A stretch of 64,000 bases of DNA from the NCBI RefSeq assembly GCF_026672425.1, contig NZ_JAPPRC010000003.1, forward strand, positions 788,501 to 852,500. The letters are read 5' to 3'. This DNA comes from Pannonibacter sp. SL95. Its GTDB lineage: Bacteria > Pseudomonadota > Alphaproteobacteria > Rhizobiales > Stappiaceae. Below are positions 1 to 64,000 of this stretch, piece after piece (position 1 is the first letter of the stretch; the number at the start of each line of letters is the position of its first letter). A program made the translations under genes and the position numbers. The notes below the pieces were generated by a model. It was not told the DNA's origin. It did not search any database and saw only the letters and a list, made by a program, of their open reading frames with translations.

Positions 1-42
1 CGTGCCTATGATCCGCGCGCAGACCCGGAGGCCGGCGCATGA
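1..42 (+). CDS. C-terminal tail of an upstream phage gene (probably endolysin)
   Basis: The frame starting at base 1 reads 13 codons (ending DPEAGA) and stops at TGA 40-42, overlapping the ATG of the spanin gene as ATGA. Position directly before spanin genes is where phage endolysins usually sit, so a lysozyme is inferred. Too little is visible to name a family. Confidence 0.35.
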   Translation, partial: RAYDPRADPEAGA

Positions 43-404
43 TGTCGCTCGTGAGTGGCCGCATGGTCGGCTTCGTCATCGTGGGGACGCTCGTCCTCGC
101 CATCGCCCTGGTCGGCTGGCAGAGCCTGCGCCAGGTCAACGCCCTGATCACGATTGTGAGGGCCTCCGCCATCGCCGAGCGCGATGCCCATTGGCGCGGC
201 GAGATCCAGGCTGCCGAGGCTCGCACGGCCCAGGCCATTGCGGGCGCGCTCCGCCGCACCATGGCGGCCGAGGCAACCGCCCGCGATCAGATTGCCGCTG
301 CCGATGCCCGAGCCGCTGAACTGGAGAAAGCCAATGCGCAGCTGCCTGACAGCCCTGAGTGTGGCCTCGGCCGTGATCGTGTCCGGCTGCTCAACGGCCG
401 ATAG
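39..404 (+). CDS. Rz-like inner-membrane spanin
   Basis: This 121-residue protein has one N-terminal membrane segment (about residues 10-26, hydrophobic, after a short basic stretch) followed by an Ala/Glu/Arg-rich region with coiled-coil character (about 40-105), the layout of i-spanins such as lambda Rz. It overlaps an embedded lipoprotein gene in another frame (334-609), which is the classical Rz/Rz1 arrangement. Spanins join inner and outer membranes and complete lysis after peptidoglycan degradation. ATG 39 overlaps the previous stop; ATG 42 is an equally possible start. The assignment rests on architecture and position, since spanin sequences diverge widely. Confidence 0.7.
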   Translation: MMSLVSGRMVGFVIVGTLVLAIALVGWQSLRQVNALITIVRASAIAERDAHWRGEIQAAEARTAQAIAGALRRTMAAEATARDQIAAADARAAELEKANAQLPDSPECGLGRDRVRLLNGR

Positions 405-609
405 CCCGATCCTGCGCACCGCCCTCGTCGAGCGCGAGCTGCCGACAGTGGCAATCGTACCCTGCGCCGCGCCGGTGCCGCTGCCGGACCGGCGCCTGGG
501 CGAGCGCGAGACCGCTGATTTGTGGGGCCGCGATCGAACGGCACTGCGCACATGTGAGACCCGCCGCGCGGCCGCCGTCGCGGCATCTGGAGGACCCCAT
601 GCTGAATGA
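334..609 (+). CDS. Rz1-like outer-membrane lipoprotein spanin (embedded)
   Basis: Starting at ATG 334, inside the Rz-like gene but in another frame, the 91-residue product begins with a basic n-region, a hydrophobic stretch and a lipobox VSGC with the lipidation cysteine at residue 19. The mature part is proline-rich, as in Rz1 o-spanins. The longer open frame upstream of this Met has no signal sequence, so 334 was chosen as start. The stop at 607-609 overlaps the next gene, which starts at 599. The protein would be sorted to the outer membrane and pair with the product of 39-404. Confidence 0.7.
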   Translation: MRSCLTALSVASAVIVSGCSTADSPILRTALVERELPTVAIVPCAAPVPLPDRRLGERETADLWGRDRTALRTCETRRAAAVAASGGPHAE

Positions 610-817
610 ATATGCGCTGGAGCTGGCGCAGCTGCGTGCCGATCAGGAGCGCGACGCGACCATTTCGGCCGCCGTCGCCAACATGCGCTGCAGCGGCTCG
701 GATGACTGCGCCGACTGCGGCTGCACCATCCCCGCCGCCCGCCGCGCTGCCTATCCGGCGGCAACGCGTTGTGTTGCCTGCCAAGAGCAGGTCGAGCGGG
801 AGGTCTATGCACGATGA
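599..817 (+). CDS. TraR/DksA-type zinc-finger phage protein
   Basis: This 72-residue protein has the four-cysteine motif of the TraR/DksA C4 zinc finger: C-x2-C, 17 residues, C-x2-C, with the usual Ile and Arg in the loop (CGCTIPAARR). A short helical N-terminus precedes it. Short TraR-like proteins in phages can bind the RNA polymerase secondary channel and mimic DksA with ppGpp; that role here is inference. ATG 599 was chosen because the family is short and starts just before a helical segment; the frame stays open upstream. It overlaps the next gene by ATGA at 814-817. Confidence 0.75.
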   Translation: MLNEYALELAQLRADQERDATISAAVANMRCSGSDDCADCGCTIPAARRAAYPAATRCVACQEQVEREVYAR

Positions 818-1143
818 CCCCATCCGAGATCTCTCAGTACCTCGGCCTGGTCCTCGCCGTGATCGCGCTCCTCGGTCATGCCAAGGGCTATTTCAGTTCG
901 GGTGAAAAGGCGCTCTCCGGACGCGTCGAGAAGATGGCGTCAACGCAGGACAGCCACGAACGGCGGATCCAGTGGATCGAGGGCGAGCTCAAGCATTTGC
1001 CGGATCGTGATGCCCAACATCGGATGGAGCTGCAGCTCACAGAGATGAAGGGCATGTTTGCCGCAATGGACGAGCGCCTCCGCCCCATCGTGGCGATCAG
1101 CGAACGCATGCACGAACTGATGATGGAGCAAGCGAAGAAATGA
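814..1143 (+). CDS. DUF2730-like phage membrane-anchored coiled-coil protein
   Basis: The 110-residue product has a single N-terminal membrane helix (about residues 7-24) followed by charged helical sequence with heptad character. Length, layout and position before gp26/gp27 homologues match the DUF2730 family of Mu-like phages (around Mu gp25). Function is unknown. Start ATG 814 overlaps the preceding stop as ATGA; the open frame extends further upstream, but those residues are shadow sequence of the zinc-finger gene. It overlaps the next gene by four bases. Confidence 0.6.
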   Translation: MTPSEISQYLGLVLAVIALLGHAKGYFSSGEKALSGRVEKMASTQDSHERRIQWIEGELKHLPDRDAQHRMELQLTEMKGMFAAMDERLRPIVAISERMHELMMEQAKK

Positions 1144-1457
1144 CCGAACTTGCCACCGACTTCGCACGCCTCGTCAAGGAAGAGGCGCGGCTGATCATCC
1201 TCCGCGCGCTTGCGGAGCAGACCAACGAAAGCCTGGCATCGTCTCTGATCGAACCGGTCCTGGCACGTTTCGCGATCCACCAGCCCAGGCCGTGGATCCA
1301 CCAGCAACTGGAGTATCTGCAGATGATGGACGCCGTCACCCTGACGGCTGCCGGCACCGTGCAGATCGCCACGCTGACCGAGCACGGCCACCGGCACCTG
1401 CAGCGGCATATCGCGATCGAGGGCGTCAAGCGCCCGTCCCGCGCGATCGGAGCCTGA
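1140..1457 (+). CDS. Mu gp26-like (VpaChn25_0724-type) phage protein
   Basis: The 105-residue protein shows the pattern I associate with this small Mu-phage family: an N-terminal RLIILRAL-type segment, a central winged-helix-like part (QLEYLQMMDAV), then ATLTEHGH and a terminal GVKRPSR. The family resembles small winged-helix DNA-binding proteins, but its role is not established. It sits directly before the small terminase subunit, as in other Mu-like phages, and overlaps the previous gene by ATGA. Confidence 0.7.
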   Translation: MTELATDFARLVKEEARLIILRALAEQTNESLASSLIEPVLARFAIHQPRPWIHQQLEYLQMMDAVTLTAAGTVQIATLTEHGHRHLQRHIAIEGVKRPSRAIGA

Positions 1458-1458
1458 C

Positions 1459-2040
1459 ATGGGACGCGGCCGGCTTTCCGGGATCGAACTGCTGCCGGAC
1501 GAATGCACACCGGCCGTCGCCTGGGCGGCCGAGGCGCTGCAGGATCGCGACCGGACCCAGATCGACATTTACCAGGAGTTTGTCGGCAAGTTGGAGGCTG
1601 TCGCGCGGGAGCATCGCGGCGAGCTGGAGTTCTCGATCCCGTCGTTTTCGGCGTTCAACCGATACTCGATCCGGCTTGCGACGATGACGCGCCGGCTCGA
1701 TGAAACCCGCGAGATCGCCTCCGCCATCGCCGGCAAATTCGATGCACAGGCCTCCGACAATCTGACGCTGATCGCTGCCGAGGCCATCAAGACACTGGTG
1801 TTCGAGCTGCTCACAAACTCCGGCGAGGCCGGCCTCGATCCGAAGGGGGCAATGTCGCTGGCCAACGCGCTGCACAAGGCAGCGCAGGCGCAGACGGTCT
1901 CGTCCGATCGCCGCCGCAAGGTTGAGGAGGAGTTCGCCAAACAGGCCGAGAGCGCCATCGAGAAGGTCGCCAAGGTGCGTGGTCTCACGGCAGAGACGGC
2001 CGAGGCGATCAAGGCGCAGATCCTGGGCGTGAAGACATGA
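1459..2040 (+). CDS. Small terminase subunit, Mu gp27 type (DUF3486)
   Basis: The 193-residue, mostly helical protein starts with the GRxxGIELLP segment typical of DUF3486, with a helical region after it and a basic C-terminus. It lies immediately upstream of the large terminase and overlaps it by four bases (ATGA at 2037-2040). In Mu-like phages gp27 is taken to be the DNA-recognition subunit for packaging. The family assignment comes from the N-terminal motif, the length and the position. Confidence 0.75.
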   Translation: MGRGRLSGIELLPDECTPAVAWAAEALQDRDRTQIDIYQEFVGKLEAVAREHRGELEFSIPSFSAFNRYSIRLATMTRRLDETREIASAIAGKFDAQASDNLTLIAAEAIKTLVFELLTNSGEAGLDPKGAMSLANALHKAAQAQTVSSDRRRKVEEEFAKQAESAIEKVAKVRGLTAETAEAIKAQILGVKT

Positions 2041-3677
2041 CCGCCCCCATTACCAAGGAGCAATGGGCCGAGGCCCGGCGCACGGCGACAGAAGTTTTGC
2101 CCGGCCTGGTCGCCCAGGTCGGGCTTCCCAATGCCCTGCTGCCGTATCAGGCGCAGACGATCGAGCTCCTCGAAAGCAGCGTCTGCCGCGTCCTGTTCAT
2201 CGAGAAAAGTCGCCGCATCGGCCTGACCTTTGGCTTTGCCGCCTATGCCGCCCTGCGCGCCGGGCGCGCCAAAGAGGCTGGCGGCATGGACGTCATGTAC
2301 ATCTCCTATTCGCAGGAGATGACACGCGAGTTCATCGACGCATGCGGCATGTGGGCACGGGCCTTTTCCAACGCCGCCCTGGCTGTCGACGAGTTCCTGT
2401 TCGACGACAGCGACAAGGACGGCGAGCGGGCAATCCAGGCGTTCCGCATCCGCTTTGCCAGCGGCTTCGAGATCATCGCCCTGTCGTCAGCTCCGCGCTC
2501 GCTGCGCGGCAAACAGGGCGTCGTGATGATCGACGAGGCTGCTTTCGTCGACAGCCTGCCGGAACTGCTCAAGGCCGCGCTCGCGTTCCTGATGTGGGGC
2601 GGCCAGGTCGTCGTCTGCTCGACCCATGACGGCACCGAAAACGAGTTCAACAAGCAGATCCAGGACATCCTGTCCGGCCGCAAACCGTACCACCATCTCC
2701 GCATCGATTTTGACGACGCCCTGCGCCAGGGCCTCTATGAGCGCATCTGCCTCGTCAACGGCCAGGAATGGACAGCAGAGGGCGAGGCCGAGTGGCGGCA
2801 GGAGATCATCGACTTTTACGGCGACGGCGCGGACGAGGAGCTGTTCTGCATCCCGACGGCCGGCACCGGTGCCTGGCTGTCGGCTCCGCTCATCGAAGCC
2901 CGGATGACCGGCGATTGCCCGATCATCCGGCTGGAGCTCCCCGGCAACTATCTTCACCTCTCCCGGCTCGAACGCGCGGTCCTGATGGCCCCGGCGCTGG
3001 CGCAGGTCAAGGCGGCGATCAAGGAGCTGGACCGCACCATGGTGCATGCGTTCGGCTTCGACTTCGCGCGCGTGGCTGACCTGTCGGTCGCCACGCTGCT
3101 CTCGGTCGACCGGATGCTGGTTCGCCGCGAGGTGCTGACGCTGGAGATGCGCAACGTGCCAGGCGACGAGCAGAAACAACTCGTGCGCATGATCCTGCGC
3201 GGAGCACCACGGCTCGTCGGCGCGGCGTTCGATGCCACGGGCATGGGCTGGACCGTTGCCGAGGACATGGGCCGCGAGTTCGGTTTCCGGACGGATGACA
3301 ACGACGGCGGCCTGATCGCCCCGATCAAGTTTTCGACGGACTGGTACCGGTTCAACATGCCGCCGCTTAAAGCGGCCTTCGAGGACGCGGACATCGTCCT
3401 GGCCAAGGACGAGCCGCATCTGTCCGACCTGCGCATCGTGCGTGTGGTCAATGGCGTGCCCAAGGTGCCGGACGTGCGCACGGGTGGACCGACGAAAAAA
3501 CGCCACGGCGATTTTGCCATTGCCCTGGCGCTCGGCCACTGGGCGAGCCGGCAGCAGTGGTACCAGTACGAATACACGTCAATCGCCGATCTTAGACGCG
3601 ACATGATTGGCCACAACGGTGGGCCGGACATGGACGACGATGATTTTGGCAGCGAGTTCGGGAGACAGCATTGGTAA
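2037..3677 (+). CDS. Large terminase subunit, Mu gp28 type
   Basis: This 546-residue protein is the packaging motor ATPase and nuclease. The N-terminal ATPase shows a Walker-A-like segment (FIEKSRRIGLT, about residues 54-64), the variant P-loop typical of gp28, and a Walker B with catalytic Glu (VVMIDEAAFVD, about 162-172) followed by a CSTHDG coupling motif. The C-terminal half contains acidic residues in an FGFDFARVADLS segment, as in RNase H-like terminase nucleases. Length is normal for Mu-like phages. It overlaps the portal gene by seven bases and would dock on that protein at the capsid vertex. Confidence 0.93.
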   Translation: MTAPITKEQWAEARRTATEVLPGLVAQVGLPNALLPYQAQTIELLESSVCRVLFIEKSRRIGLTFGFAAYAALRAGRAKEAGGMDVMYISYSQEMTREFIDACGMWARAFSNAALAVDEFLFDDSDKDGERAIQAFRIRFASGFEIIALSSAPRSLRGKQGVVMIDEAAFVDSLPELLKAALAFLMWGGQVVVCSTHDGTENEFNKQIQDILSGRKPYHHLRIDFDDALRQGLYERICLVNGQEWTAEGEAEWRQEIIDFYGDGADEELFCIPTAGTGAWLSAPLIEARMTGDCPIIRLELPGNYLHLSRLERAVLMAPALAQVKAAIKELDRTMVHAFGFDFARVADLSVATLLSVDRMLVRREVLTLEMRNVPGDEQKQLVRMILRGAPRLVGAAFDATGMGWTVAEDMGREFGFRTDDNDGGLIAPIKFSTDWYRFNMPPLKAAFEDADIVLAKDEPHLSDLRIVRVVNGVPKVPDVRTGGPTKKRHGDFAIALALGHWASRQQWYQYEYTSIADLRRDMIGHNGGPDMDDDDFGSEFGRQHW

Positions 3678-5383
3678 CGCGAACGAGCCGCATCCTCGGC
3701 CCCGATGGCAACCCGATCAAGGTCAGCACGCTCGGTCAGGAGATTGCCACGCCGACAGTCGCCGGCGTCCGGCGCACACATGAAGATCGCATCGCGTCCG
3801 GCCTCACGCCGGAGCGCCTCGGCACGATCCTGCGGGACGCTGCCAAGGGGTTCGGCCGCGCCTACCTAACCCTCGCCGAGGAGATGGAGGAGCGATACCT
3901 CCACTATGCGTCGCAGCTGCAGACGCGCCGCCTAGCGATCCGCTCTGTCGATTTCACGATCGAGAGCGAGGGCGTGCCGACGCGGATCGTCGATGCCGTC
4001 AACAGCCTGATCGAGGATGCCGGGTTCGAGGACGCGCGCGATCATTTGCCTGACGGGATCGCAAAGGGCTTCGCGGTCTCGGAGATGATGTGGGAATACG
4101 AGCGCGGCGCGCTGCGGCCCGTCGCCTATGTCGACCGCGACCCGCGATTTTTCCGGTTTGACGATTTGACGCTGCGCAAGCTGCGGATCGAAGTCGACGG
4201 CTCGGCCGAGGGCGAACCGCTGCCGGAGGCCAAATTCCTGCGGCATATGCCGCGCACTCGCCTCGGTTTGCCGCTGCGGCGTGGCATGGCCAGACCTGCG
4301 GCCTGGGGCTATCTGATCCACCAGTTTACGGCCCAGGGCTGGGCGGCATTTTCCGAGGTCTACGGGATGCCACTCCGCGTCGGCAAGTACAACGCGGCCG
4401 CCAGCCCGGAGGATAAACGCACGCTCTTGCGCGCGGTGGCGTCCATCGCCAATGACGCGGCAGCCATCATCCCGGCCGGGATGGAGATCGAGTTTCATGA
4501 GGTCAACGGCGCGAACGGCGCTGCCGTGTTCTCCGGGCTCCTGGACTATGTCGACCGGCAGATCTCCAAGCTGGTCCTCGGCCAGACAATGACGAGCGAC
4601 GACGGCTCGTCGCTCGGGCAGGCCAAGGTGCACAACGAGGTGCGCCTCGACATTTTGCGCGCCGACTGCCGCCAGCTCGCGGCGACGTTCAACCGCGATC
4701 TGATCCGTCCGTTTGTCGATCTCAATTTCGGTCCGCAGGAGGTCTATCCGCTCCTCGAGCTGCCTGTCCCGGATCCCGAGGACGTCAAGGCGCTGGCCGA
4801 GAGCCTGGGCATTCTCGTCCCGCTGGGTTTCCGCGTGGCGCAGGGCGAGATCCGCGAGAAACTGGGTCTTTCCGATCCGTCCGACGACGACGAGCTGCTC
4901 GCGGCCCCGGCCCCCAGCGCGCCCCCGGCACCGGCCGGCACCTCGGCCGACAAGGCGGAGAGTGCGCCGGCCAAGGCCGACCCCGCCAAGTCCGACCCCG
5001 CCAGGGAAAAGCCCGGCGAGAAGCCATCGGACAAGGCGGCCCCAGCCAAGGACCAGGACCAGCGCCAGGCGGCGCTTGCGGCGATCGTCTCCGACCACAA
5101 ACGGTCTTGCGGCTGCGCAGCCTGCACCGCGCTGCTGAGTGCCGAGGCAGGCAAGCCGGACGCCATGGCCGAGGTCGACGCGCTGTTTGCCGGAGCCATG
5201 GACGACTGGCAGGCCGTTGCCGATCCGCTGCTCGCGCCGCTGGCCGCGATCATCCGCGAGGCAGGATCCCTGGAAGAGGCCTTGACGATGCTTGAAACCC
5301 GGCTTCCGGACGCGGCAAAACTCGCTGAACGCCTCGGCCCGCTCACCGCGATCGCGCGTGGCATCGGCGACCTGGCCGACTGA
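3671..5383 (+). CDS. Portal protein, Mu gp29 type (DUF935)
   Basis: This 570-residue DUF935 protein forms the dodecameric portal through which DNA is packaged and ejected. The order terminase-portal-gp30 is that of Mu. The core (about 1-410) looks intact, including a FSEVYGMPLRVGKY segment conserved in the family. It is followed by a low-complexity Ala/Pro/Lys/Asp linker (about 413-460) and a short domain with three close cysteines (SCGCAAC) that could bind metal. The most plausible start is TTG 3671, which overlaps the terminase stop; no in-frame ATG lies nearby. It ends overlapping the next start by one base. Confidence 0.9.
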   Translation: MVTRTSRILGPDGNPIKVSTLGQEIATPTVAGVRRTHEDRIASGLTPERLGTILRDAAKGFGRAYLTLAEEMEERYLHYASQLQTRRLAIRSVDFTIESEGVPTRIVDAVNSLIEDAGFEDARDHLPDGIAKGFAVSEMMWEYERGALRPVAYVDRDPRFFRFDDLTLRKLRIEVDGSAEGEPLPEAKFLRHMPRTRLGLPLRRGMARPAAWGYLIHQFTAQGWAAFSEVYGMPLRVGKYNAAASPEDKRTLLRAVASIANDAAAIIPAGMEIEFHEVNGANGAAVFSGLLDYVDRQISKLVLGQTMTSDDGSSLGQAKVHNEVRLDILRADCRQLAATFNRDLIRPFVDLNFGPQEVYPLLELPVPDPEDVKALAESLGILVPLGFRVAQGEIREKLGLSDPSDDDELLAAPAPSAPPAPAGTSADKAESAPAKADPAKSDPAREKPGEKPSDKAAPAKDQDQRQAALAAIVSDHKRSCGCAACTALLSAEAGKPDAMAEVDALFAGAMDDWQAVADPLLAPLAAIIREAGSLEEALTMLETRLPDAAKLAERLGPLTAIARGIGDLAD

Positions 5384-6630
5384 TGCCGAGCGCCAAGCGC
5401 AGCTTTGCGCCCCCTCAAGAGGTGACCGGCTATTTCGACGGCAAGACGAACCGTCCGGCGTTTTCGTGGCTGGACGTCTGGGCCGAGGAGCACGCGTATC
5501 GCTTTACCGTCGCCAAGGCGACCGAACTTGATCTCCTCAACGCGTTTCGTCGCACGATCTCGCAGGCGCTCTCCGATGGCCAAGGCATCGACAGCTGGCG
5601 GCCGCTGATCCAGGCGGAGCTGACGAAACTCGGCTGGTGGGGGCCGCGCCTGGTCATGGACCCGACCGGCCAGGATGACCCGGTGCGGGTGGATTTCTCC
5701 AACCCGCGCCGGCTCAAGACCATATTCTGGTCGAACGTCAATTCCGCCCGCTCGGCCGGGCAATGGGAGCGTGCGCAGCGGTCGAAAAAATTCCTCCCTT
5801 ATGCTCTCTACGTGGCGACGACCAGCAGCGATCCCCGGCCCGAACACCGCGCCCTGGTCGGCACCATCCTGCCGGTCGATCACCCGTTCTGGCGCAGCTA
5901 CTGGCCGCCCAACGGCTGGGGCTGCAAATGCCAGGTGCGGATGATCTCGGCGCGGGAGGCCGAGCGGCTTATCGGGACCACGCGCATTGTCGGAAGTAAA
6001 CTGGACGGCTCCGACATCACGATTGAATACCGTGACACCGCGCCGGATCTCGGCCCTCCGGTTGACGTCATCAACCGCCGCACGGGCGAGCGGTCCAGCA
6101 TCCCGGCCGGCATCGATCCGGGCTGGCACACAAATCCGGGCCTCGCCCGCGCATCGACGCTGATCGCCAATCTGGAGGCGCAGCTCGCCGAGGCCGCGCC
6201 GGTCGACGCAAATCGCGTGCTGACCGAGCTCTGGGCTGATCCCTATTTGCGGCTCGCGCCGCTCCTGCCGGAAAAGGTCTGGTTGCCGGCCGGGCACAAT
6301 CCCGCCCTGGCGGCCGAGCTGGGGGCCGTATCGCCGGTGATCTCGATCCCCACCAATGTGATCACGGACCGGATTAGGGTGCATAGCATGGCGATTACTG
6401 ATTTTGCACTACTGCCCGAGATGCTACGCGCAGGCATTATCCTGCCGGACATGGCTGGCAGCGCGAAGACGCGCACGGTCCTCTACAGGCTTGGTAGGAC
6501 CATCTGGCGGGCGTTTGTCGTGGCCTCGTCCAACGGATACCTGCGCGTTAACTCGATGCACCAACAAGACCACAAGCGGCTCCGCCAGAAACTGAAGGAT
6601 ATGGGAATAGACTGGCCGTTGGGAGATTGA
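5383..6630 (+). CDS. Head morphogenesis protein, Mu gp30/F type, with PBECR-like C-terminal domain
   Basis: The first 230 residues are a SPP1 gp7/Mu gpF minor head protein, marked by the segment HPFWRSYWPPNGWGCKC near residues 167-183 (the W-x-P-x-x-W-x-C-x-C signature). Such proteins enter the capsid with the DNA. The last 110 residues (about 305-415) form a separate domain with pattern SIPTNVITDRIRVHS, then LLPEMLRAGIIL, and a late YLRVNSMH strand. This resembles the barnase-EndoU-ColicinE5/D-RelE-like (PBECR) nuclease domains known at the C-terminus of some phage head morphogenesis proteins. The nuclease identity is an inference from motif spacing only. Confidence 0.85.
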   Translation: MPSAKRSFAPPQEVTGYFDGKTNRPAFSWLDVWAEEHAYRFTVAKATELDLLNAFRRTISQALSDGQGIDSWRPLIQAELTKLGWWGPRLVMDPTGQDDPVRVDFSNPRRLKTIFWSNVNSARSAGQWERAQRSKKFLPYALYVATTSSDPRPEHRALVGTILPVDHPFWRSYWPPNGWGCKCQVRMISAREAERLIGTTRIVGSKLDGSDITIEYRDTAPDLGPPVDVINRRTGERSSIPAGIDPGWHTNPGLARASTLIANLEAQLAEAAPVDANRVLTELWADPYLRLAPLLPEKVWLPAGHNPALAAELGAVSPVISIPTNVITDRIRVHSMAITDFALLPEMLRAGIILPDMAGSAKTRTVLYRLGRTIWRAFVVASSNGYLRVNSMHQQDHKRLRQKLKDMGIDWPLGD

Positions 6631-6742
6631 GACGTGGCAGGGAGGGACCGCCGCCGGACTAGCCGGATCCCCTCCAATGGTCATCTAGGACAACGGGTTT
6701 CGCTGCCACGCAACTTGATACTAACAAACAGACGCCAGCCCT

Positions 6743-7183
6743 TCAACGATTGCCAAGCATCTGCAACATACGAACGGCTTGCGCCTTTGACAGAGCGACC
6801 CCAGCATCATCGACATACGGCTGGGAGCAGAACGCACGCAAGGCGGAGAGATCCATGTTCCCTGCGAGCAAATGCCCGCTCTCCAAGATCACAAAGCGCC
6901 AAGCGCAACCGAGCTGCGGGTTCGGCAAAATGGCGCCGTCGCAGCCTGTCGACAGGCAATAGGCAACATTCCGCTGTGCCTGATAGTCCCCGCGTATCGC
7001 GTCTGAATAGTTTTTGCTCCAGTCGCTTTTGCTGACCTCGCATGTAGCCGCGGTGCTCTTGCACCCCATGATGTTCAGATAAGTCTCCGCCGTCGGCCAG
7101 TCTGATGCGGCTGCAGCCGGCACAGGGATCGGCAGGGCGAGAACGGCTGTGGCAATTAAAGCGGTGGCGAGGCGGCGGATCAT
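6743..7183 (-). CDS. Secreted cysteine-rich protein of unknown function (moron)
   Basis: The 146-residue product begins with a clear signal peptide (basic MIRR, hydrophobic core, PAAA-type cleavage near residue 26) and a mature part with six cysteines, so it should be exported and disulfide-bonded. The segment DAIRGDYQAQRNVAYCLS recalls Sel1/TPR-like helical repeats. It is on the strand opposite to the late genes, between gp30 and the protease, which is typical of a lysogenic-conversion gene expressed from its own promoter. A TATAAC -10-like element lies upstream on its strand. Function is unknown. Confidence 0.65.
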   Translation of the reverse strand: MIRRLATALIATAVLALPIPVPAAAASDWPTAETYLNIMGCKSTAATCEVSKSDWSKNYSDAIRGDYQAQRNVAYCLSTGCDGAILPNPQLGCAWRFVILESGHLLAGNMDLSALRAFCSQPYVDDAGVALSKAQAVRMLQMLGNR

Positions 7184-7267
7184 GGTCAGGCTCCGGTCAA
7201 CTGGCCTGTTATACGAGCGCCACAGACGCGCGAGAAGCCCCTCGGAGCCCCCGCCATAGGGCCGGGG

Positions 7268-7325
7268 CCTTTAAAACGCGTCCAAGGGCTTCAAATCCGC
7301 TTCAAATTTTGATCGGCTCTTGATC
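7268..7325. repeat. Repeat-rich site resembling the prophage right end
   Basis: The 289-base gap 7184-7472 holds no gene. Within it, the minus strand reads GATCAAGAGCCGATCAA followed by TTTGAAGCGGATTTGAAGCC, i.e. two GATCAA units and two TTTGAAGC units 11 bases apart. The candidate right terminus at 32500-32551 shows a related order on the same strand (TTTGATCA, then GAAGCGTGTTTGAAGG). It could be a transposase- or repressor-binding site or the operator of the minus-strand moron. The rest of the gap shows nothing else I can support. Confidence 0.35.
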
Positions 7326-7472
7326 CTCGCCCCTGTCCCGCGTTAGATGGAGACATCGCCGGACGGGACACTGTTCGTCCCGCGACCCTTTCCCAAAAAT
7401 CGCTGCCCCTGATTTCGCGCTGCTGACAGCTGTCAGCCAGGCGCCTGCCGTGTCGCGTGGCACTGTCGCCGC

Positions 7473-8459
7473 ATGATGACACCGCGCTCCCTCCACTGCC
7501 TCTCCGCCGAAATGGCATCCGGCCTGACGGTCGTCGACGCATTCGCCGCCGACCCGGCTGCGGTTGCCCGGCAGGCCGGACCGGCATCGATCAAGATCGC
7601 GCCGCGCGGCCGGTTCACCGCGCGCGACGGCCGTGTGTTCGATGTCGACCCGGAGGTGCTGGTCGCGCGGTTTGCTGCAGATGGCGTCCATCTGCCGATC
7701 GATCTCGATCATGCGACGGTCAGACGGGCAGCTGCCGGCGAGGCTGCTCCGGCTGTCGGCTGGGTAACGCAGCTCGAACCCCGCGCCGATGGTCTCTATG
7801 GCGCGGTCGACTGGCTCGATGAGGGCCTGCGCATCCTCACCGCCCGCACCCACCGCTACATTTCGCCGGTCCTGCAGCTCGACGATACCAAGCGGGCGAT
7901 CTGGCTGCATTCGGCCGCCCTGGTTGCGGCCCCGGCCGTGTCCATGCCCGCCGTTGCCTCGGCTGATCCCTCACCTCAGGAGCACAACATGCCCAAGGAA
8001 ATTGCCCTCGCCCTCGGCCTCAGTCCCGATGCCGGTGAAACGTCCTGCCTCTCGGCAATCACCACGCTCAAGGCCCGCGTTGATCCGGCTGTCCATGCCG
8101 AGGCGCTGGCGCGCTGCGCACAGCTCACGGCCGATCTGGCGGCGCGCGACAAGGCGGCCCATGACGCCAAGGTTGCCGCCACGATCGAGGGCGCGCTGAA
8201 GGCTCGCAAAATCGTCCCGGCCCAGCGTGCCGCCTATGAGGCGCTCTGCGCCACGCCCGAGGGGCTCGCCCAGGTCGAGGCGCTGTTCGAGACTTTCGGT
8301 GCGGCCCTGACGCCCTCGCGTCTCGACGCCCAGACGGTCCCGGCCGGTGGTCTGACCGGTGATCTCGCCACCCTGAGCGCGGAGGACCGCGAGGTCATGC
8401 GCCAGATGGGCCTGACCGAGGACGAGTACCGCAAGGCCAATGGCCTGACCGCTGCCTGA
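7473..8459 (+). CDS. Prohead protease, Mu protein I type, with fused scaffold
   Basis: This 328-residue protein is a Mu-like head maturation protease. The N-terminal half (about 1-165) has the family landmarks LPIDLDHAT (candidate catalytic His), AVGWVTQLEP, and HRYISPVLQL (candidate catalytic Ser). The C-terminal half is helical and charged, like scaffolding protein, and carries its own start site at 7989. The protease cleaves scaffold and capsid proteins during head assembly. ATG 7473 is followed by a second ATG at 7476, either of which may be used. Confidence 0.88.
   Translation: MMTPRSLHCLSAEMASGLTVVDAFAADPAAVARQAGPASIKIAPRGRFTARDGRVFDVDPEVLVARFAADGVHLPIDLDHATVRRAAAGEAAPAVGWVTQLEPRADGLYGAVDWLDEGLRILTARTHRYISPVLQLDDTKRAIWLHSAALVAAPAVSMPAVASADPSPQEHNMPKEIALALGLSPDAGETSCLSAITTLKARVDPAVHAEALARCAQLTADLAARDKAAHDAKVAATIEGALKARKIVPAQRAAYEALCATPEGLAQVEALFETFGAALTPSRLDAQTVPAGGLTGDLATLSAEDREVMRQMGLTEDEYRKANGLTAA
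7989..8459 (+). CDS. Nested scaffolding protein, Mu Z type
   Basis: An ATG at residue 173 of the protease is preceded by AGGAG with six bases spacing (7978-7982), a better ribosome site than most nearby genes have. In-frame initiation there gives a 156-residue product (MPKEIALALGLSP...) that is helical and ends in a charged segment with VMRQMGLTEDEY. Mu and lambda both express scaffold from a nested in-frame start inside the protease gene, so the same is inferred here. It would occupy the inside of the prohead and be removed on maturation. Confidence 0.7.
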   Translation: MPKEIALALGLSPDAGETSCLSAITTLKARVDPAVHAEALARCAQLTADLAARDKAAHDAKVAATIEGALKARKIVPAQRAAYEALCATPEGLAQVEALFETFGAALTPSRLDAQTVPAGGLTGDLATLSAEDREVMRQMGLTEDEYRKANGLTAA

Positions 8460-8523
8460 CGCAGCCGACTGATCCCAACTGACCCGGCCCGCGCTGCCGC
8501 GCCGGCCTATCCCGGAGGCTGAG

Positions 8524-8928
8524 ATGCCCGCACTGACACAGGCCCGCAAGATCGTCGAGATCGAGGGTCGCAATGCCACCGTCCCGGTCAAGGCCGCGAC
8601 GACGATCTACCAGGGCGGTCTCGTCGTGATGGACGCAGGCTGGGCCTGCCCCGGCCGCGCCGCCGTCAACCTGCGCGCCGTCGGCCTGTCCCGTGTCACC
8701 GTTGTCAACGCTGGCGCAAACGGTGCGGCCAGTGTTGCGATCGAGCGCGGCGTGTTCGGCTTTGCCAATCACGCGGCCGACGCTGTGACCGCCAGCGACA
8801 TCGGCGCGGATTGTTTCATCGTCGACGATCAGACGGTTGCCCGCACCTCCGCCACCAACACCCGCTCTATCGCCGGCCGCGTCGTCGACATTGAGGACGG
8901 GGTCGTGTTCGTTCGCGTCGGTCTCTGA
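8524..8928 (+). CDS. Putative capsid decoration (cement) protein
   Basis: The 134-residue product is beta-rich with regular small-residue turns (VPVKAATTIYQGGLVVMDAG; AGRVVDIEDGVVFVRVGL), like small head decoration proteins such as DUF2190 or gp24-type cement. It lies between protease/scaffold and the major capsid gene, where such a protein would be expected. A GGAGG site precedes ATG 8524 by five bases. No catalytic motif is visible; the role is inferred from fold character and position. Confidence 0.55.
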   Translation: MPALTQARKIVEIEGRNATVPVKAATTIYQGGLVVMDAGWACPGRAAVNLRAVGLSRVTVVNAGANGAASVAIERGVFGFANHAADAVTASDIGADCFIVDDQTVARTSATNTRSIAGRVVDIEDGVVFVRVGL

Positions 8929-8955
8929 CCCACGCCGCAATCAGGGATACCAGAC

Positions 8956-9852
8956 ATGCCTCGCGTCATTACGCCCGATCTGCTCGAAGCCGCTTTCAAA
9001 GGCTTCAAGACGTCGTTCCAGAAAGGTTTTTCCGGTTCGGCACCGCTCTACACCTCGCTTGCGACTGTCATCACCTCGACGGCTCGCGAGGAAACCTATT
9101 CCTGGCTCGGCGATATGCCGCAAATGCGTGAGTGGATCGGCGACCGCCGCATTAATCAGTTGTCGGCCAAGGGCTATTCGATCCGCAACCGCAAATTCGA
9201 GATGACGGTGGGCGTCGAGCGGGACGACATCGAGGATGACAGCCTCGGCCTCTATTCTACGCGTTTCGAGATGATGGGCCAGTCCGCGGGCACGCACCCG
9301 GACCGGATCCTGTTCGAGGCGATCAACGGCAGCTTCTCCGCACTCTGCCATGACGGCCAGTCCTTCTTTGATACGGACCATCCGGTCGGCCCTGAAGGGG
9401 CGTCGGTTTCCGTCTCGAACATGCAAGCCGGGGCCGGGGAGCCATGGATCCTGGTTGATTTCAGCCGGCCCCTGAAGCCATGGATTTTCCAGAAGCGCCG
9501 CGACTACAATTTCACGCGCAAGGAAGACCCCAACACTTCCGATCATGTGTTCTTGCGCGACCAGTATCTGTATGGCGTCGATGCGCGCGTCGCGGCCGGC
9601 TACGGGTTCTGGCAGATGGCATTCGGCTCCAAGGCCGAGCTCAATTCCGCAAACCTGCGCGCAGCCTACACCGCCATGTCGAATTTTACGGACGACGAAG
9701 GCCGCCCGCTGGGCGTCACCCCGACGCACGTGATCGTCGGGAACGGGAATTTCTTCAAAGCGCGCGACCTGCTCATCCCAGCCCAGATCGGCGGGACCAG
9801 CAACATCGACCAGAACCTCGTTGAGATCATCAAGGCTCCGTTGCTGCGTTAG
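8956..9852 (+). CDS. Major capsid protein, Mu gpT type
   Basis: The 298-residue protein matches the Mu-like major head subunit T: start ITPDLLEAAFKGFKTSF, then TSTAREETYSWLGDMPQMREW, the VGVERDDIEDD segment and a QSFFDTDHP loop. Length is typical for gpT. It assembles the HK97-fold shell around the portal. The gene follows protease and decoration protein and is separated from each by short gaps with a ribosome site. Confidence 0.93.
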   Translation: MPRVITPDLLEAAFKGFKTSFQKGFSGSAPLYTSLATVITSTAREETYSWLGDMPQMREWIGDRRINQLSAKGYSIRNRKFEMTVGVERDDIEDDSLGLYSTRFEMMGQSAGTHPDRILFEAINGSFSALCHDGQSFFDTDHPVGPEGASVSVSNMQAGAGEPWILVDFSRPLKPWIFQKRRDYNFTRKEDPNTSDHVFLRDQYLYGVDARVAAGYGFWQMAFGSKAELNSANLRAAYTAMSNFTDDEGRPLGVTPTHVIVGNGNFFKARDLLIPAQIGGTSNIDQNLVEIIKAPLLR

Positions 9853-9976
9853 CCCATCGACCGCAGCACTGGCCGGCAGCCTGGCCGCAGAATGCCAGGC
9901 TGCCGGGTTTTCCGGCGAGCGCCGCCCGCTCGCCCGACAACCCGGCACAGACACGACAATGGCATCGGAGATCCCC

Positions 9977-10354
9977 ATGACCCGCATTCGCAGCAAGGCC
10001 TCGGCAGATACCTCGGCTGAAACTCCGGTCGAGGCCGCTGAAACTCCGGTGGAGGCGCTTGAAAACAGCGCTCCCGTTGAGCGCGCTCCGGCGACCGAGG
10101 CCGAACAGACCGCCCCGGCCGAGGCGCAGGCCGAGACTGCCGCCGAACCGGCCGCTCCGGCCGACGTCGTCACCGTGCCGGTCTATGACGTTTCGGCCCC
10201 AGCCGGCCCGCGCCGCCGTGCCGGCATGGCCTTCGGCCCCGCACCTCTCACCTTGAGCGAGGCGGATCTCGGCCCTGATGTCGAAGCCACGCTTGAGCGC
10301 CTGCGCGATGACCCGATGCTGCGCGTCACCGTGCGCCTGGTCGAAATCGAATAG
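9977..10354 (+). CDS. HI1506-like phage protein with Ala/Glu/Pro-rich N-terminus
   Basis: The C-terminal 45 residues (RRRAGMAFGPAPLTLSEADL, then LRDDPMLRVTVRLVE) match the short HI1506-type proteins that follow gpT in Mu-like phages. They are preceded here by about 70 residues of low-complexity ETPVEA/APA repeats. Start ATG 9977 has GGAG six bases upstream; ATG 9959 has none. It may be a head-completion or head-tail joining protein, but the family role is unknown. Confidence 0.55.
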   Translation: MTRIRSKASADTSAETPVEAAETPVEALENSAPVERAPATEAEQTAPAEAQAETAAEPAAPADVVTVPVYDVSAPAGPRRRAGMAFGPAPLTLSEADLGPDVEATLERLRDDPMLRVTVRLVEIE

Positions 10355-10495
10355 GCACCAACCCGGAATTCGTCGGGGAGCGCCGCGAGAGGACAAGCCG
10401 GATTGACCGGAGAATGCCCCGAAGCCCCGCCGAGGTCATGAGAGCGCTAGACGCTGAGCCTCGGTCAACAGTGGCAGATCTGATGGGACAGGATC

Positions 10496-10957
10496 ATGCA
10501 ACTCTACGCCAGCATCGCCGACATCGACGCCCGCTATCCGGATCAGCTGACCCTGATCGCAGCCAACGAACAGACGGGCCTGCGCGATGATGCACGCATC
10601 ACCAGCGGCCTGACCGATGCGTCGGCCGAGATCCAGGCGATCCTCGCCGCCCGCTACTCGGCCGCCGAGCTGGCGCAGCTGGACGAGACCTCGCTCGCCG
10701 TGCTCCGCCTCTATTGCATCGACATCGCGTTTTTCCGGATCGCCCTGGATTTCTCGCGCTGCACAGAGGCGATCAAGGAGCGCCATGCTGCCGCGATCAA
10801 ACGCCTGGAGGCAATCGCTGCCGGCAAGGGCGCGCTGACAAGCGCGATCAGCAACAACAGCGGTACGCCCGGCGAGGCTGACGGGATCGGTGCAAACGAG
10901 GTGATCCTGACCGCGCCCGTCCGCATCTTCACCCGCGAACGGCTCGGCCGGATATGA
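10496..10957 (+). CDS. Mu gp36-like protein (DUF1320)
   Basis: The 153-residue helical protein has the DUF1320 pattern: MQLYASIADIDARYPDQL at the start, an ALxDASAEIQAILAARY-type helix and an LRLYCIDIAFFRIA helix. These proteins belong to head-tail connector complexes of Mu-like phages. The C-terminal part is less conserved. It overlaps gpG by four bases. The 141-base gap upstream (10355-10495) holds no gene. Confidence 0.8.
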   Translation: MQLYASIADIDARYPDQLTLIAANEQTGLRDDARITSGLTDASAEIQAILAARYSAAELAQLDETSLAVLRLYCIDIAFFRIALDFSRCTEAIKERHAAAIKRLEAIAAGKGALTSAISNNSGTPGEADGIGANEVILTAPVRIFTRERLGRI

Positions 10958-11430
10958 GTGTCTCGATCGTCATTGACGCGAGCGACATGGCCGATGCGAT
11001 GCAGCGGCTGCGCCCGTTCCTCGATTTTGATGCCGAAGAACTGATGACCGGTATCGCCGCGCTCGGCGAGAGCCAGACCCGCCGGCGCATCACCGACGAA
11101 AAAACCGGCCCGGATGGGACGCCCTGGCCCCCGAACGCTGCCGGCACGCCGGTCCTCGTCGCCACCGGCCAGCATCTGCTGGCCTCTGTCGCCTGGCGCG
11201 CCTCGGCCACCGAGGCCGAATGGGGCGCGTCCTGGGAGTTTGCGCATGTGCATCAGGAGGGCGCGGTCATCGTGCCCAAAAATGCCAGGGCGCTGATGTT
11301 CAACCTCGGCGGCCGGATGGTCGCCGCAAAGCGCGTGACGATCCCGGCCCGGCCGTTTGTCGGTCTCTCGCCAGACAACGAGGCGGAGATCCTGGAGCTG
11401 GTGACCGACTTTCTCGGAGGCCTCCTGTGA
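10954..11430 (+). CDS. Virion morphogenesis protein, Mu gpG / P2 gpS type
   Basis: The 158-residue protein contains the segment ESQTRRRITDEKTGPDGTPWPPN, shortened here to its key residues RRRI-x-D and PDGTPW, diagnostic of the phage virion morphogenesis family (tail completion gpS, Mu gpG). A second conserved part is RALMFNLGG and a C-terminal PARPFVGLS. It completes the head-proximal tail end or head-tail joint. Start and stop both overlap neighbours by four bases, showing translational coupling. Confidence 0.87.
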   Translation: MSVSIVIDASDMADAMQRLRPFLDFDAEELMTGIAALGESQTRRRITDEKTGPDGTPWPPNAAGTPVLVATGQHLLASVAWRASATEAEWGASWEFAHVHQEGAVIVPKNARALMFNLGGRMVAAKRVTIPARPFVGLSPDNEAEILELVTDFLGGLL

Positions 11431-12068
11431 TCACACCGGTACCCCTCGAAACCCTGATTGCAACCGACCGCCTGGCGCAGACGCAGACGGCCATCGTGCG
11501 TCGCATCGGCGAGCTGATCACCGGCGTTTCCGTGGTCGCGCATCCGGGCAAGGTCGACATCTCCGAGCTCGTCGCCAGGACCGTCGTCCTGGCCCCCGGC
11601 GTCGGCATCGGATTTACCCGCATCCGTGAGACCGCGATGGTCGATGGCGCGTTTTGCCTCGCCGTCGAGTGGGTCGCCTATGTCGTCGCCGAGGCCCGGG
11701 CGATCGCCGGCCGCCGCGTTGAAAAAGAGGCCGTCGGCCTCGCCATCGGTTCCCGGCTGCTGGCGATCCTCGGCGACATGGAGACCAGCACCTGGGGCCT
11801 CACCGGCATCCTGCCGCCCGAGACCTCGCCGCAGCCCGAGCTCAAGCCCATGTTCACGGTCCGCGATCAGGCCCAGGGCACGGTCTATTACGCGGTGACA
11901 TGGACGCAGGTGATCGCCGATCTCGGAGCGCCGATCCTGCCCGATGCGACCGGTACCTACGACGAGGCCTCCGGGCTGATCCTCTATGACACTGCGGCCG
12001 ATCTCGCCGAGCTAGCCCGGTGGATCCCGGCGCGCCAGGAGCCAGACAGCGAGGCCGGCGATGCGTGA
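11427..12068 (+). CDS. Mu gp37-like protein (DUF1834)
   Basis: The 213-residue protein starts at GTG 11427, overlapping the gpG stop as GTGA; the frame is open further upstream but that part is antiparallel shadow of gpG. It lies in the position of Mu gp37 (between G and baseplate genes) and has the beta-strand-rich pattern of DUF1834 with a C-terminal LYDTAADLAELARW. Mu gp37 is a structural gene of the connector/tail region with no known enzyme activity. It overlaps the baseplate V gene by eight bases. Confidence 0.65.
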   Translation: MITPVPLETLIATDRLAQTQTAIVRRIGELITGVSVVAHPGKVDISELVARTVVLAPGVGIGFTRIRETAMVDGAFCLAVEWVAYVVAEARAIAGRRVEKEAVGLAIGSRLLAILGDMETSTWGLTGILPPETSPQPELKPMFTVRDQAQGTVYYAVTWTQVIADLGAPILPDATGTYDEASGLILYDTAADLAELARWIPARQEPDSEAGDA

Positions 12069-12594
12069 TCCCTACGCCCTGGCGCTACGCCGGCAGGCAG
12101 CGGCGTTGGCGACGATCGAGCGCCGGCTGGCCATGGCTGACCTCACCGGCAAGGTGCACGAGGTGGATCCGGCCAAGCGCCGCTTGAGGCTCAAGCTCGG
12201 CCAGGATGCCCAGGGGCGGCCGGTGCTATCGCCCTGGGTGCGCTGGCAGGAGCCCGGCGTCGGGGCGCTGTCGATCCACAGCGAGCCGGCCGTCGGCGAG
12301 CAGATGCGGCTCGTCTCCGGCTCCGGCACCATCGGCACCGCCTCGATTGCCGTGCCCGCCACATTTGACCGCGACCATCCGGCCCCGTCGCAGGCCAGCG
12401 ACACGACGGTGATCGCGCGCGGCGATGTCCGGATCGAGATCTCCGACCGGATCCGCCTGGTCGGGCCGGTCAAGATCGACGGTGCCGTCGACATCGAGGG
12501 CGATCACGTCAACCACAACGGCAAGGACATCGGTGACACCCACAAGCACACCGGCGTCATGCCAGGACCGGCCCTCACCGGGCCGCCCGCCTGA
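12061..12594 (+). CDS. Baseplate assembly protein V (spike hub)
   Basis: The 177-residue protein matches phage baseplate assembly protein V (Mu gp45/P2 gpV): an OB-fold N-terminal part with VRLKLG-like strand (RLRLKLGQDAQG), WVRWQEPGVGALS and PAVGEQ segments, then a C-terminal beta-helix with repeating ISDRIRLVGPVKIDGAVDI and the terminal HTH-containing GDTHKHTGVMPGP that binds metal at the spike tip in this family. It forms the membrane-piercing spike of the contractile tail. Confidence 0.9.
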   Translation: MRDPYALALRRQAAALATIERRLAMADLTGKVHEVDPAKRRLRLKLGQDAQGRPVLSPWVRWQEPGVGALSIHSEPAVGEQMRLVSGSGTIGTASIAVPATFDRDHPAPSQASDTTVIARGDVRIEISDRIRLVGPVKIDGAVDIEGDHVNHNGKDIGDTHKHTGVMPGPALTGPPA

Positions 12595-12627
12595 CTGGCG
12601 ATCCTCTGAAAACGAAAGGCAAGAACC

Positions 12628-12825
12628 ATGACCCGCAAGACCGCCGCCACACCGACCGTTGCACCTGTCAGCCCCGATCCGGGCGGCGTTGCTGATTACA
12701 TCGTGACCGATACAGCGCCGCCGCGCGTGGCCGGCCGGCGCGTGGCCGCAGGCGACATCCTGCAGCTGACCGAGGACCAGGCGCGCTCCGAGCTGATCGC
12801 CCTGCACATCCGGCCGGCTGTTTAA
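12628..12825 (+). CDS. Small phage protein between baseplate genes V and W
   Basis: This 65-residue protein has a Pro/Thr-rich start and a short compact C-terminal part (YIVTDTAPPRVAGRRVAAGD, then LTEDQARSELIAL). Codon use matches neighbouring phage genes and a GGCAAG site precedes the ATG. The C-terminal pattern resembles small tail-hub or head-fibre-associated proteins but I cannot assign a family. It lies in a tail operon and is probably co-expressed with V and W. Confidence 0.5.
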   Translation: MTRKTAATPTVAPVSPDPGGVADYIVTDTAPPRVAGRRVAAGDILQLTEDQARSELIALHIRPAV

Positions 12826-12869
12826 CGGCTCCTGAAACCCCGCGTGATCGAGCGTTGACGAGGCATCAA

Positions 12870-13259
12870 ATGGCAGGCGCAATCAGGTATCGGCAGGGCC
12901 TCAATGAGCGGACGCTGCAGCCGCTCACCGGCCTGCCGCATCTGATCCAGTCGCTCGGCCGGATCTGGGCAACGCGCCCCGGATCTCGGCTGATGCGGCT
13001 GACCTACGGCGCTGACCTGCGCTCGGCGCTCGGCGAGGATCTGACGCCCGCGATCGCATTGCAGATCTACAGCGAGATGGTTGCCTCGGCCGCCCGGCAT
13101 GAGCCGGAGGCGGCGATCACATCGCTGCAGCTCGTCCGCCTGACGGAGACCGGCGTCCTCGGCATACGGCACGGCGGTCTCTATTACCCGCACGGCCGGT
13201 TTAACGACTACTCGATCGCGGTGCCGTTCGGCGCGATTGTGGGCGGAGGCGCGCGATGA
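12870..13259 (+). CDS. Baseplate wedge protein W (GPW/gp25 family)
   Basis: The 129-residue protein has the gp25-like signature: an ILxTRPGSR-equivalent IWATRPGSRLMRLTYG, then DLRSALGEDL and a helix ending in PEAAITSLQL. These proteins form the inner baseplate ring with lysozyme-like fold but no activity, nucleating sheath polymerisation. ATG 12870 with GAGG six bases upstream is preferred over TTG 12855. It overlaps baseplate J by four bases. Confidence 0.87.
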   Translation: MAGAIRYRQGLNERTLQPLTGLPHLIQSLGRIWATRPGSRLMRLTYGADLRSALGEDLTPAIALQIYSEMVASAARHEPEAAITSLQLVRLTETGVLGIRHGGLYYPHGRFNDYSIAVPFGAIVGGGAR

Positions 13260-14266
13260 CCAGCCGGTTTGTCGACATCGATCTCTCCCGTCTGCCGGCT
13301 CCCGACGCCTTGCAGCCGCTCGACCATGAGGCAGCATTTCAACAGCGCTTGGCCGACTTTATTGCCCGCATGGATGCGGCAGGCCAGCCCTTCGATGTCG
13401 GCACGATCGACAGCGATCCGGCCGCGATCCTGTTGCAGCATGGCGCGTTTTTTGAGGTGCAGCTGACAGCCGCCGTCAATGACGCGGTCAAGGCTACGCA
13501 TCTGGCGTTTGCGCGCGGCGCGGATCTGGAGCAGCGCGCGGCCGATCTCGGCGTTGTGCGTCAGGTGCTGGTCCCGGCCGACCCGGCAACGACACCGCCG
13601 ACCCCTGCCATCATGGAGAGCGACGAGAGCCTGCGCCGTCGCCGGCAGCTCGCGATAGAGGCGTTCTCGACCGCTGGTCCCGACGGGGCCTATCTGTTTT
13701 TCGGGCTCGCTGCGCATCCGCACGTGCTCGATGTGGCGGTCTATGACCCGCACTCGGGTCTTGCCAATGACGGCGAGGCGCTCATCGTCGTTGCCTCCAG
13801 CCAGGGCGACGGCGTGCCGACGCCGGCCGTGCTCGATGCCATGGCCGAGTTTCTCGACGCCGGGCTGATCCGCTATGCGGTCGGCAGCCCGCGTGTCCGC
13901 GCCCTGACCCGCCGCCAGAAACTGCGCCCGCTCACGGACCGGGTGATCATTGAGGCCTGCTCGACGCTGGATTGCACGATCAGCGTCACGCTCAAAATGC
14001 CGCGCGGTCCGGATCCGTCGACGCTGCGGACCCTCGCCCTGGCCCGCCTGACTGCCTATCTGGCGAGCCGGCGCGGCATCGCCCGCATGCTCTCCGATAC
14101 GGCCATCGCTGCGGCGGTGCATGTCGCCGACGCGGCCGGCGTCGCCCTGGTCGAGGACGCTGACATCGTGATCACGGCGGCCGGCCAGGTTGTCAGTGAC
14201 GTGCTGCCTGGTCCAAAGGAGCTCGCCCGCGTCACCGCCGTCACGCTCACCGTCGAGGTGATCTGA
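13256..14266 (+). CDS. Baseplate protein J (wedge)
   Basis: The 336-residue protein follows W and precedes I exactly as in P2 and matches baseplate J/gp47: DIDLSRLPAPDALQPLDHEA at the start, ARGADLEQRAADLGVVR, ESDESLRRRRQLAIEAFSTAG and YDPHSGLANDGEALIVV. The family length is about 300-380 residues. It builds the baseplate wedge that triggers contraction. Start and stop overlap neighbours by four and one base. Confidence 0.9.
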   Translation: MTSRFVDIDLSRLPAPDALQPLDHEAAFQQRLADFIARMDAAGQPFDVGTIDSDPAAILLQHGAFFEVQLTAAVNDAVKATHLAFARGADLEQRAADLGVVRQVLVPADPATTPPTPAIMESDESLRRRRQLAIEAFSTAGPDGAYLFFGLAAHPHVLDVAVYDPHSGLANDGEALIVVASSQGDGVPTPAVLDAMAEFLDAGLIRYAVGSPRVRALTRRQKLRPLTDRVIIEACSTLDCTISVTLKMPRGPDPSTLRTLALARLTAYLASRRGIARMLSDTAIAAAVHVADAAGVALVEDADIVITAAGQVVSDVLPGPKELARVTAVTLTVEVI

Positions 14267-14889
14267 TGAGTGCGCCCACGGTCCCCGGCAACTCGCCCGA
14301 GCCGATCAAGGCGTTAGCGGCGATTGATGTGGAGCGGATCCGCGCAATCGACGTCGACATCATCCGCCGTGTCCATGATCCAGATCTCTGCCCGCCCGCC
14401 TGGCTGCCGCTGCTCGCCTGGGCCTGGTCGGTCGACGAGTGGGATCCGGCCTGGCCAGTGGCCGTCCAGCGCGCAGTGATCAAGGCGGCCCCCGAAGTCC
14501 ACCGGCATAAGGGCACCGCCTGGGCGGTGCAGACCGCGATCGCCGCGACCGGCTATGCCGCCGCGCTCGAGGAGTGGTTCGAGTACGGCGGCTCTCCCTA
14601 CCGGTTTCGCCTGACCGTGACGCTCGGACCGGTCGAGCCCTGGACGGGCGAGGCCGGCGAGATGCTGGCGCGCCTGGCGCTGCGGACCAAAAACACCCGC
14701 TCGCGGCTGGAGCTGATCCGGCTCGTCCGGCGAAACGAGGCCCCGCTCTATATCGGCGGGTCGGTCTCGATCCGCAGCCGCGCCCGCATCGGTCCGATCC
14801 TCCCCGGCGCGCTCCAGGCGCGGCCTTACATCCACGTCGGCGGTGCGGTCCGTGTCCGCCAGTCGACCCGCATTGCAGGAGGCGCATGA
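14266..14889 (+). CDS. Tail protein I (baseplate)
   Basis: The 207-residue protein matches phage tail protein I: DLCPPAWLPLLAWAWSVDEW, then IKAAPEVHRHKGTAWAVQTA and the C-terminal LRTKNTRSRLELIRLV. P2 gpI anchors fibres to the baseplate wedges. It is encoded between J and the tail fibre gene, the P2 order, and its stop overlaps the fibre start (ATGA at 14886-14889). Confidence 0.9.
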   Translation: MSAPTVPGNSPEPIKALAAIDVERIRAIDVDIIRRVHDPDLCPPAWLPLLAWAWSVDEWDPAWPVAVQRAVIKAAPEVHRHKGTAWAVQTAIAATGYAAALEEWFEYGGSPYRFRLTVTLGPVEPWTGEAGEMLARLALRTKNTRSRLELIRLVRRNEAPLYIGGSVSIRSRARIGPILPGALQARPYIHVGGAVRVRQSTRIAGGA

Positions 14890-15611
14890 TGGGCGTCATT
14901 GTCACACTGCAGGGCCAGGCCCTGTTTGCCCAGGCGGCCGCCCAGGGCGGCACCGCTGTGCCGCTCGCCGCAATTGCTGTCGGCGATGGCAACGGGGCGG
15001 CGATCACCCCGGTCGAGACCGCGACGCAGCTCGTCCGCGAGGTCTATCGCACCGGCGTCCAGTCGGCTCTGACCGATCCGCAAAATGCAAATTACATCAT
15101 CGTCACGGCGGTGATCCCGGCCAATGCCGGTCCCTTCACGATCCGCGAGATCGGGCTGTTTGCCAGCAACGGCCAGCTCGTCGCCATCGCCGACTATCCG
15201 GACACCCGGAAAAACACGACGGCCCAGGGCGTCGATACGACGCTGACCATCGAGCTGGTCCTGGTCGTCTCCGAGACTGCGCAGGTGACGCTGGTCGCGC
15301 ACCCCGGCAGCTGGGCGACGCAGGACTACGTCGATCAGCGGATCCCATCGTTTGCGACGATCCCCGAGCACCTCGCCGGCACAATCTCGACCAAAACAGC
15401 GCACCCGGCCGGCGTCGCGGCGATGATCAACGCGGCGGTCGAAAACCTGCCCGATCCGCTGGAACTGGCAAACGCTCCCGAGCACCTGGCCGGCACAATC
15501 TCGACAAAGGCCACACACCCCGCCGGCGTCAAATCCATGATCGATGCCGCCGTGGCGGCGCTGCCGCCGCCGCAGGGCGACGTGATCTACCGTTTCGAAA
15601 CTCTGTTGTGA
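14886..15611 (+). CDS. Tail fibre protein with P2 gpH-like N-terminal domain
   Basis: The 241-residue protein begins with the tail-collar fibre N-terminal domain (LQGQALFAQAAAQGGTAVPL, then IPANAGPFTIREIGLFASNG), which attaches P2-like fibres to gpI. The remainder is short for a fibre. It contains two copies of a 26-residue unit beginning PEHLAGTISTK at residues 160 and 198 (period 38), a shaft-like repeat. ATG 14886 overlaps the gpI stop; 14889 is also possible. Receptor-binding functions probably reside in the following proteins. Confidence 0.85.
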   Translation: MMGVIVTLQGQALFAQAAAQGGTAVPLAAIAVGDGNGAAITPVETATQLVREVYRTGVQSALTDPQNANYIIVTAVIPANAGPFTIREIGLFASNGQLVAIADYPDTRKNTTAQGVDTTLTIELVLVVSETAQVTLVAHPGSWATQDYVDQRIPSFATIPEHLAGTISTKTAHPAGVAAMINAAVENLPDPLELANAPEHLAGTISTKATHPAGVKSMIDAAVAALPPPQGDVIYRFETLL

Positions 15612-15620
15612 GGACCCGAC

Positions 15621-16022
15621 ATGGCCGCATCTCCGCAATTCACCGGCACCCCGCTCTATGGCTCGGCCGTCGTCTCGACAGCCAACACCAACCGCGACGG
15701 ATCCGGCACGCTCGCCACGGTCCTGACGCTGCCGGCAGGCGGTGGCCGGATCGACCGCGCGGTGCTCAAGGCGACCGGCAACACCACGGCCGGCATGCTC
15801 CGGCTGTTTATTCATGACGGCACGGCCGCGCGCTGCATCGCCGAGATCCCGGTCCCGGCTATCACCGTCAGCGCCACCGTCGCCTCGTTCGAAACCGTGA
15901 TCGATTTTACGACCGGCGAGAGCTCGGCATACGGCCTGGTGCTGCCGGCCGGCCATTCGCTCCGGGCCTGCACGCATGTCGCGGAGACGTTCCACGTCAT
16001 GGCGTTTGGAGGGCAGTTCTGA
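15621..16022 (+). CDS. Conserved phage tail-associated protein, unknown function
   Basis: The 133-residue protein is beta-rich (LATVLTLPAGGGRIDRAVLKA; TAGMLRLFIHDG; YGLVLPAGHSLRACTHVAE), suggesting a small jelly-roll or fibre-tip domain. Position between the fibre and the glycine-rich adhesin, with overlap of one base with the latter, suggests a fibre subunit. I do not recognise a named family. Confidence 0.6.
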   Translation: MAASPQFTGTPLYGSAVVSTANTNRDGSGTLATVLTLPAGGGRIDRAVLKATGNTTAGMLRLFIHDGTAARCIAEIPVPAITVSATVASFETVIDFTTGESSAYGLVLPAGHSLRACTHVAETFHVMAFGGQF

Positions 16023-17167
16023 TGGCGAACTTCGGCCTTAACGGGTTCCCGCGCGGCAAGCTCGGCCGCGCAAGTGGGGGCAACGGATCACTGACGGGCA
16101 GCGTCTCGCTGCTCGCCATCACGCGCACGGCCAGTCTCGGCCAGGACGTGTTCGGCATCGGCCAGTACCGGGTGATCACCAACAGCAGCACATTCGTGGT
16201 GCCGGAGGGCGTCACCGCGGTGCGCGTGCGCGCCCGTGGTGGCGGCGGCGGCGGCGGTGGCGGTGGCAAGACCGGCAACAACACGCGCGGTGGCGGTGGT
16301 GGTGGCGGCGCTGGCTTCGGCATGGGCGTCTTTACGGTGGTGCCGGGCCAGACGATCGCTGTGACGGTTGGCACCGGAGGCACGGGCGGCCTCGGCACCA
16401 CAGGAGCCAACGGTTTGGCCGGCGGTACCAGCAGCTTTGGTGCAATGCTGTCGGTCACAGGCGGCGCGGGCGGAATTGGTGGCGCGACAACGGGTGCCGG
16501 TGGCTCTGGCGGCAGCTCATCGGGCGGCGCGGTCAACGTACCGGGCGGCGCTGGCGGCAATGGCGGCGCGGGCACTGGTGGATCCGGAGCGGGCGGTGGA
16601 GCTGCCGGTTCGCCGTTGGGTGTGGGTGGCCAGGGCGGCAATGGCGCATTTGACACCAACACGCGCGGCGGCGGTGGCGGAGGCGGCGCGGCTGGCAACG
16701 CAGGTGGCAGTATCAACGCGAGCTCGGGCACAAATGGTGCTGGTGGAGGCGGCGTTGGCGGCCCAGGGACATCGTCCATTCTGGCCGGGCCGAACGCGGA
16801 CGGAGCCACGCAGGGCTCCGGCGTCGGAGTGAGTGCCTCACGCCCATTCTCTCCCCGGTTTGAGACCGACCTGGAAACCAGCAGTGGCGGGTTCGGCGGC
16901 GGGGCTGCAGGCGTGGCCGGCGCAACTGCCGAGCCGGGCGGCGGTGCAGGCGGCGGCCGTGGCGCTGACGGCAACCCGCCCACAGCGGGCGGCGTTGGAC
17001 GTGGCGGTGGCGCGGGCGGCGGCGGCGCAGGCGGCGCAACTTATGTTGGTGCGGCTGGCGGCAATGCCCAGTTCGGACACGGCGGCGGCGGCGGCGGCTC
17101 GACGCAGTCGTCCAATGGCGGCGATGGCGGCGCGGGTGGCGCAGGCTTCGTGATCGTGGAGTGGTGA
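16022..17167 (+). CDS. Glycine-rich tail-tip adhesin
   Basis: The 381-residue protein has a short N-terminal part, a segment YRVITNSSTFVVPEGVTAVRV and then about 310 residues that are almost half glycine with alternating GG-x repeats. Such proteins carry the glycine-rich domain of phage adhesins, in which polyglycine-II helices display variable loops, as in the T-even Gp38 tip. The loops here contain the few aromatic and charged residues. The likely role is receptor recognition at the fibre tip. Runs of GGC/GGT triplets make this gene prone to recombination and to assembly error. Confidence 0.75.
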   Translation: MANFGLNGFPRGKLGRASGGNGSLTGSVSLLAITRTASLGQDVFGIGQYRVITNSSTFVVPEGVTAVRVRARGGGGGGGGGGKTGNNTRGGGGGGGAGFGMGVFTVVPGQTIAVTVGTGGTGGLGTTGANGLAGGTSSFGAMLSVTGGAGGIGGATTGAGGSGGSSSGGAVNVPGGAGGNGGAGTGGSGAGGGAAGSPLGVGGQGGNGAFDTNTRGGGGGGGAAGNAGGSINASSGTNGAGGGGVGGPGTSSILAGPNADGATQGSGVGVSASRPFSPRFETDLETSSGGFGGGAAGVAGATAEPGGGAGGGRGADGNPPTAGGVGRGGGAGGGGAGGATYVGAAGGNAQFGHGGGGGGSTQSSNGGDGGAGGAGFVIVEW

Positions 17168-17168
17168 G

Positions 17169-17605
17169 ATGACGAAATTCGCACGCATCATCGACGGCAT
17201 CGCGGTCGATGTCGTCGCCGGCGATCCGGCCTCTACCATCCGGACGTGGCGAGCCAGTTTGTCAGCGTCCCGGCTGAGGTCGAGCGCGGCTGGCGCAAAC
17301 AGGGCAGCACCTGGTCGGCACCCGAGGCCCCGGCCGAGACGCCGGCCGCCGCAGTGCCGCGCCGGACCGTGTTCACGCCGCCCGAATTTTTGCTCCTGTT
17401 CACGGCGGCCGAGCGCGTGGCAATCCGGGCGGCGCGGCCGACCAATCCGGTGATCTCTGACTGGCTGGCGATCCTGGAGGATCCGCGACTGTCCGAGGTC
17501 GACGTGACGCGGCAGTCGACACGGGACGGGCTGGAGTACCTCGCCTCCGAAAACCTGATCACCCCGGCCCGCGCGGCCGAGATCGGCACGGGAGCGCCGC
17601 TGTGA
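17169..17605 (+). pseudogene. Tail-fibre accessory gene with one-base frameshift
   Basis: Two overlapping frames make one protein: ATG 17169 encodes MTKFARIIDGIAVDVVAGDPA, and from about 17231 the next frame continues LYHPDVASQFVSVPAEVERGW to the stop at 17605. Restoring one C in the GGCCTC run near 17229-17232 joins them into a product of about 145 residues. Its C-terminal part (FTPPEFLLLFTAAERVAIRAA, then QSTRDGLEYLASENLI) is typical of small proteins encoded after phage fibres. Without repair only a 94-residue product with a basic shadow tail is made. Either a sequencing error or real inactivation. Confidence 0.7.
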
Positions 17606-17838
17606 CCACCCTCCTCAACTACCTCTACAATCTGCACGTCGCCCTGTCGCAGCTCGTCAACGTGCTGATCGGCGGCGACCCGGACGAGAGCGTGTCGGGC
17701 CGGATCGGCAAGAGCCTCGTTGCCGGAGGCTGGGCCGCCCGCGTGCCCTGGCCGGCCATCCTGCGCCGGCACTGGCTCGCCGCGATCGAGACCGACGAGG
17801 GCGGCAACAGCGCGCGAGGGAGACGGGAGAGGATTTGA
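17602..17838 (+). CDS. Small conserved phage protein with possible membrane helix
   Basis: The 78-residue protein has an amphipathic N-terminus (LLNYLYNLHVALSQLVNVLIGG), a SVSGRIGK motif and a basic Trp-containing end. I recognise the GGxPDExxSxRIG pattern from small orphan proteins in many phage late regions, here GGDPDESVSGRIG. Function is unknown. It overlaps the preceding frameshifted gene by four bases. Confidence 0.55.
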   Translation: MTTLLNYLYNLHVALSQLVNVLIGGDPDESVSGRIGKSLVAGGWAARVPWPAILRRHWLAAIETDEGGNSARGRRERI

Positions 17839-17870
17839 GTGAGCGCCCCCAAATCGCCGCAGCGAGTTAG

Positions 17871-17900
17871 TAAAATCGAAACGACTGGTAAACGATTTTA
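17871..17900. promoter_or_regulatory. Inverted repeat upstream of the DUF5131 gene
   Basis: Perfect 8-base arms TAAAATCG and CGATTTTA lie 14 bases apart in an AT-rich stretch of the otherwise GC-rich prophage, 28 bases before the ATG at 17929. This suggests an operator or a separately controlled promoter for the DUF5131-TcmP cassette. No good -35/-10 pair is certain. Confidence 0.4.
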
Positions 17901-17928
17901 ACGATCTAAAGCGAAGCGAGGGCCTGCA

Positions 17929-18750
17929 ATGGCAGACACAACCCAAATCGAATGGACGGATCGCACCTTCAACCCCTGGACAGGTTGCACGAAGATTAGT
18001 CCGGGCTGCGACAACTGCTATGCGGAAGGGTGGTCCAAGCGATCCGGTCACGTGAAATGGGGAAACAACCCTAGAAAGCGAACGACTGACGCATACTGGA
18101 AAGCTCCGTTGGCATGGGAACGAGATGCAAAGGCGTTTGAAGCTCGCTTCGGTCGGCGGCAGCGCGTGTTTTGTGCGTCCTTGGCTGATGTCTTCGACAA
18201 TCAGGTAGACCCATCTTGGCGAGCAGATCTTTTCGATCTCATCCGGCTAACTCCCAGCCTCGATTGGCAGCTGTTGACCAAGAGACCACAGAACATCAAG
18301 AAAATGCTCCCTGATAGCTGGGGTGCTTTGGGCTGGCCCAACGTCTGGCTCGGTTTCACCGCAGAAGATCAGAAACGATATGACGAGCGCGCCGCTGTCA
18401 TGGGCAAAGTTCCTGCGTCCGTGTGGTTCGTATCCTATGAGCCTGCGATCGGTCCACTTCGGTTAAATGGCAAGGGGCCGTTCCCCAACTGGTTGATCAT
18501 TGGCGGTGAAAGCGGCCCAGGTGCACGTGCAATGGAACCTCAATGGGTTTCAGATGTCCTTGACGATTGCAGGCGCGGAGGCATCGCGCCGTTCTTTAAG
18601 CAGTGGGGGCAATATGAAAACAATCCCCTGACCGGCCAGCTGCAGCTGCCGAAGGCCGACATGAAGGGGATCGACCCGCACGGCAAAGGTGGTGGTTTGG
18701 TTGGAGGACAAATTGTGCGAGAGTTCCCTGTCTGCGGCCATGCCGCTTAG
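17929..18750 (+). CDS. DUF5131 (phage Gp37/Gp68) three-Cys-motif protein
   Basis: The 273-residue protein has the Gp37/Gp68 signature: IEWTDRTFNPWTGC followed by C20-x6-C27-x2-C30 (CTKISPGCDNC), then VFCASLADVFDNQVD, WQLLTKRPQN and VWFVSYEPAIGPL. The three clustered cysteines recall radical-SAM iron-sulfur sites, but no activity has been shown that I know of. It is followed by its usual partner TcmP after 24 bases. Base composition is clearly less GC-rich than the tail genes on either side, indicating separate acquisition. Confidence 0.88.
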   Translation: MADTTQIEWTDRTFNPWTGCTKISPGCDNCYAEGWSKRSGHVKWGNNPRKRTTDAYWKAPLAWERDAKAFEARFGRRQRVFCASLADVFDNQVDPSWRADLFDLIRLTPSLDWQLLTKRPQNIKKMLPDSWGALGWPNVWLGFTAEDQKRYDERAAVMGKVPASVWFVSYEPAIGPLRLNGKGPFPNWLIIGGESGPGARAMEPQWVSDVLDDCRRGGIAPFFKQWGQYENNPLTGQLQLPKADMKGIDPHGKGGGLVGGQIVREFPVCGHAA

Positions 18751-18774
18751 CATCCGACAGGGAATGGGGGCATA

Positions 18775-19644
18775 ATGGGAGAAACGATCGAAATGTTTGA
18801 GGAGCTGCCTGTCCAGCATCCGCCTCATTCGATTTCACAGAGTGGCCTTGGTGCCGTGTGGACACAACACAAGGCCCAGCTCATCGCAAAGTACATTTAT
18901 CTCTTTACCATCATAACCAGACACGGCGCATACATCGACGGGTTCGCTGGTCCTAAGAGGAAAGAGCTTCAAGACAGCTGGTCAGCCGAGCTAGTCATCA
19001 ACACTGAACCACGTCGTCTGCGCGAGATCTTTCTATGCGACATCGACCCTGCAAAGATCTCTGCGCTAAATAGTCTGGTGGCGCAGCAAGGGGACCAAGC
19101 CGAACGGCACTATCAAGTTTTGTCGGGCGATTTCAATGAGTGCATCGTTCAGATCCTCGGAAGCGGTCGCATAAAAGACAAAACCGCGACGTTCTGCCTG
19201 ATCGATCAGTTTTCCCTACAATGCCATTGGAAGACGCTCGAAGCGATTGCGGGACACAAGCCAGAGGGCTCCAAGAAGATCGAGATTTTTTATTTCCTTG
19301 GGACGAGCTGGCTGCATAGAACCTTGAAAGGCCTCACCAAAAACACGGATCGTGCAGATCAATGGTGGGGAAATGGCGATTGGAACGAGCTGGTCACAGA
19401 TAGCGGCGAAAAGATCGCTATACGTCTGGCTGAGCGCTTCAGGGACGAACTTGGTTATAAGTATGTAAAACCTTACCCGATTTACCACAGCGAAGGTGGC
19501 ACGGGGAAAGTCATGTTTCACATGATCCACGCGAGCGATCATCCGGCTGCACATGAACTGATGGCGAGAGCTCATCGCAATGTTACTCAGGCACCAGAAC
19601 TTGCAGAGCAGCTTGAGTTGGAGCTTTCGACGCTCACATACTAA
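18775..19644 (+). CDS. tcmP: Three-Cys-motif partner protein TcmP
   Basis: The 289-residue protein matches TcmP: N-terminal WTQHKAQLIAKYIYLFTII, then YIDGFAGP (53-60), a Rossmann-like start also seen in methyltransferases, then LCDIDPAK, and CLIDQFSLQCHW where methyltransferases would carry a catalytic loop. TcmP occurs beside DUF5131 in phages and islands; the pair's activity is unknown to me. Lower GC than the flanking tail genes and the terminator right after mark a self-contained cassette. Confidence 0.85.
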   Translation: MGETIEMFEELPVQHPPHSISQSGLGAVWTQHKAQLIAKYIYLFTIITRHGAYIDGFAGPKRKELQDSWSAELVINTEPRRLREIFLCDIDPAKISALNSLVAQQGDQAERHYQVLSGDFNECIVQILGSGRIKDKTATFCLIDQFSLQCHWKTLEAIAGHKPEGSKKIEIFYFLGTSWLHRTLKGLTKNTDRADQWWGNGDWNELVTDSGEKIAIRLAERFRDELGYKYVKPYPIYHSEGGTGKVMFHMIHASDHPAAHELMARAHRNVTQAPELAEQLELELSTLTY

Positions 19645-19715
19645 CAATGTTGGTCACTTGATTTCCGTCGCGCGGGGCGGCAATGTGACCGCACCTGATT
19701 TGACAGGCAATTGCA

Positions 19716-19747
19716 CGGGCTGACTGGTGTCAGCCCGTTTCTTTTTT
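19716..19747 (+). terminator. Rho-independent terminator after tcmP
   Basis: Nine-base arms CGGGCTGAC and GTCAGCCCG with a TGGT loop are followed by GTTTCTTTTTT. It separates the moron cassette and upstream late genes from the sheath gene. The remainder of the 160-base gap 19645-19804 holds no other clear element. Confidence 0.85.
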
Positions 19748-19804
19748 GCGCCGCCGTACTCTCCATCCCAGCAGATCGCTCACTGATCACACACGGGATG
19801 GATC

Positions 19805-21061
19805 ATGTCCGGCACCACCAATTTCGTCGGCGTTCGCCGATTTTCCGACCTCCGGTCGACCGTCGCCCGCATCGACACGCGCGACAGCACGGTCATCGGG
19901 CTGGTGCTGCCGGCCCCACTCGCCGACAACACGGCGTTTCCGATCAACGAGCCGGTGCGGCTCTCCACCGATGACGCCGACCAGTTCACAAAGTTGGGTG
20001 CCGGCGTCGCCCAGGACACGGTCAATCAGATCAAAGCCGAGGGGATCTCGACCGACATCGTGTTTGTCCGTTCGCAGCATTCGGCCCTGGTCGACGCGCA
20101 GCAGAAACTGGAGGCCGAGATCAACTCGATCGTCGGCTCGGCCGGGGCCGGCACCGGCGTCTGGGCGCTGCTGGAGGCCAAATCCCACCTCAAACTGGAG
20201 CCGGGCTGCATCCTCGCGCCGGGCTATACCGCGCACCGGATCGGCAACGCGGCCAATGCGATCGTCGCGGCGGCGCGCACGGTCGCCGACCGGATCATCG
20301 ACTGCATGGTCATCGCCGACACGCCGTCGACGTCGGTCGCAAGTGCCATCACCTGGGCTGAGGATTTCAAGACGGCGCTGAACGTCATCGGCATGTACCC
20401 GGCCGGCGTCTATAATTTCGGCGCTGGCAATGTCACCCGGCCGCTGTCCGCCACTGTCGCGGCCGCCATGGTGCGCCGGGACAAGGAGACGGGTGGTCCC
20501 TACAAAGCATTCTGGAACCGGCCACTGAAGGGCATGCTCGGCCCGTCGGTGCCCGTCGGATACACCGACGGCGATGCCGGGTCCGAGGCCAACCAGCTCG
20601 CCCAGGCCGGCGTCGGCACGGTGATCGAGGGCAACCAGCTCTGGGCGCCCTTCACGACAGCGACCGACCCGACCGTCTCGTCCTGGCGCTCGATCAAGAA
20701 GATCCGCACGCGCCTGGCGGTCTCGAAAGCGATGCTGCGACCGATGCGGCAGTATCTTTCCGAGGACATCACGCCGCACATGGTCAGCCTCATTTTCCGC
20801 GCGCTCGACCAGTTCCTCTCCGACCTCGTCACCCTCGGCGCGCTGATCGACTACGAGGTTCTTTGGTCCAAGGCGCTCAATCCGGCAGCCGTGCTGGAGG
20901 CCGGTGCGCTGCGCGTCAAGATGCGGTGGGCCGAGACGCCGGATCTCGTTGACCTTCAGCTCTATGACGAACCGATGCCCGAAGCCTTCGACGTGCTGCA
21001 GGCCGCGATCGCCTCTGCTCTGTCGCAGCTCGGCTCGTCCAACATCCGCGTCACCGCCTAA
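19805..21061 (+). CDS. Contractile tail sheath protein (P2 FI type)
   Basis: The 418-residue protein matches tail sheath FI/Mu gpL: start MSGTTNFVGVRRFSDLRSTV, LADNTAFPINEPVRLSTDD, a GNVTRPLSATVAAAMVRRDKE motif and the C-terminal domain with VSKAMLRPMRQYLSEDI and LRVKMRWAETPDLV. It polymerises around the tube and contracts on infection. ATG 19805 was chosen for its conserved N-terminus. The tube gene follows after 11 bases. Confidence 0.93.
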   Translation: MSGTTNFVGVRRFSDLRSTVARIDTRDSTVIGLVLPAPLADNTAFPINEPVRLSTDDADQFTKLGAGVAQDTVNQIKAEGISTDIVFVRSQHSALVDAQQKLEAEINSIVGSAGAGTGVWALLEAKSHLKLEPGCILAPGYTAHRIGNAANAIVAAARTVADRIIDCMVIADTPSTSVASAITWAEDFKTALNVIGMYPAGVYNFGAGNVTRPLSATVAAAMVRRDKETGGPYKAFWNRPLKGMLGPSVPVGYTDGDAGSEANQLAQAGVGTVIEGNQLWAPFTTATDPTVSSWRSIKKIRTRLAVSKAMLRPMRQYLSEDITPHMVSLIFRALDQFLSDLVTLGALIDYEVLWSKALNPAAVLEAGALRVKMRWAETPDLVDLQLYDEPMPEAFDVLQAAIASALSQLGSSNIRVTA

Positions 21062-21072
21062 GGAGATCAATC

Positions 21073-21618
21073 ATGGATCGCATCATTCGCGGTGCCAACT
21101 GGTACTGCAACGAGGTCAACCAGCGCCTGCGCATCGACGAGACGACGCTGCCTGAGCTCTCCCGCGAGATGCTGCCATTCGTGATGGGTGGTGGCTGGTT
21201 CGGTCTGGAGCTGCCGGCAGAGATTGCAGCGCTCACCTGCGAGATGGCGGTCAATGGCGTTCATGAGGATCTCAAGACGCGGTTTGGCCGCGAGCCTGGC
21301 GACTGGACCACGGTCACCTACTACGAGAACCTGCTCAACGTGTTCCCGGCCGCCTCGACCGGTGAGACCGGCAGCGCGTCGAAGGTGCAGATGCGCGGTC
21401 GGGTGGTCATGCTCAAAGGCCTCCTCAACGGCTACGCCCAGGGCGGCGTCAAGGGGCAGAAATCGACCGCGCCGACCCGCCTGCGCTGGTCCTCGATCGT
21501 GCTCTACCACGACATCCTGGACGGCAACACGGTGCACAAGTTCGACATCCCGAACAACGTGTTGATCATCAACGGCGTCAACTACACCGCCGAGCACAAC
21601 CGCATCATCGCCGCCTGA
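21073..21618 (+). CDS. Major tail tube protein (P2 FII type)
   Basis: The 181-residue protein matches the P2-type tube protein: IIRGANWYCNEVNQRL, LPELSREMLPFVMGGGWFG, MRGRVVMLKGLLNGYAQGG and YHDILDGNTVHKFDIPN. It stacks as hexameric rings within the sheath. Gene order sheath-tube-E-tape measure is that of P2. Confidence 0.93.
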   Translation: MDRIIRGANWYCNEVNQRLRIDETTLPELSREMLPFVMGGGWFGLELPAEIAALTCEMAVNGVHEDLKTRFGREPGDWTTVTYYENLLNVFPAASTGETGSASKVQMRGRVVMLKGLLNGYAQGGVKGQKSTAPTRLRWSSIVLYHDILDGNTVHKFDIPNNVLIINGVNYTAEHNRIIAA

Positions 21619-21643
21619 CCGGCTGATTTAAGGAGCATTCGAG

Positions 21644-22156
21644 ATGGGCTCGAACGTGACTGAAACACCCGTTGCGATCGTGAATGTGCCGCAGGCGGCC
21701 GGCGAGGCTCCGGCCGTGTCGGAGATCCCGATGCCGCCGCCGGCACTCTGGGCCGAGCTGGACAACTCGGCGCAGAGTTCGGGCAGTGCAAAGCCGTCGA
21801 CTGGCGCACCTGCCGCGCCGGCTGCGGCGCTGCCCGCGCGCGAGGTGGAAAAACTGGCGTTCAGCCGATCGACAGCGACAACGGTGCCGCTGGAGTTCGC
21901 GTTCGACCACCCGGAGCTCGGACACATCGCCAGCGTCATCGTGCGCCGGCTGACGGTCGGCCAGGTCGGTGACATCCTCGACCGGCGCAGCCGGACGAGC
22001 GCGCCAGACCTTTACGACATCTACGCCGAGATGACGCAGCTGCCGGCCCCTGTGTTGCGCGGGCTGGAGGCCGGCGACGGCGGCCGCGTGGTCGAGGTGT
22101 GCTGGGATTTTTTGCCCCCCGTGTTCCGGCCGACGTCGACAGCGACCGGCCAATAG
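21644..22156 (+). CDS. Tail assembly chaperone gpE
   Basis: The 170-residue zero-frame product has a low-complexity Pro/Ala N-terminus and a compact gpE domain (LEFAFDHPELGHIASVIVRR, LTVGQVGDIL, APVLRGLEAGDGGRVVEV). It lies between tube and tape measure, where P2 E and lambda G lie, and binds the tape measure during assembly. The sequence T TTT TTG near its 3' end allows -1 slippage into a second frame (see the next entry). It ends at TAG 22154-22156. Confidence 0.85.
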   Translation: MGSNVTETPVAIVNVPQAAGEAPAVSEIPMPPPALWAELDNSAQSSGSAKPSTGAPAAPAAALPAREVEKLAFSRSTATTVPLEFAFDHPELGHIASVIVRRLTVGQVGDILDRRSRTSAPDLYDIYAEMTQLPAPVLRGLEAGDGGRVVEVCWDFLPPVFRPTSTATGQ

Positions 22157-22347
22157 ACCGTGTCGTGATCGACCTGCCGCGCTGGCGCGCCTACATCGCC
22201 CGCCTCGCCAGCTCGTTCTCGACGCCGCTGCCGGCGCTCCTCGACATGCCCTGGGACGAGGCACTGCGATGGTTTCCGGAGGTGCGGGCGATCTATGACG
22301 AGACGTGGGGGCGTGGTGTTGGCAGCTATGGGGGCCGCAACAGATGA
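21644..22347 (+). CDS. gpE+E' programmed -1 frameshift product
   Basis: Reading the zero frame to the slippery heptamer T TTT TTG at 22108-22114 (codons GAT TTT TTG) and slipping back one base gives APRVPADVDSDRPIDRVV and continues to TGA 22345-22347, for a product of about 234 residues. The E' part contains RWRAYIARLASSFSTPL and WDEALRWFPEVRAIYDE, like other gpE' domains that contact the tape measure. The run of six C directly downstream is unusual. No other start explains the second frame, which has no ribosome site. Confidence 0.85.
22108..22114 (+). promoter_or_regulatory. -1 ribosomal frameshift slippery site
   Basis: The heptamer TTTTTTG, in phase X-XXY-YYZ with the gpE frame, is followed by CCCCCC. 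It permits a minor fraction of ribosomes to enter the E' frame, which overlaps the zero frame by 43 bases before the E stop. Confidence 0.85.
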
Positions 22348-24593
22348 GTGATCTCGACGTCGCGCTGCGCCTTCGCCTGGTCAACCAGCTCTCGCGTCCT
22401 GCCGAGGAAGCCGAGCGGGATTTGCAGCAGCTCGGCCGGGCCGCCCAGCAGCTCGGCCGCACCCGCGTCGGAGCAGAGCTCGGCACCGGACTGCAGCAGC
22501 TCGGCCGCGATGCCGAGGCTGCCCAAGGCAAGCTCGGCAACATCACCAAGGAGGCCAACGAGGCCCGGCAAGCGCTTGGCCGGATCGGCGACGGGGCGTC
22601 GGGCATCCGGTCGGATGCGCAGCGCGCCGAGGAGGCAATCCGGGGCATCCGGACGGAGGCCCAGGCCGTGCGCCAGGCGCTCGGCCGGATCGACGATGGC
22701 GCGTTCGACGGGCTCCGGGCCGATGCCAACGCGGCCGAGCAGGCAATCAAGGACATCGGGGCCGCCGCCGATGCGCAGCGGGCAAAACTCGCCGCGCTGC
22801 GCATGGGTGGCCCGCTCAATGGCACGGGCTCTGGCCCGGTCCGGCCCGGCCTGACGGGCGGCGGTGCGGGTGGCGGCGGCAGTATCGCAGGCGCCGCCTA
22901 TGACCGCCTGGGCGGCGATGCGTTCATCCCGCTGACGGCCGGTGCCGGATATGCGCTCGGCGGTGCGGTTGCCGGTGCCGGTGTCATCGCCGGTCATTCG
23001 ATTACGGCCGCCGCCGGGGACGAGTTCATCTCCGACAGTGTCCGGATCACAGGTGCCTACAGCGAAACTGATCAGGCTCGCTATGACCGGCTCATGGCGC
23101 AAATCGGGGCACGGAAAGGTGTTGGGACTGCTGGCGCAATGAACGTCATGGGGCAGTTGCTGGCCGGAGGCATTAATCCCGAAGAAGCCGCCGCGATGAC
23201 AGAACAGACCATCGTTTTTGGCAAGGCAACCGGCTCCACCTCTGAAGATGCGGCGAAGGCGACGATTGCGCTGCGCAACAATTTCGGGATTGGCTCAGAT
23301 GACCTGATGGGCGCGCAAGACATCATGGCTCTCGGCGGCAAAGCGGGCCAGTTCGAGGTCAAGGACATGGCCATGCACGTGCCATCCATCGCCGCCAGGA
23401 TGGCAGCATTGGGCGAGGGCGGCCTGCCTGGCACCAAGGTCCTCGTCGCGCTTGGGCAGCAAATTCGCAAGGCCACGGGGACCAGTGCAGAGGCCGCGAC
23501 CAACTTCGAAGGCATGTTGGGCAAGTTTACGGCACAAGATTTCCTGGCCAATGCGTCAGAGTACGGGATCGATGTGCAAAAGACGCTGTCGGCAGCGCAG
23601 GAAGCCGGCACTTCGCCCGTGATGGCGGTGTTGGAGGAGATCCAGTCGAAGGTTGGCAACGACCCATTCAAGCTGAAGGCGTTGATGCCTGATGAACAGG
23701 CCGGAGCCGGGTTGGCGGCGGTTGTTCAAAATCTCCAGGCCGCCAAAGACCTCATGAAAGACATGGACGCGGCACCGGGCACCGTGATGGAAGATTTTGC
23801 CATCGCCACAGACAACGCCAGTGCCGCCTGGGACCGGTTTTCGGCGAATGTCGCTGCCAAGGCCAAGGGCCTGGCGGCCAACACGCTGCCGCTGTTGACC
23901 GAGGCCATGAACGCGCTGTCGGCTGCGACGGAAAGCGGCACGAACGAGCCGTCGACGCTCAAGGCACCGCCCGGCTCTTCCGGCGCGTTGCAGCAGGAGA
24001 TGCACGCGCGCACCGACAATGCGCACCGGGCTAACCGGTTTTTCGAGGAGTTGCTCGGTTGGGAGCCGTCGGAGGCCTCAAAGCGGCTCGACGTGATCGA
24101 TGCGTACACGGAATACGGCCAGACCCGACAGGAGGGTGAACGCGGTGGGCCAAGCGCATTTGACCGTTTCATGTGGGGCGATGCGGCCGATCCGGGCTTT
24201 GATGCGCGCCAGCATTTCGGCATCGAACTGCGGCCCGAGGCCGAGGCCAGCATGCGCGGCTATGTCGAGGGGCTGGCGAGCGAGGGCGCGGCGGCCGAAC
24301 AGGAGGCCGCGTCCATCGCCGACCGGATCAAAGCGCTACTCGGCTTCACGGTGAGCCCGACCATCGCGCCGACCTATGTTGCACCCGGCAGCTCCGGTGG
24401 GTCTGATGCTGCGCCGGCCACCGCTGGCGAGCGTCATTCCTCTCTGCAGTCCTCACAAAACCTGCGCGTGACCCAGAACATCACCTCGCCCAACCCGTCG
24501 CACGCGGCCGCCAAGGCCCGGCGCGAGCAGGCCCGCGCGGTCAATCGCAGCTTTGCACGTGCCCAGCATGATCTGGCGAGGGTGCCGACATGA
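22344..24593 (+). CDS. Tail tape measure protein
   Basis: The 749-residue protein sets tail length. It begins with a long helical region (residues 1-150, repeated QLGRxAQQLGR and AIRGIRTEAQA segments with heptads), has a Gly/Ala-rich hydrophobic stretch (about 180-215) that may cross membrane during DNA entry, then a TP901-type core with GQLLAGGINPEEAAAMTEQT and GKAGQFEVKDMAMHVPSIA. The C-terminal part is less conserved. ATG 22344 overlaps the E' stop; the open frame before it is shadow of E'. Its length predicts a tail of roughly 110 nm by the usual 0.15 nm per residue rule. Confidence 0.92.
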   Translation: MSDLDVALRLRLVNQLSRPAEEAERDLQQLGRAAQQLGRTRVGAELGTGLQQLGRDAEAAQGKLGNITKEANEARQALGRIGDGASGIRSDAQRAEEAIRGIRTEAQAVRQALGRIDDGAFDGLRADANAAEQAIKDIGAAADAQRAKLAALRMGGPLNGTGSGPVRPGLTGGGAGGGGSIAGAAYDRLGGDAFIPLTAGAGYALGGAVAGAGVIAGHSITAAAGDEFISDSVRITGAYSETDQARYDRLMAQIGARKGVGTAGAMNVMGQLLAGGINPEEAAAMTEQTIVFGKATGSTSEDAAKATIALRNNFGIGSDDLMGAQDIMALGGKAGQFEVKDMAMHVPSIAARMAALGEGGLPGTKVLVALGQQIRKATGTSAEAATNFEGMLGKFTAQDFLANASEYGIDVQKTLSAAQEAGTSPVMAVLEEIQSKVGNDPFKLKALMPDEQAGAGLAAVVQNLQAAKDLMKDMDAAPGTVMEDFAIATDNASAAWDRFSANVAAKAKGLAANTLPLLTEAMNALSAATESGTNEPSTLKAPPGSSGALQQEMHARTDNAHRANRFFEELLGWEPSEASKRLDVIDAYTEYGQTRQEGERGGPSAFDRFMWGDAADPGFDARQHFGIELRPEAEASMRGYVEGLASEGAAAEQEAASIADRIKALLGFTVSPTIAPTYVAPGSSGGSDAAPATAGERHSSLQSSQNLRVTQNITSPNPSHAAAKARREQARAVNRSFARAQHDLARVPT

Positions 24594-25057
24594 CGCCCGC
24601 GCTCACCAATGCCGGCGCACTGTTCGCGATCGGCTCGGCGATCCTCTACACGGTCGGGCTCAACCCGCAGCGGCTGAGCTATGCCAGCGAGGCCCGGTAC
24701 CCGGCGCATCCCGTGCAGGGCGGTATCGCCTACCAGATCACCGGCGCTGGCCAGGAGAGACTGACGATCGAGGCCGTGACATTCCCCCATGTTGTCGGCG
24801 GTCTCGATGCCCTTGCGCTGCTCAAGGGCTATCACCGGGCGCAGTCAATCGTCCCCTATGTGCGCCTGCGCGGCAACTACCTCGGCGAGAGCGGCGGCAT
24901 GGTGGCGATCGAGACGCTCGATTACGACGAGGAGCGGCTGCACCCGTTCGACGGCGTCGGCCGCCAGATCGACGTGAGCCTCGGCCTGCTGCTGTTGCCG
25001 GCCGACAGCTATCTTGCGCAACCCGGCCGGATCGCGGATCTCGGAGGGCTCATCTGA
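24590..25057 (+). CDS. Tail protein U
   Basis: The 155-residue protein matches P2 gpU: a start with LFAIGSAILYTVGLNPQRL, the conserved AIGxGxQRLTIEA-like GAGQERLTIEAVTFPHV and LRGNYLGESGGMVAIETLDYDEE. gpU is a tail terminator/completion component. Both ends overlap neighbours (ATGA at 24590; TGATG at 25055-25059). Confidence 0.88.
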   Translation: MTPALTNAGALFAIGSAILYTVGLNPQRLSYASEARYPAHPVQGGIAYQITGAGQERLTIEAVTFPHVVGGLDALALLKGYHRAQSIVPYVRLRGNYLGESGGMVAIETLDYDEERLHPFDGVGRQIDVSLGLLLLPADSYLAQPGRIADLGGLI

Positions 25058-25275
25058 TGCGCTACACCGTGCCCTATGGCGGCAGGCGGCTCGACCAGAT
25101 CGCACGCGAGACGCTGCGCAGCGAGCGTGGCGGCACGGTTGAGGCGATCCTGACCGCCAATCCGGGCCTCGCAACCCTGCTCGATGGCGCAACGGTGCCG
25201 GCCGGCACGTCGATCGAGATCCCCGAAACCTACCGCCCGGCTGTAGGTAGCCGGCGCGTGCTGGCCTGGGAGTAA
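25057..25275 (+). CDS. Tail protein X (LysM-like)
   Basis: The 72-residue protein matches gpX: YTVPYGGRRLDQIARETL, then VEAILTANPGLATLLDGATVPAGTSIEIP, the LysM-like fold that binds peptidoglycan or helps assemble the tail end. ATG 25057 overlaps the gpU stop; the longer frame is antisense-like shadow of gpU. Order U-X-D is typical for P2-like prophages. Confidence 0.88.
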   Translation: MRYTVPYGGRRLDQIARETLRSERGGTVEAILTANPGLATLLDGATVPAGTSIEIPETYRPAVGSRRVLAWE

Positions 25276-25278
25276 GCG

Positions 25279-26268
25279 ATGCAGCGACCCGTCGTCCACG
25301 TCATCGGAGCCATGAGCGGCAACCTCGTCCCCGGCTGGGGACCTGCGCTGCGGGCTGTCCGCTACACGGACAACGAGGGCGCGGATGCCGACGAGATCGA
25401 GATCGAGTTCTCGGTCGACGGTCCCGGCGCGTCCCGGCCGACCTCCGGCACCAGCTACCGGCTGCTCTATGGCTGGGATGAGGCAGGCCTGCGCGATGCC
25501 GGCTCGTTCACGGTCCAGTCGTCGTCGCTGAGCTACGCACCGGACGATGGCTGGACGCTGACCGTCGTCGCCCGGTCGGCGGATTTTCTCGACGCCGACA
25601 AGGCGGGTGAAACAGCGCATTTCGACGAGCAGACGGTCGGCGAGATCATGCAACGCCTCGCCGGGTCGGCCGGCAAATCCGCGCGGGTGCATCCTGCGCT
25701 GGCCAATATCAAACTGCCCTATCGGCTCAACTGGGGGCAATCACCGCTCGGCTTTGCCCAGGCGCTGGCCGACGAGATCGGCGGCAGCCTCAAACCCGCA
25801 AACGGGCAATGGCAGGTGACCAAGAAAAACAGCGGCCAGACCGCTGGCGGCACGCCGTTGCCGCCGCTCATCATCCCGCTTGAGCGTGTCACCGGCTGCG
25901 AGATCACCGAGGAGGAGCGGCCGAAATTCGGCCAGGCGCAACAGCCCTGGTTCGACCCGGAGGCCGGGCTGTCGCAATTGGCCAGTGCCGCCGGCATCGG
26001 CAAAGCCGCGCAGGCGCTGTTGCTGCATCCCGCCGCCTCGGCCGTCGAGGCGGCGGTCTCGGCCGCTGCGGCTGTCCTCGACCTCGGCCGAGGGTCGGTG
26101 AGCGGCTCCGTCACTGCCATCGGCGATCCCGATGCGATGGCTGGTGCGCCGGTGATCCTGCCCGGCTACGGCGGCGCGGCGGCAGTCGCCACGTCCATCA
26201 CCCACGAGTTCACATTCGACGAGAGCGGCGGCTGGTTGATGACCGTCGAGCTCGCCGCGCAGACCTGA
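25279..26268 (+). CDS. Late control protein D (tail hub)
   Basis: The 329-residue protein matches P2 gpD: LRAVRYTDNEGADADEIEIEF, a GEIMQRLAGSAGKSARV segment and the C-terminal TSITHEFTFDESGGWLMTVEL. gpD forms the trimeric tail hub on which the spike sits. It ends the recognisable tail operon; three unknown genes follow with 10 bases or less between them. Confidence 0.9.
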   Translation: MQRPVVHVIGAMSGNLVPGWGPALRAVRYTDNEGADADEIEIEFSVDGPGASRPTSGTSYRLLYGWDEAGLRDAGSFTVQSSSLSYAPDDGWTLTVVARSADFLDADKAGETAHFDEQTVGEIMQRLAGSAGKSARVHPALANIKLPYRLNWGQSPLGFAQALADEIGGSLKPANGQWQVTKKNSGQTAGGTPLPPLIIPLERVTGCEITEEERPKFGQAQQPWFDPEAGLSQLASAAGIGKAAQALLLHPAASAVEAAVSAAAAVLDLGRGSVSGSVTAIGDPDAMAGAPVILPGYGGAAAVATSITHEFTFDESGGWLMTVELAAQT

Positions 26269-26277
26269 GAGACCATC

Positions 26278-26550
26278 ATGACCGAGAGATTTTCGACAAC
26301 CGCCGCCGCTGCCGTCTCACCGCCCTGGAGCCCCTCCGGCGACGTTGTCCTGCAGGCAGATTGCGCCGACCCGCGCGCGCTAGTGGACATTGAGGGGCGC
26401 GTCAATGACGCGGCACCGTGGAGGCTGATTTGCACATTCGGCGCAAGCAGCGCGCCGTTCGCCCAGATCCCCCGCTTGCCATCACTGCGGGCGGTGGTGC
26501 GTGAGAATGTGGCCGGTTCTTCGGTCCGCGTCTTCGAGGCGCTGCTGTGA
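26278..26550 (+). CDS. Hypothetical phage protein following gpD
   Basis: The 90-residue product has a central beta-like stretch (SGDVVLQADCADPRALVDIEG; WRLICTFGASSAPF) and no recognised motif. It overlaps the next gene by four bases, so the two are coupled. Similar small beta proteins often precede phage appendage genes, but this is only contextual. Confidence 0.55.
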   Translation: MTERFSTTAAAAVSPPWSPSGDVVLQADCADPRALVDIEGRVNDAAPWRLICTFGASSAPFAQIPRLPSLRAVVRENVAGSSVRVFEALL

Positions 26551-27839
26551 TCAGATCGCCGATCCCCGTCGCCCTCGCACGGCCGATCCCGAGCCTGCTG
26601 CTGCCGGCAACCGCGATGCGGACGCCGAGCTGGATGCGTCGGTTCCAGTTCGCGGCGGATTTCGTCACAAGGCATGCTCTGCTCGACAGCCAGCGCTTGA
26701 CAATGGCTGAGATCGACGCCAGACACACGCGTCTTTCGGTTCGCCGCGCCGCAGACACATCCGGCGTGTCACGCGAGTTCAGTGATGGCGCAATGGCCCT
26801 GACGGATCGCGGCTTTGACAGCCGTGAGCCTTGGACGAACCTTGTCCCAAACCCGTTCAATCCGCGCGACTGGACCATCGTCAACACGAACAACACCGCC
26901 GAAGCCGGAAACTTCCTCGGCATGTCGAATGCGGTCCGTGTGGCTTCGCAGGGACTGACGTATGGGCGGGTGCAGTCGCTGCTTGATGCACCACTTGTTG
27001 TCGGTCAGGTGTATTCGGCGCGAGCCCTCTACGCGGTCGGCTCGTCACCTCAGATGCGCTCCGGCATTCGCTCTGCGGCCGAGTCAAATCGGGCGTCGCT
27101 GGTAACTGGCCCGGTCGGGGCAGCTGCCATTGCGGGAGCCACAACGATGGTGACCATCAACGCGGTCAGGAACATCAGTTACGGGGCAGGCCTTTACGAA
27201 GTTCAGTACACGTTCACCGCCCATGAGCCGATCAATGTGACGTTCGAGATCGGCCCGAACATCGGCACGCCTGGCCAGGACGTGGTGGCGATCGCCGGAC
27301 AGGTTACGCCCACGCCGTACCAGATGCCCTGGGGGGCAGGCAGTGTTGATGGCGACAGCCTGGTGATCCCTGCGGCGGACGCCGGCCTGGTTATCAACCC
27401 GGTTGCCGACGCAAAGACCTTTGTCATGGTTTGGCGCGGCACGGCGACTGAAAGTTCGGTCACATTCGCCCATTTGCTTCAGGCTCGAAGCGGTGCTGGC
27501 AACCTCTTTTTGCAGTATCGCAAGGATCAGAACTATCGTCTCGACCTGAACAGCGGCAGCGGCACCAGCACGCGCGGTCTGGCCGGTGCGCTTGGTTCCG
27601 AGCAGGTCTTCGTTGTGGCCTGGAGGCCAGACGGGACATGGCTCACGGTGGATGCAACGGGCATCTTCACGGGCTCCCGCCCGATGTTCAATGGCGCCCT
27701 CGACGGCATTTCCGTTGGTTGTTCGGCGACAGATGGCCGGGGCCGGGTCAACGGCACGCATAAGCTGGCCGCGATCGGAGCCTTTGACAGCTTTTCAACG
27801 GCAGATGCCCAGGCCCTTTATGACGTGGTGGCGCGATGA
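26547..27839 (+). CDS. Large beta-rich phage surface protein, possible lectin-like domain
   Basis: The 430-residue protein has an N-terminal basic region (1-60), a middle part with two beta-rich segments (SRPWTNLVPNP-like EPWTNLVPNPFNP at about 94-106; YTFTAHEPINVTFEIGPNIG) and a C-terminal part (about 270-425) resembling a concanavalin/LamG fold (FVMVWRGTA, FVVAWRPDGTWLTVDATG, LDGISVG, KLAAIGAFDSF). Such domains bind sugars on fibres or surface decorations. Location after gpD suggests a virion appendage or converting factor. Assignment is structural guesswork from strand pattern. Confidence 0.5.
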   Translation: MIRSPIPVALARPIPSLLLPATAMRTPSWMRRFQFAADFVTRHALLDSQRLTMAEIDARHTRLSVRRAADTSGVSREFSDGAMALTDRGFDSREPWTNLVPNPFNPRDWTIVNTNNTAEAGNFLGMSNAVRVASQGLTYGRVQSLLDAPLVVGQVYSARALYAVGSSPQMRSGIRSAAESNRASLVTGPVGAAAIAGATTMVTINAVRNISYGAGLYEVQYTFTAHEPINVTFEIGPNIGTPGQDVVAIAGQVTPTPYQMPWGAGSVDGDSLVIPAADAGLVINPVADAKTFVMVWRGTATESSVTFAHLLQARSGAGNLFLQYRKDQNYRLDLNSGSGTSTRGLAGALGSEQVFVVAWRPDGTWLTVDATGIFTGSRPMFNGALDGISVGCSATDGRGRVNGTHKLAAIGAFDSFSTADAQALYDVVAR

Positions 27840-28294
27840 CAGGCACGATTGACCATATCCTGCATTTCGCTAGTCCCGAAGCGGTCGACCTTGCCGCTCT
27901 TGGGGTCGTTGCAAGCGAGGGGGAGCCGCCTGTTACATTGGCTGATCTCCAGAACCGGGCGGAGGCTGGCGTGTTTGAGGGTTCGGCAATTGCCGCACGC
28001 CGCGTCTACGTGATCGCGGCCGATGCGGTGCATGACGCCGATGGCAAGGAAATGGAACCGAGGGTCGAAGCGCCGGGCGTCTGGCTGGCTGTCCGGTCCA
28101 CCGCATTTCTTGCCAACCTGCCGGGGCTGGTTGCAGCATCGGATGCCGAACGCAGAAAGGCCGGCCAGCCCTTCGTGCTCTACATCAATCCGGACTATCC
28201 CCTCGAAAGCCTGCGAAAACGCATCACGCCCATGTGGATGGGCACGGATTACGATCTGTCCGGACTCAGCAGCACGGACATCGTGGAGGCGTGA
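27836..28294 (+). CDS. Hypothetical phage protein
   Basis: The 152-residue protein overlaps the previous gene by four bases and ends this three-gene unit. Visible features are EAPGVWLAVRSTAFLANLP and a C-terminal ESLRKRITPMWMGTDYDLSGL. No membrane segment or catalytic motif is visible. It may assist folding or attachment of the preceding large protein. Confidence 0.5.
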   Translation: MTGTIDHILHFASPEAVDLAALGVVASEGEPPVTLADLQNRAEAGVFEGSAIAARRVYVIAADAVHDADGKEMEPRVEAPGVWLAVRSTAFLANLPGLVAASDAERRKAGQPFVLYINPDYPLESLRKRITPMWMGTDYDLSGLSSTDIVEA

Positions 28295-28332
28295 ACGGCA
28301 GAAAGCGAACGGTTGATTGAACGACGAACTGG

Positions 28333-29436
28333 CTATGCTTGATCATGCGTTAGAATTGGGACGGGCTGCTCGAGCTCCACAAAAATACCGTGCTTCGAAC
28401 GAATGAGGTCCACTGTCTCTTCATGACTGAGGCCATCAATTTGTGGCGGGCGACCACGCTCGAAACAGCATTCATACAGCGTTGCTCGCAAAATATCGTC
28501 TTCGCTAGAGATCAACGCCCCCGAAAAGTCGCACCTGTCGAACTGATGTGTTTTTTTGCCCCATACAGTTTCCGAGCTCCAGCCTAGCGTCTCTACACTT
28601 ATGTATTTGAAGATACAGTCAGAAAATCTCTCATTTATTTGCATCCGAGCCATCACATAGAGCGACGCCTCATCTGCAGTATAGAATGTGCAGTCATGGA
28701 AGTTGAAATCGTTTGGCCGACGCCGGAGCAGTCTCAAAAGCGTCGCGTCAACGAAAATAGTCTGCTTATGGAACGAACCCGGCGGGAAACCTTCCCAAAT
28801 TTTGATTTCAAAACTAAAGTCAGTTGATGGAGGTCTTTGGTTGAAGGGACGCTTCCGTGTCGTGCGAATGCCGCGCTTATCAGCGGCAATAATGATTGCC
28901 CGTATTTGATCGATGATCGGCTTGTTGTCCGTTGTTTCGAATAGATACCGAGCAGCCAGTTCGTCACACACAGTCTCAAGGGCATACTGGGCATAGGGGC
29001 TCTTAGGGGTTGTGATTACAGTGTTGAGCATAGCCAACCCGACCCCACGTTTCATGAGTGACTCGTCGCTGAGAAAGGTAGTCGCCTTCTCCAGCAACAG
29101 TCCGACATCCGCCATGTCCTTCGCATCGTTTTGCCGCCGTTGCTCATTGGCCTGGGCTTCATTGATAAGCCCGCGCCAGACCACGGTACACAGTGTGACG
29201 ATGCCAGCCATTCCGACCAGGAACGGTTGAAACACCTGCATGGCATGGCCACGGTCAGCCCAAGGGGACGACGATGACAGCATATACACGGCGAGCCCGA
29301 CCATGCCGATGACAAGCAAGATGGCCGCGACCACTCCGAGAACAAACCACCGGTCGGGATCTTTGCAAGGCAAATCAGAAACCGGCTTCGGGCCGCTAGC
29401 CTGAGTTTCGTTGGAAGGAGAGTTGTTCGACACCAT
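28333..29436 (-). CDS. Two-helix membrane protein with cytoplasmic domain (moron)
   Basis: The 367-residue protein (counting from ATG 29436) has two membrane helices (WFVLGVVAAILLVIGMVGLAV and, after a short loop, FLVGMAGIVTLCTVVW) and a long soluble C-terminus. That region resembles pentapeptide-like or effector domains (FNFHDCTFYTADEA; FDRCDFSGALIS) with spaced Cys/Phe residues. It is antisense to the late genes, at lower GC, in the region where Mu-like phages keep non-essential genes. Superinfection exclusion or abortive infection is a possible role. The frame is open 22 codons further upstream. Confidence 0.6.
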   Translation of the reverse strand: MVSNNSPSNETQASGPKPVSDLPCKDPDRWFVLGVVAAILLVIGMVGLAVYMLSSSSPWADRGHAMQVFQPFLVGMAGIVTLCTVVWRGLINEAQANEQRRQNDAKDMADVGLLLEKATTFLSDESLMKRGVGLAMLNTVITTPKSPYAQYALETVCDELAARYLFETTDNKPIIDQIRAIIIAADKRGIRTTRKRPFNQRPPSTDFSFEIKIWEGFPPGSFHKQTIFVDATLLRLLRRRPNDFNFHDCTFYTADEASLYVMARMQINERFSDCIFKYISVETLGWSSETVWGKKTHQFDRCDFSGALISSEDDILRATLYECCFERGRPPQIDGLSHEETVDLIRSKHGIFVELEQPVPILTHDQA

Positions 29437-29594
29437 CAAGAACCAGCCCCAAGGCGGGCGGCCCGGAACTTGCGGTTCCGGACAGCGGGCCTCCATCGCC
29501 AAATTTCAGCCCGCTCAGCAGCCACGTGAGACAACCGCCGCACCCGCCGCTCGCGCGAGCCGTGAAAGTGTGGCTGAGTCGTCGATAGGTTGAA

Positions 29595-29783
29595 ATGAAG
29601 GAATTCAGATGCGGACATTGCCGTGCGCTGCTGTTCAAGGCCGCAGGCAACCCAAGTTGTGCAATCGAGATCAAGTGCCGCCGCTGCGGCACACTTACCC
29701 ACCTGAGGCCACCCGAGCCCGCACCTGAGCGCCATGAGCGCGCAGACCATGAGGCTCAACATGTCGTCAGGGGCTCTTTATGA
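29595..29783 (+). CDS. com: Com-like zinc-finger translational activator
   Basis: The 62-residue protein matches Mu Com: KEFRC6GHC9RALLFKA, then IKC28RRC31GTL, a C-x2-C, 18 residues, C-x2-C zinc knuckle, with LLFKA and IEIKC identical in kind to Mu Com. In Mu, Com binds the mom mRNA and exposes the mom start. Here the downstream overlapping gene (29761) is a DNA methyltransferase rather than Mom, which suggests the same mode of coupled control over a different DNA modification. Confidence 0.88.
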   Translation: MKEFRCGHCRALLFKAAGNPSCAIEIKCRRCGTLTHLRPPEPAPERHERADHEAQHVVRGSL

Positions 29784-30678
29784 GAGTTTCATCTATCCGC
29801 CGTTCTCTGTTCTCGATGCGCGGTCGCGCTGGTGGCAGGAGCGCAAACGCCGCTGGATCGCGCTCGGCATCGACAGTGGCAAAGGCAGGCGGGAAAACCT
29901 TCTAACCGGCTATGCCGACGCGATGGCCCGTTTCGACCGAATGCAGGGGCGCGAGCCGTCCGAGGCCGGATGGACATCAAAATCGATCTTTGATCCGGTC
30001 CTGACCGAACTGCTCGTTGCCTGGTTCGCCCCCGCAAACGGCCGGATCCTGGACCCATTTGCAGGCGGATCGGTGCGGGGCATCATTTCGGCACTGCTCG
30101 GCCGGTCCTATCTCGGCATCGACATAAGCAGCGAGCAGATTACCGCCAACCGGGAACAGGCAGCCGCGCTCAATGTCGCCGCCGCCGCCCAATGGAAACA
30201 GGGCGACGCCGTCCATCTCTACAAGGCCGGCGTGCGCGGCGCTTTTGACATGATCCTGACCTGTCCGCCCTATGGGGATCTTGAGCGCTACTCGGACGAT
30301 CCGGCCGATCTTTCGACCATGCCCTATGACCTGTTCCTGGGCGGGTTCCGCCAGGCGGTGAAGAACGCGGCCGCGCGCCTCGCCCAGGATCGCTTCGCGG
30401 TCTTTGTGGTCGGCGACTTCCGCGACAAGCAGGGGATCAATCGCGGCTTCGTCGCGGATACGATCGCCGCCTGTAAAGATGCGCAGTTGCAGTTCTATAA
30501 CGACGGGGTTCTGGTGACGACCGCAGCATCGCTTCCGATGCGGGTTCGAGGACAGTTCGAAGGGTCGCGCAAGCTTGGCAAGACCCACCAGAACGTCCTC
30601 GTTTTCGTAAAGGGCGACGCCAAACGCGCAACGGAGCAAGTCGGCAATGTCACGCCTTTTACCTTCCCCGATCGTTGA
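29761..30678 (+). CDS. DNA methyltransferase (N4/N6 amino-type) of a mom-like cassette
   Basis: The 305-residue protein carries the SAM-binding motif DPFAGGSVRG (about 98-107) and the catalytic motif TCPPYGD (168-174), i.e. an S/T-x-PPY type as in amino methyltransferases, and an SFIYPPFSVLDAR start. ATG 29761 has GAGG six bases upstream and overlaps com by 23 bases; ATG 29734 is an alternative. The target base and sequence cannot be read from the sequence. It overlaps the PLP enzyme gene by 32 bases, so both are probably made together. Confidence 0.8.
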   Translation: MSSGALYESFIYPPFSVLDARSRWWQERKRRWIALGIDSGKGRRENLLTGYADAMARFDRMQGREPSEAGWTSKSIFDPVLTELLVAWFAPANGRILDPFAGGSVRGIISALLGRSYLGIDISSEQITANREQAAALNVAAAAQWKQGDAVHLYKAGVRGAFDMILTCPPYGDLERYSDDPADLSTMPYDLFLGGFRQAVKNAAARLAQDRFAVFVVGDFRDKQGINRGFVADTIAACKDAQLQFYNDGVLVTTAASLPMRVRGQFEGSRKLGKTHQNVLVFVKGDAKRATEQVGNVTPFTFPDR

Positions 30679-31345
30679 AACCCATCAAGGCGTCGCGGTG
30701 GTCCGCGACGACCTCTTGCCGGGCGGAACCAAGGCCCGGATCTTCCGCTCCCTCATGGAGGCGTCACCGGCAACGGAGTTTGTCTACGCCGGGCCGGCGT
30801 TCGGGGCGGCGCAGGTCGCATTGGCGGCCGTTGCCTACCAGATGTGCCGACAGGCCACATTGTTCGTTCCGGCCCGCAAGACGCGCACCCGCTACACGAT
30901 CGAAGCAGAAAGCTACGGCGCAAGGATCATCGAGGTTCGGCCTGGGTACCTCTCCAATGTCCGTTGCAGGGCAGAAGCCTGGGCGGCCGAACGCGGGGCG
31001 ATGATGGTGCCGTTCGGCGGCGGATGCCGGACCGAGGCCATTACCGAGGCGGCACAATCCCTGCCGATCGAGCCCGATGAGGTGTGGTGTGCGGGCGGCA
31101 GCGGCACATTGGCGCGAGCCCTGAAAGTCGCCTGGCCGGACGCCCAACTGCATGTGGTACGCGTCGGGCGAGAGCTGCCGCATATCCAAGGCGCAACCCT
31201 GCATGAGACCGGCCACCCGTTCGAGCGGGCTGTTAAGCCGGATGCGCCGTTCCCGACGCATCCCAACTACGAGGCAAAGGCCTGGGCAATCATGCAAGGG
31301 GCACGGCCGAACGGCAGACGGCTGTTCTGGAACGTCTACGGGTGA
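30647..31345 (+). CDS. Fold-type II PLP-dependent enzyme (lyase/thiolase-like) in DNA-modification cassette
   Basis: The 232-residue protein resembles a short ACC-deaminase/threonine-synthase fold: LLPGGTKARIF with Lys29 as the likely Schiff-base lysine (compare GGNKxRKLE in ACC deaminase), and EVWCAGGSGTLARAL (about 144-158) as the glycine-rich phosphate loop. It is about 100 residues shorter than free-living homologues. PLP enzymes occur in phage pathways that hypermodify thymine; the overlap with a DNA methyltransferase and Com supports a base-modification role, which is inferred. Confidence 0.75.
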   Translation: MSRLLPSPIVETHQGVAVVRDDLLPGGTKARIFRSLMEASPATEFVYAGPAFGAAQVALAAVAYQMCRQATLFVPARKTRTRYTIEAESYGARIIEVRPGYLSNVRCRAEAWAAERGAMMVPFGGGCRTEAITEAAQSLPIEPDEVWCAGGSGTLARALKVAWPDAQLHVVRVGRELPHIQGATLHETGHPFERAVKPDAPFPTHPNYEAKAWAIMQGARPNGRRLFWNVYG

Positions 31346-31372
31346 CAGCCCGAACCACAATCTGCGATCCTC

Positions 31373-31400
31373 AAACGGCGGCTCAATGAGTCGCCGTTTT
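31373..31400 (+). terminator. Terminator-like hairpin after the PLP enzyme gene
   Basis: Arms AAACGGCG and CGCCGTTT, extended by CTC/GAG, form a nearly perfect hairpin ending in TTTT. It closes the com-methyltransferase-PLP transcript before the membrane-protein gene. Confidence 0.7.
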
Positions 31401-31417
31401 GGCTCGTGGGTACGCTG

Positions 31418-32254
31418 ATGACTGATATGACGCCGCAAAGGACCGGGGAGACGAGGGACGTCGAGCTCGAAGGGCTGCCCCGGTGGGTTTACAAGCTGAT
31501 CCTCGGGATCATGCTGCTGCTGGCTGTCCTGAGTTTGCCGCAGGTTGCAACACAATGGCTGGCTTGCTCTTGGCCTTGGTTCTGGCAACCCATCACTGGG
31601 CCAGAGATCGCTCCTGGGTGTCTCGCCCTCAACGAGTTTGGCGACTTGCTCGCCGGTGCCTTTGCGCCTCTGGCATTTGGTGGTCTCATCTACACTGTCC
31701 TCATGCAACGCGATGAGCTCAGGGCACAGCGCCGCGAGCTGAAAATCAGCCAGGACATAGCATCTGAACAGCGCACGGCGATGGAGGAGCAGCAAAAGGC
31801 GCTCGCCCTACAGGCCAGCATCATGGAACAAACGGCGCGGCTGACCAATGAACAGGAAGCACGCCGAGACCTCGACACATTCGCAAGCATGATCCGGCAG
31901 ATGATTAGCTCGTTTGGCGGTCGTGTCGAGCAAACCCGCGCCCTGTCAGATCTAGAGTTTATACGACGATACATCGGTAACGCCATCGCACCCATTCGGA
32001 GTTTGACCGGGGCCGCCGAGAACGGAGGCACTGTTTATATGGACAACGTGCATAGCGATGCTATGAAACTGGCCTCTGAACTTGACGAGAATTTCCTCCA
32101 GCAGCTTGACCTGTTGAACGAACGATTGAGTGCGCCAGACCGACTTTTGTTTGCTCAGTATCGAATGACCGAATTTGCGCAGGCAGTTCGAGGCTTCCAA
32201 AAAGCACTGATGCAAAAGACCCAGCAGTCGGAAGACGCTTCGAGCAAGACGTGA
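31418..32254 (+). CDS. Membrane protein with coiled coil, putative exclusion/abortive-infection factor
   Basis: The 278-residue product has two membrane segments (LILGIMLLLAVLSLPQVA at about 27-44; DLLAGAFAPLAFGGLIYTVL at about 74-93), a long coiled coil (about 97-150, QRDELRAQRRELKISQDIA onward) and a helical C-terminus. This is the layout of AbiC-like and related phage exclusion proteins, but no diagnostic motif identifies a family. Start ATG 31418 has GTGGG upstream; GTG 31406 is also in frame. It lies at the prophage right end, the usual place for such genes, and overlaps the next gene by four bases. Confidence 0.6.
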   Translation: MTDMTPQRTGETRDVELEGLPRWVYKLILGIMLLLAVLSLPQVATQWLACSWPWFWQPITGPEIAPGCLALNEFGDLLAGAFAPLAFGGLIYTVLMQRDELRAQRRELKISQDIASEQRTAMEEQQKALALQASIMEQTARLTNEQEARRDLDTFASMIRQMISSFGGRVEQTRALSDLEFIRRYIGNAIAPIRSLTGAAENGGTVYMDNVHSDAMKLASELDENFLQQLDLLNERLSAPDRLLFAQYRMTEFAQAVRGFQKALMQKTQQSEDASSKT

Positions 32255-32499
32255 CAGGGCTCATATCGCTTACCACCCTCGGCGAATTGAAATCTCACGG
32301 CTACCGGCTGTTCGGGCACTGCGGCAGACTTAGCTGCGGCCGGGGCCGGGAGCTTGATATTGACAACCTGATAAAGCGGTACGGAGCGAACTACAGCATC
32401 ATAGGAGACACACGGATCAAAAGGGCACTTGTCTGCACGGGCTGCGGCCACAAAGGCGGCTCGCTCACCATTGCCGGCCCGAACCTGCCGAAACCATAG
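32251..32499 (+). CDS. Small zinc-ribbon-like protein
   Basis: The 82-residue product starts at GTG 32251, overlapping the previous stop. It has a CGRLSCGRGRELDIDNLIKRYG segment (shown here by key residues C-x4-C and DLIxRYG-like DNLIKRYG) and CTGCGHKG near the end. Four cysteines spaced as a split zinc ribbon suggest a metal-binding regulator. It is the last gene before the candidate prophage terminus. Confidence 0.6.
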   Translation: MTGLISLTTLGELKSHGYRLFGHCGRLSCGRGRELDIDNLIKRYGANYSIIGDTRIKRALVCTGCGHKGGSLTIAGPNLPKP

Positions 32500-32551
32500 C
32501 CGTGTCAAAGAGCCTTCAAACACGCTTCGAAGCGAATATGATCAAAGGGCA
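32500..32551. repeat. Candidate prophage right terminus
   Basis: Read inward from 32551 on the minus strand, the sequence begins TGCCCTTTGATCATATTCGC and then contains GAAGCGTGTTTGAAGG, i.e. the TG start and short direct motifs expected at a Mu-type transposase-bound end. Exactly at 32551 the DNA changes to a stretch similar to 43204-43240 inside the neighbouring island, which supports a junction here. The left end is not in the window, so matching termini and the 5-bp target duplication cannot be checked. Confidence 0.5.
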
Positions 32552-32628
32552 ATGCTGCAAAACCAAGCGGCAAATTTGCAAAAAGTCGCGGCGGGCTACA
32601 CCGGATCAAGGTATTGGCAAGGATATTG
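32552..32628. other. Relic between prophage and island, similar to island gene 43132-43395
   Basis: Bases 32551-32589 resemble 43204-43240: AATGCTGC, eight diverged bases, then identical GCGGCAAATTTGCAAA and GTCGC. In one frame both encode NAA, three varying residues, GKFAKS. The remaining 39 bases to attL show no recombinase sequence. This looks like the remains of an earlier related element whose recombinase gene has been lost. Confidence 0.45.
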
Positions 32629-32643
32629 GGTGGTAGCGGAGGA
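32629..32643. repeat. attL of the tRNA-Met island (15-bp core)
   Basis: GGTGGTAGCGGAGGA is identical to 45002-45016, the 3' end of tRNA-Met (including the encoded CCA) plus two bases. The flanks differ on both sides. It marks the distal end of the 12.4 kb island. Confidence 0.85.
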
Positions 32644-32748
32644 CCGCTCCAATCGATCCCCCCATGTTGAAACCCCCTTATTTTCTTTCAAAGTTTTCAT
32701 ACCCCGACAGTCCCCGAACTACCGCCGTAGCTTCGAGGAGCGTCAACG

Positions 32749-33921
32749 ATGAATGCGCGAGTGGAGATAGACGGGAAAACGGCATCCCCCGTCACGGTCG
32801 CTCGTCTTTTGGCGAAGCGGCTGGAAAACTTGGGCATAAATCCGTATCAGTCCGAGAATGACCGTTACCTCGTTCTTCTGGAGGATGCGCCAGGCGAAGT
32901 GATTGAAATGGGACGTCCCCTTAAGGGAACCCGCTTCTTCAAGTCCGAAGCCCTAAAGCGAGATGTCCAGACCGTTAGGGATATCGAAGTCTTCGCTCGG
33001 GAGGCTGGAGCTTCTGATTGGCTATTTTGGAACGTTGGCCTTACGGGCGCTAAAGCGTCAGTCGACGGCCTTTGCGAAGCCATGACGGATTTCAATCGTC
33101 GGATAAACATTGATTTCAGCGAACTGAGAAAAAAGCACGGCTTTGAGCTGATCCTGATTGCGATACATCCTCGATATGATGCGGTGAGTGGTCAGTTTGA
33201 CCTCCATGCCCATTTCATTTGCCGGATACCGCCAGAGCAGCGTGAAGCCGCGCGACGACGCTTGATGTCGAAGTTTTCGAAGGTCGACCTGCCGGATGAC
33301 ATGGTTCGAAATCCGGCGGCGTGTTCCACTTACATGCTTTGGGGCATCTATGATCCGAAGGAGCTACTCACCTGGCCAGACAGGCCGTTGATGGCCGCGT
33401 GGGAGTTGGCGCAGTCAAGGGCTCGCCTCGTGCGGACGGGCGGTGGCTTCGCGTTGTGGAAGCGCTCCCGCCACGACCCGGCGCAAGAGGCGAGTGCGCG
33501 CGAGGAACGCGCGCGTCGGCGTGCCAATCGTGAAGCGACGAAGGACCCACGGAAAGGGCAGCTTTCGGGGGATCGTTTTCTTGCAAAAATTGTGGCGAGG
33601 ATAAGAGGGAAAATGGTCCGTGCAGCCCTTTGGCAAAGTGGGAAGGCCGTCCTTGGCCAGCGCCCTGATAACTACACTTCAGCGGCTTGCGGCATAACTC
33701 AGGACCAGACCGCAAAGCCCTCCAAGACGCCTAAAAAGTCGGCTTTTACGTTGGTTTGGAGGACCGTACGGCTACAGCTTCAGGATTTCGGCTGCAAAGT
33801 CAGCAAACAGTGCGGGCCCCATCTACGGGCTGTTTCTGGGGCTTTGATGCGGTGGCGGGAAGAAGCACTGGAACGCCTGCGACGGTCATTCTTCAGATTG
33901 CGCGACCGGACCCGAGAGTAG
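32749..33921 (+). CDS. Rolling-circle replication initiator (HUH endonuclease)
   Basis: The 390-residue protein carries the HUH metal site as FDLHAHFICRI with His153 and His155, preceded by a motif-1-like strand LFWNVGLTGAK (92-102) and followed by STYMLWGIY (193-201), where Tyr195 or Tyr201 could be the nicking residue. The C-terminus is basic. It would nick a double-strand origin and start rolling-circle replication of the excised element. ATG 32749 has GAGGAG eight bases upstream. The ATG overlaps TGA 32750-32752 of a frame that enters through attL, which matters for the circular form. Confidence 0.75.
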   Translation: MNARVEIDGKTASPVTVARLLAKRLENLGINPYQSENDRYLVLLEDAPGEVIEMGRPLKGTRFFKSEALKRDVQTVRDIEVFAREAGASDWLFWNVGLTGAKASVDGLCEAMTDFNRRINIDFSELRKKHGFELILIAIHPRYDAVSGQFDLHAHFICRIPPEQREAARRRLMSKFSKVDLPDDMVRNPAACSTYMLWGIYDPKELLTWPDRPLMAAWELAQSRARLVRTGGGFALWKRSRHDPAQEASAREERARRRANREATKDPRKGQLSGDRFLAKIVARIRGKMVRAALWQSGKAVLGQRPDNYTSAACGITQDQTAKPSKTPKKSAFTLVWRTVRLQLQDFGCKVSKQCGPHLRAVSGALMRWREEALERLRRSFFRLRDRTRE

Positions 33922-34010
33922 CGCATCAGTAGACGGTTTTCCCGCAATTCCACGATCAGTATTGCCGAGGCGGAACTCCATCTGCCGAGGAAAAAGGAAT
34001 GAGAGAATCC

Positions 34011-34277
34011 ATGAAATCAATCTATCGCTTCTATCGAAAGGAAGTCGTCACGTGTGACGACTATGCCGAAGCGGCCCAAGCTGGACGCTTGATGCTTGGG
34101 CAATATGTCTACATTCATGAACTGGAAAAGACCGTCCGTTTCCTTGGGACGCTCGGCGGGAACATCATGACACTTTATACTCACAAAGCTGATCCGGGCG
34201 CGCAGCGCCTTCTGAAGTCACGAGCGTTGGAACTGTCCCGGTATAACCGTACCAGGAAGGCTATTGCCGGATCTTGA
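34011..34277 (+). CDS. Small hypothetical island protein
   Basis: The 88-residue protein (MKSIYRFYRKEVV...) is basic and has a mixed alpha/beta pattern with YVYIHELEKTVRFLG. Start ATG 34011 is chosen; ATG 33999 is in frame, and an AAGGAATGAGAG stretch fits either. Its 3' end overlaps the convergent resolvase gene by 17 bases. No family is recognised. Confidence 0.5.
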   Translation: MKSIYRFYRKEVVTCDDYAEAAQAGRLMLGQYVYIHELEKTVRFLGTLGGNIMTLYTHKADPGAQRLLKSRALELSRYNRTRKAIAGS

Positions 34278-34881
34278 CGACACGTTCACCGTCAGGGCGG
34301 AGTGATCCGTCAGGCGCAACATGTCGGTAAAGCGTCTGCCGGGAAACGCCGAGTTCTTTGCAGAGTTCCGCGACCTTTGTCTCTGGCTGACCCATCGCTG
34401 CCTGAGCCAACCGCACTTTCGAGGCTGTGAGAGAATGTTTCCGTCCGCCGACACGACCGCGGGCACGGGCGGACGCTAGCCCGGCTTTTGTTCTTTCGCG
34501 GATCAAATCTCTTTCGAACTCTGCTAGAGACGCAAAGATGCCGAACATCAGTTTTCCTGACGCGGTTGATGTGTCAAGTTGCCCGTGTCCGGTCAGAACA
34601 CGGAAACTGACATCGCGTTTTGCGAGATCGTCAACAGTAGTCACGAGATGGCGAAGGTCTCGTCCGAGGCGGTCGAGTTTCCACACCACCAGCGTGTCAC
34701 CAGGGCGGAGTGCTTTCAGACAAGCTTCGAGGCCGGGACGGTCATCTCGTTTCCCGGACGCATGATCTTCATAGATTCGATCAGGATGGACACCTGCTTC
34801 AATGAGTGCATCGTGCTGAAGATCCGTCGTCTGACTTCCGTCGGCCTTGGAAACGCGCATGTACCCGATCAACTCACCCAT
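34261..34881 (-). CDS. Serine resolvase/invertase (Tn3/Hin type)
   Basis: The 206-residue protein is a small serine recombinase: IGYMRVSKADGSQ with catalytic Ser11, LDRLGRDLRHLV, FGIFASLAEFERDLIRERT and a C-terminal helix-turn-helix (KVAELCKELGVSRQTLYRH). ATG 34881 has GGAG six bases upstream. It is divergent from a palindrome at 34892-34921 that is its likely binding site. It could resolve dimers of the circular element or cointegrates. Confidence 0.92.
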   Translation of the reverse strand: MGELIGYMRVSKADGSQTTDLQHDALIEAGVHPDRIYEDHASGKRDDRPGLEACLKALRPGDTLVVWKLDRLGRDLRHLVTTVDDLAKRDVSFRVLTGHGQLDTSTASGKLMFGIFASLAEFERDLIRERTKAGLASARARGRVGGRKHSLTASKVRLAQAAMGQPETKVAELCKELGVSRQTLYRHVAPDGSLRPDGERVVKIRQ

Positions 34882-34891
34882 CAAAATCTCC

Positions 34892-34921
34892 TTGTCTCAC
34901 AAACGGTCGTTTATGAGACAA
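34892..34921. promoter_or_regulatory. Resolvase-binding palindrome (res subsite)
   Basis: The 30-base imperfect palindrome has arms TTGTCTCACAAACG and CGTTTATGAGACAA around GT, with one mismatch. It begins 11 bases upstream of the resolvase start, the position of subsite I in Tn3-type res sites, and would let the resolvase repress itself. The gap to 35192 contains CACAA-rich degenerate half-sites but no gene. Confidence 0.7.
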
Positions 34922-35192
34922 ATGGTGAATCGAGAATTCCGTCGGCGCAAGTTGTCACACAACCCGTCACGTTATCTTTGTTCCACAAATCAGCAGTCAG
35001 TCAGTTTTGAGCGTCGGTACTTAAAATCTTCGGCTTCCGATTACCACCGCAGGAAGGTTCTCTTGCTATGCGCAGGGTAAGGCATCAGTCTGGTAAAGAT
35101 ATTCTCATCGGTCGGCAGTTTATCGGCTTAAAACAGGATGGTGTCATTCCTGACCCGTAGATCTACAAGGTCAGCCCATTTCCCCACAGGGA

Positions 35193-36254
35193 TTAATCGG
35201 CCTCAGCTTTTCGACGTTCGTATTCGGCCTTGGTTTGTTTGGAGCCAACAACTTCGATGAATGTGTCGGGTTCACGTTGAAAGAATTCTTTTATTCCAAT
35301 GCGGCCCTGTTCAAAATACTTGACCCGTTTGGTCAATTCATCGCAGCTAGTATGTCGCCCATCGCCATTCGGGCTATCCCAATAGCCAAGGTGATCCGCT
35401 GCTTTTTTCAGATGGGTCGGGGACCACGGTATCCGGTGCCAGAATGTTCGCTCAATATCGGGACGGAGTGCGCGGACAGAGGTCAAAGGAAGAGCTGGCT
35501 TACGCGGGTCTTTATCCGAATGAGTTGTCAGTCTTACCGATCCCTTGATTTCATATGCAGGAGCCCCCTTGTCTTCGACGAGTCGAGCCCGATCTATGAT
35601 GTTGAGCGATTTGGCAGCGTCTTCGGGGATGTAAAGGGTGGTGTTATCACCCGCCTTCCCGAAGGCATGCGCATCGGCAATTGCCACGCGTTCGAAGCCG
35701 ATCTCTTGCGCTCTGGAAAGTAAGCCGAGAATTGAGTTTCGTATCGCGTCATCCCGCCTTTCCATGATGGCGCGAAACTCTTCTCCGGTTGCCGGGAGGG
35801 ATTGGCCCGCTCGCCTGTAGTAAACGGCTCCTTGTGCGAGAACTGGCTTATTTCGTCCATTCTCCATCACTTGACAATCTCTGATCGCCAAGATGGGGGG
35901 GAGGGTTTTCTTTTTCACGGTGACCAGCACCAGGTGAAGTCCCGCGAGCTCGGCGTCTTCGACCTCAAGGTCGGGAGCAGGTGTCAGATGTTGTGAAATT
36001 ATATTATCGAGTACTGCCGCGTCGGGAACCTGTGCCCTGTCAATTCCACATATCTGCCGATTTCTATCCGTCACACCGAACACGATCTGCCCACCAGCGG
36101 TGTTCGAAAATGCCGCGATGGTTTTCAGGCACTTTTTGAACGCCGCTTCATCGCAGAATTGTTTGAATTCAAGATCACGGCGTTCTCTGGAACGGACCTT
36201 TAACGTGCCATCCGCAAGGGTTTCAATTTCGATGATGTCGGCAATTTCCACCAT
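35193..36254 (-). CDS. Schlafen/AlbA_2-domain protein (putative defence factor)
   Basis: The 353-residue protein has the AlbA_2 (Schlafen) domain in the first 150 residues: RDLEFKQFC (27-35), AAFSNTAGGQIVFGVTDRN (47-65) and AVYYRRAGQSLPAT. The C-terminal part (about 180-350) is unclassified and charged. AlbA_2 proteins can be nucleases or nucleic-acid binding regulators and often lie in defence regions. It is divergent from the type III modification gene across a 208-base AT-rich gap holding both promoters. Cooperation with the restriction system is inferred from position only. Confidence 0.8.
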   Translation of the reverse strand: MVEIADIIEIETLADGTLKVRSRERRDLEFKQFCDEAAFKKCLKTIAAFSNTAGGQIVFGVTDRNRQICGIDRAQVPDAAVLDNIISQHLTPAPDLEVEDAELAGLHLVLVTVKKKTLPPILAIRDCQVMENGRNKPVLAQGAVYYRRAGQSLPATGEEFRAIMERRDDAIRNSILGLLSRAQEIGFERVAIADAHAFGKAGDNTTLYIPEDAAKSLNIIDRARLVEDKGAPAYEIKGSVRLTTHSDKDPRKPALPLTSVRALRPDIERTFWHRIPWSPTHLKKAADHLGYWDSPNGDGRHTSCDELTKRVKYFEQGRIGIKEFFQREPDTFIEVVGSKQTKAEYERRKAEAD

Positions 36255-36462
36255 TCCTATGGGTCTCTTAGATCCAGCCGTTTTTCACTTTTGGCGCACT
36301 GATTTCAGGAGCATCCGCAGCATTTATCCACGATTCTCGTTCAGATTGCATGATGTTTTAGTTCGCCAATTTATGTAGATCGTCTGCTGGTCCGCGAATC
36401 TGAAAACCGTGTTAAGGGACCTAGGTGCTGGAAGTTCAAGATTGCGCAAATAGGTGGAGCAG

Positions 36463-38268
36463 ATGACCGAGCTGAATTTCAAGGGCAAGGAATTTGTCTA
36501 CAACCACCATCTGGGCGTGCCCTTCCGTCCGCTCGTGCCGCATGCGGACAAGGGGGTCGGGCCGGTTTCGCTCGACGGCAACCTGATCATCCAAGGCGAT
36601 AACCTGCACGCCTTGAAGGCGCTTTTACCGCTCTATGCGGGCAAGGTAGACTGCATTTTCATCGACCCGCCTTACAACACGGGGAACGAGGGCTGGAGTT
36701 ATAACGACAACGTCAATGCTCCGATGATCCGCGAATGGCTGGAATCCAATCCTATTGGGATAGAAGACGGTCTACGCCACGACAAGTGGTGCGCGATGAT
36801 GTGGCCCCGTCTGCGTCTGTTACACGAACTGTTGGCAGAGGAAGGCTCGCTCTGGGTGACCCTCGATAACAATGAGGTGTCCAACGCCATCGCACTTTTG
36901 GACGAAATTTTTGGACAAGTTAATCGGGTTGAAGTCTGCATCTGGCAGAAGAACTATTCGCCGAAACCTTCTGCCAAGCACTTCTCCTCAGATCACGATT
37001 ACGTCTTAGTTTACGTCAAGAACAAAGACCGTTGGGGCATAAACCTACTTGGCCGCACCGACGAGATGAATGCTAGATATTCCAATATCGACAATGACCC
37101 ACGTGGTCCTTGGAAGCCGGGTGATTGCTCTGCTCGAAACTATTACAGTGAGGGAACCTACCCAATTAAGTGCCCTGGCGGGCGGGTTCTAAGTGGCCCC
37201 CCTTCAGGTCGATATTGGACAGTTTCCGAAAATAATTTCTGGAAGGCGGATAAAGACAAAAGAGTTTACTGGGGGGATGACGGGAACAACATACCAGCGT
37301 TCAAGCAATTCCTTTCCGAGGTGAAGGACGGACGCGTCCCGCAAACGTTGTGGTTTTACAATGAGGTTGGGCACACACAGGACGCCAAAAAGGAGATCAA
37401 CAACATCATGTCGTTTGAAGAGACCGCTGATGTCTTTGTTACTCCAAAGCCGAAAGACCTTCTTTTGCGGGTGCTGGAACTCGCGACCAAACCTGACTCC
37501 ATCATCCTCGACTCTTTCGCCGGGTCTGGTACTACCGCCCATGCCGTCCTCGAAGCCAACAAGCGCGATGGCGGTAGCCGCCGGTTCATACTTGTCGAGA
37601 TGGAGGACTATGCCGACAAGTTAACAGCCGAACGCGTCCGGCGAGTGATTAATGGCTATAGTTTTAAGGGCACTCAAAAAACAGAGCTTCTGCGGGATTC
37701 GCTAAACTGGACCAAGTTGAAGAAGGCTGACAAGCTAACTGAAAGCGTGGCGGCAATCGAGAACCTTCACGGGCATGAATACGACCGCATCAAAAAGGAA
37801 GTGAAGGAAGGAGAACTTATCGTCACCGGTGAAAAGACCGTTGATGAGAAGGCCGAGGGGCTGGGTGGGGAATTCACCTACTGCACCCTTGGCGAGCCAG
37901 TCGAGTTGGACAAGGTGCTGAGCGGTGAGGCGCTGCCGCCTTATGCCGGGCTTGGCGCGGCTCTGTTCCACATGGCAACCAATCGAGCGCTTGACCCTGC
38001 TGCTGTTCGCGAGGCCGACTTCTATCTCGGGGCGACCGAGGGCCAGCATGTCTGGCTGATCTACAGGCCCGATCTGGAATGGCTGAAGACGCCGGAGGCC
38101 GCTCTGACCCTATCGCGGGCTAAGATGTTTGCCACCACCGACCCACACAAGCGGCACTTGGTCTTCGCCCCTGCCCGCTATGTCAGCCAGAAGATGCTCG
38201 CCGAGCAGAACATCCCCGTCGAGTTCGTGCCGCTTCCCTTCGCCCTCTACCGCATCGACCGGAGCTGA
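36463..38268 (+). CDS. mod: Type III restriction-modification methyltransferase (Mod)
   Basis: The 601-residue beta-class adenine methyltransferase has the catalytic motif DPPYNTG (68-74) before the SAM motif SFAGSGTTAHAVL (about 352-364), and a target-recognition region between them. It modifies one strand of an asymmetric site and is needed by Res for site recognition. ATG 36463 follows AGGTGGAG; GTG 36454 is in frame. Both ends of the gene are GC-rich, while about 36900-37850 is more AT-rich, a sign of a swapped recognition domain. Res follows after five bases. Confidence 0.92.
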   Translation: MTELNFKGKEFVYNHHLGVPFRPLVPHADKGVGPVSLDGNLIIQGDNLHALKALLPLYAGKVDCIFIDPPYNTGNEGWSYNDNVNAPMIREWLESNPIGIEDGLRHDKWCAMMWPRLRLLHELLAEEGSLWVTLDNNEVSNAIALLDEIFGQVNRVEVCIWQKNYSPKPSAKHFSSDHDYVLVYVKNKDRWGINLLGRTDEMNARYSNIDNDPRGPWKPGDCSARNYYSEGTYPIKCPGGRVLSGPPSGRYWTVSENNFWKADKDKRVYWGDDGNNIPAFKQFLSEVKDGRVPQTLWFYNEVGHTQDAKKEINNIMSFEETADVFVTPKPKDLLLRVLELATKPDSIILDSFAGSGTTAHAVLEANKRDGGSRRFILVEMEDYADKLTAERVRRVINGYSFKGTQKTELLRDSLNWTKLKKADKLTESVAAIENLHGHEYDRIKKEVKEGELIVTGEKTVDEKAEGLGGEFTYCTLGEPVELDKVLSGEALPPYAGLGAALFHMATNRALDPAAVREADFYLGATEGQHVWLIYRPDLEWLKTPEAALTLSRAKMFATTDPHKRHLVFAPARYVSQKMLAEQNIPVEFVPLPFALYRIDRS

Positions 38269-38273
38269 GCGCC

Positions 38274-40868
38274 ATGTTCCGCCAGCTCGACTATCAGGAC
38301 AGCGTGCTGAACACACTCGACGCCTACCTCGACCTTCTGAAGGCGAAGAAGAAGGAGGCGGACGAAGTCGCAGAGCTTGCGGCGCTGAAGCCGCACCTCA
38401 AGCTGCCGATCCCCGACTTCGCCAAGGAGGCATGGGACGCGCTCAAGGCCGATGGAAAGCTGCCGGCTTCGCGCACCGCCATCCCGTTCTCCGAACGGAT
38501 GGACGGATGCGACAGGCCTGTCCCCAACGCCGTACTGAAGGTGCCGACGGGCGGCGGAAAAACCTGGCTTGCAGTGACCGGCGTGTCCCGGATTATGGGC
38601 CGGTATCTCGACCGCAACACCGGCTTTGTCCTCTGGGTCGTGCCGAACGAGGCGATCTATACCCAGACCCTCAAACGGCTGAAGGACCGCCAGCACCCCT
38701 ACCGGCAAGCGCTCGACCGCGCCGCCGCCGGGCGTGTGCGGATCATGGAGAAGACCGACCGCCTCGATGCCCGCGACGTCGAAACGAACCTCTGCGTCAT
38801 GCTCCTGATGCTCCAATCCTCGAATCGCGAGAACCAGGACTCCCTGAAAATGTTTCAGGACCGGGGCGACGTGCACGGCTTTTTCCCGGCCGAAGGCGAG
38901 CAGCAGGCCCATAAGGCCGCGCTCGACCGCACACCGAACCTCTCCGCCTATACCGGCATGTTCCCCATGGTGAAGGACTCGCTCGGGAATGCGCTGCGGA
39001 TCATCCGGCCCGTCGTCGTGCTGGACGAAGGGCACCGCGCGATTTCTGACCTCGCCTTCCGCACGCTCTATGGCTTCAACCCGTGCTTCGTGCTGGAGCT
39101 GACGGCGACGCCGCAGGACGTGCAGCCCAAGGGTGGAAAGACTCCCAAGCCAGGCCGGTACGCCAATGTTCTGGTCGAGGTGACGGGGCGCGAGCTGGAC
39201 CGCGAGGGCATGATCAAGATGCCCCTCAACCTCGACCCGAGGCAGGGAAACGACTGGAAGGCGACGCTCAACGCGGCGCTCGCCAAGCTCAACGCATTGG
39301 ACGCCGATGCGCGCAAGCTCCGGTCGGAGACCAACCGCTATATCCGGCCGATCATGCTGATCCAGGTCGAGCGCACCGGGGCCGATCAGCGCGAAAGTGG
39401 CCATATCCATGCCGAGGACGTTAAGGACTGGCTTCTGACGGCGGGCTTCGACGCAGCCGAGATCGCCATCAAGACGGCGCAGCAGAACGACCTGAACGAC
39501 CCCGAGAACCAGGATCTTCTGTCGCCCACCAACCGGGTGCGCGCCATCATCACCAAACAGGCGCTTCAGGAAGGCTGGGATTGCCCCTTCGCCTATGTGC
39601 TCTGCGGCCTTGCCGCGAGCACCAACCTGAAGGCCATGACGCAGCTCGTCGGCCGAATCCTGCGCCAGCCGCATGCCATGAAGACCGGGATCGACACGCT
39701 CGACGAATGCCACGTCATCACCCACCACGCCGCCACCGCCGATGTAGTGGGCGCGATCAAGGAAGGGCTGGAGCAGGACGGGCTTGGCGACCTGGTCCTT
39801 CAGGTTGCGCAGGGCGATGGCAATGGGAGTGTCAATGTGAGCCGGACGATCGACCGCCGCCCGGCCTTCTCCAAGACGGACATCTATCTGCCCAAGGTCA
39901 TGATCGTGGAGGAAGGCGCAGCGCGGGACCTGGACTACGAGACGGACGTGCTGTCCGCCATCGACTGGCGCGGCTTCGACCCCAAAGACATCGTGTCGCG
40001 CATTCCCGAGAACGCGCAGGCGGCCGAAAGCCAGCTCCAGCGCATCCGGCTTGCCGATGACGGCGACGAGTTGTTCGTCGGGGAGGCCGTCGCGGAGAAT
40101 TCCGAAACTCTCGCCTTCGACCCTGCCCATGCGGTGCGCATGGTGTCCGACATCGTGCCAAACCCCTTCGTCGGCCGCGAGATAGTTGGTCGGCTCCTGG
40201 ACGGGCTGCGGGCGCGGGGCTTCGACGACGGGAAGCTGGGTATGCTGGCGAGCCTGATCGTCGAAGAGCTGCGCAAGGGCCTCGATGCCGCGCGCCATGC
40301 CCGGGCAGAGGCGCTATTCAAGGCCGAAGTCGCTGGTGGACGCATCCAGTTTCGCCTTCGCCTTGACGGCCGGAACTGGCGGATGCCGTTCAGCATGGAG
40401 ACCACTGAGCCTGAGAACGCTCGCCAGCTCCTGAGCAAGACGGGCGGGCCGCTGGAGAAAAGCCTCTTCGCGCCCGTATACGAGGCCGAGCTGAATACCG
40501 ACGAGCGCGAAGTGGCCGTCTATCTCGACGGGGAACAGGCGCTGGCGTGGTGGCATCGGAACGTCGCCCGGACCCAATACGGCATTCAGGGGTGGCGGAA
40601 GGCCAAAATCTACCCGGACTTCATCTTCGCCGTTCAGGGCGAGGGAAGCGCCAAGCGCATCACCGTGCTGGAAACCAAGGGCGACCAGCTCGACAATCTC
40701 GACACGGCCTACAAGCGTGAAGTTCTGTCGTTCCTGTCGAACAATTTCACTTGGGATGAGCACGTCCCATCTGGCGAGTTGGAGCTTGTGAAGAATAACG
40801 GGGAGACCGTGCAAGCCACGCTCATACTAATGAGCGAATGGAAGGCGAAATTGCCCGGTCTGCTGTGA
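38274..40868 (+). CDS. res: Type III restriction endonuclease subunit (Res)
   Basis: The 864-residue protein is a superfamily-2 helicase-nuclease: Walker A VPTGGGKT (90-97), DEGH box VVLDEGHRAIS (about 247-257), motif III LTATPQD, motif VI LVGRILRQPH, and a C-terminal PD-(D/E)xK nuclease with PDFIFAVQG and VLETKGDQ. It translocates or diffuses from unmodified sites and cuts about 25 bases away. It is GC-rich and host-like, unlike the mobilisation genes. Coupled to mod with five bases between. Confidence 0.92.
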   Translation: MFRQLDYQDSVLNTLDAYLDLLKAKKKEADEVAELAALKPHLKLPIPDFAKEAWDALKADGKLPASRTAIPFSERMDGCDRPVPNAVLKVPTGGGKTWLAVTGVSRIMGRYLDRNTGFVLWVVPNEAIYTQTLKRLKDRQHPYRQALDRAAAGRVRIMEKTDRLDARDVETNLCVMLLMLQSSNRENQDSLKMFQDRGDVHGFFPAEGEQQAHKAALDRTPNLSAYTGMFPMVKDSLGNALRIIRPVVVLDEGHRAISDLAFRTLYGFNPCFVLELTATPQDVQPKGGKTPKPGRYANVLVEVTGRELDREGMIKMPLNLDPRQGNDWKATLNAALAKLNALDADARKLRSETNRYIRPIMLIQVERTGADQRESGHIHAEDVKDWLLTAGFDAAEIAIKTAQQNDLNDPENQDLLSPTNRVRAIITKQALQEGWDCPFAYVLCGLAASTNLKAMTQLVGRILRQPHAMKTGIDTLDECHVITHHAATADVVGAIKEGLEQDGLGDLVLQVAQGDGNGSVNVSRTIDRRPAFSKTDIYLPKVMIVEEGAARDLDYETDVLSAIDWRGFDPKDIVSRIPENAQAAESQLQRIRLADDGDELFVGEAVAENSETLAFDPAHAVRMVSDIVPNPFVGREIVGRLLDGLRARGFDDGKLGMLASLIVEELRKGLDAARHARAEALFKAEVAGGRIQFRLRLDGRNWRMPFSMETTEPENARQLLSKTGGPLEKSLFAPVYEAELNTDEREVAVYLDGEQALAWWHRNVARTQYGIQGWRKAKIYPDFIFAVQGEGSAKRITVLETKGDQLDNLDTAYKREVLSFLSNNFTWDEHVPSGELELVKNNGETVQATLILMSEWKAKLPGLL

Positions 40869-40939
40869 GCCGGAAGGCGCAAACGCGTTGCATTCGGGAT
40901 TCACACGAACTCCTGACAAGTCATTCAAACCCTTGAGGA

Positions 40940-40967
40940 CCCGGCTGCTAATGCGGCCGGGCTTTTT
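40940..40967 (+). terminator. Rho-independent terminator after res
   Basis: Arms CCCGGC and GCCGGG with a ten-base loop are followed by CTTTTT. It lies 72 bases after the res stop. Confidence 0.8.
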
Positions 40968-41084
40968 GTGTCCACAGGACGGTTGTGGCCGGTGATCTGA
41001 GGGCTCACGGTTCAGTTAGTGCGTGGTCACGAAGTGAAGGGCGAAAAGGGAGTTGCCAGCCATGCGGACGTGGCCCGCAGCAGG

Positions 41085-41107
41085 CCAGGGGGCTTTGGCC
41101 CCCGTGG
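41085..41107. other. Hairpin upstream of mobC, candidate part of oriT
   Basis: CCAGGGGGC and GCCCCCGTGG pair around TTTG just before mobC. Transfer origins usually lie directly upstream of mobC/relaxase genes and contain such hairpins next to the nick site. The nick itself is not identifiable. It might instead be only a transcriptional hairpin. Confidence 0.3.
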
Positions 41108-41125
41108 ACCCCCGGAGAGAAGCAG

Positions 41126-41404
41126 ATGCGTCAAGACACCATCATCAAATTTCGCGCGACCAGCGCAGAGAAGGCGCGTCTTCATGCGGCTGCCGAGCGG
41201 TCCGGCCGGACGGTTTCCGCACTTCTTCGCAAGGCAGCATCGGAGGCGGCAGCCGGTCGGCAGATTGATCGCCTTCTTCACGAGGACTTAGTCGCCCTGC
41301 GCCGGTCTCTGAACACTCTCTTGGCTGATGACGGCATGAGGTCGCGGGAAGCCTTAGACAGCGCTCGGAAAATCACAACGCGCGTTTTGGCGAGGGTCCC
41401 GTGA
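41126..41404 (+). CDS. mobC: MobC-like relaxosome accessory protein
   Basis: The 92-residue protein begins with a ribbon-helix-helix-like segment (IIKFRATSAEKARLHAAAER, then GRTVSALLRKAA) and a helical tail, the layout of MobC proteins that bind oriT and help the relaxase nick. ATG 41126 has GGAGAG upstream; the longer open frame lacks a site. It overlaps the relaxase by four bases (GTGA), as in other mobilization operons. Confidence 0.8.
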   Translation: MRQDTIIKFRATSAEKARLHAAAERSGRTVSALLRKAASEAAAGRQIDRLLHEDLVALRRSLNTLLADDGMRSREALDSARKITTRVLARVP

Positions 41405-42906
41405 TCCTGAAGGCTCATCGTGTTAGCACCCGTAAGGGGATCAAACGCCTCCTTCGACATCTCGTCCATGGCGATGAAAATGAACGCGTGGCGTTCATCC
41501 AAGGGACAGAAGCAGACGTTTCCGACATGCACGCTGATGCAAGGGCGAACGAGAGCAAATTTTGCGTCCGGCATTGGATCATTTCTCCGCATGAGAGCAT
41601 GTCAAATGACCAGGTCCGTTCTTTTCTCAGGAAATTGGCGGGGGAGTTTGGCTTCGACATCTCTGCTGCGGTTGTTGTCGAACATCAAAAGCCACGGGCT
41701 GTGACCTCCGCTTTTGATCGGCATTGGCATGTCCTGGTAGGTGAAGTCGATCCGATATCCGGTCGGGTTTTGTCGTCGTCGTATGATCACGTTCGACACG
41801 AGCTAATAGCTCGATGGTCTGAGCACGAGTTTGGGCATGAATTCGTACACGGACGACATTCAAAAGCTGTTCTGGCGGGTCTGGTTAAACGTGGCCTCAA
41901 CGATGTCGCTAAGGCGCTGGCAAGCTTCATTGCAACGAACACCACGTTGCCGCGCGAAGGTTTCACCCATGCACAGCATCAAGAATGTAAGCGGAGGGGA
42001 ATCGATCTCCCCGCGCTTCGAGCCGTTGTGAAAGATATTTGGGCCTCGGCGTTGTCACTACAGGAATTAAGGGATGCGTTCGGCTCCCACGGGATGGCGA
42101 TCGAGGTCGGAGATAAACCGGGCACTTGGATCGTCCAAACGCAGGAAGGAAAGCTGGTAGGGGCGCTGCATCGGCTTGCGGGTGTTCGAAAGCGTATTGC
42201 TGCGGATTTTATGTCGTCGCAGGTTGATGTCGTGAGAACCGCCGGAAATGACGCGGGTGAGAAGGACTCCACACTCAAGGGTGTCCCGGCATTGGACCTT
42301 AAGCGCCAAAAAGCCGATGTTTTGCGCAAGCTTGACCATCTTGAGGAGCAACTGCATGTGGAACTGTCTGCCCCGCTGCCTCCTCGTCCCGAGCCAATCT
42401 CACCGAAGGAATTTGCCAAGAAAGAGAAGCACGCCTCAGATGCTCTGACGAAGGCTCAGGTCGCTCAGGACGAGGCTTGGAAGCAGGTTCAGCGGAACCC
42501 GAAACCGAGCTGGTGGTGGGCATTATGGCCGGGGAAACGAAAGCGCATGGCGGCAAAGTCGGCGGCTCTTGCTCAAGCCTTGGCGGTTGCAGATATTGCT
42601 GTTCAAGCGAAGCAACAGCTTGTCGCGAATGTGCATTTTGAACGGCGAAGAGAACTTCGACTGGCCAACGCAGAATACAAGAAGAGGCTGTCCGCACATG
42701 ATCGACGTGAGAAGCTCGCCAGAGAACGACTGTTCGTTCTGGAAGCGATGCGAGATATTCTTGCCAATGATCCAGGCGCTGTTTCCAAAGGCTTTGAAGT
42801 GCTTTGGAGGCAGGCAGAACAAAGCCTGCAAAGCGCTGATGACGACGATGCGACCGACGAGGCTGTATTCGACCTTGAAGCGACAACCTATCCACTCAGA
42901 AACTGA
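41401..42906 (+). CDS. Relaxase/mobilization nuclease
   Basis: The 501-residue protein has a relaxase N-terminus: RHWIISPHESMSNDQV (about 58-73), and FDRHWHVLVGEVD with the His-x-His metal site (about 108-112), then a long coiled-coil C-terminus (about 290-480). It would nick oriT, bind the 5' end and lead the strand into a helper conjugation system. Start GTG 41401 overlaps mobC. Composition is less GC-rich than the host. Confidence 0.85.
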   Translation: MILKAHRVSTRKGIKRLLRHLVHGDENERVAFIQGTEADVSDMHADARANESKFCVRHWIISPHESMSNDQVRSFLRKLAGEFGFDISAAVVVEHQKPRAVTSAFDRHWHVLVGEVDPISGRVLSSSYDHVRHELIARWSEHEFGHEFVHGRHSKAVLAGLVKRGLNDVAKALASFIATNTTLPREGFTHAQHQECKRRGIDLPALRAVVKDIWASALSLQELRDAFGSHGMAIEVGDKPGTWIVQTQEGKLVGALHRLAGVRKRIAADFMSSQVDVVRTAGNDAGEKDSTLKGVPALDLKRQKADVLRKLDHLEEQLHVELSAPLPPRPEPISPKEFAKKEKHASDALTKAQVAQDEAWKQVQRNPKPSWWWALWPGKRKRMAAKSAALAQALAVADIAVQAKQQLVANVHFERRRELRLANAEYKKRLSAHDRREKLARERLFVLEAMRDILANDPGAVSKGFEVLWRQAEQSLQSADDDDATDEAVFDLEATTYPLRN

Positions 42907-43025
42907 GAACTTCTGAGAGGGGGAATTGTCAACAATTTGATTCCCTTGGATTTTTTCGCGCCGTTTATCAAAAAAAGTTCTTGCAGGTTTCGTGAAATGA
43001 CGACAGCATTTTTGTTGTTGGGGGG

Positions 43026-43080
43026 TTGAACGGCGTTCGTTCAACTCCCAGCCGGTTCGGGAAGGTGAGGTAAATCACCC
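43026..43080. promoter_or_regulatory. Inverted repeats in the recombinase-operon leader
   Basis: The 225-base gap 42907-43131 contains two dyads: GTTGAACG and CGTTCAAC five bases apart (43026-43046, perfect), and GGTGA/TCACC six bases apart (43065-43080). They sit where operators of the recombinase operon would be. No clear -35/-10 pair was identified. Confidence 0.4.
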
Positions 43081-43131
43081 GCGTCTGTCGGCGGTCTCCC
43101 CGAGTTCGTAGATCGTCGACGGCGCGGGAGA

Positions 43132-43395
43132 ATGAGCGGAAACGTGAAATCTGATAAGCACGGGGCGGCTACGAAGATTGTCTTCGAAAAGCCCACATCA
43201 ATGAATGCTGCGGTAGCCGGCGGCAAATTTGCAAAGTCGCAAAACTCTGCGGCGGAACACCGAACACCAGTTGCGTGCCTAGATGCAGCGGCAACGTGTC
43301 CACAGGTGCATCCAGCAGGCGTTCCTCTTTCGGAACTGGCTGCTGCTTTTGGGCGCTCGCTTGCGCGGCTTCACCTGGTAGATGTCAGAAGTTGA
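43132..43395 (+). CDS. Small protein translationally coupled to the serine recombinase
   Basis: The 87-residue protein (MSGNVKSDKHGAATK...) has a basic N-terminal half and a C-terminal helix LSELAAAFGRSLARLHLVD. Its TGA overlaps the recombinase ATG (TGATG at 43393-43397), so the two are coupled; a recombination directionality factor or accessory protein is possible, on position only. A related fragment lies outside attL (32551-32589). Start is GTG/ATG-ambiguous; ATG 43132 is used. Confidence 0.55.
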   Translation: MSGNVKSDKHGAATKIVFEKPTSMNAAVAGGKFAKSQNSAAEHRTPVACLDAAATCPQVHPAGVPLSELAAAFGRSLARLHLVDVRS

Positions 43396-45047
43396 TGGGG
43401 GGCGATTTGGCGGAACGTGCATTTTTTTATGGGCGCTATTCCCATGAAGATTCGACAGACAAATCCATTGCAGATCAGGAGGCCTCTTGCATGCGCTATG
43501 CGGCCTCCATTGGCGCTACGATTGAGCGTCGGTACACTGACCACGCTTTGTCGGGTGCCACCATGTTTAATCGTCGTGGTTTGAATACCCTGTTGACTGA
43601 ACTTGAGCACGAGAGACCAAGCCTCCTGATCGTCGATCATCTGGACCGCCTGACCCGCGATGAAGGCGACATGGCCGTCATTTTTCGACAATTGGCGTTC
43701 AACGGTATCGTTTTGCATTCTGTTGCTCATGGAAAGGTGGATCGAAACACAGCTGCGATCCTTGCGATTGTTGGGCGTAATCAGCTTGAGAGCACCGGGC
43801 ATGCGGTAAAACGCGGACAACAGGGACAGGTAAGAGCAGGAAAAAGCGCGGGCGGTCGCCCTTACGGCTATCTGCTCGTCGGACGAAATGGAGAGCTTCA
43901 GCCTGATGAAGGTGATGCTATGCAGCCCGGGGAGGCGGTGATTGTTCGTCGGATCTTTAAAGAAAGGCTCGAGGGGCGGTCTCCCCGCGATATCGCGGCA
44001 CGATTGAATGCCGAATGCATTCCCGCACCGCGCGGTAAACGCTGGAACGCTTCTACTTTGAACGGCTCACGATCACGTCGGAACGGCATCCTTAGGAACG
44101 CCATCTATCACGGAATTCGGGAATGGAATCGCGTTTCTATGGTGCGTCATCCGCAGACCGGAAAGCGGATATCGCGTCCGAATGATGACGATGCGGTTGT
44201 TCGGATTGAAGTTCCCGAATTGGCGATTGTTTCATCTTGTGACTTTGAAGCGGTACAGCGCTTGTTTCCGAAAGACAGGGAAGTCCGTCCTGAGCGTTTT
44301 CGCAGAGCCAAGACCCTGCTTTCTGGCCTTTTGCAGTGCGGCTGTTGCGGTGGAGGGCTTTCAATGAAGGACAAATCGAACGGACGCATCAGAGTTCAAT
44401 GTTCGACGATGAAAGAGTCGCGTTCGTGTGACAATCGTTCGGCCTTCTATCTCGATGAATTGGTTGAGGCGGCTTTCGGCGGTTTGCGACAACATTTGAA
44501 GCAACCGGATTTGATCGTCGAAGTTGTCAAGGCTTACAACGTCGAAAGAACTCGATTGGCTGAAGACACTGTCGAGCAGGTTCGAATACTTGAAAAGAAA
44601 CTCGGCATTTTACGGGCGCGAGAAAAGCGTGTTTGGGATGACTACGATGCAGGCATGTTCGGAGCCGAAATCGCAAATCCACGTCTTGCCGACATAAGGG
44701 CCGAGATCAAAGCCATTGAAGCCGAACTTGTCGCTCTCCCACCGTTGCCGGAAAACGTCGCGGTGCACCCAGGAGCGATCAAGGAGTTCGCAAGGTACGT
44801 CGAAGAGTTATTGCAGACATTTCACATCCAAATAACGGACGAGAACCGTGAAGCAGCGGAAGCGGCCCGGAAGCTGGTCCAGAAGGTAGTTGTTACACCG
44901 ACTGACACAGGCACAGAAGTTGAGGTCTTCGGAGCCGTTGGCCTTCTTGTCGAAGCAACAAAGGACCTGTCCGACTCAAATGACAACAGGTTGGGGGGAA
45001 TGGTGGTAGCGGAGGAGGGACTCGAACCCCCGACACGCGGATTATGA
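43395..45047 (+). CDS. Large serine recombinase (integrase of the island)
   Basis: The 550-residue protein has a resolvase domain with catalytic Ser16 (FFYGRYSHED), the LDRLTRDEGD segment, a Recombinase domain (PYGYLLV; DIAARLNAECIPAPRGKRW), a zinc ribbon (LLQCGCCGGGLSMKD then CSTMKESRSC) and a coiled coil (about 440-490). It catalyses integration and excision between attP and tRNA-Met. ATG 43395 is coupled to the preceding gene; the longer frame is shadow. The last residues VAEEGLEPPTRGL are antisense tRNA sequence, so they are supplied by the target site after integration. Confidence 0.93.
   Translation: MGGDLAERAFFYGRYSHEDSTDKSIADQEASCMRYAASIGATIERRYTDHALSGATMFNRRGLNTLLTELEHERPSLLIVDHLDRLTRDEGDMAVIFRQLAFNGIVLHSVAHGKVDRNTAAILAIVGRNQLESTGHAVKRGQQGQVRAGKSAGGRPYGYLLVGRNGELQPDEGDAMQPGEAVIVRRIFKERLEGRSPRDIAARLNAECIPAPRGKRWNASTLNGSRSRRNGILRNAIYHGIREWNRVSMVRHPQTGKRISRPNDDDAVVRIEVPELAIVSSCDFEAVQRLFPKDREVRPERFRRAKTLLSGLLQCGCCGGGLSMKDKSNGRIRVQCSTMKESRSCDNRSAFYLDELVEAAFGGLRQHLKQPDLIVEVVKAYNVERTRLAEDTVEQVRILEKKLGILRAREKRVWDDYDAGMFGAEIANPRLADIRAEIKAIEAELVALPPLPENVAVHPGAIKEFARYVEELLQTFHIQITDENREAAEAARKLVQKVVVTPTDTGTEVEVFGAVGLLVEATKDLSDSNDNRLGGMVVAEEGLEPPTRGL
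45002..45016. repeat. attR core within tRNA-Met
   Basis: Identical to attL 32629-32643. It covers the last 13 bases of the tRNA gene and two bases beyond it, so integration keeps the tRNA complete on the right side. Confidence 0.85.
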
Positions 45048-45080
45048 TTCCGCTGCTCTAACCAACTGAGCTACTCCGCC
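45004..45080 (-). tRNA. tRNA-Met(CAT), elongator
   Basis: The minus strand reads GGCGGAGTAGCTCAGTTGG at the 5' end, an anticodon arm GCGGA-ATCATAA-TCCGC with CAT, a T arm with GGTTCGAGTCC and an encoded CCA. The G1 start and stem differ from initiator tRNA (CGCGGG) and tRNA-Ile2. Acceptor stem pairs fully with one G-T. It is the integration site of the island. Confidence 0.96.
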
Positions 45081-45172
45081 ATCCGGTCCGAGGTCCGGGC
45101 GTGTTGGCTTTGCATGGCCAATGTGCCGGGGTCGGATGGACCGGCGTCTTGGGCGACGCCGGATGTGGCGTG

Positions 45173-45202
45173 CTTATAGAAAGGAGCGGGGCGGCCTGTC
45201 AA
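45173..45202 (-). promoter_or_regulatory. Sigma-70 promoter of tRNA-Met
   Basis: On the minus strand TTGACA (45202-45197) and TATAAG (45178-45173) are separated by 18 bases, about 90 bases upstream of the mature tRNA 5' end. A leader with processing is implied. Confidence 0.75.
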
Positions 45203-45463
45203 GCGGACTTGCGGCCTCCCGCATCAGAGTTTTTTGCCGGCTGTGGATGAAACTGCCGGGGAGCCAGACCCGGCCTGACCGGTCGTCGCGCCGGGCCGGG
45301 GCGGCTCCAGGGGAGGGGGAGGGGCTGCGCCCCGGCGTTCCGGGTGCCGGGGCGGGGCTTGTACCAAGGCGCTGAGATGCTGACGCATCACGCCTTGAAA
45401 AGGCTCAACCGCCGCCCGGGCTTGGCCCAGCTCTCGGTGAGCGAGGTTCATCACGAGCTGGTC
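45203..45463. other. Intergenic region between tRNA-Met promoter and mnmA
   Basis: GC-rich with G-runs (about 45290-45360). Open frames here are fragments of high-GC shadow and have no ribosome site. I see no gene, terminator or repeat I would defend. Confidence 0.5.
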
Positions 45464-46672
45464 TTAGCCGCGAACGGGGGTGGCGGTGACAGCCACCGCA
45501 TGGCTGCGCACTTCCGCGCGGGAAAAGTCTGGCGCGGCGGTGAGGCCGACCGGCCGGGCTCTGGAGATCCAGCCGCCGCCCAGCACGCGCGCGCCGGGGC
45601 TGTCGCTGTCGAAGAACACGCAGGCCTGGCCGGGGGCGACGCCGGTCTCGCCGTCGGTGAGGTCCACTCGCGCCTGGCCGTTGTCCAGCGTCAGCCGCGC
45701 CGGGGTGGGCGGCCGGGTCGAGCGCACCTTGGCAAAGACCTCGCAGCTCATGTCCTGGCCAAGCGGTGTGCTGCCCAGCCAGTTGACATCGCGCAGCTCC
45801 AGCGTCCGGGTGGCAAGCGCCTCGCGCGGGCCGACGAGCACGCGGCGGTTCGGCGCGTCGAGATGCACCACATAGAGCGGCTCGCCGGTGGCCACCCCAA
45901 TGCCGCGGCGCTGGCCGATGGTGTAATGGATGATGCCGTCGTGGCGGCCAAGCACGCGCCCGTCCACATGCACGATCTCGCCCGGCTCTGCTGCCTCCGG
46001 CCGCAGCTTGCGGATCACGTCGGAATACTTGCCGTTCGGCACGAAGCAGATGTCCTGGCTGTCCTGCTTGTCGGCAACGGAGAGGCCGAACTCGCGCGCC
46101 AGCTCGCGCACCGCCGGCTTCGACATGCCGCCGAGCGGAAAGCGCAGGAAGTCGAGCTGCGCCTGCGTCGTGGCAAAGAGGAAATAGCTCTGGTCGCGGT
46201 CGAGATCGACCGGCCGGTACAGCGCCCGGTGCGCGCCCTCCTGCTCCGAGCGCACATAGTGGCCGGTGGCCAGCACGTCGGCGCCCAGCGTGCGCGCGGT
46301 CTCCAGGAGGTCGGAGAACTTGACGGTCTGATTGCAGGCGACGCAAGGCACCGGCGTCTCGCCGTTCATGTAGCTGTCGGCGAAGCGGTCGATCACGGCT
46401 TCCTTGAAGCGGCGCTCGTAGTCCAGCACGTAATGGGGAATGCCGAGCCGTTCGGCAACGCGGCGGGCATCGTGGATGTCCTGGCCGGCGCAGCAGGAGC
46501 CGGCGCGGTGCACGGCGGCGCCATGGTCATACAGCTGCAGCGTGACGCCGATGACGTCATAGCCTTCGCGCTGCATCAGGCCGGCAACAACGGAGGAGTC
46601 CACGCCGCCGGACATGGCGACAACCACACGCGTGTCCTTGGGTGCACGCGGCAGGTCGAGGGAATTCAGCAT
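45464..46672 (-). CDS. mnmA: tRNA-specific 2-thiouridylase MnmA
   Basis: The 402-residue protein forms 2-thiouridine at position 34 of tRNAs for Lys, Glu and Gln. It has the PP-loop SGGVDSSV, the catalytic cysteines in [13 protein letters not shown] and DICFVPNG, and the [11 protein letters not shown] and C-terminal beta-barrel ([18 protein letters not shown]) regions. Start ATG 46672 gives the usual length; further upstream the frame is open but unlike the family. It is preceded by a small CxxC frame that ends two bases before. Confidence 0.95.
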
Positions 46673-46673
46673 C

Positions 46674-46790
46674 TCAGGTCGATCCTTGCGCCTTGGCGGG
46701 GTCAAGGTCCGCCAGTCGGGGATGAAACGTCGCCCCGCAACGGGCGCACAGCCAGGGTGGCTTGCCCTTGGCAAGGCACGTCAGGGCCGG
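46674..46790 (-). CDS. Possible small zinc-ribbon frame upstream of mnmA
   Basis: On the minus strand, a frame ending at TGA 46676-46674 reads [19 protein letters not shown], then [11 protein letters not shown]: a C-x9-C-x2-C arrangement like a zinc ribbon, overlapping mnmA by TGAGATG spacing. No ATG or GTG start is visible after the preceding in-frame stop, so the left limit is approximate and the gene may be non-functional or start with a rare codon. Confidence 0.3.
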
Positions 46791-46984
46791 CAGGTCCGAT
46801 TGCGAGAAACACGCCGCTTATACAGAAACTTGCGACCAAAGCCAAATCAGCCCGGCGCGAGGGCGGCAATCTCTGCCGGGTGCGCCTGCAACTTCTGCCG
46901 CAGGCGCGCGCGCGGTTGCTGCGGTTTGTGCGGCGGTCTCCGCCACTTTCTTGATTCAAAACAGCATTTTAGCCTGAGGAAAAC

Positions 46985-47000
46985 TGGCGCGGGCATTGCA
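46985..47000 (+). promoter_or_regulatory. Sigma-54 promoter upstream of fliK
   Basis: TGGCGCGGGCATTGCA matches the -24/-12 consensus TGGCACG-N4-TTGCW at all conserved positions but one (A to G). It lies 42 bases before the fliK start. The window encodes an FlbD-type sigma-54 activator, a plausible partner. No other element was seen in 46791-47041. Confidence 0.75.
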
Positions 47001-47041
47001 TTGGAAGGCGCACGTGAAGTCCGCCTGCGGGCGGTTGGTGT

Positions 47042-49282
47042 GTGAGGGTGCTCGTGCAGGCGTTTCAGATCCGGATCGATGGATTGGGTGCAGCTGCTTC
47101 CGCTCTGGGCGGCGATGCCGGCAAGACTGCGCCGGCAGGCGGCCCGCTCGCGGGGGTGTTTCAGGACCTTCTGGCCGCCTTGCAGCCGGGGGAAGCGGCC
47201 GAGGCTGTTCCGCCCGCCGCTGCCACAGCCCCGTCCCGCCCGGTTGATCTGCCGCTTGATCTTGCCACTGACGATCTTGCGCCCGATGCGGAAACGCTTC
47301 TTGCCTCCGGTGATCTGCTGCCGGTTGTCCCGGTCCTGACGCCGCCGCCGGTTTTGCCCGCTCCGCCGGCCGGGCTGTCTGCTGGAGCCGATGCTGGTGG
47401 CCTCGCTGGAGGTTTGGGCGACAAGCCGTCTGGCGGTCTCGCTGAAGCCGGGGCCGAAAACCCTGCTGAAACCCTTGCGGGCAACCTGGCTGGCAAGTCT
47501 ATTGAACAGGTTGCCGCCGGTGCCCAGCTGCAGCCCGCCGCCGGTGCGCCTCTTGCTCCCGCTGTCCCGGCACCGGTCGTGCCCGTGACGGCTCCCCTGG
47601 CACCTGTTGCAGCGGACGCGCCAGCCTCTCCTGCCGTGCAACTGGCTGGCGAGGCCGAGCCACTGCCGGCAGCAAATGGCACCGCTGATGACCTGGCCGA
47701 CCAGCTCGCTGCGCGCTTCGCCGCGCTGCTGGGCGGCGCTGCACCCGAAGGTGAAGCTCTCGGCTCACAGGCCGAGGGCCAGAAGAGCGCAGCCCTTGCC
47801 GCGCAGGCGAATGGCCCTGTTGCCTCGCAAACGGCCGCCACTGAAGAGGCGCCCAAGGTCCTGTCCGAACGTCCCGTGCCAACCAATCCGGACGGCTGGG
47901 AAACCCGCGTGCCGGAGCCGGGCCAGACGGGCAATGACCGCTTCTTCTCTGCCGCCCGCGATGCGGCCATCGCCGAATTCGCGGCCAGAGCGGCCGATCC
48001 GTCTGGCGCAGCTGCCGCGCAGGCCGCTGTGAAGCAGGATCGGGAGACTAGCGCTCCGCTGCAGCTGGTTGCGACCTCGGCCAAGGACGCGCCCCAGCCG
48101 GTGCAGCCGGCGACGGCATCCGCCAATCCGCTTCTGGTGCAGCTGGCTGAGGCCGTTGCCGATGGCTTCAGCGTGACAACCTCTGTCGAGGATCAGGCGC
48201 CCGAGGCCGGATCGCCGCTGCGGCAGGCGGTTGCGCCGCTGCCGGCTGCTGCATCTGCCGAACCGGCCCTCACCGTGGCTGCCGCGCGTCTTCAGCCTGC
48301 GCGGGCAACCACGCAATCTGCCCCCCTGGCCGACGCTTTGGCCAACCCTCTGGCCGGTGAAGCCGAGACGCTCAGCGCCGACGGCCCAATTGCCGGGGAG
48401 CTGGCATCGTCCGCCAAGCCCGAGGTCAAGCCGGTTGCGCCTCAGTCTCCTCAGCTTGCAGCCTCCAGCAGCGCCAATGGCGATCTGGCCGGGGATCAGA
48501 CGGGGGATCTGAATGCGTCCGACCTGTCGCAGGATGATCTGCGCGCGGCGCCGAAAGGCGAAGGCCGTGCGGCCGTCGCCAGCGCAGAAGGCACCGGCAC
48601 GCGCGGCACAACTGCCGCCGATGGCGGCGCGCCGGTGAGCCCGGCAACGGCCCAGACCGTCGATCAGCCCCAGCGTGACGCGCCCTTGCCGGCTGCAGCA
48701 CTGGACTTCGGCAGGTTTGGCGAGTTCGATGACCTCGGCGCTGCCACGCGCACCATTTCCGGCTTCCTTGGCACGGCGGCCCCGGTATCCGGCATGCCGG
48801 GCGACAGCGCCGGCACCCAATCCGGCTCGGCAATGGCCCAGGCTGCGGCAGCGCAGGTCGTGGCGCAGATGCAGTCGCAGTCGCGCCCGGGGCAGAGCCG
48901 CTTCCAGATCCGGCTGGATCCGGCAGAGCTTGGCCGCATCGACGTGGAAATGACCGTCACCAAGGACGGCGAAGTGAAGGCGAAGCTGACGGTCGACAAG
49001 GCCGAGACGCTGGACATGTTCATGCGCGACCAGCGTTCGCTTGAGCGGGCGCTTGAAGCGGCAGGCCTCAAGCCGGATCAGGGCGGCCTGCAGTTTTCGC
49101 TGCGCGATGAGGGCGGCCGCTCGTTCAACTTTGCCGGACAGGATGGCCAGGGCCGCTCCGGCCAGGAGGGCCAGCGTCCGGCGCGTGAAGCTGACGCTGC
49201 ACAGGCCGAGCGGCAGGCTGGCGAGCGTGTCGCCCAGCTCTACCGTGGTTCTGCGGCTGGTGGGCTGGACATTCGGATCTGA
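47042..49282 (+). CDS. fliK: Flagellar hook-length control protein FliK
   Basis: The 746-residue protein has a long Ala/Pro-rich low-complexity N-terminus and middle (1-600), typical of the molecular ruler part, and a C-terminal Flg_hook domain: QSRFQIRLDPAELGRIDVEM, KAKLTVDKAETLDMFMRDQ and RSLERALEAAGL. It sets hook length and switches export specificity through FlhB. Start GTG 47042 is used; GTG 47048 and 47054 are in frame. It lies behind a sigma-54 promoter and is followed by flgD after 130 bases. Confidence 0.87.
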   Translation: MRVLVQAFQIRIDGLGAAASALGGDAGKTAPAGGPLAGVFQDLLAALQPGEAAEAVPPAAATAPSRPVDLPLDLATDDLAPDAETLLASGDLLPVVPVLTPPPVLPAPPAGLSAGADAGGLAGGLGDKPSGGLAEAGAENPAETLAGNLAGKSIEQVAAGAQLQPAAGAPLAPAVPAPVVPVTAPLAPVAADAPASPAVQLAGEAEPLPAANGTADDLADQLAARFAALLGGAAPEGEALGSQAEGQKSAALAAQANGPVASQTAATEEAPKVLSERPVPTNPDGWETRVPEPGQTGNDRFFSAARDAAIAEFAARAADPSGAAAAQAAVKQDRETSAPLQLVATSAKDAPQPVQPATASANPLLVQLAEAVADGFSVTTSVEDQAPEAGSPLRQAVAPLPAAASAEPALTVAAARLQPARATTQSAPLADALANPLAGEAETLSADGPIAGELASSAKPEVKPVAPQSPQLAASSSANGDLAGDQTGDLNASDLSQDDLRAAPKGEGRAAVASAEGTGTRGTTAADGGAPVSPATAQTVDQPQRDAPLPAAALDFGRFGEFDDLGAATRTISGFLGTAAPVSGMPGDSAGTQSGSAMAQAAAAQVVAQMQSQSRPGQSRFQIRLDPAELGRIDVEMTVTKDGEVKAKLTVDKAETLDMFMRDQRSLERALEAAGLKPDQGGLQFSLRDEGGRSFNFAGQDGQGRSGQEGQRPAREADAAQAERQAGERVAQLYRGSAAGGLDIRI

Positions 49283-49412
49283 ACCAGTTCCGGCCGCGCG
49301 GAACATCTTGCGCGCCGGATCGACTGAAACAACCCGGCGCCCGGCCGGACAGCAAGGTGGCTGTCGCCAGGGCGTTGCCCCTTAAAGGGGCGCGTGAAGG
49401 AGACCAATCATC

Positions 49413-50081
49413 ATGGCAACAGTCAGCGCCGCCGGCACATCGGGAACCAGCAGCAACTCGGCAACCGAGCAGAGCCGCAAGACCCTGTTTGGCAGCTACG
49501 ATCTGTTCCTGAAGCTGCTGACCACGCAGATCAAGAACCAGAACCCGCTCGAGCCGATGGATCCGGCGGAATACACCCAGCAGCTGGTTCAGTATTCCAC
49601 GGTCGAGCAGGGGCTGAAGACCAACGAGCAGCTGGCCAGCCTGCTCAGCGTCATCCAGTCCGGGCAGGCGAGCAGCTACGTGTCCTACCTCGGCTCCTAT
49701 GTTTCAGCATCCGGCGACACCACCATGCTGGACAATGGCAAGGCGACCTGGAACTACACCGTGCCGAAGGATGCCAAGGGCACCGTCGAAGTGCGCAACT
49801 CGGGCGGTGCTCTTGTCTACCGGGGCGACGTCAAGCTCGACAAGGGATCGGGCACTTACACCTGGGATGGCAAGACGACCGAAGGAAGCACGGCTACAGC
49901 CGGTGCCTACACGATCAAGTTCTCCGTCTTCGACAGCTCGAGCACCCAGCAGACGGTGACCACCGAGGTGAAGGGCAAGGTCGACAAGGTCGATATCTCG
50001 AGTGGAACTGCATTCCTGAAGATTGGCGACGTGAGAATTCCGGTGGCCTCGGTGAAATCTGTTTCGTCTACGGCTCTCTGA
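49413..50081 (+). CDS. flgD: Flagellar hook cap protein FlgD
   Basis: The 222-residue protein shows the FlgD N-terminus: FGSYDLFLKLLTTQIKNQNPLEPMDPAEYTQQL in pieces (LKLLTTQIKNQNPLEPMD), QYSTVEQGLKTNEQL, and a C-terminal FlgD Ig-like part with YRGDVKLDKGSGTYTWDG. It caps the growing hook. GTGAAGGAGACC upstream provides the ribosome site. A terminator follows. Confidence 0.94.
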   Translation: MATVSAAGTSGTSSNSATEQSRKTLFGSYDLFLKLLTTQIKNQNPLEPMDPAEYTQQLVQYSTVEQGLKTNEQLASLLSVIQSGQASSYVSYLGSYVSASGDTTMLDNGKATWNYTVPKDAKGTVEVRNSGGALVYRGDVKLDKGSGTYTWDGKTTEGSTATAGAYTIKFSVFDSSSTQQTVTTEVKGKVDKVDISSGTAFLKIGDVRIPVASVKSVSSTAL

Positions 50082-50109
50082 CCTCTGTCGTTCAATCCCG
50101 ACGCATTTT

Positions 50110-50138
50110 ACGGCCGGTGCACACGCATCGGCCGTTTT
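50110..50138 (+). terminator. Terminator after flgD
   Basis: Arms ACGGCCG and CGGCCGT with a 12-base loop end in TTTT. It is 29 bases after the flgD stop. Confidence 0.6.
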
Positions 50139-50172
50139 CGTTGAAGACGCAGCGTTATCGTGAAAACTATGG

Positions 50173-50296
50173 TTAGCGATCTGTTAATGTGGTTGAAACA
50201 AGGCAATGCAAATCGCAGCGAACGATTTAATAACAACTGAAGAATTTGCAATTTCGTGGTTAATCATAAGTGTATGGTTGCTTAGGTAAATTTTAA
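50173..50296 (+). promoter_or_regulatory. CtrA-like boxes upstream of sciP
   Basis: TTAG-N7-TTAA occurs at 50173-50187 and at 50282-50296 in an AT-rich leader (50139-50350). Both match the CtrA consensus TTAA-N7-TTAA in 7 of 8 fixed bases. In Caulobacter, CtrA activates sciP, whose product then blocks CtrA activity; the same loop is inferred. No sigma-70 pair was confidently located. Confidence 0.55.
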
Positions 50297-50350
50297 ATCC
50301 CGCCGTGTAATCTCACCTCTAAACCTGGTCATGGTTTGTGTGAGAGTACA

Positions 50351-50626
50351 ATGACCGAGCAAATTCGTTCGCGTGTGAAATATGTGATTGGGCCTGACGG
50401 CAGTCCGCTGACGATCGCGGATCTGCCGCCACCAAGCACCAAGCGTTGGGTTATCCGGCGCAAGGCTGAAGTTGTCGCCGCGGTTCGCGGCGGCCTGTTA
50501 TCGCTGGAGGAAGCATGCCAGCGCTACACGCTGACGGTTGAGGAGTTTCTGTCCTGGCAGAGCTCTATCGAGCGCCACGGATTGGCTGGCCTGCGAGCTA
50601 CGCGGGTTCAGCAGTATCGCAATTAA
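50351..50626 (+). CDS. sciP: CtrA inhibitor SciP (DUF1153)
   Basis: The 91-residue protein matches SciP throughout: VIGPDGSPLTIADLPPP, KRWVIRRKAEVVAAVRGGLL, ACQRYTLTVEEFLSWQ and GLRATRVQQYR. SciP binds CtrA-dependent promoters or CtrA and prevents transcription in G1. It has a helix-turn-helix core. ATG 50351 is the family start; ATG 50336 in frame adds four residues. It lies between flgD and the fliF operon and has its own terminator. Confidence 0.93.
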   Translation: MTEQIRSRVKYVIGPDGSPLTIADLPPPSTKRWVIRRKAEVVAAVRGGLLSLEEACQRYTLTVEEFLSWQSSIERHGLAGLRATRVQQYRN

Positions 50627-50670
50627 CGACCGGCGCCCCCCGCGCGCACGGATCGAACCTCCAAAGCCTT

Positions 50671-50700
50671 AAAGCCTGGCCTCGCGGCCAGGCTTTTTTT
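50671..50700 (+). terminator. Rho-independent terminator after sciP
   Basis: Arms AAAGCCTGGCC and GGCCAGGCTTT with a TCGC loop, followed by a run of T. Perfect pairing over 11 bases. Confidence 0.9.
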
Positions 50701-50882
50701 ATGGCCGGTTTCATGCCACGCACGGGTCCGGCCAGGCCGATGCGAGGGGTGGATTCGGATCGCCAAACCCCAATCGTGAGTGATTGGTTAACGCTGGGCG
50801 GCATTTTCTACCGTTTTGCAAAACGGGGCGTCCGCCACAAATGGCGCAATTCCGCCATTTCAATCTCTGGCGGCGATACTCG

Positions 50883-50962
50883 TTAATAACTTGTTTACCT
50901 TCTGGCGGGCAAATTTTGCCTATCGGACAATGGCGCGTCGGTAACTGGAGGGGATTCGATTC
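50883..50962 (+). promoter_or_regulatory. CtrA-like box and tandem GANTC sites upstream of fliF
   Basis: TTAA-N7-TTTAC lies at 50883-50898, 109 bases before the fliF start, and two adjacent GATTC sites lie at 50953-50962. Both fit cell-cycle control by CtrA and CcrM. The remainder of the gap 50701-51006 is AT-rich and holds no gene. Confidence 0.5.
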
Positions 50963-51006
50963 CTTTCCGGTGTCTGCGGCGGGGCAAACAGGCTGAGCGG
51001 GCAAAC

Positions 51007-52624
51007 GTGAACGGATTGATCGAATTTATTCGGACCATGGGGCCAACGCGCATCGCCGCGATGGGGGCGGTGGCTGCGATTCTGGTCGGGATGTTTGCTT
51101 TCATCATCTTCCGGGTCACGTCGCCGGAGATGGGACAGCTCTACTCCAACCTGACGATCGAGGACTCTGCCCAGATCGTCAACAATCTGGAGCAGCTCGC
51201 GATCCCTTATGAGCTTCGTCAGGACGGCTCGACGATCCTCATCCCGAAGGACCAGATTGCCCGCACACGCATGCGCCTTGCCGAAGAGGGCCTGCCGACC
51301 GGCGGCTCCGTCGGCTACGAGATCTTCGACCGCACCGACACGCTCGGTGCCACGAGCTTTGTCCAGAACATCAATCACCTGCGCGCCCTTGAAGGCGAAC
51401 TGGCCCGGACCATCCGTTCGATCGACCGCATTGTCTCGGCGCGCGTGCATCTGGTGATCCCGGAGCGCCAGCTGTTCCAGCGCGATGTGCGCCCGCCCTC
51501 CGCCTCCATTGCGGTCAAGGTCCGCGGGTCGCTGGGTGCAAGTGAAATCCGTGCCATCCAGCATCTCGTCGCCGCCGCCGTCGATGGTCTGACACCGGAA
51601 CGCGTGTCGATCGTGGATGACGCCGGCCGGCTGCTCGCCACCGTCGGCGATGACAACCCCGACAACATGTCCTCCGGCAAGATCCAGGAGCGCACGTTCG
51701 AGGTCGAACAGCGGCTGCGCAACCAGATCGAGGAGATCCTGAACAGCATCGTCGGCCCTGGCCGCGCCCGTGTCCGTGTCGCAGCCGACGTTGACTTCAA
51801 CCGGATCACCGAGACCCAGGAGCGCTTTGATCCCGAAGGCCAGGTTGTTCGCTCGACCCAGAGCAAGGAAGAAAATTCGACCCGCACCAACCAGCAGGGC
51901 GGTGTGACGGCCGGCAACCAGATCCCGAACGCCGATGCCGGAGGGGCAGGCGGGGACACCGAAGGCTCCAGCCTGACCGAGGGAAATCGTCAACTTCGAA
52001 GTCTCCAAGGCGATCCGGACCGAGGTGATCGAGGCTGGCCGCGTCAAGCGCCTGTCGGTCGCCGTGCTGGTCGATGGCATCTACGAGCCGAATGCGGAAG
52101 GCGTGCTGCAGTACACGCCGCGTCCGCAGGAGGTCCTTGACCGGATTTCCGTGCTGGTGCGCTCGGCTGTCGGCTTCGATGCCGCCCGCGGCGACGTGGT
52201 GGAAGTGGTCAACCTGCGCTTTGCCACGGCTCCGGAGACGGACTTCGAGACGGCCGAGCAGGGCATGTTCGATTTCACCCGCGATGACATCATGCGCTTC
52301 GCCGAGCTTGGCGTGCTTCTGCTGATCTCGCTGCTCCTGCTGCTCTTCGTCGTCCGCCCGCTGCTGAAGCGCATCGTGACGCCGGAAGAAAAGACCGCCC
52401 AGGAACTGGTGATCGCACCGGATGGCACGCTGGTCGCCCAGTCGGAACTCCCGGCTGGCGAACTTGAGGACGAAGACGACGGCATCGTGATCGAATGGCT
52501 TGAAGAGGCCAAGCGCGAAGGCGCGCTGCAGGCCTCGTCCGTCGCCAAGGTTGGCGCAATGATCGAAGACTACCCGACTGAAGCCGTGACCATCGTGCGC
52601 GGCTGGCTGGATGAGGCAGCGTAA
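51007..52624 (+). pseudogene. fliF: Flagellar MS-ring protein FliF, frameshifted
   Basis: The N-terminal frame (51007-52140) encodes the membrane helix, the YscJ-like ring motif domains (LYSNLTIEDSAQIVNNLEQL; ARVHLVIPERQLF) and most of the periplasmic region up to about residue 325. The C-terminal frame (from about 51984 to 52624) continues VNFEVSKAIRTEVIEAGRVK, the second membrane helix and the FliG-binding tail. Removing one G from GGG at 51981-51983 joins them into a protein of about 539 residues, the usual length. Sequencing error or a real motility defect. Confidence 0.9.
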
Positions 52625-52626
52625 GC

Positions 52627-53676
52627 ATGGCAACCGATTCCTTGCAGAACCAGCTGACCGTCTCGGAGGACGGCGTCGAGCGTGAACTGAAGGGCGCGGA
52701 GCGCGCAGCCGTTCTGATGCTGGCCCTTGGCGAGGTGCACGGGAAGGAAATCTGGGCGCGGCTGGACGAGATCGAGGTGCGTCAGATCTCTGCGGCGATG
52801 GCCAAGCTCGGGCCTGTCACGCCAACGATGTTGCAGGACCTCTTCGCCGACTTTGTCCGCCGCCTGTCCTCGCGCGGATCGCTGATGGGCAACGTCGACG
52901 CGACCGAGCGCCTGCTCGCGGCCTTCCTGCCACAGGACAAGGTGGCGACGATCATGGAGGAAATCCGTGGTCCTGCCGGCCGCAACATGTGGGAAAAGCT
53001 CTCCAACGTGCAGGAGAACGTTCTCGCCAACTACCTGAAGAACGAATACCCGCAGACGGTGGCGGTGGTTCTGTCCAAGATCGACGCCGATCATGCGGCC
53101 AAGGTGCTCGGCATCCTTCCGGAAGACCTGGCACTCGAGGTGATCAACCGCATGCTGCGCATGGAGGCGGTGCAGAAGGAAGTCCTGGAAAAGGTCGAAC
53201 TGACACTTCGCAAGGAGTTCATGTCCAACCTGACCAACACCAGCCGCCGCGACAGCCACGAAATGATGGCGGACATCTTCAACAACTTCGACCGCCAGAC
53301 GGAAGCGCGCTTCCTGGCGGCCCTTGAAGAGGAAAACCGCGAGTCCGCCGAACGCATCAAGAACCTGATGTTCACCTTCGACGACCTGATGAAGCTCGAT
53401 GCGGCCGGCTGCCAGACACTGCTGCGCAACGTCGAGAAGGACCGCCTCGCCATCGCCCTCAAGGGGTCCAACGATGCGGTGCGGGAGTTCTTCTTTGCCA
53501 ACATGTCGGGCCGCGCGGCCAAGATGTTGCAGGACGATATGGAGGCGCTCGGACCGGTTCGTCTGCGCGATGTGGACGAGGCACAGACCGGCATGGTCAA
53601 CACCGCAAAGGATCTCGCCGCCCGCGGCGAGCTCATGATTTCCAAGTCGAAGAACGACGACGAGATCATCTATTGA
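52627..53676 (+). CDS. fliG: Flagellar motor switch protein FliG
   Basis: The 349-residue protein has the N-terminal FliF-binding domain ([12 protein letters not shown]), the middle EHPQT-like segment ([24 protein letters not shown]) and the C-terminal torque domain ([22 protein letters not shown]; charged residues on the torque helix). Two bases separate it from fliF. It sits on the MS ring and receives torque from MotAB. Confidence 0.95.
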
Positions 53677-53701
53677 TCTCGGGCAACCTTAGGATCAGCG
53701 T

Positions 53702-54406
53702 ATGTCACGCCTGAGCAAACCGTCGAAGTTCTTGTTTGACAAGAACTTCAGCGAGCCGGAGGTGCCCGAGGTCATGGCGCCGCCGGAACCGGTCGAGCCG
53801 ATGATGACGGTTGCCGAACACGAGCGGCTGATCGCGGCTGCCCGTGAAGAGGCCCGCCGTCAGGGCCATGCCGAAGGACTGATGGAAGGGCGCTCCGGTG
53901 AAGAACGCCGTCTTGCCGATCAGGTTGGCGACCTGACCCAGGTCGCAGCCCGCATTCTGACGACGCTCGACGAGGCGCGGGAGCAGACGGAAAAGGACGC
54001 GGTGACGCTCGCCTTCCTCGTCGCCCGCCGGCTGAGCGCCCATCTGATCGCCCGCAATCCGCTGGGCGAGACCGTGGCTCTCGTATCGGAATGTCTGGGT
54101 CCGCTGCGCCAGGCACCGCATCTCGTCATCCGCGTCGCGGAGCGGGATGTTGAAGCGCTGAAGGCGCGCCTTGATCCCGTCATCAGGGAAAAAGGCTTTG
54201 ATGGCCGTCTGGTGCTTCTCGGCGAGCCGGAGATTGCGCGCGGGGACTGCCGCATTGAATGGGCGGACGGCGGTATCCAGCGCGATCGCAAGGCGGTCGA
54301 GGCACAGATCGACCAGTCCATTCGCAACTATTTCGAGGCCAAGGCAGCTGCCCGGACCAAGGGCCGGCAAGGCGCCGAGGCAGGTGCCAGGGAGACTGAA
54401 GCATGA
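53702..54406 (+). CDS. fliH: FliH-like flagellar export regulator
   Basis: The 234-residue protein has an N-terminal motif region (KPSKFLFDKNFSEPE), then repeated HAEGLMEGR-type residues and a C-terminal FliH domain (VALVSECLGPLRQAPHLVIRV, RGDCRIEWADGGIQRD). It regulates the FliI ATPase. Position after fliG and overlap with fliN by four bases support the name, although FliH sequences are weakly conserved. Confidence 0.82.
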   Translation: MSRLSKPSKFLFDKNFSEPEVPEVMAPPEPVEPMMTVAEHERLIAAAREEARRQGHAEGLMEGRSGEERRLADQVGDLTQVAARILTTLDEAREQTEKDAVTLAFLVARRLSAHLIARNPLGETVALVSECLGPLRQAPHLVIRVAERDVEALKARLDPVIREKGFDGRLVLLGEPEIARGDCRIEWADGGIQRDRKAVEAQIDQSIRNYFEAKAAARTKGRQGAEAGARETEA

Positions 54407-54744
54407 GCAGTGACAGTGACCGCGGCATTCCGCTCGATGAACTGCAGCCGCAGGGCCGTCAGCGGGACGACCGGGAAGAGGGCATGGGCACGGCCCAGTC
54501 CGCAGCCGATCTTGAGGCCGTGTTTGACGTTCCGGTCAGGATTTCCGCCGTTCTGGGCCATTCCAAGCTGCATGTCTCGGACCTGCTGAAGCTGGCCTCC
54601 GGCACCGTTCTGGAGCTGGACCGCAAGGTGGGCGAGGCGATCGACATCTATGTCAATGACCGCCTCGTGGCGCGTGGGGAAGTGGTGCTCGTCGAGGACA
54701 AGCTCGGCGTGACCATGACGGAAATGATCAAGGCCGAGCGCTAA
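54403..54744 (+). CDS. fliN: Flagellar motor switch protein FliN
   Basis: The 113-residue protein carries the SpoA/FliN domain: VFDVPVRISAVLGHSKLHVSDL in part (LEAVFDVPVRISAVLGHS), LKLASGTVLELDRKVGEAIDIYV and LVARGEVVLVEDKLGV. It forms the bottom of the C ring. It overlaps fliH by four bases; flbD follows after 21 bases. Confidence 0.94.
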   Translation: MSSDSDRGIPLDELQPQGRQRDDREEGMGTAQSAADLEAVFDVPVRISAVLGHSKLHVSDLLKLASGTVLELDRKVGEAIDIYVNDRLVARGEVVLVEDKLGVTMTEMIKAER

Positions 54745-54765
54745 GAGCTCGAGCAGGAGACGACG

Positions 54766-56121
54766 ATGCGTTTGCTGATTGTTGGCACGCTGGGTGGTCA
54801 GCTGACCACGGCATCCAAGATTGCCATGCAGCGCGGTGCCCAGGTCACCCATGCCGAGGATGCCGAAGGCGCGCTGAAGGTGCTGCGGTCCGGCCGCGGC
54901 GCGGATCTCCTGATGGTCGACGTGAAGCTGGACATTGCCGCGCTGCTTGCCAGCCTTGCGGATGAACGCATTCACGTTCCGATCGTGGCCTGCGGTGTCG
55001 AGACCGATGCCCGGGCTGCGGTCGCTGCGATCCGGGCCGGGGCCAAGGAATACATCCCGCTGCCGCCGGACCCGGAGATGATTGCCGCCGTTCTGGCCGC
55101 TGTCGCGCAGGAGCGCGGCGATCTCATTTACCGCGACGAGGCCATGGCGGCTGTCGTGAAGCTGGCCGAGCAGGTCGCTCCCTCCGATGCCTCGATCCTG
55201 ATCACGGGTGAATCCGGCACCGGCAAGGAAGTCATTGCCCGCCATGTGCACCGCTCGTCCTCGCGCTCGGGCAAGCCGTTCATCTCGATCAACTGCGCCG
55301 CCATCCCGGAGCAGCTGCTGGAATCCGAGTTGTTCGGCCACGAGAAAGGTGCCTTCACCGGCGCCGTCGCCCGCCGCGTCGGCAAGTTCGAGGAAGCCGA
55401 TGGCGGCACGCTGTTGCTGGACGAAATTTCCGAGATGGACGTCCGGCTGCAGGCCAAGCTGCTGCGGGCCATCCAGGAGCGGGTGATCGACCGTGTCGGC
55501 GGCACGCGTCCGGTTCCTGTCGATATCCGCATCATCGCCACGTCCAACCGGGATCTGGCCGACAGTGTGCGCCAGGGCACGTTCCGTGAGGATCTGCTGT
55601 TCCGCCTCAATGTGGTCAATCTCAAGCTGCCGCCGCTGCGCAGCCGGCCTGCGGATATCCTCGAGCTGGCCGGCTATTTTGCCCGCCACTACGCCCAGGC
55701 CAATGGCCTTCCAGACCGCCCGATCAGCACGGATGCGCGCCGGGCCCTGACGGGCAATCCGTGGCCGGGCAACGTGCGCGAGCTGGAAAACACCATGCAC
55801 CGCGCCGTCCTGCTGGCCAGTGGCCAGGAGATCGGCGTCGACGCGATCCGGATGCCGGACGGCAGTCCGCTCAGTGTTTCGCGGGGGCCTGCCGAACGCG
55901 CGGTCGAGACGGCCGAGGCCGTGTCGCGGTCGCTCGTCGGGCGCACTGTGGCCGATGTGGAGCGGGATCTCATCCTCGACACGCTGGACCACTGCCTCGG
56001 CAACCGCACCCATGCCGCCAAGATCCTTGGCATTTCCATCCGCACGCTGCGCAACAAGCTGAACCAGTACATGGACGAAGGCGTCCTCGTGCCCGGTCCC
56101 GGCGAGGCGCGCAGCGCGTGA
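54766..56121 (+). CDS. flbD: FlbD-type sigma-54-dependent flagellar regulator
   Basis: The 451-residue protein has a receiver-like N-terminus (1-115) lacking an obvious full set of acidic phosphoacceptor residues, an AAA+ domain with Walker A GESGTGKE, the sigma-54 contact motif GAFTGAV and Walker B GTLLLDEISEM, and a Fis-type helix-turn-helix (HAAKILGISIRTLRNKL). Within the fliFGHN operon and before flhA it matches Caulobacter FlbD. It likely activates the fliK promoter at 46985. Confidence 0.9.
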   Translation: MRLLIVGTLGGQLTTASKIAMQRGAQVTHAEDAEGALKVLRSGRGADLLMVDVKLDIAALLASLADERIHVPIVACGVETDARAAVAAIRAGAKEYIPLPPDPEMIAAVLAAVAQERGDLIYRDEAMAAVVKLAEQVAPSDASILITGESGTGKEVIARHVHRSSSRSGKPFISINCAAIPEQLLESELFGHEKGAFTGAVARRVGKFEEADGGTLLLDEISEMDVRLQAKLLRAIQERVIDRVGGTRPVPVDIRIIATSNRDLADSVRQGTFREDLLFRLNVVNLKLPPLRSRPADILELAGYFARHYAQANGLPDRPISTDARRALTGNPWPGNVRELENTMHRAVLLASGQEIGVDAIRMPDGSPLSVSRGPAERAVETAEAVSRSLVGRTVADVERDLILDTLDHCLGNRTHAAKILGISIRTLRNKLNQYMDEGVLVPGPGEARSA

Positions 56122-56152
56122 TGTCCATTCCGGTTGAGGCCAGGGAATATCC

Positions 56153-58306
56153 ATGACCGACACGTCCGCCAACGAGCCGACCCAGCCGACACCGCCGCGT
56201 CCGCCGGCCGTGCCCAGCTTTGGCCTGCCGTCAGCGGCTGAGTTCATGGACTCGATCCGCAAGGGCGATATCGGCCTTGCCGTCGGTGTGATGGTCATCC
56301 TCGTGATGCTCATCATGCCGATGCCGGCGATCCTTCTCGATTTCTTCCTGGCGATCTCGATCATCCTGTCGGTGATGATCCTGATGACCGGCCTGTTCAT
56401 CCAGAAGCCGCTCGAGTTCTCGTCCTTCCCGACGGTCCTGCTGATCTCGACCATGTTGCGTCTGGCGCTGAACCTCGCCTCGACGCGCCTCATCCTCTCC
56501 CATGGTCACGAAGGAACAGCTGCCGCCGGACAGGTCATCCAGTCCTTCGGCAACTTCGTCATGGGCGGCAATTTCATCATCGGGATCATCGTGTTCGCGA
56601 TCCTGGTGATCGTGAACTTCATCGTCATCACCAAGGGTTCCGGCCGTATCGCCGAAGTGGCGGCCCGCTTCACCCTTGACGCGATGCCCGGCAAGCAGAT
56701 GGCCATCGACGCCGACCTGTCGTCCGGTCTCATCGACGAGACAGAGGCCAAGCGCCGGCGCAAGGAGCTGGAAGAGGAAAGCACCTTCTTCGGCGCCATG
56801 GACGGTGCCTCGAAATTCGTCCGCGGCGACGCCATCGCCGGCCTGCTCATCACCTTCATCAACGTGATCGGCGGCATCATCATCGGTGTCGGCCAGATGG
56901 GTCTGTCCTTTGGCGAAGCGGCACAGAACTACACAATCCTGACGGTCGGTGACGGTCTGGTGTCGCAGATTCCGGCGCTCATCGTCTCCACCGCTGCCGG
57001 TATTCTTGTGTCCAAGGCCGGTGTCAGCGGATCGGCCGACAAGGCGCTGGTGGCCCAGTTCACGGGCTATCCCAAGGCGCTGGGCATGTCGTCCTTCGTC
57101 ATGGTGGCGCTGGCAATGCTGCCCGGCATTCCCATGGTTCCCTTCCTTGGGCTTGCTGGTCTTGCCGGCTGGCTTGCGGTGAAGGCGGGCAACGCGAAAA
57201 AGATGACGGCCTTCAAGGCGGCTGCGGTGAAGGCCGTCGAGACCGCACCGAAACCGCCGGCAGAGCCTCCGATCACCGATGCCCTCAAGATGGACGAACT
57301 GCGCATCGAGCTGGGTTATGCGTTGCTGCCGCTGATCAACGGCCAGCAGACTGGCCAGCCGGACCAGCTGACCGAGCAGATCAAGGCCCTGCGCCGCCAG
57401 GTCGCGGCGGACATGGGCATCATCATGCCGCCGGTCCGCATCCTCGACAACATTCAGCTCGGCGCCAACGAATACACGATCAAGGTCAAGGAAGTGGAAG
57501 CCGGCAAGGGCATGCTCTTCCCCAACCGTTACATGGTCATGGACCCGGCTGGCGGGCAGGTGAAGATCCCCGGTACGAACACCACCGAGCCGACCTTCGG
57601 GCTCCCCGCCACATGGGTCGAGGCGATCTACCGCGAGGATGCGTCGCTGCGCGGCTATACCGTCGTGGATCCCGCGACGGTGCTTTCGACACACCTGACC
57701 GAGACGATCAAGGCGAATGTCGCCGAACTGCTCACCTATGCCGATGTCCAGAAGCTCTTGAAGGAGCTGAAGGGCGAGCAGGCCAAGCTGGTCGAGGATC
57801 TCATTCCCTCGCAGATCACCGTGTCGGGCATCCAGCGCGTGCTGCAGACCCTTCTGGGCGAGCGCATTTCCGTGCGCGATCTCGGCACGATTCTCGAAGG
57901 CGTGGCGGAAGCTGCGGGCTTTACCCGCAACACCAACACCATCGCCGAACATGTGCGCACGCGCCTTGCCCGGCAGATCTGCGCCGCCAACATGTCACCC
58001 GGCGGCTATCTCCCGCTGGTGGCCCTGTCCCCGCGCTGGGAGCAGTCCTTTATCGAGGCAATTGTCGGGGAGGGCGATGACCGCCAGCTCGCGATGCAGC
58101 CGTCCAAGCTGCAGGAATTCGTGACGCTGGTGCGGGACGCGTTCGAGAAGGCGGCGCAGCAGGGCGAGGTGCCGGTGCTTCTGACCTCGCCGCAGACGCG
58201 CCCCTTCGTCCGCTCCATCGTTGAACGGTTCCGGGCGCATACCACCGTGATGAGCCAGAACGAGGTTCACCCGCGCGTGAAGCTCAAGACGGTCGGTTCG
58301 ATCTGA
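56153..58306 (+). CDS. flhA: Flagellar export gate protein FlhA
   Basis: The 717-residue protein has eight predicted membrane helices in residues about 35-330, with the FHIPEP-like region VSTAAGILVSKAG and SFPTVLLISTMLRLALNLAST, and a cytoplasmic domain from about 360 (LGYALLPLIN; RDLGTILEGVAEAA; ALSPRWEQ). It forms the export gate nonamer. ATG 56153 gives a Pro-rich start; the gene follows flbD after 31 bases. Confidence 0.95.
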   Translation: MTDTSANEPTQPTPPRPPAVPSFGLPSAAEFMDSIRKGDIGLAVGVMVILVMLIMPMPAILLDFFLAISIILSVMILMTGLFIQKPLEFSSFPTVLLISTMLRLALNLASTRLILSHGHEGTAAAGQVIQSFGNFVMGGNFIIGIIVFAILVIVNFIVITKGSGRIAEVAARFTLDAMPGKQMAIDADLSSGLIDETEAKRRRKELEEESTFFGAMDGASKFVRGDAIAGLLITFINVIGGIIIGVGQMGLSFGEAAQNYTILTVGDGLVSQIPALIVSTAAGILVSKAGVSGSADKALVAQFTGYPKALGMSSFVMVALAMLPGIPMVPFLGLAGLAGWLAVKAGNAKKMTAFKAAAVKAVETAPKPPAEPPITDALKMDELRIELGYALLPLINGQQTGQPDQLTEQIKALRRQVAADMGIIMPPVRILDNIQLGANEYTIKVKEVEAGKGMLFPNRYMVMDPAGGQVKIPGTNTTEPTFGLPATWVEAIYREDASLRGYTVVDPATVLSTHLTETIKANVAELLTYADVQKLLKELKGEQAKLVEDLIPSQITVSGIQRVLQTLLGERISVRDLGTILEGVAEAAGFTRNTNTIAEHVRTRLARQICAANMSPGGYLPLVALSPRWEQSFIEAIVGEGDDRQLAMQPSKLQEFVTLVRDAFEKAAQQGEVPVLLTSPQTRPFVRSIVERFRAHTTVMSQNEVHPRVKLKTVGSI

Positions 58307-58321
58307 GGAAGACGGGCGCGA

Positions 58322-58576
58322 TCAGACGAGGATGTTGAGCCGGCCGAGCGCCGATGCCGTGCTGATGTTGCTGCCCTGGAAGGCGTTGTAGGTCTGCTGC
58401 TGGCCGTTGGTCACGGTCGCCTGGTAGACGGAACCCAGCACTTCCTTGGACAGGGCCTGCGTCTTCTGGATGGACTTCTTGCGCACGGCTGCCCATGCGT
58501 CATTGTAGTCCTTCAGCGTGACGCGCTCTTGCTTCTGTCCAAACCTGTTGCCGGAATTGTTGCCGATCTTTGCCAT
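58322..58576 (-). CDS. Small conserved protein behind a CtrA box
   Basis: The 84-residue product (MAKIGNNSGN...) is helical in its middle (VTLKDYNDAWAAVRKKSIQKT) and ends in GSNISTASALGRLNILV, like short flagellar or secreted helical proteins. It runs convergent to flhA. ATG 58576 follows a perfect CtrA box by 24 bases; the open frame further upstream runs through that box, so it is not used. Function is unknown. Confidence 0.6.
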   Translation of the reverse strand: MAKIGNNSGNRFGQKQERVTLKDYNDAWAAVRKKSIQKTQALSKEVLGSVYQATVTNGQQQTYNAFQGSNISTASALGRLNILV

Positions 58577-58599
58577 ACGGGCATGCTGCGCGCTTATGG

Positions 58600-58615
58600 T
58601 TAACAGCTGGTTAAC
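58600..58615. promoter_or_regulatory. Perfect CtrA box
   Basis: TTAA-N7-TTAAC (TTAACAGCTGGTTAAC) is palindromic and matches the full CtrA consensus. It lies 24 bases from the ATG of the minus-strand gene at 58576 and 113 bases from the plus-strand GNAT gene. Confidence 0.75.
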
Positions 58616-58727
58616 GCGTGCGTTCTGCGTCAAATGACGGTTGCTGGCTTGTATTTTCGGGTGCTACTCCCCGGGGCATCTTTCCAGCCGGACCCGTTTG
58701 TGGACCGAACCGTCCCAGGACCCTCCC

Positions 58728-59336
58728 ATGACTACCCTCAATCTCGACGGCTACACCGATGTACCGAACGGCAAGATCGCCTTTGTCGTGACGTTTCTCG
58801 AAATGCATGCGCGCCCCGCGTCGCGCCAGGTCACGGTGCCGGCAGGTCTGACGCTGCGTCCCTGGATCAAGCCCGAGCCGGAGGCCTATCTGCCGCTGTT
58901 CCGCGCAATCGGGGAGGAGTGGATGTGGTTCTCGCGCCTGATGATGCCGCGCGCGCGGTTGCAGGCGATCCTCTCGGAGGAAACCCGGACCATCCACGTC
59001 GCCGAGCTGGATGGGCGCCCGCTTGGCCTCGTGGAGCTGGATTTTGCCGATCCAGCCAACGTCGAGCTCGCCTTCTTCGGTCTGGTGCCACAGGAAACTG
59101 GACGCGGCCTCGGGCGCTGGCTGATGGAAGCCGCACTCGACATGGCCTGGGCAAGGCCGGAAACCCGGCGCTTCTATGTGCACACCTGCACCGGCGACAG
59201 CCCGTCAGCGCTCGGCTTCTATCGCGCCTGCGGCTTTGCCGCCTATCGCCGGGCGCTGGAGGTGATCGATGACCCGCGTCTGTCCGGCGTGCTGCCGGAA
59301 ACTGCAGGCCCGCATCTGCCGCTGATCCGTCCCTGA
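58728..59336 (+). CDS. GNAT-family N-acetyltransferase
   Basis: The 202-residue protein has the GNAT core: VELAFFGLVPQETGRGLGRWL (acetyl-CoA loop Q/R-x-x-G-x-G/A as QETGRGLG) and a C-terminal FYVHTCTGDSPSALGFYRACGF. Its N-terminal half is atypical for small GNATs. ATG 58728 is chosen because homologous-looking sequence starts there. Substrate unknown. Confidence 0.85.
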   Translation: MTTLNLDGYTDVPNGKIAFVVTFLEMHARPASRQVTVPAGLTLRPWIKPEPEAYLPLFRAIGEEWMWFSRLMMPRARLQAILSEETRTIHVAELDGRPLGLVELDFADPANVELAFFGLVPQETGRGLGRWLMEAALDMAWARPETRRFYVHTCTGDSPSALGFYRACGFAAYRRALEVIDDPRLSGVLPETAGPHLPLIRP

Positions 59337-59514
59337 GGTGCGTCCGGAAGGCCGGATAGCTGGCGGTAACGGTTAAAATGTCTTAAGAAGGGTTAACCAA
59401 ACTCCCGACATTGCCGGTGGACGACTGCCGGGAGCGGGGTCCGTGCGGTTTTCCTCACGGCGCATTTCGGTAAAAGTCCGCTTAACAAAAGCGACCTCCC
59501 AACCTGGAATCACC

Positions 59515-60111
59515 ATGGCCAACGAACAGACCAGCGGTTCACCGACGAATGTCGTGCCCCACGCAAAGGTGCGCAATCTGCGGGATGCCATTCGCAAGGT
59601 GCGTCTTGGCGAGGCCGAGCGGGCCGATGTCGTCATCGAACTGCAGGAGACCGAACGCACGCGGCTGGAGATGCTCGCCGACGAGCTGACCGATGTCTTC
59701 AAGGAAGTGCCGGAGAACGACGACCAGTTCTCGTTCCAGATCGTCCCGGGCACGACGCCGCGCCTGTGGATCGACATGACCAGCCACATTGCAGTGGCAG
59801 GTGACCGCCGCACCTACCGCTTCCTGAAGGACACAAGACTTGGCCGTGTCGTCATCCTGGAGACGGCAGATATCGACGACATGGCGGACTGTGTCACCGA
59901 ATACATCGCCGAACGGGTCATCGAGCGCGAAAGGGCGCTGGAGGGCGACTGGCTCGACAAGCGCATGAAGGCGGCCATCAACGGCCAGCCGGCCCAGACC
60001 GGCCGCAGCTCCGCGATCTGGGGACCGGTGCTCGTTTCGTTTCTTGGTGGAACGCTGGCCGGCGTCATTGGCCTGATCGCCTTTGCCTGGTTCGCCAACC
60101 CGATGGGCTGA
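59515..60111 (+). CDS. Conserved protein with C-terminal membrane anchor
   Basis: The 198-residue protein has a soluble helical/beta domain (AIRKVRLGEAERADVVIELQ; FSFQIVPGTTPRLWIDMTSH; DTRLGRVVILETADIDD) and one membrane helix near the C-terminus (VLVSFLGGTLAGVIGLIAFAW), so it is probably a tail-anchored inner-membrane protein. I recall similar proteins from Hyphomicrobiales, function unknown. ATG 59515 is used. Upstream, 59374-59398 holds TTAA motifs spaced by six, not seven, bases. Confidence 0.75.
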   Translation: MANEQTSGSPTNVVPHAKVRNLRDAIRKVRLGEAERADVVIELQETERTRLEMLADELTDVFKEVPENDDQFSFQIVPGTTPRLWIDMTSHIAVAGDRRTYRFLKDTRLGRVVILETADIDDMADCVTEYIAERVIERERALEGDWLDKRMKAAINGQPAQTGRSSAIWGPVLVSFLGGTLAGVIGLIAFAWFANPMG

Positions 60112-60141
60112 ACGGCCGCGGCAGCTCTGCCTGTCGTGGCT

Positions 60142-61065
60142 TTATCTTGACGGGATCACCAGCTCGGCGCGGTCAATCACCTCGATCCCGCCGCCGATTT
60201 CAATGAAGCCGCGTTCTTCCAGATGGCAGGTCCAGCCGCCGTCCGTTTTCGCGATATCGAACAGGTTGTAACGCGCGCCCGGCTTGCGTCCGCCCGGCGC
60301 GTGGCTCGCGGAAGGCACGCCGATCACCGGAACCGGGCCGTTCGGCCCCTCGATCATCGTCCGGCTGTCGATATGCGTGTGGCCATGCAGCACGAGTTCC
60401 GCACCTGACCGTTTGATCGCCGCGCGAACCCGCGAGGCATCTTCCAGCCGCTTCGCCCAGCTCGTTGCCCCCTTGAAGGGCGGGTGATGGATCATCACCA
60501 CCCGAAACGCACCGGCCTCGCCAAGGCCCGCCAGCGTCTCGGTCAGCCGCCGCGTCTGGCGCACGCCGACCCGTCCCGAGGCAAAGCCGGGCGCGGTCGC
60601 CTTTGCCGTCGATACGCCGACCAGCGCGAGCGGCCCGCGCCGTCGCAGGAAAGGAAAATGCGCCGATCCGGTGTGGGTCATGGCGTCATCGTCGCCGGTC
60701 ATGTAGTCGCTCCAGGCCTGCATCGCGCTCTTCAGCGCGCCGGGCACATAGGCGTCGTGATTGCCGGGAACGACAGACAGCCGCTCGGGCGCGGCCACAG
60801 CGGTCAGCCAGTCGCGCGCGGCCGCGATTTCGGCGGGCAGGGCGATGTTGACCAGGTCACCTGTCAGGGCGATGTGATCGGGCCTTGCCGCATCCATGTC
60901 ATCGAGCAGCCGTGCGAGATAATCCCCGCCCATCGAGCGCAGCCGGTTGCCACGCCAGTTCATGTAGCCCAGCACGCGTTTGGAGGCGAGTTGCCAGAGG
61001 CTCGGGTCCGGCAGGGGGCCAAGATGGGGGTCGGAAAAATGCGCCAGTCGAAACATGGGCCGCAT
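60142..61065 (-). CDS. Metallophosphoesterase (calcineurin-like)
   Basis: The 307-residue protein has the five metallophosphoesterase motifs: FSDPHLG (D-x-H), LTGDLVN (GD), VPGNHDAY (GNHD), MIHHPP (H) and LHGHTHID (GHxH). The fold hydrolyses phosphodiesters or phosphoesters; the substrate cannot be inferred. The start is either ATG 61065 or ATG 61056, which gives MFRLAHFSDPH. Terminator 61117-61150 lies upstream on the minus strand. Confidence 0.87.
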   Translation of the reverse strand: MRPMFRLAHFSDPHLGPLPDPSLWQLASKRVLGYMNWRGNRLRSMGGDYLARLLDDMDAARPDHIALTGDLVNIALPAEIAAARDWLTAVAAPERLSVVPGNHDAYVPGALKSAMQAWSDYMTGDDDAMTHTGSAHFPFLRRRGPLALVGVSTAKATAPGFASGRVGVRQTRRLTETLAGLGEAGAFRVVMIHHPPFKGATSWAKRLEDASRVRAAIKRSGAELVLHGHTHIDSRTMIEGPNGPVPVIGVPSASHAPGGRKPGARYNLFDIAKTDGGWTCHLEERGFIEIGGGIEVIDRAELVIPSR

Positions 61066-61116
61066 GTTCGCTGTCAGCACGCGCCGGTCAAGGAAAAAGC
61101 CCTGCCGCGTGCCCAT

Positions 61117-61150
61117 AAAAAACGCCCGGGGGAGGCCGGGCGTTTTTTTT
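61117..61150. terminator. Bidirectional terminator
   Basis: AAAAAACGCCCGG and CCGGGCGTTTTTTTT pair around a six-base loop; T-runs on both strands make it active in either direction. It ends the minus-strand frame 61170-61286 as well. Confidence 0.9.
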
Positions 61151-61169
61151 GTGTCGGTGTTTCGCAGCC

Positions 61170-61286
61170 TTAGCTGGCGCTGAAAGTCGACAGGGTTGCA
61201 CGAATGCGCGGGTTGCTCAGATCAATCTCCGGCTTCCAGGCGAAGCGGCGAGTGCGGCGACGGCGCGTAAACAGAGCGGTGAACAT
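61170..61286 (-). CDS. Possible 38-residue basic small protein
   Basis: The minus-strand frame MFTALFTRRRRTRRFAWKPE onward to TFSAS stops 20 bases before the terminator 61117-61150, so a short transcript would end there. The sequence is basic. There is no strong ribosome site. It could be part of a small RNA instead. Confidence 0.35.
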   Translation of the reverse strand: MFTALFTRRRRTRRFAWKPEIDLSNPRIRATLSTFSAS

Positions 61287-61515
61287 TTTGAACTCTTTTG
61301 GTTTCCGGCGGGAGCCCTGCACAGGAGTTGCGCAAGTCGCTGCCCACTTTTTGATCGGAATGCGCGATATATAACCTTTCTTCGCAAGTGCACAATCCGG
61401 CTTTCCCGAGGGGCAGGGATGCGTTTTCCGCATGGCCGGTTTCCGTCCGTTAGCAAATGGCCGGTTGCCGCGCCGCAAGGCTTGTCTCGCGGCTGGGTCT
61501 GCGCATAAGTGTCCC

Positions 61516-61998
61516 ATGCATTCGCTTCTGTCGTTCCTTCCCGCCCGCCTGACCCGCCGCCTCATCCACGGCGCTGCGCTCCTGCGCCACGCGCATACGC
61601 TCGGGGTGCGTGTCCTGGTGCGCGATGCCTCCGGCTATGTCCTGCTCGTCCGTCACACCTATCTGCCCGGTTGGTACTTCCCCGGCGGCGGTGTGGATGT
61701 GGGCGAGACCCTGAGCGAGGCGGCGCGGCGCGAGATCTTCGAGGAAACCGGCATCACGGCCCGCAGCGAGCCCGTCCTGCTCGGCCTCTACCACAACCGC
61801 GAGACCACCCGCCGCGATCACGTGGCGCTGTTCGAGATCGCGGAGTGGACCCCGCCGAGCCGCAGCCCCGTCCCCAATGCCGAGATCGCCGAGGCCCGTT
61901 TCTTTTCCCCGCTGGCCTTGCCGGCGGAAGTGACCAGCGCCACCCGGCGGCGCCTCGACGAGATTGCAGGGCATCTGGCTCCGAGCGCGATCTGGTGA
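61516..61998 (+). CDS. Nudix hydrolase
   Basis: The 160-residue protein contains a full Nudix box, from GGGVDVGETLSEAARREIF through EETGI, matching G-x5-E-x7-R-E-U-x-E-E-x-G-U. It has flanking strands VRVLVRDASGYVLLVRHTY and YHNRETTRRDHVALFEI. It hydrolyses a nucleoside diphosphate linked compound, substrate unknown. ATG 61516 is chosen; a longer frame is present upstream without a site. Confidence 0.9.
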   Translation: MHSLLSFLPARLTRRLIHGAALLRHAHTLGVRVLVRDASGYVLLVRHTYLPGWYFPGGGVDVGETLSEAARREIFEETGITARSEPVLLGLYHNRETTRRDHVALFEIAEWTPPSRSPVPNAEIAEARFFSPLALPAEVTSATRRRLDEIAGHLAPSAIW

Positions 61999-62218
61999 GC
62001 CGGATGATTTTTTCGTGGACCTCGTCCGCCTGTGCGTGTTAGTGCGATTCATAGGGCTTCGCTTCAGAAGCCAGCTGCAGGATATGCGATGACCGCGTGC
62101 CACGACCAACGACGACGACGTTGCCGGCGAGATCCGTTCTCGTCCGCCTTCGCACGTCTGGTTGCTGGCTGCTGAGCGGATCATCCGCTTCGGCGGATAC
62201 GGGCAACGGACGCGACTG

Positions 62219-62746
62219 ATGTCCATATCTGCCCAGGATCCCCTGACCATGAAAGCCGACACCTGGTTCATTCGCCTCGAGCACCCTTGCGACGAGGCCG
62301 CAGTTGACGCCCTGCAAGCCGCAGCCTTTGGCCCTGGCCGCTTTGCCCGCACAGCCTTCCGCATCCGCGAGGGCATCCCGCATGACGAGCGCCTCAGCTA
62401 CGTCGGCCTTGCCGGCGATCAGGTCGCTGGTTCCGTCCGTCTGACGCGCATCCGCATCGGCGACACGCCGGCGATGCTGCTCGGGCCGCTGACTGTCGCG
62501 CCGGAGTACAAGAACCGGGGTCTTGGCAAGCTCCTGATGCGCACGGCGCTCGATGAGGCGCGGCGGCTCGGCGAGACTGCCGTACTGCTGGTGGGCGATC
62601 CGCCCTATTACGGTCCCTTCGGCTTCGATCCGGTGCCCTTCGGCCGCATTGTCATGCCCGGGCCGGTCGATCCGAACCGGTTGCTGGTCGCGATGCTGGA
62701 CGGCTCGCCGATGCCGTCCGGTCTCGTTCGCGGCGGAGCGGTTTAA
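62219..62746 (+). CDS. GNAT-family N-acetyltransferase
   Basis: The 175-residue protein has the motif LGPLTVAPEYKNRGLGKLLM (acetyl-CoA loop Q/R-x-x-G-x-G as KNRGLG) and VGDPPYYGPFGF, typical of small GNAT proteins acting on small amines or proteins. ATG 62219 is used; ATG 62249 and an upstream frame exist. It overlaps the convergent cca gene by four bases. The 220 bases before it show only a partial dyad (GCGGATCATCCGC). Confidence 0.87.
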   Translation: MSISAQDPLTMKADTWFIRLEHPCDEAAVDALQAAAFGPGRFARTAFRIREGIPHDERLSYVGLAGDQVAGSVRLTRIRIGDTPAMLLGPLTVAPEYKNRGLGKLLMRTALDEARRLGETAVLLVGDPPYYGPFGFDPVPFGRIVMPGPVDPNRLLVAMLDGSPMPSGLVRGGAV

Positions 62747-63978
62747 GCCCGGATCAGCGCAAGCAGGTCGGAGCGGCTGGCGGTGTAGTCACTGTCAGCC
62801 CAGACCGTCCTGAGGCGTGCAAGCTCTGCCCCGAGCGCCGGGCCTTTTTCCAGCCCAAGCTCGATCAGGTCGCGTCCCGTCACCGGAAACACCGGTGCGG
62901 TCCAGTCCGTCAGCAAGGCCCGCGCGGCGGCAAGCTGCCCTTCGTCCTCGCCTCTGGCCCTCAGCATCGCGGCCGCCAGTGCCAGACCATCGGCCGCCGT
63001 CGCCACGCCCTCGTCGACCAGGAGCGCCTTGACGACGCGCTGCGCATCCGGGGCGGCCACGATGTGATCGGCTGCCAGTCTTGCGCCAACCATCCGCTCG
63101 CGTTCGGCATTGGACAACCGCAGGCGCTCGGCCAGCCGTTCAAGGTCATCGGTCTCGAAACCGAACAGCGCGGCGAGGCAGACCGGCGCTGCGGCGGCCT
63201 CCGGCAGATCCGGCTGCAAGTGTTTCAGCGCCTCGAAATCAGCAAGCCGCGCAACCCCACCGGCTACGATCTCCAGGATCCCGCTGTCTTCCATCAGATG
63301 GACGACGGGTGCGGCACCCGCCGTCGTGACCAGTCGCTTCAGCTCGGTCCCGATCCGCTCGGCAGACAGCTGGCGCAGACCATCGCGCAGGGCAATCGAG
63401 GCGCTGAGGCCTTCGGCGTCCAGATCCCCCTGACCATAGCTCGCGTGCATGCGGAAAAAGCGCAGGATGCGCAGATAGTCTTCCCGGATTCGCTGGCTGG
63501 CATCGCCAATGAAACGCACCCGGCGGGCGAGGCAATCGGCAAGCCCGCCCAAGGGGTCATGCAGCGTGCCATCGGCGGAGCAATAAAGCGCGTTCAGCGT
63601 GAAATCGCGCCGTGCCGCGTCATGCGTCCAGTCCCGCCCGAACCGCACCACCGCGTGGCGCCCGAAAGTTTCAACGTCCTCGCGCAAGGTGGTGATCTCG
63701 AAGGCCTCGCCCGAACTCACCACCGTCACCGTGCCGTGGTCGATGCCGGTCGGGATGGCCTTCAGACCGGCCTTCTCGGCCCGTCGCATCACCTGCTGCG
63801 GCAGGGCCGTCGTGCACAGGTCGACATCCATGACCGGTTCGCCGATCAGGCTGTTTCGCACCGCCCCGCCGACAGCGCGCAATTCGTCGCCGTCCTGTTC
63901 GATCGCATCGAACACCCGTTGCAGGGCAGGGGTGCCAAGCCAGTCGGCGCCGGCCAGCGAGGGCAGACTGCTATTCAT
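62743..63978 (-). CDS. cca: CCA tRNA nucleotidyltransferase
   Basis: The 411-residue protein has the class II nucleotidyltransferase head: AVGGAVRNSLIGEPVMDVDL (GG, then DxD), RRDFTLNALYCSADG and REDYLRILRFFRMHASYG. It adds or repairs the CCA end of tRNAs. The length of about 410 residues is typical for alphaproteobacteria. Start ATG 63978 lies 22 bases from the window edge. Confidence 0.93.
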   Translation of the reverse strand: MNSSLPSLAGADWLGTPALQRVFDAIEQDGDELRAVGGAVRNSLIGEPVMDVDLCTTALPQQVMRRAEKAGLKAIPTGIDHGTVTVVSSGEAFEITTLREDVETFGRHAVVRFGRDWTHDAARRDFTLNALYCSADGTLHDPLGGLADCLARRVRFIGDASQRIREDYLRILRFFRMHASYGQGDLDAEGLSASIALRDGLRQLSAERIGTELKRLVTTAGAAPVVHLMEDSGILEIVAGGVARLADFEALKHLQPDLPEAAAAPVCLAALFGFETDDLERLAERLRLSNAERERMVGARLAADHIVAAPDAQRVVKALLVDEGVATAADGLALAAAMLRARGEDEGQLAAARALLTDWTAPVFPVTGRDLIELGLEKGPALGAELARLRTVWADSDYTASRSDLLALIRA

Positions 63979-64000
63979 AATGCCCCGGAATGAGCACCCC

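Follow-up and report, generated by a model that had tools for sequence, protein, structure and literature searches.

A serine recombinase gene that probably spans attP and meets a rep-like gene on the predicted circle of a Pannonibacter mobilizable element

Background

Precedents are known both for operons built by excision (the haloarchaeal provirus SNJ2 and Tn916) and for exchanges of a protein tail driven by the attachment site attP (mycobacteriophages), as described in the portions of the literature available to us. In SNJ2, the accessible text of PMC13107129 reports that the integrase gene and the replication genes from the opposite end of the provirus form an operon that exists on the circle alone; across attP a new ORF arises, and the operon was demonstrated with mutants and transcript mapping. 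For Tn916, the accessible part of PMC11658703 describes DNA-processing genes, including those for rolling-circle replication, that transcription reaches from the other end once the element has circularized. In the mycobacteriophages of PMC9262239 and PMC9934374, according to the available sections, attP lies within a gene, a tRNA gene is the target, and integration alters the C-terminus of a protein; ssrA-like tags are involved. The available part of a review (PMC5704250) describes mobilizable elements with a single serine recombinase, a relaxase and short direct repeats. It presents tRNA 3' ends as targets of tyrosine-type elements, and states that site-specific serine-type ones disrupt dispensable genes. 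A search of the open-licence literature found no report of a serine integrase gene that contains attP and whose product has a state-dependent tail; this negative is weak, as it covers only papers under open licences. The accessible portions of PMC5882170, PMC6109161 and PMC10654092 have no bearing on such tails.

Here we describe an integrated element in a 64,000-nucleotide stretch of the Pannonibacter sp. SL95 genome ("the window"; positions are counted from its first letter).

Results

The element (positions 32644 to 45016, 12,373 bp) is inserted at a tRNA-Met gene. Its core, GGTGGTAGCGGAGGA, exists in two copies on the + strand, at 32629-32643 on the left and at 45002-45016 on the right, the latter at the 3' end of the target tRNA-Met(CAT) gene (45004-45080, - strand). 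Both copies of the 15-bp core proposed in the first-pass annotation are present, but only 13 bp, TGGTAGCGGAGGA, are common to the relative G070. Those 13 bp coincide exactly with the tRNA 3' end, of which the left copy (32631-32643) is a duplicate, and the two additional G bases are peculiar to the insertion in the window. In another genome (G010), a homolog of the flank is followed 33 nt on by an uninterrupted core and the 3' part of the tRNA.

The large serine recombinase gene (LSR; 43395-45047, + strand, start codon chosen by us) encodes a protein exceeding the cut-off for all three domain profiles PF00239, PF07508 and PF13408. Mobilization genes accompany it on the element: a NikA-like protein (PF21983; 41123-41404, + strand, start codon chosen by us) and a MobA/VirD2-like relaxase (PF03432; 41401-42906, + strand). 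No type IV secretion (conjugation) protein was found among the ten element proteins scanned. The other end carries the rep-like gene discussed below, a 92-aa ORF after it (33999-34277, + strand) and a small serine resolvase (PF00239; 34261-34884, - strand), to which similar DNA exists in G070. The cargo comprises a Schlafen/AlbA_2 domain protein (35193-36254, - strand), a type III restriction-modification methyltransferase (36454-38268, + strand) and a type III restriction enzyme (38274-40868, + strand). The 12,373-bp insertion is probably an integrative and mobilizable element with an attP within the 3' end of the LSR gene that it carries.

In the integrated state the LSR ORF terminates with ...VVAEEGLEPPTRGL at 45047, and its last ten residues beyond the core, EGLEPPTRGL, are encoded by the tRNA gene, as had been read in the first pass. 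The further claim that the frame stays open across the joined core also holds: on the predicted circle it would read ...VVAEDRSNRSPHVETPLFSFKVFIPRQSPNYRRSFEERQR*, giving a longer C-terminus with 35 further codons past the predicted junction. This extension, RSNRSPHVETPLFSFKVFIPRQSPNYRRSFEERQR plus TGA (32645-32752, + strand), is joined to the LSR only on a circle or in tandem copies. Its stop codon (32750-32752) overlaps the ATG of the rep-like gene (32749-32751) as ATGA. The two genes are on the same strand, adjacent on the predicted circle and at opposite ends of the integrated element. An open frame of 35 codons is by itself unremarkable (probability 0.30 by chance, from composition), and in the window a flank-derived open frame (32429-32752) likewise runs into the extension.

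At the predicted junction attP is an inverted repeat around a short common core, as in serine integrases. One half lies within the first codons of the extension (32644-32668, + strand), the other in the last LSR codons plus the core (44988-45012, + strand); they match each other at 7/9 and 10/16 positions. Matches were summed over 18 end pairs (one each from the window, G070 and G081, and 15 from 14 of the 17 genomes introduced below), on the presumption that recombinase and tail within one genome belong together. They were counted outside the core half, because part of that half is dictated by the search pattern. Just outside the core half, 192 of 288 positions match as an inverted repeat, versus 77 of 360 at positions 26-45. 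Such sequence agreement between the attP halves at both ends is independent support for the predicted junction.

Whether relatives keep the LSR frame open to rep, a question raised in the first-pass annotation, could be asked of the single intact relative found with the rep-like gene, G070 (82% identical). It retains the frame, the 35-codon length and the ATGA overlap. A decayed third copy (G005) retains the overlap, its frame being broken further upstream as judged by eye. The window and G070 extensions differ at 2, 3 and 8 sites in the first, second and third codon positions. In the LSR frame pS is 0.318 and pN 0.063 (8 synonymous differences on 25.2 sites vs 5 nonsynonymous on 79.8; Fisher p 0.002 with rounded sites), whereas in the other two frames pN exceeds pS. 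The LSR frame is the only one in which most of the differences are synonymous; the peptide across the junction is therefore probably translated and under selection. On these coding-type substitutions, chance, or an accident of frame, is rejected as the source of the extension.

In the sequences compared, an LSR gene spanning attP looks like a family trait. Among 25 LSR loci, 17 (found in 17 genomes) terminate with VAEEG(L/F)EPPT(R/Q/P)GL, an end that includes tRNA-encoded residues, and in the same 17 genomes a second core carries an in-frame tail. Among 18 tails, third positions hold 63% of the differences beyond 30 nt (column-shuffle P 5e-5); this set omits three divergent tails, with which the counts become 666/731/1396. 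Two phage records, RR1-A (Rhizobium, NC_021560.1) and Mae-JY30 (Microcystis, PP438422.1), have an annotated integrase CDS that crosses a variant core; nine distinct records matched (RR1-A, deposited twice, being counted once), and four were inspected. The long tail is thus probably the full-length form of this LSR family, and the integrated form the altered one.

A wider set of 36 tail loci (35 distinct tails) was hand-picked from 11 core-crossing ORF matches and 25 loci of recombinase-bearing genomes; in two of them (L079, L118) the recombinase of the genome ends elsewhere than at the core tRNA. Loci in 6 of 27 genomes lacking a recombinase match were excluded, as were L087 and L120, whose recombinases lie elsewhere. 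The 11 recombinase ORFs run through the core at loci with no tRNA. Some of them are probably junctions between tandem elements and not native attP sites, as the tail type pairs elsewhere with another recombinase type; we therefore gave more weight to the phage records and the integrated pairs. Two of the loci, L124 and L122, are on the same contig.

The overlap with a downstream gene is a different matter from the tail. Among these 36 other tail loci, some of which have little downstream DNA, an overlap occurs only at L069, where it is of four bases and involves a 113-aa ORF with no family match; at L142 a 121-aa ORF begins 10 nt past the tail stop. The overlap as a family rule is rejected by this count of 1/36, and in the sequences at hand this overlap of genes is confined to the lineage of the window.

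The gene at 32749-33921 (+ strand, 390 aa) had been called rep. Its product does exhibit a His-x-His motif (His-Ala-His) and a conserved tyrosine, but has no significant family match, so that we refer to it as a putative replication initiator. HUH initiators are characterized by a His-hydrophobic-His motif and a catalytic tyrosine. The segment FDLHAHFI and Y195 align with FDPHAHAI and FYVAAG in a homolog from the genome G091. No match was obtained in Pfam, in NCBIfam or among PDB sequences at E<=1, and the only PHROGs hits (E 0.045 and 0.097) are families of unknown function. A single-sequence structure model (pLDDT 39) was too poor for searching and was unused. Homologs are found in 3 of 397 genomes of the order (the window's own included, and one of them distant) and in 1 of 385 of the class, which is again the window's own. 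None is found in plasmids or phages. Two peptide patterns confirmed none among the genome_contigs (84 pattern matches) or the viral_contigs (31), a search that may miss distant homologs; several of the 84 (e.g. L067, L094 and L133) look like chance occurrences inside unrelated genes. The G091 homolog itself has no plasmid match and no significant Pfam match.

Upstream of the ATG, by 8 nt, is a Shine-Dalgarno-like GAGGAG (32735-32740, + strand), where G070 has CAGGTG. A scan for promoter-like sites detected one in the left flank (32515-32542, same strand as rep; 0.2 expected) and none in the recombinase region (1.0 expected); scans of this type are a poor fit for alphaproteobacteria. With its own Shine-Dalgarno-like site and a promoter-like site in the flank, the rep-like gene could be expressed while integrated.

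Discussion

The reading that we moderately favor is that circularization completes the LSR gene and its overlap with rep, that Rep is made mainly on the circle, and that the form of the enzyme differs between the two states. On the circle, the whole LSR gene would cross the inverted-repeat attP and end in a 35-residue tail overlapping the rep-like start. The ATGA overlap would permit a single mRNA for both genes, rep being translated probably by reinitiation. Integration at the tRNA-Met gene would cut the LSR gene at attP and replace the tail with the tRNA-read residues; the rep-like gene, as previously described, then lies 12 kb from the LSR, behind the flank. Rep would probably be made mainly in the circular phase, after excision or on arrival in a recipient, and the enzyme form would probably differ between the integrated and circular states. 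We infer excision, co-transcription, coupling, the Rep function and the effect of the tail. Unlike in an integration-dependent immunity system, attP is in the recombinase gene and not in a repressor gene.

It is somewhat unlikely, but a serious alternative, that the tail swap is itself the selected feature, the circle tail affecting the stability or directionality of the LSR, and that the rep overlap is a compact-genome accident of one lineage. This would fit the occurrence of the tails throughout the family, which the overlap does not share. Alanine is at the end of 22 of 35 distinct LSR-linked tails, with Ala-Ala in 9, while it makes up 5.6% of the residues elsewhere in the tails; the host tmRNA tag is ANDNYAQDVALAA, and the RR1-A and Mae-JY30 tails end with VA and IAA. 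In an eight-sequence model of L145 the predicted tail has pLDDT <50, as for flexible tails. In mycobacteriophages, the available part of PMC9262239 reports that integration strips an ssrA-like tag from the repressor. By this analogy, the Ala-ending tails resemble ssrA degrons and may be candidates for a degron role. Yet 13 of the 35 tails lack a terminal alanine, the window and G070 tails end with EERQR and QVRQR, and two plasmid-borne relatives reading across the core end with GRCV and EFVC; moreover, the distinct tails share ancestry.

We regard as doubtful the explanation that a promoter of rep itself, or one in the flank, drives the gene in the integrated element, and that the overlap has no regulatory role. 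The GAGGAG and the flank promoter-like site favor such expression, and a flank ORF (31406-32254) has the same orientation as rep. Flank promoters would vary with the insertion, however, and the ATGA persists in G070 and even in the decayed G005. Finally, that the extension is open merely through conservation of attP DNA and is no functional peptide is very improbable: the first ~25 nt past the core are an attP arm and a chance frame is not rare, but coding-type substitutions are seen in the window/G070 pair and also, past the arm, in other tails, the stop position is common to 22 loci (21 distinct), and phage records annotate the integrase CDS through the tail.

Returning to the favored reading, completion of the LSR gene and its rep overlap on the circle, one may tentatively extend it, at rather less than even confidence. 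A clade of serine integrases, in alphaproteobacterial ICEs, mobilizable elements and phages, would be built around attP. Integration would rewrite the C-terminus, from an ssrA-like or otherwise active tail in the free form to a tRNA-encoded end in the integrated form, thereby controlling integration or excision; in the lineage of the window the tail would have been extended to couple rep translation to the circle. If the favored reading is true, replication operons built by excision, for which an archaeal provirus is the tested case, would extend to serine recombinases and to a bacterial mobile element. Exchange of the tail would be a simple idea for how an integrase could distinguish free from integrated DNA. 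LSR proteins of this clade that are predicted from integrated copies have tRNA-derived ends and probably miss their native C-terminus, which matters when such recombinases are expressed as tools.

Among known systems, the accessible account of SNJ2 (PMC13107129) provides a likeness in that excision brings the integrase gene to the replication genes, here on a predicted circle. SNJ2 is an archaeal virus with an 11-ORF operon and a Rep of Rep_trans-like fold, whereas the window element is bacterial and has a serine recombinase. Its attP ORF, as described there, is separate from the integrase gene; in the window the LSR frame itself crosses attP and overlaps the rep-like gene. Tn916 differs in that transcription operates with terminators and antitermination, and no protein tail crossing the attachment site is described in the available part of PMC11658703. 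The mycobacteriophages, from the available sections, have attP in a repressor gene and tyrosine-type integrases, in contrast to attP in a serine recombinase gene here, and their ssrA-like tags differ from the window tail, which ends with RQR and not with alanine. With the mobilizable elements of PMC5704250, as far as the accessible text describes them, the window element shares its single serine recombinase, relaxase and short direct repeats; unlike that pattern, it is serine-type yet uses a tRNA 3' end. The RR1-A and Mae-JY30 integrases are 36-37% identical to the window LSR and share TGGTAGCGG of the core. Neither record has a rep overlap (the next gene of RR1-A is on the opposite strand, and the Mae-JY30 record stops at the CDS stop), and both tails, with the VA and IAA ends given above, are shorter than that of the window; the Mae-JY30 tail starts with RSNPSP, against RSNRSP in the window.

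Structure of the element and its predicted junction

The element inserted at the tRNA-Met gene is bounded on the left by a core copy at positions 32629-32643 and on the right by a second copy at 45002-45016, at the 3' end of that gene. It encodes a large serine recombinase (43395-45047, + strand) and a small resolvase, along with a MobA/VirD2-like relaxase and its NikA-like partner. It also carries a rep-like gene (32749-33921, + strand), a type III restriction-modification pair and a gene for a Schlafen/AlbA protein. The first-pass annotation had proposed that excision creates a recombinase-rep operon found only on the circle. Its join is correct: on the predicted circle the recombinase reads ...VVAE and then DRSNRSPHVETPLFSFKVFIPRQSPNYRRSFEERQR, and the stop codon of the joined frame falls, as claimed, in the ATGA at 32749-32752 that overlaps the rep start. 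For the recombinase extension (35 codons past the core), the support is now stronger than that annotation could know.

The element ends carry the two halves of one inverted repeat, which has AGGA at its centre. When 18 end pairs were compared, 192/288 positions matched within the 16 lying outside the core half, against 77/360 further out. The halves of the window's own element match at 7/9 and 10/16, with an eight-base run equidistant from the centre. Such agreement between halves separated by 12 kb is the pattern expected of an attP that integration has split. The genome G010, from the same genus, contains a sequence like the window's left flank and, 33 nt on, an uninterrupted core with the 3' part of the tRNA. 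In G010, a 45-nt fragment of the tRNA-Met 3' part (L153:1905-1949), close to the homologue of the window's left flank, lies in a locus having no whole tRNA, and is possibly the footprint of another element.

Related elements and selection on the extension

Among 87 genomes of the same family, the window's own included, 16 exhibit a recombinase match (E-value of 1e-30 or better) and three a rep match: the window's genome, G070 with an intact gene, and G005 with fragments. The G070 element (15.9 kb) occupies the same tRNA with a 13-bp core, and has a backbone in common with the window's: the left end with rep, the resolvase, the mobilization genes and the recombinase. No similarity was found between the two in the DNA separating these parts; the restriction-modification pair of the window (36454-40868) has no similar DNA at that place in G070. 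The left 1,064 bp (32644-33707) are 88.6% identical to G070 and the other shared parts 78-80%, which makes this end, containing rep and perhaps an origin, either unusually conserved or more recently exchanged. The overlap is kept: the predicted G070 circle reads VAEDRSNRSPHIENPLFSFRVFIPRQSPNYRRSFQVRQR* and ends in the same ATGA. Inspected by eye, G005 still shows a sequence resembling the core, a segment that reads SPNYRRSSFEERQR and the CGATGA overlap, with both the recombinase frame and rep broken.

Between the window and G070, 13 of the 105 extension bases differ (2, 3 and 8 by codon position; Fisher p 0.002). The recombinase frame exhibits pS 0.318 and pN 0.063, whereas pN exceeds pS in the other two frames. 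The window extension has no ATG, GTG or TTG in this frame, and the sole possible start in G070 is a GTG near the extension end. Selection on the peptide, together with this near-absence of internal starts, points to its translation from the recombinase across a circular (or tandem) junction. In the window, the extension is also entered by an open frame that comes from the flank; it depends on the particular insertion.

Tails across the recombinase family

A pattern of the core plus the first attP bases had 72 matches in genome_contigs and 12 in viral_contigs, some by chance. With three further loci, 87 loci (a few duplicates) were read in the recombinase frame. Fixed lengths to the stop recur: 28 codons in 22 loci, 17 in 14, 23 in 8 and 24 in 7. 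More than 30 nt from the core, differences in the 28-codon group number 241, 290 and 886 by codon position (column-shuffle P 5e-5) excluding three divergent rows, and 666, 731 and 1396 with them. Of 27 genomes that supplied 30 of the loci, 21 encode a recombinase at E 1e-60. The integrated ends are tRNA-encoded, VAEEG(L/F)EPPT(R/Q/P)GL, in 17/25 recombinase loci (17 genomes), and tRNA-Met adjoins 13/18 loci of the first family search. The annotated integrases of Rhizobium phage RR1-A and Microcystis phage Mae-JY30 cross a variant core into the tail, as do clade recombinases in circular plasmid records of Methylocystis (L183, end ERLEPPRGGRCV) and Mesorhizobium (L184, end EGYRQFTAATEFVC). Because of these family tails, tRNA-encoded integrated ends and core-crossing phage and plasmid integrases, the long form of the recombinase appears to be the native one. 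The L183 end resembles a tRNA-type end that continues. One active phage with a serine recombinase at tRNA-Met is described among Paracoccus phages (PMC6536676).

Contig NZ_JANKOF010000022.1 carries two different attP-type cores (L122 and L124), and the L122 recombinase runs into a tail type paired elsewhere with another recombinase type. This suggests that two elements stand there in tandem and that the recombinase C-terminus is a hybrid. A second tRNA-Met type (3' end TGGTTGCGGG...) hosts related recombinases at L009 (G076), L010 (G033), L013 (G007) and L016 (G067), that of G033 ending VAGAGFEPATFRL; the attP-in-gene arrangement may exist there too. In L130/L180 (G482), an 860-aa open frame fuses the recombinase to a downstream protein via the core, in a frame differing from that of the usual tail. 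The shortened recombinase of L176 (G468) ends VAEVRYRRSPRQQEPVFSLEIEQINVA in place of the tRNA-encoded end; this looks like one more attP-type junction, where the core is a variant and the tail ends in Ala.

Possible roles of the tail and of the rep overlap

Ala ends 22 of 35 distinct recombinase-linked tails (Ala-Ala in nine), against a share of 5.6% among their other residues. The host tmRNA tag ends ALAA, and in a model of one viral-contig recombinase built from eight sequences the tail has pLDDT below 50. On these grounds we offer, only as a suggestion, that the tail might be an ssrA-like degron removed by integration, by analogy with the mycobacteriophage repressor described as losing such a tag in this way (PMC9262239). 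Against this, related tails are not independent and 13/35 have other ends; the plasmid relatives finish in GRCV and EFVC, and the tails of both the window and G070 in RQR.

The rep-like protein has no Pfam, NCBIfam or PDB sequence match. A homologue in G091 exhibits 30% identity across 154 residues, among them FD-x-HAH and a Tyr, which we take by motif to fit an HUH nuclease. ATGA overlaps commonly couple translation, and coupling from the recombinase to this gene would be confined to the circle. The arrangement is conserved in one intact relative, and such coupling is plausible. Against a strict switch, rep has its own SD-like site and the flank a promoter-like site. The overlap was absent from 36 other tail loci, apart from L069, where the ORF concerned is unconvincing; a 121-aa ORF in L142 begins 10 nt past the tail stop. 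The same logic of a gene linkage formed only by excision has been demonstrated for SNJ2, in which a replication operon that includes the integrase is assembled when the provirus excises (PMC13107129), and at the transcript level for Tn916 (PMC11658703).
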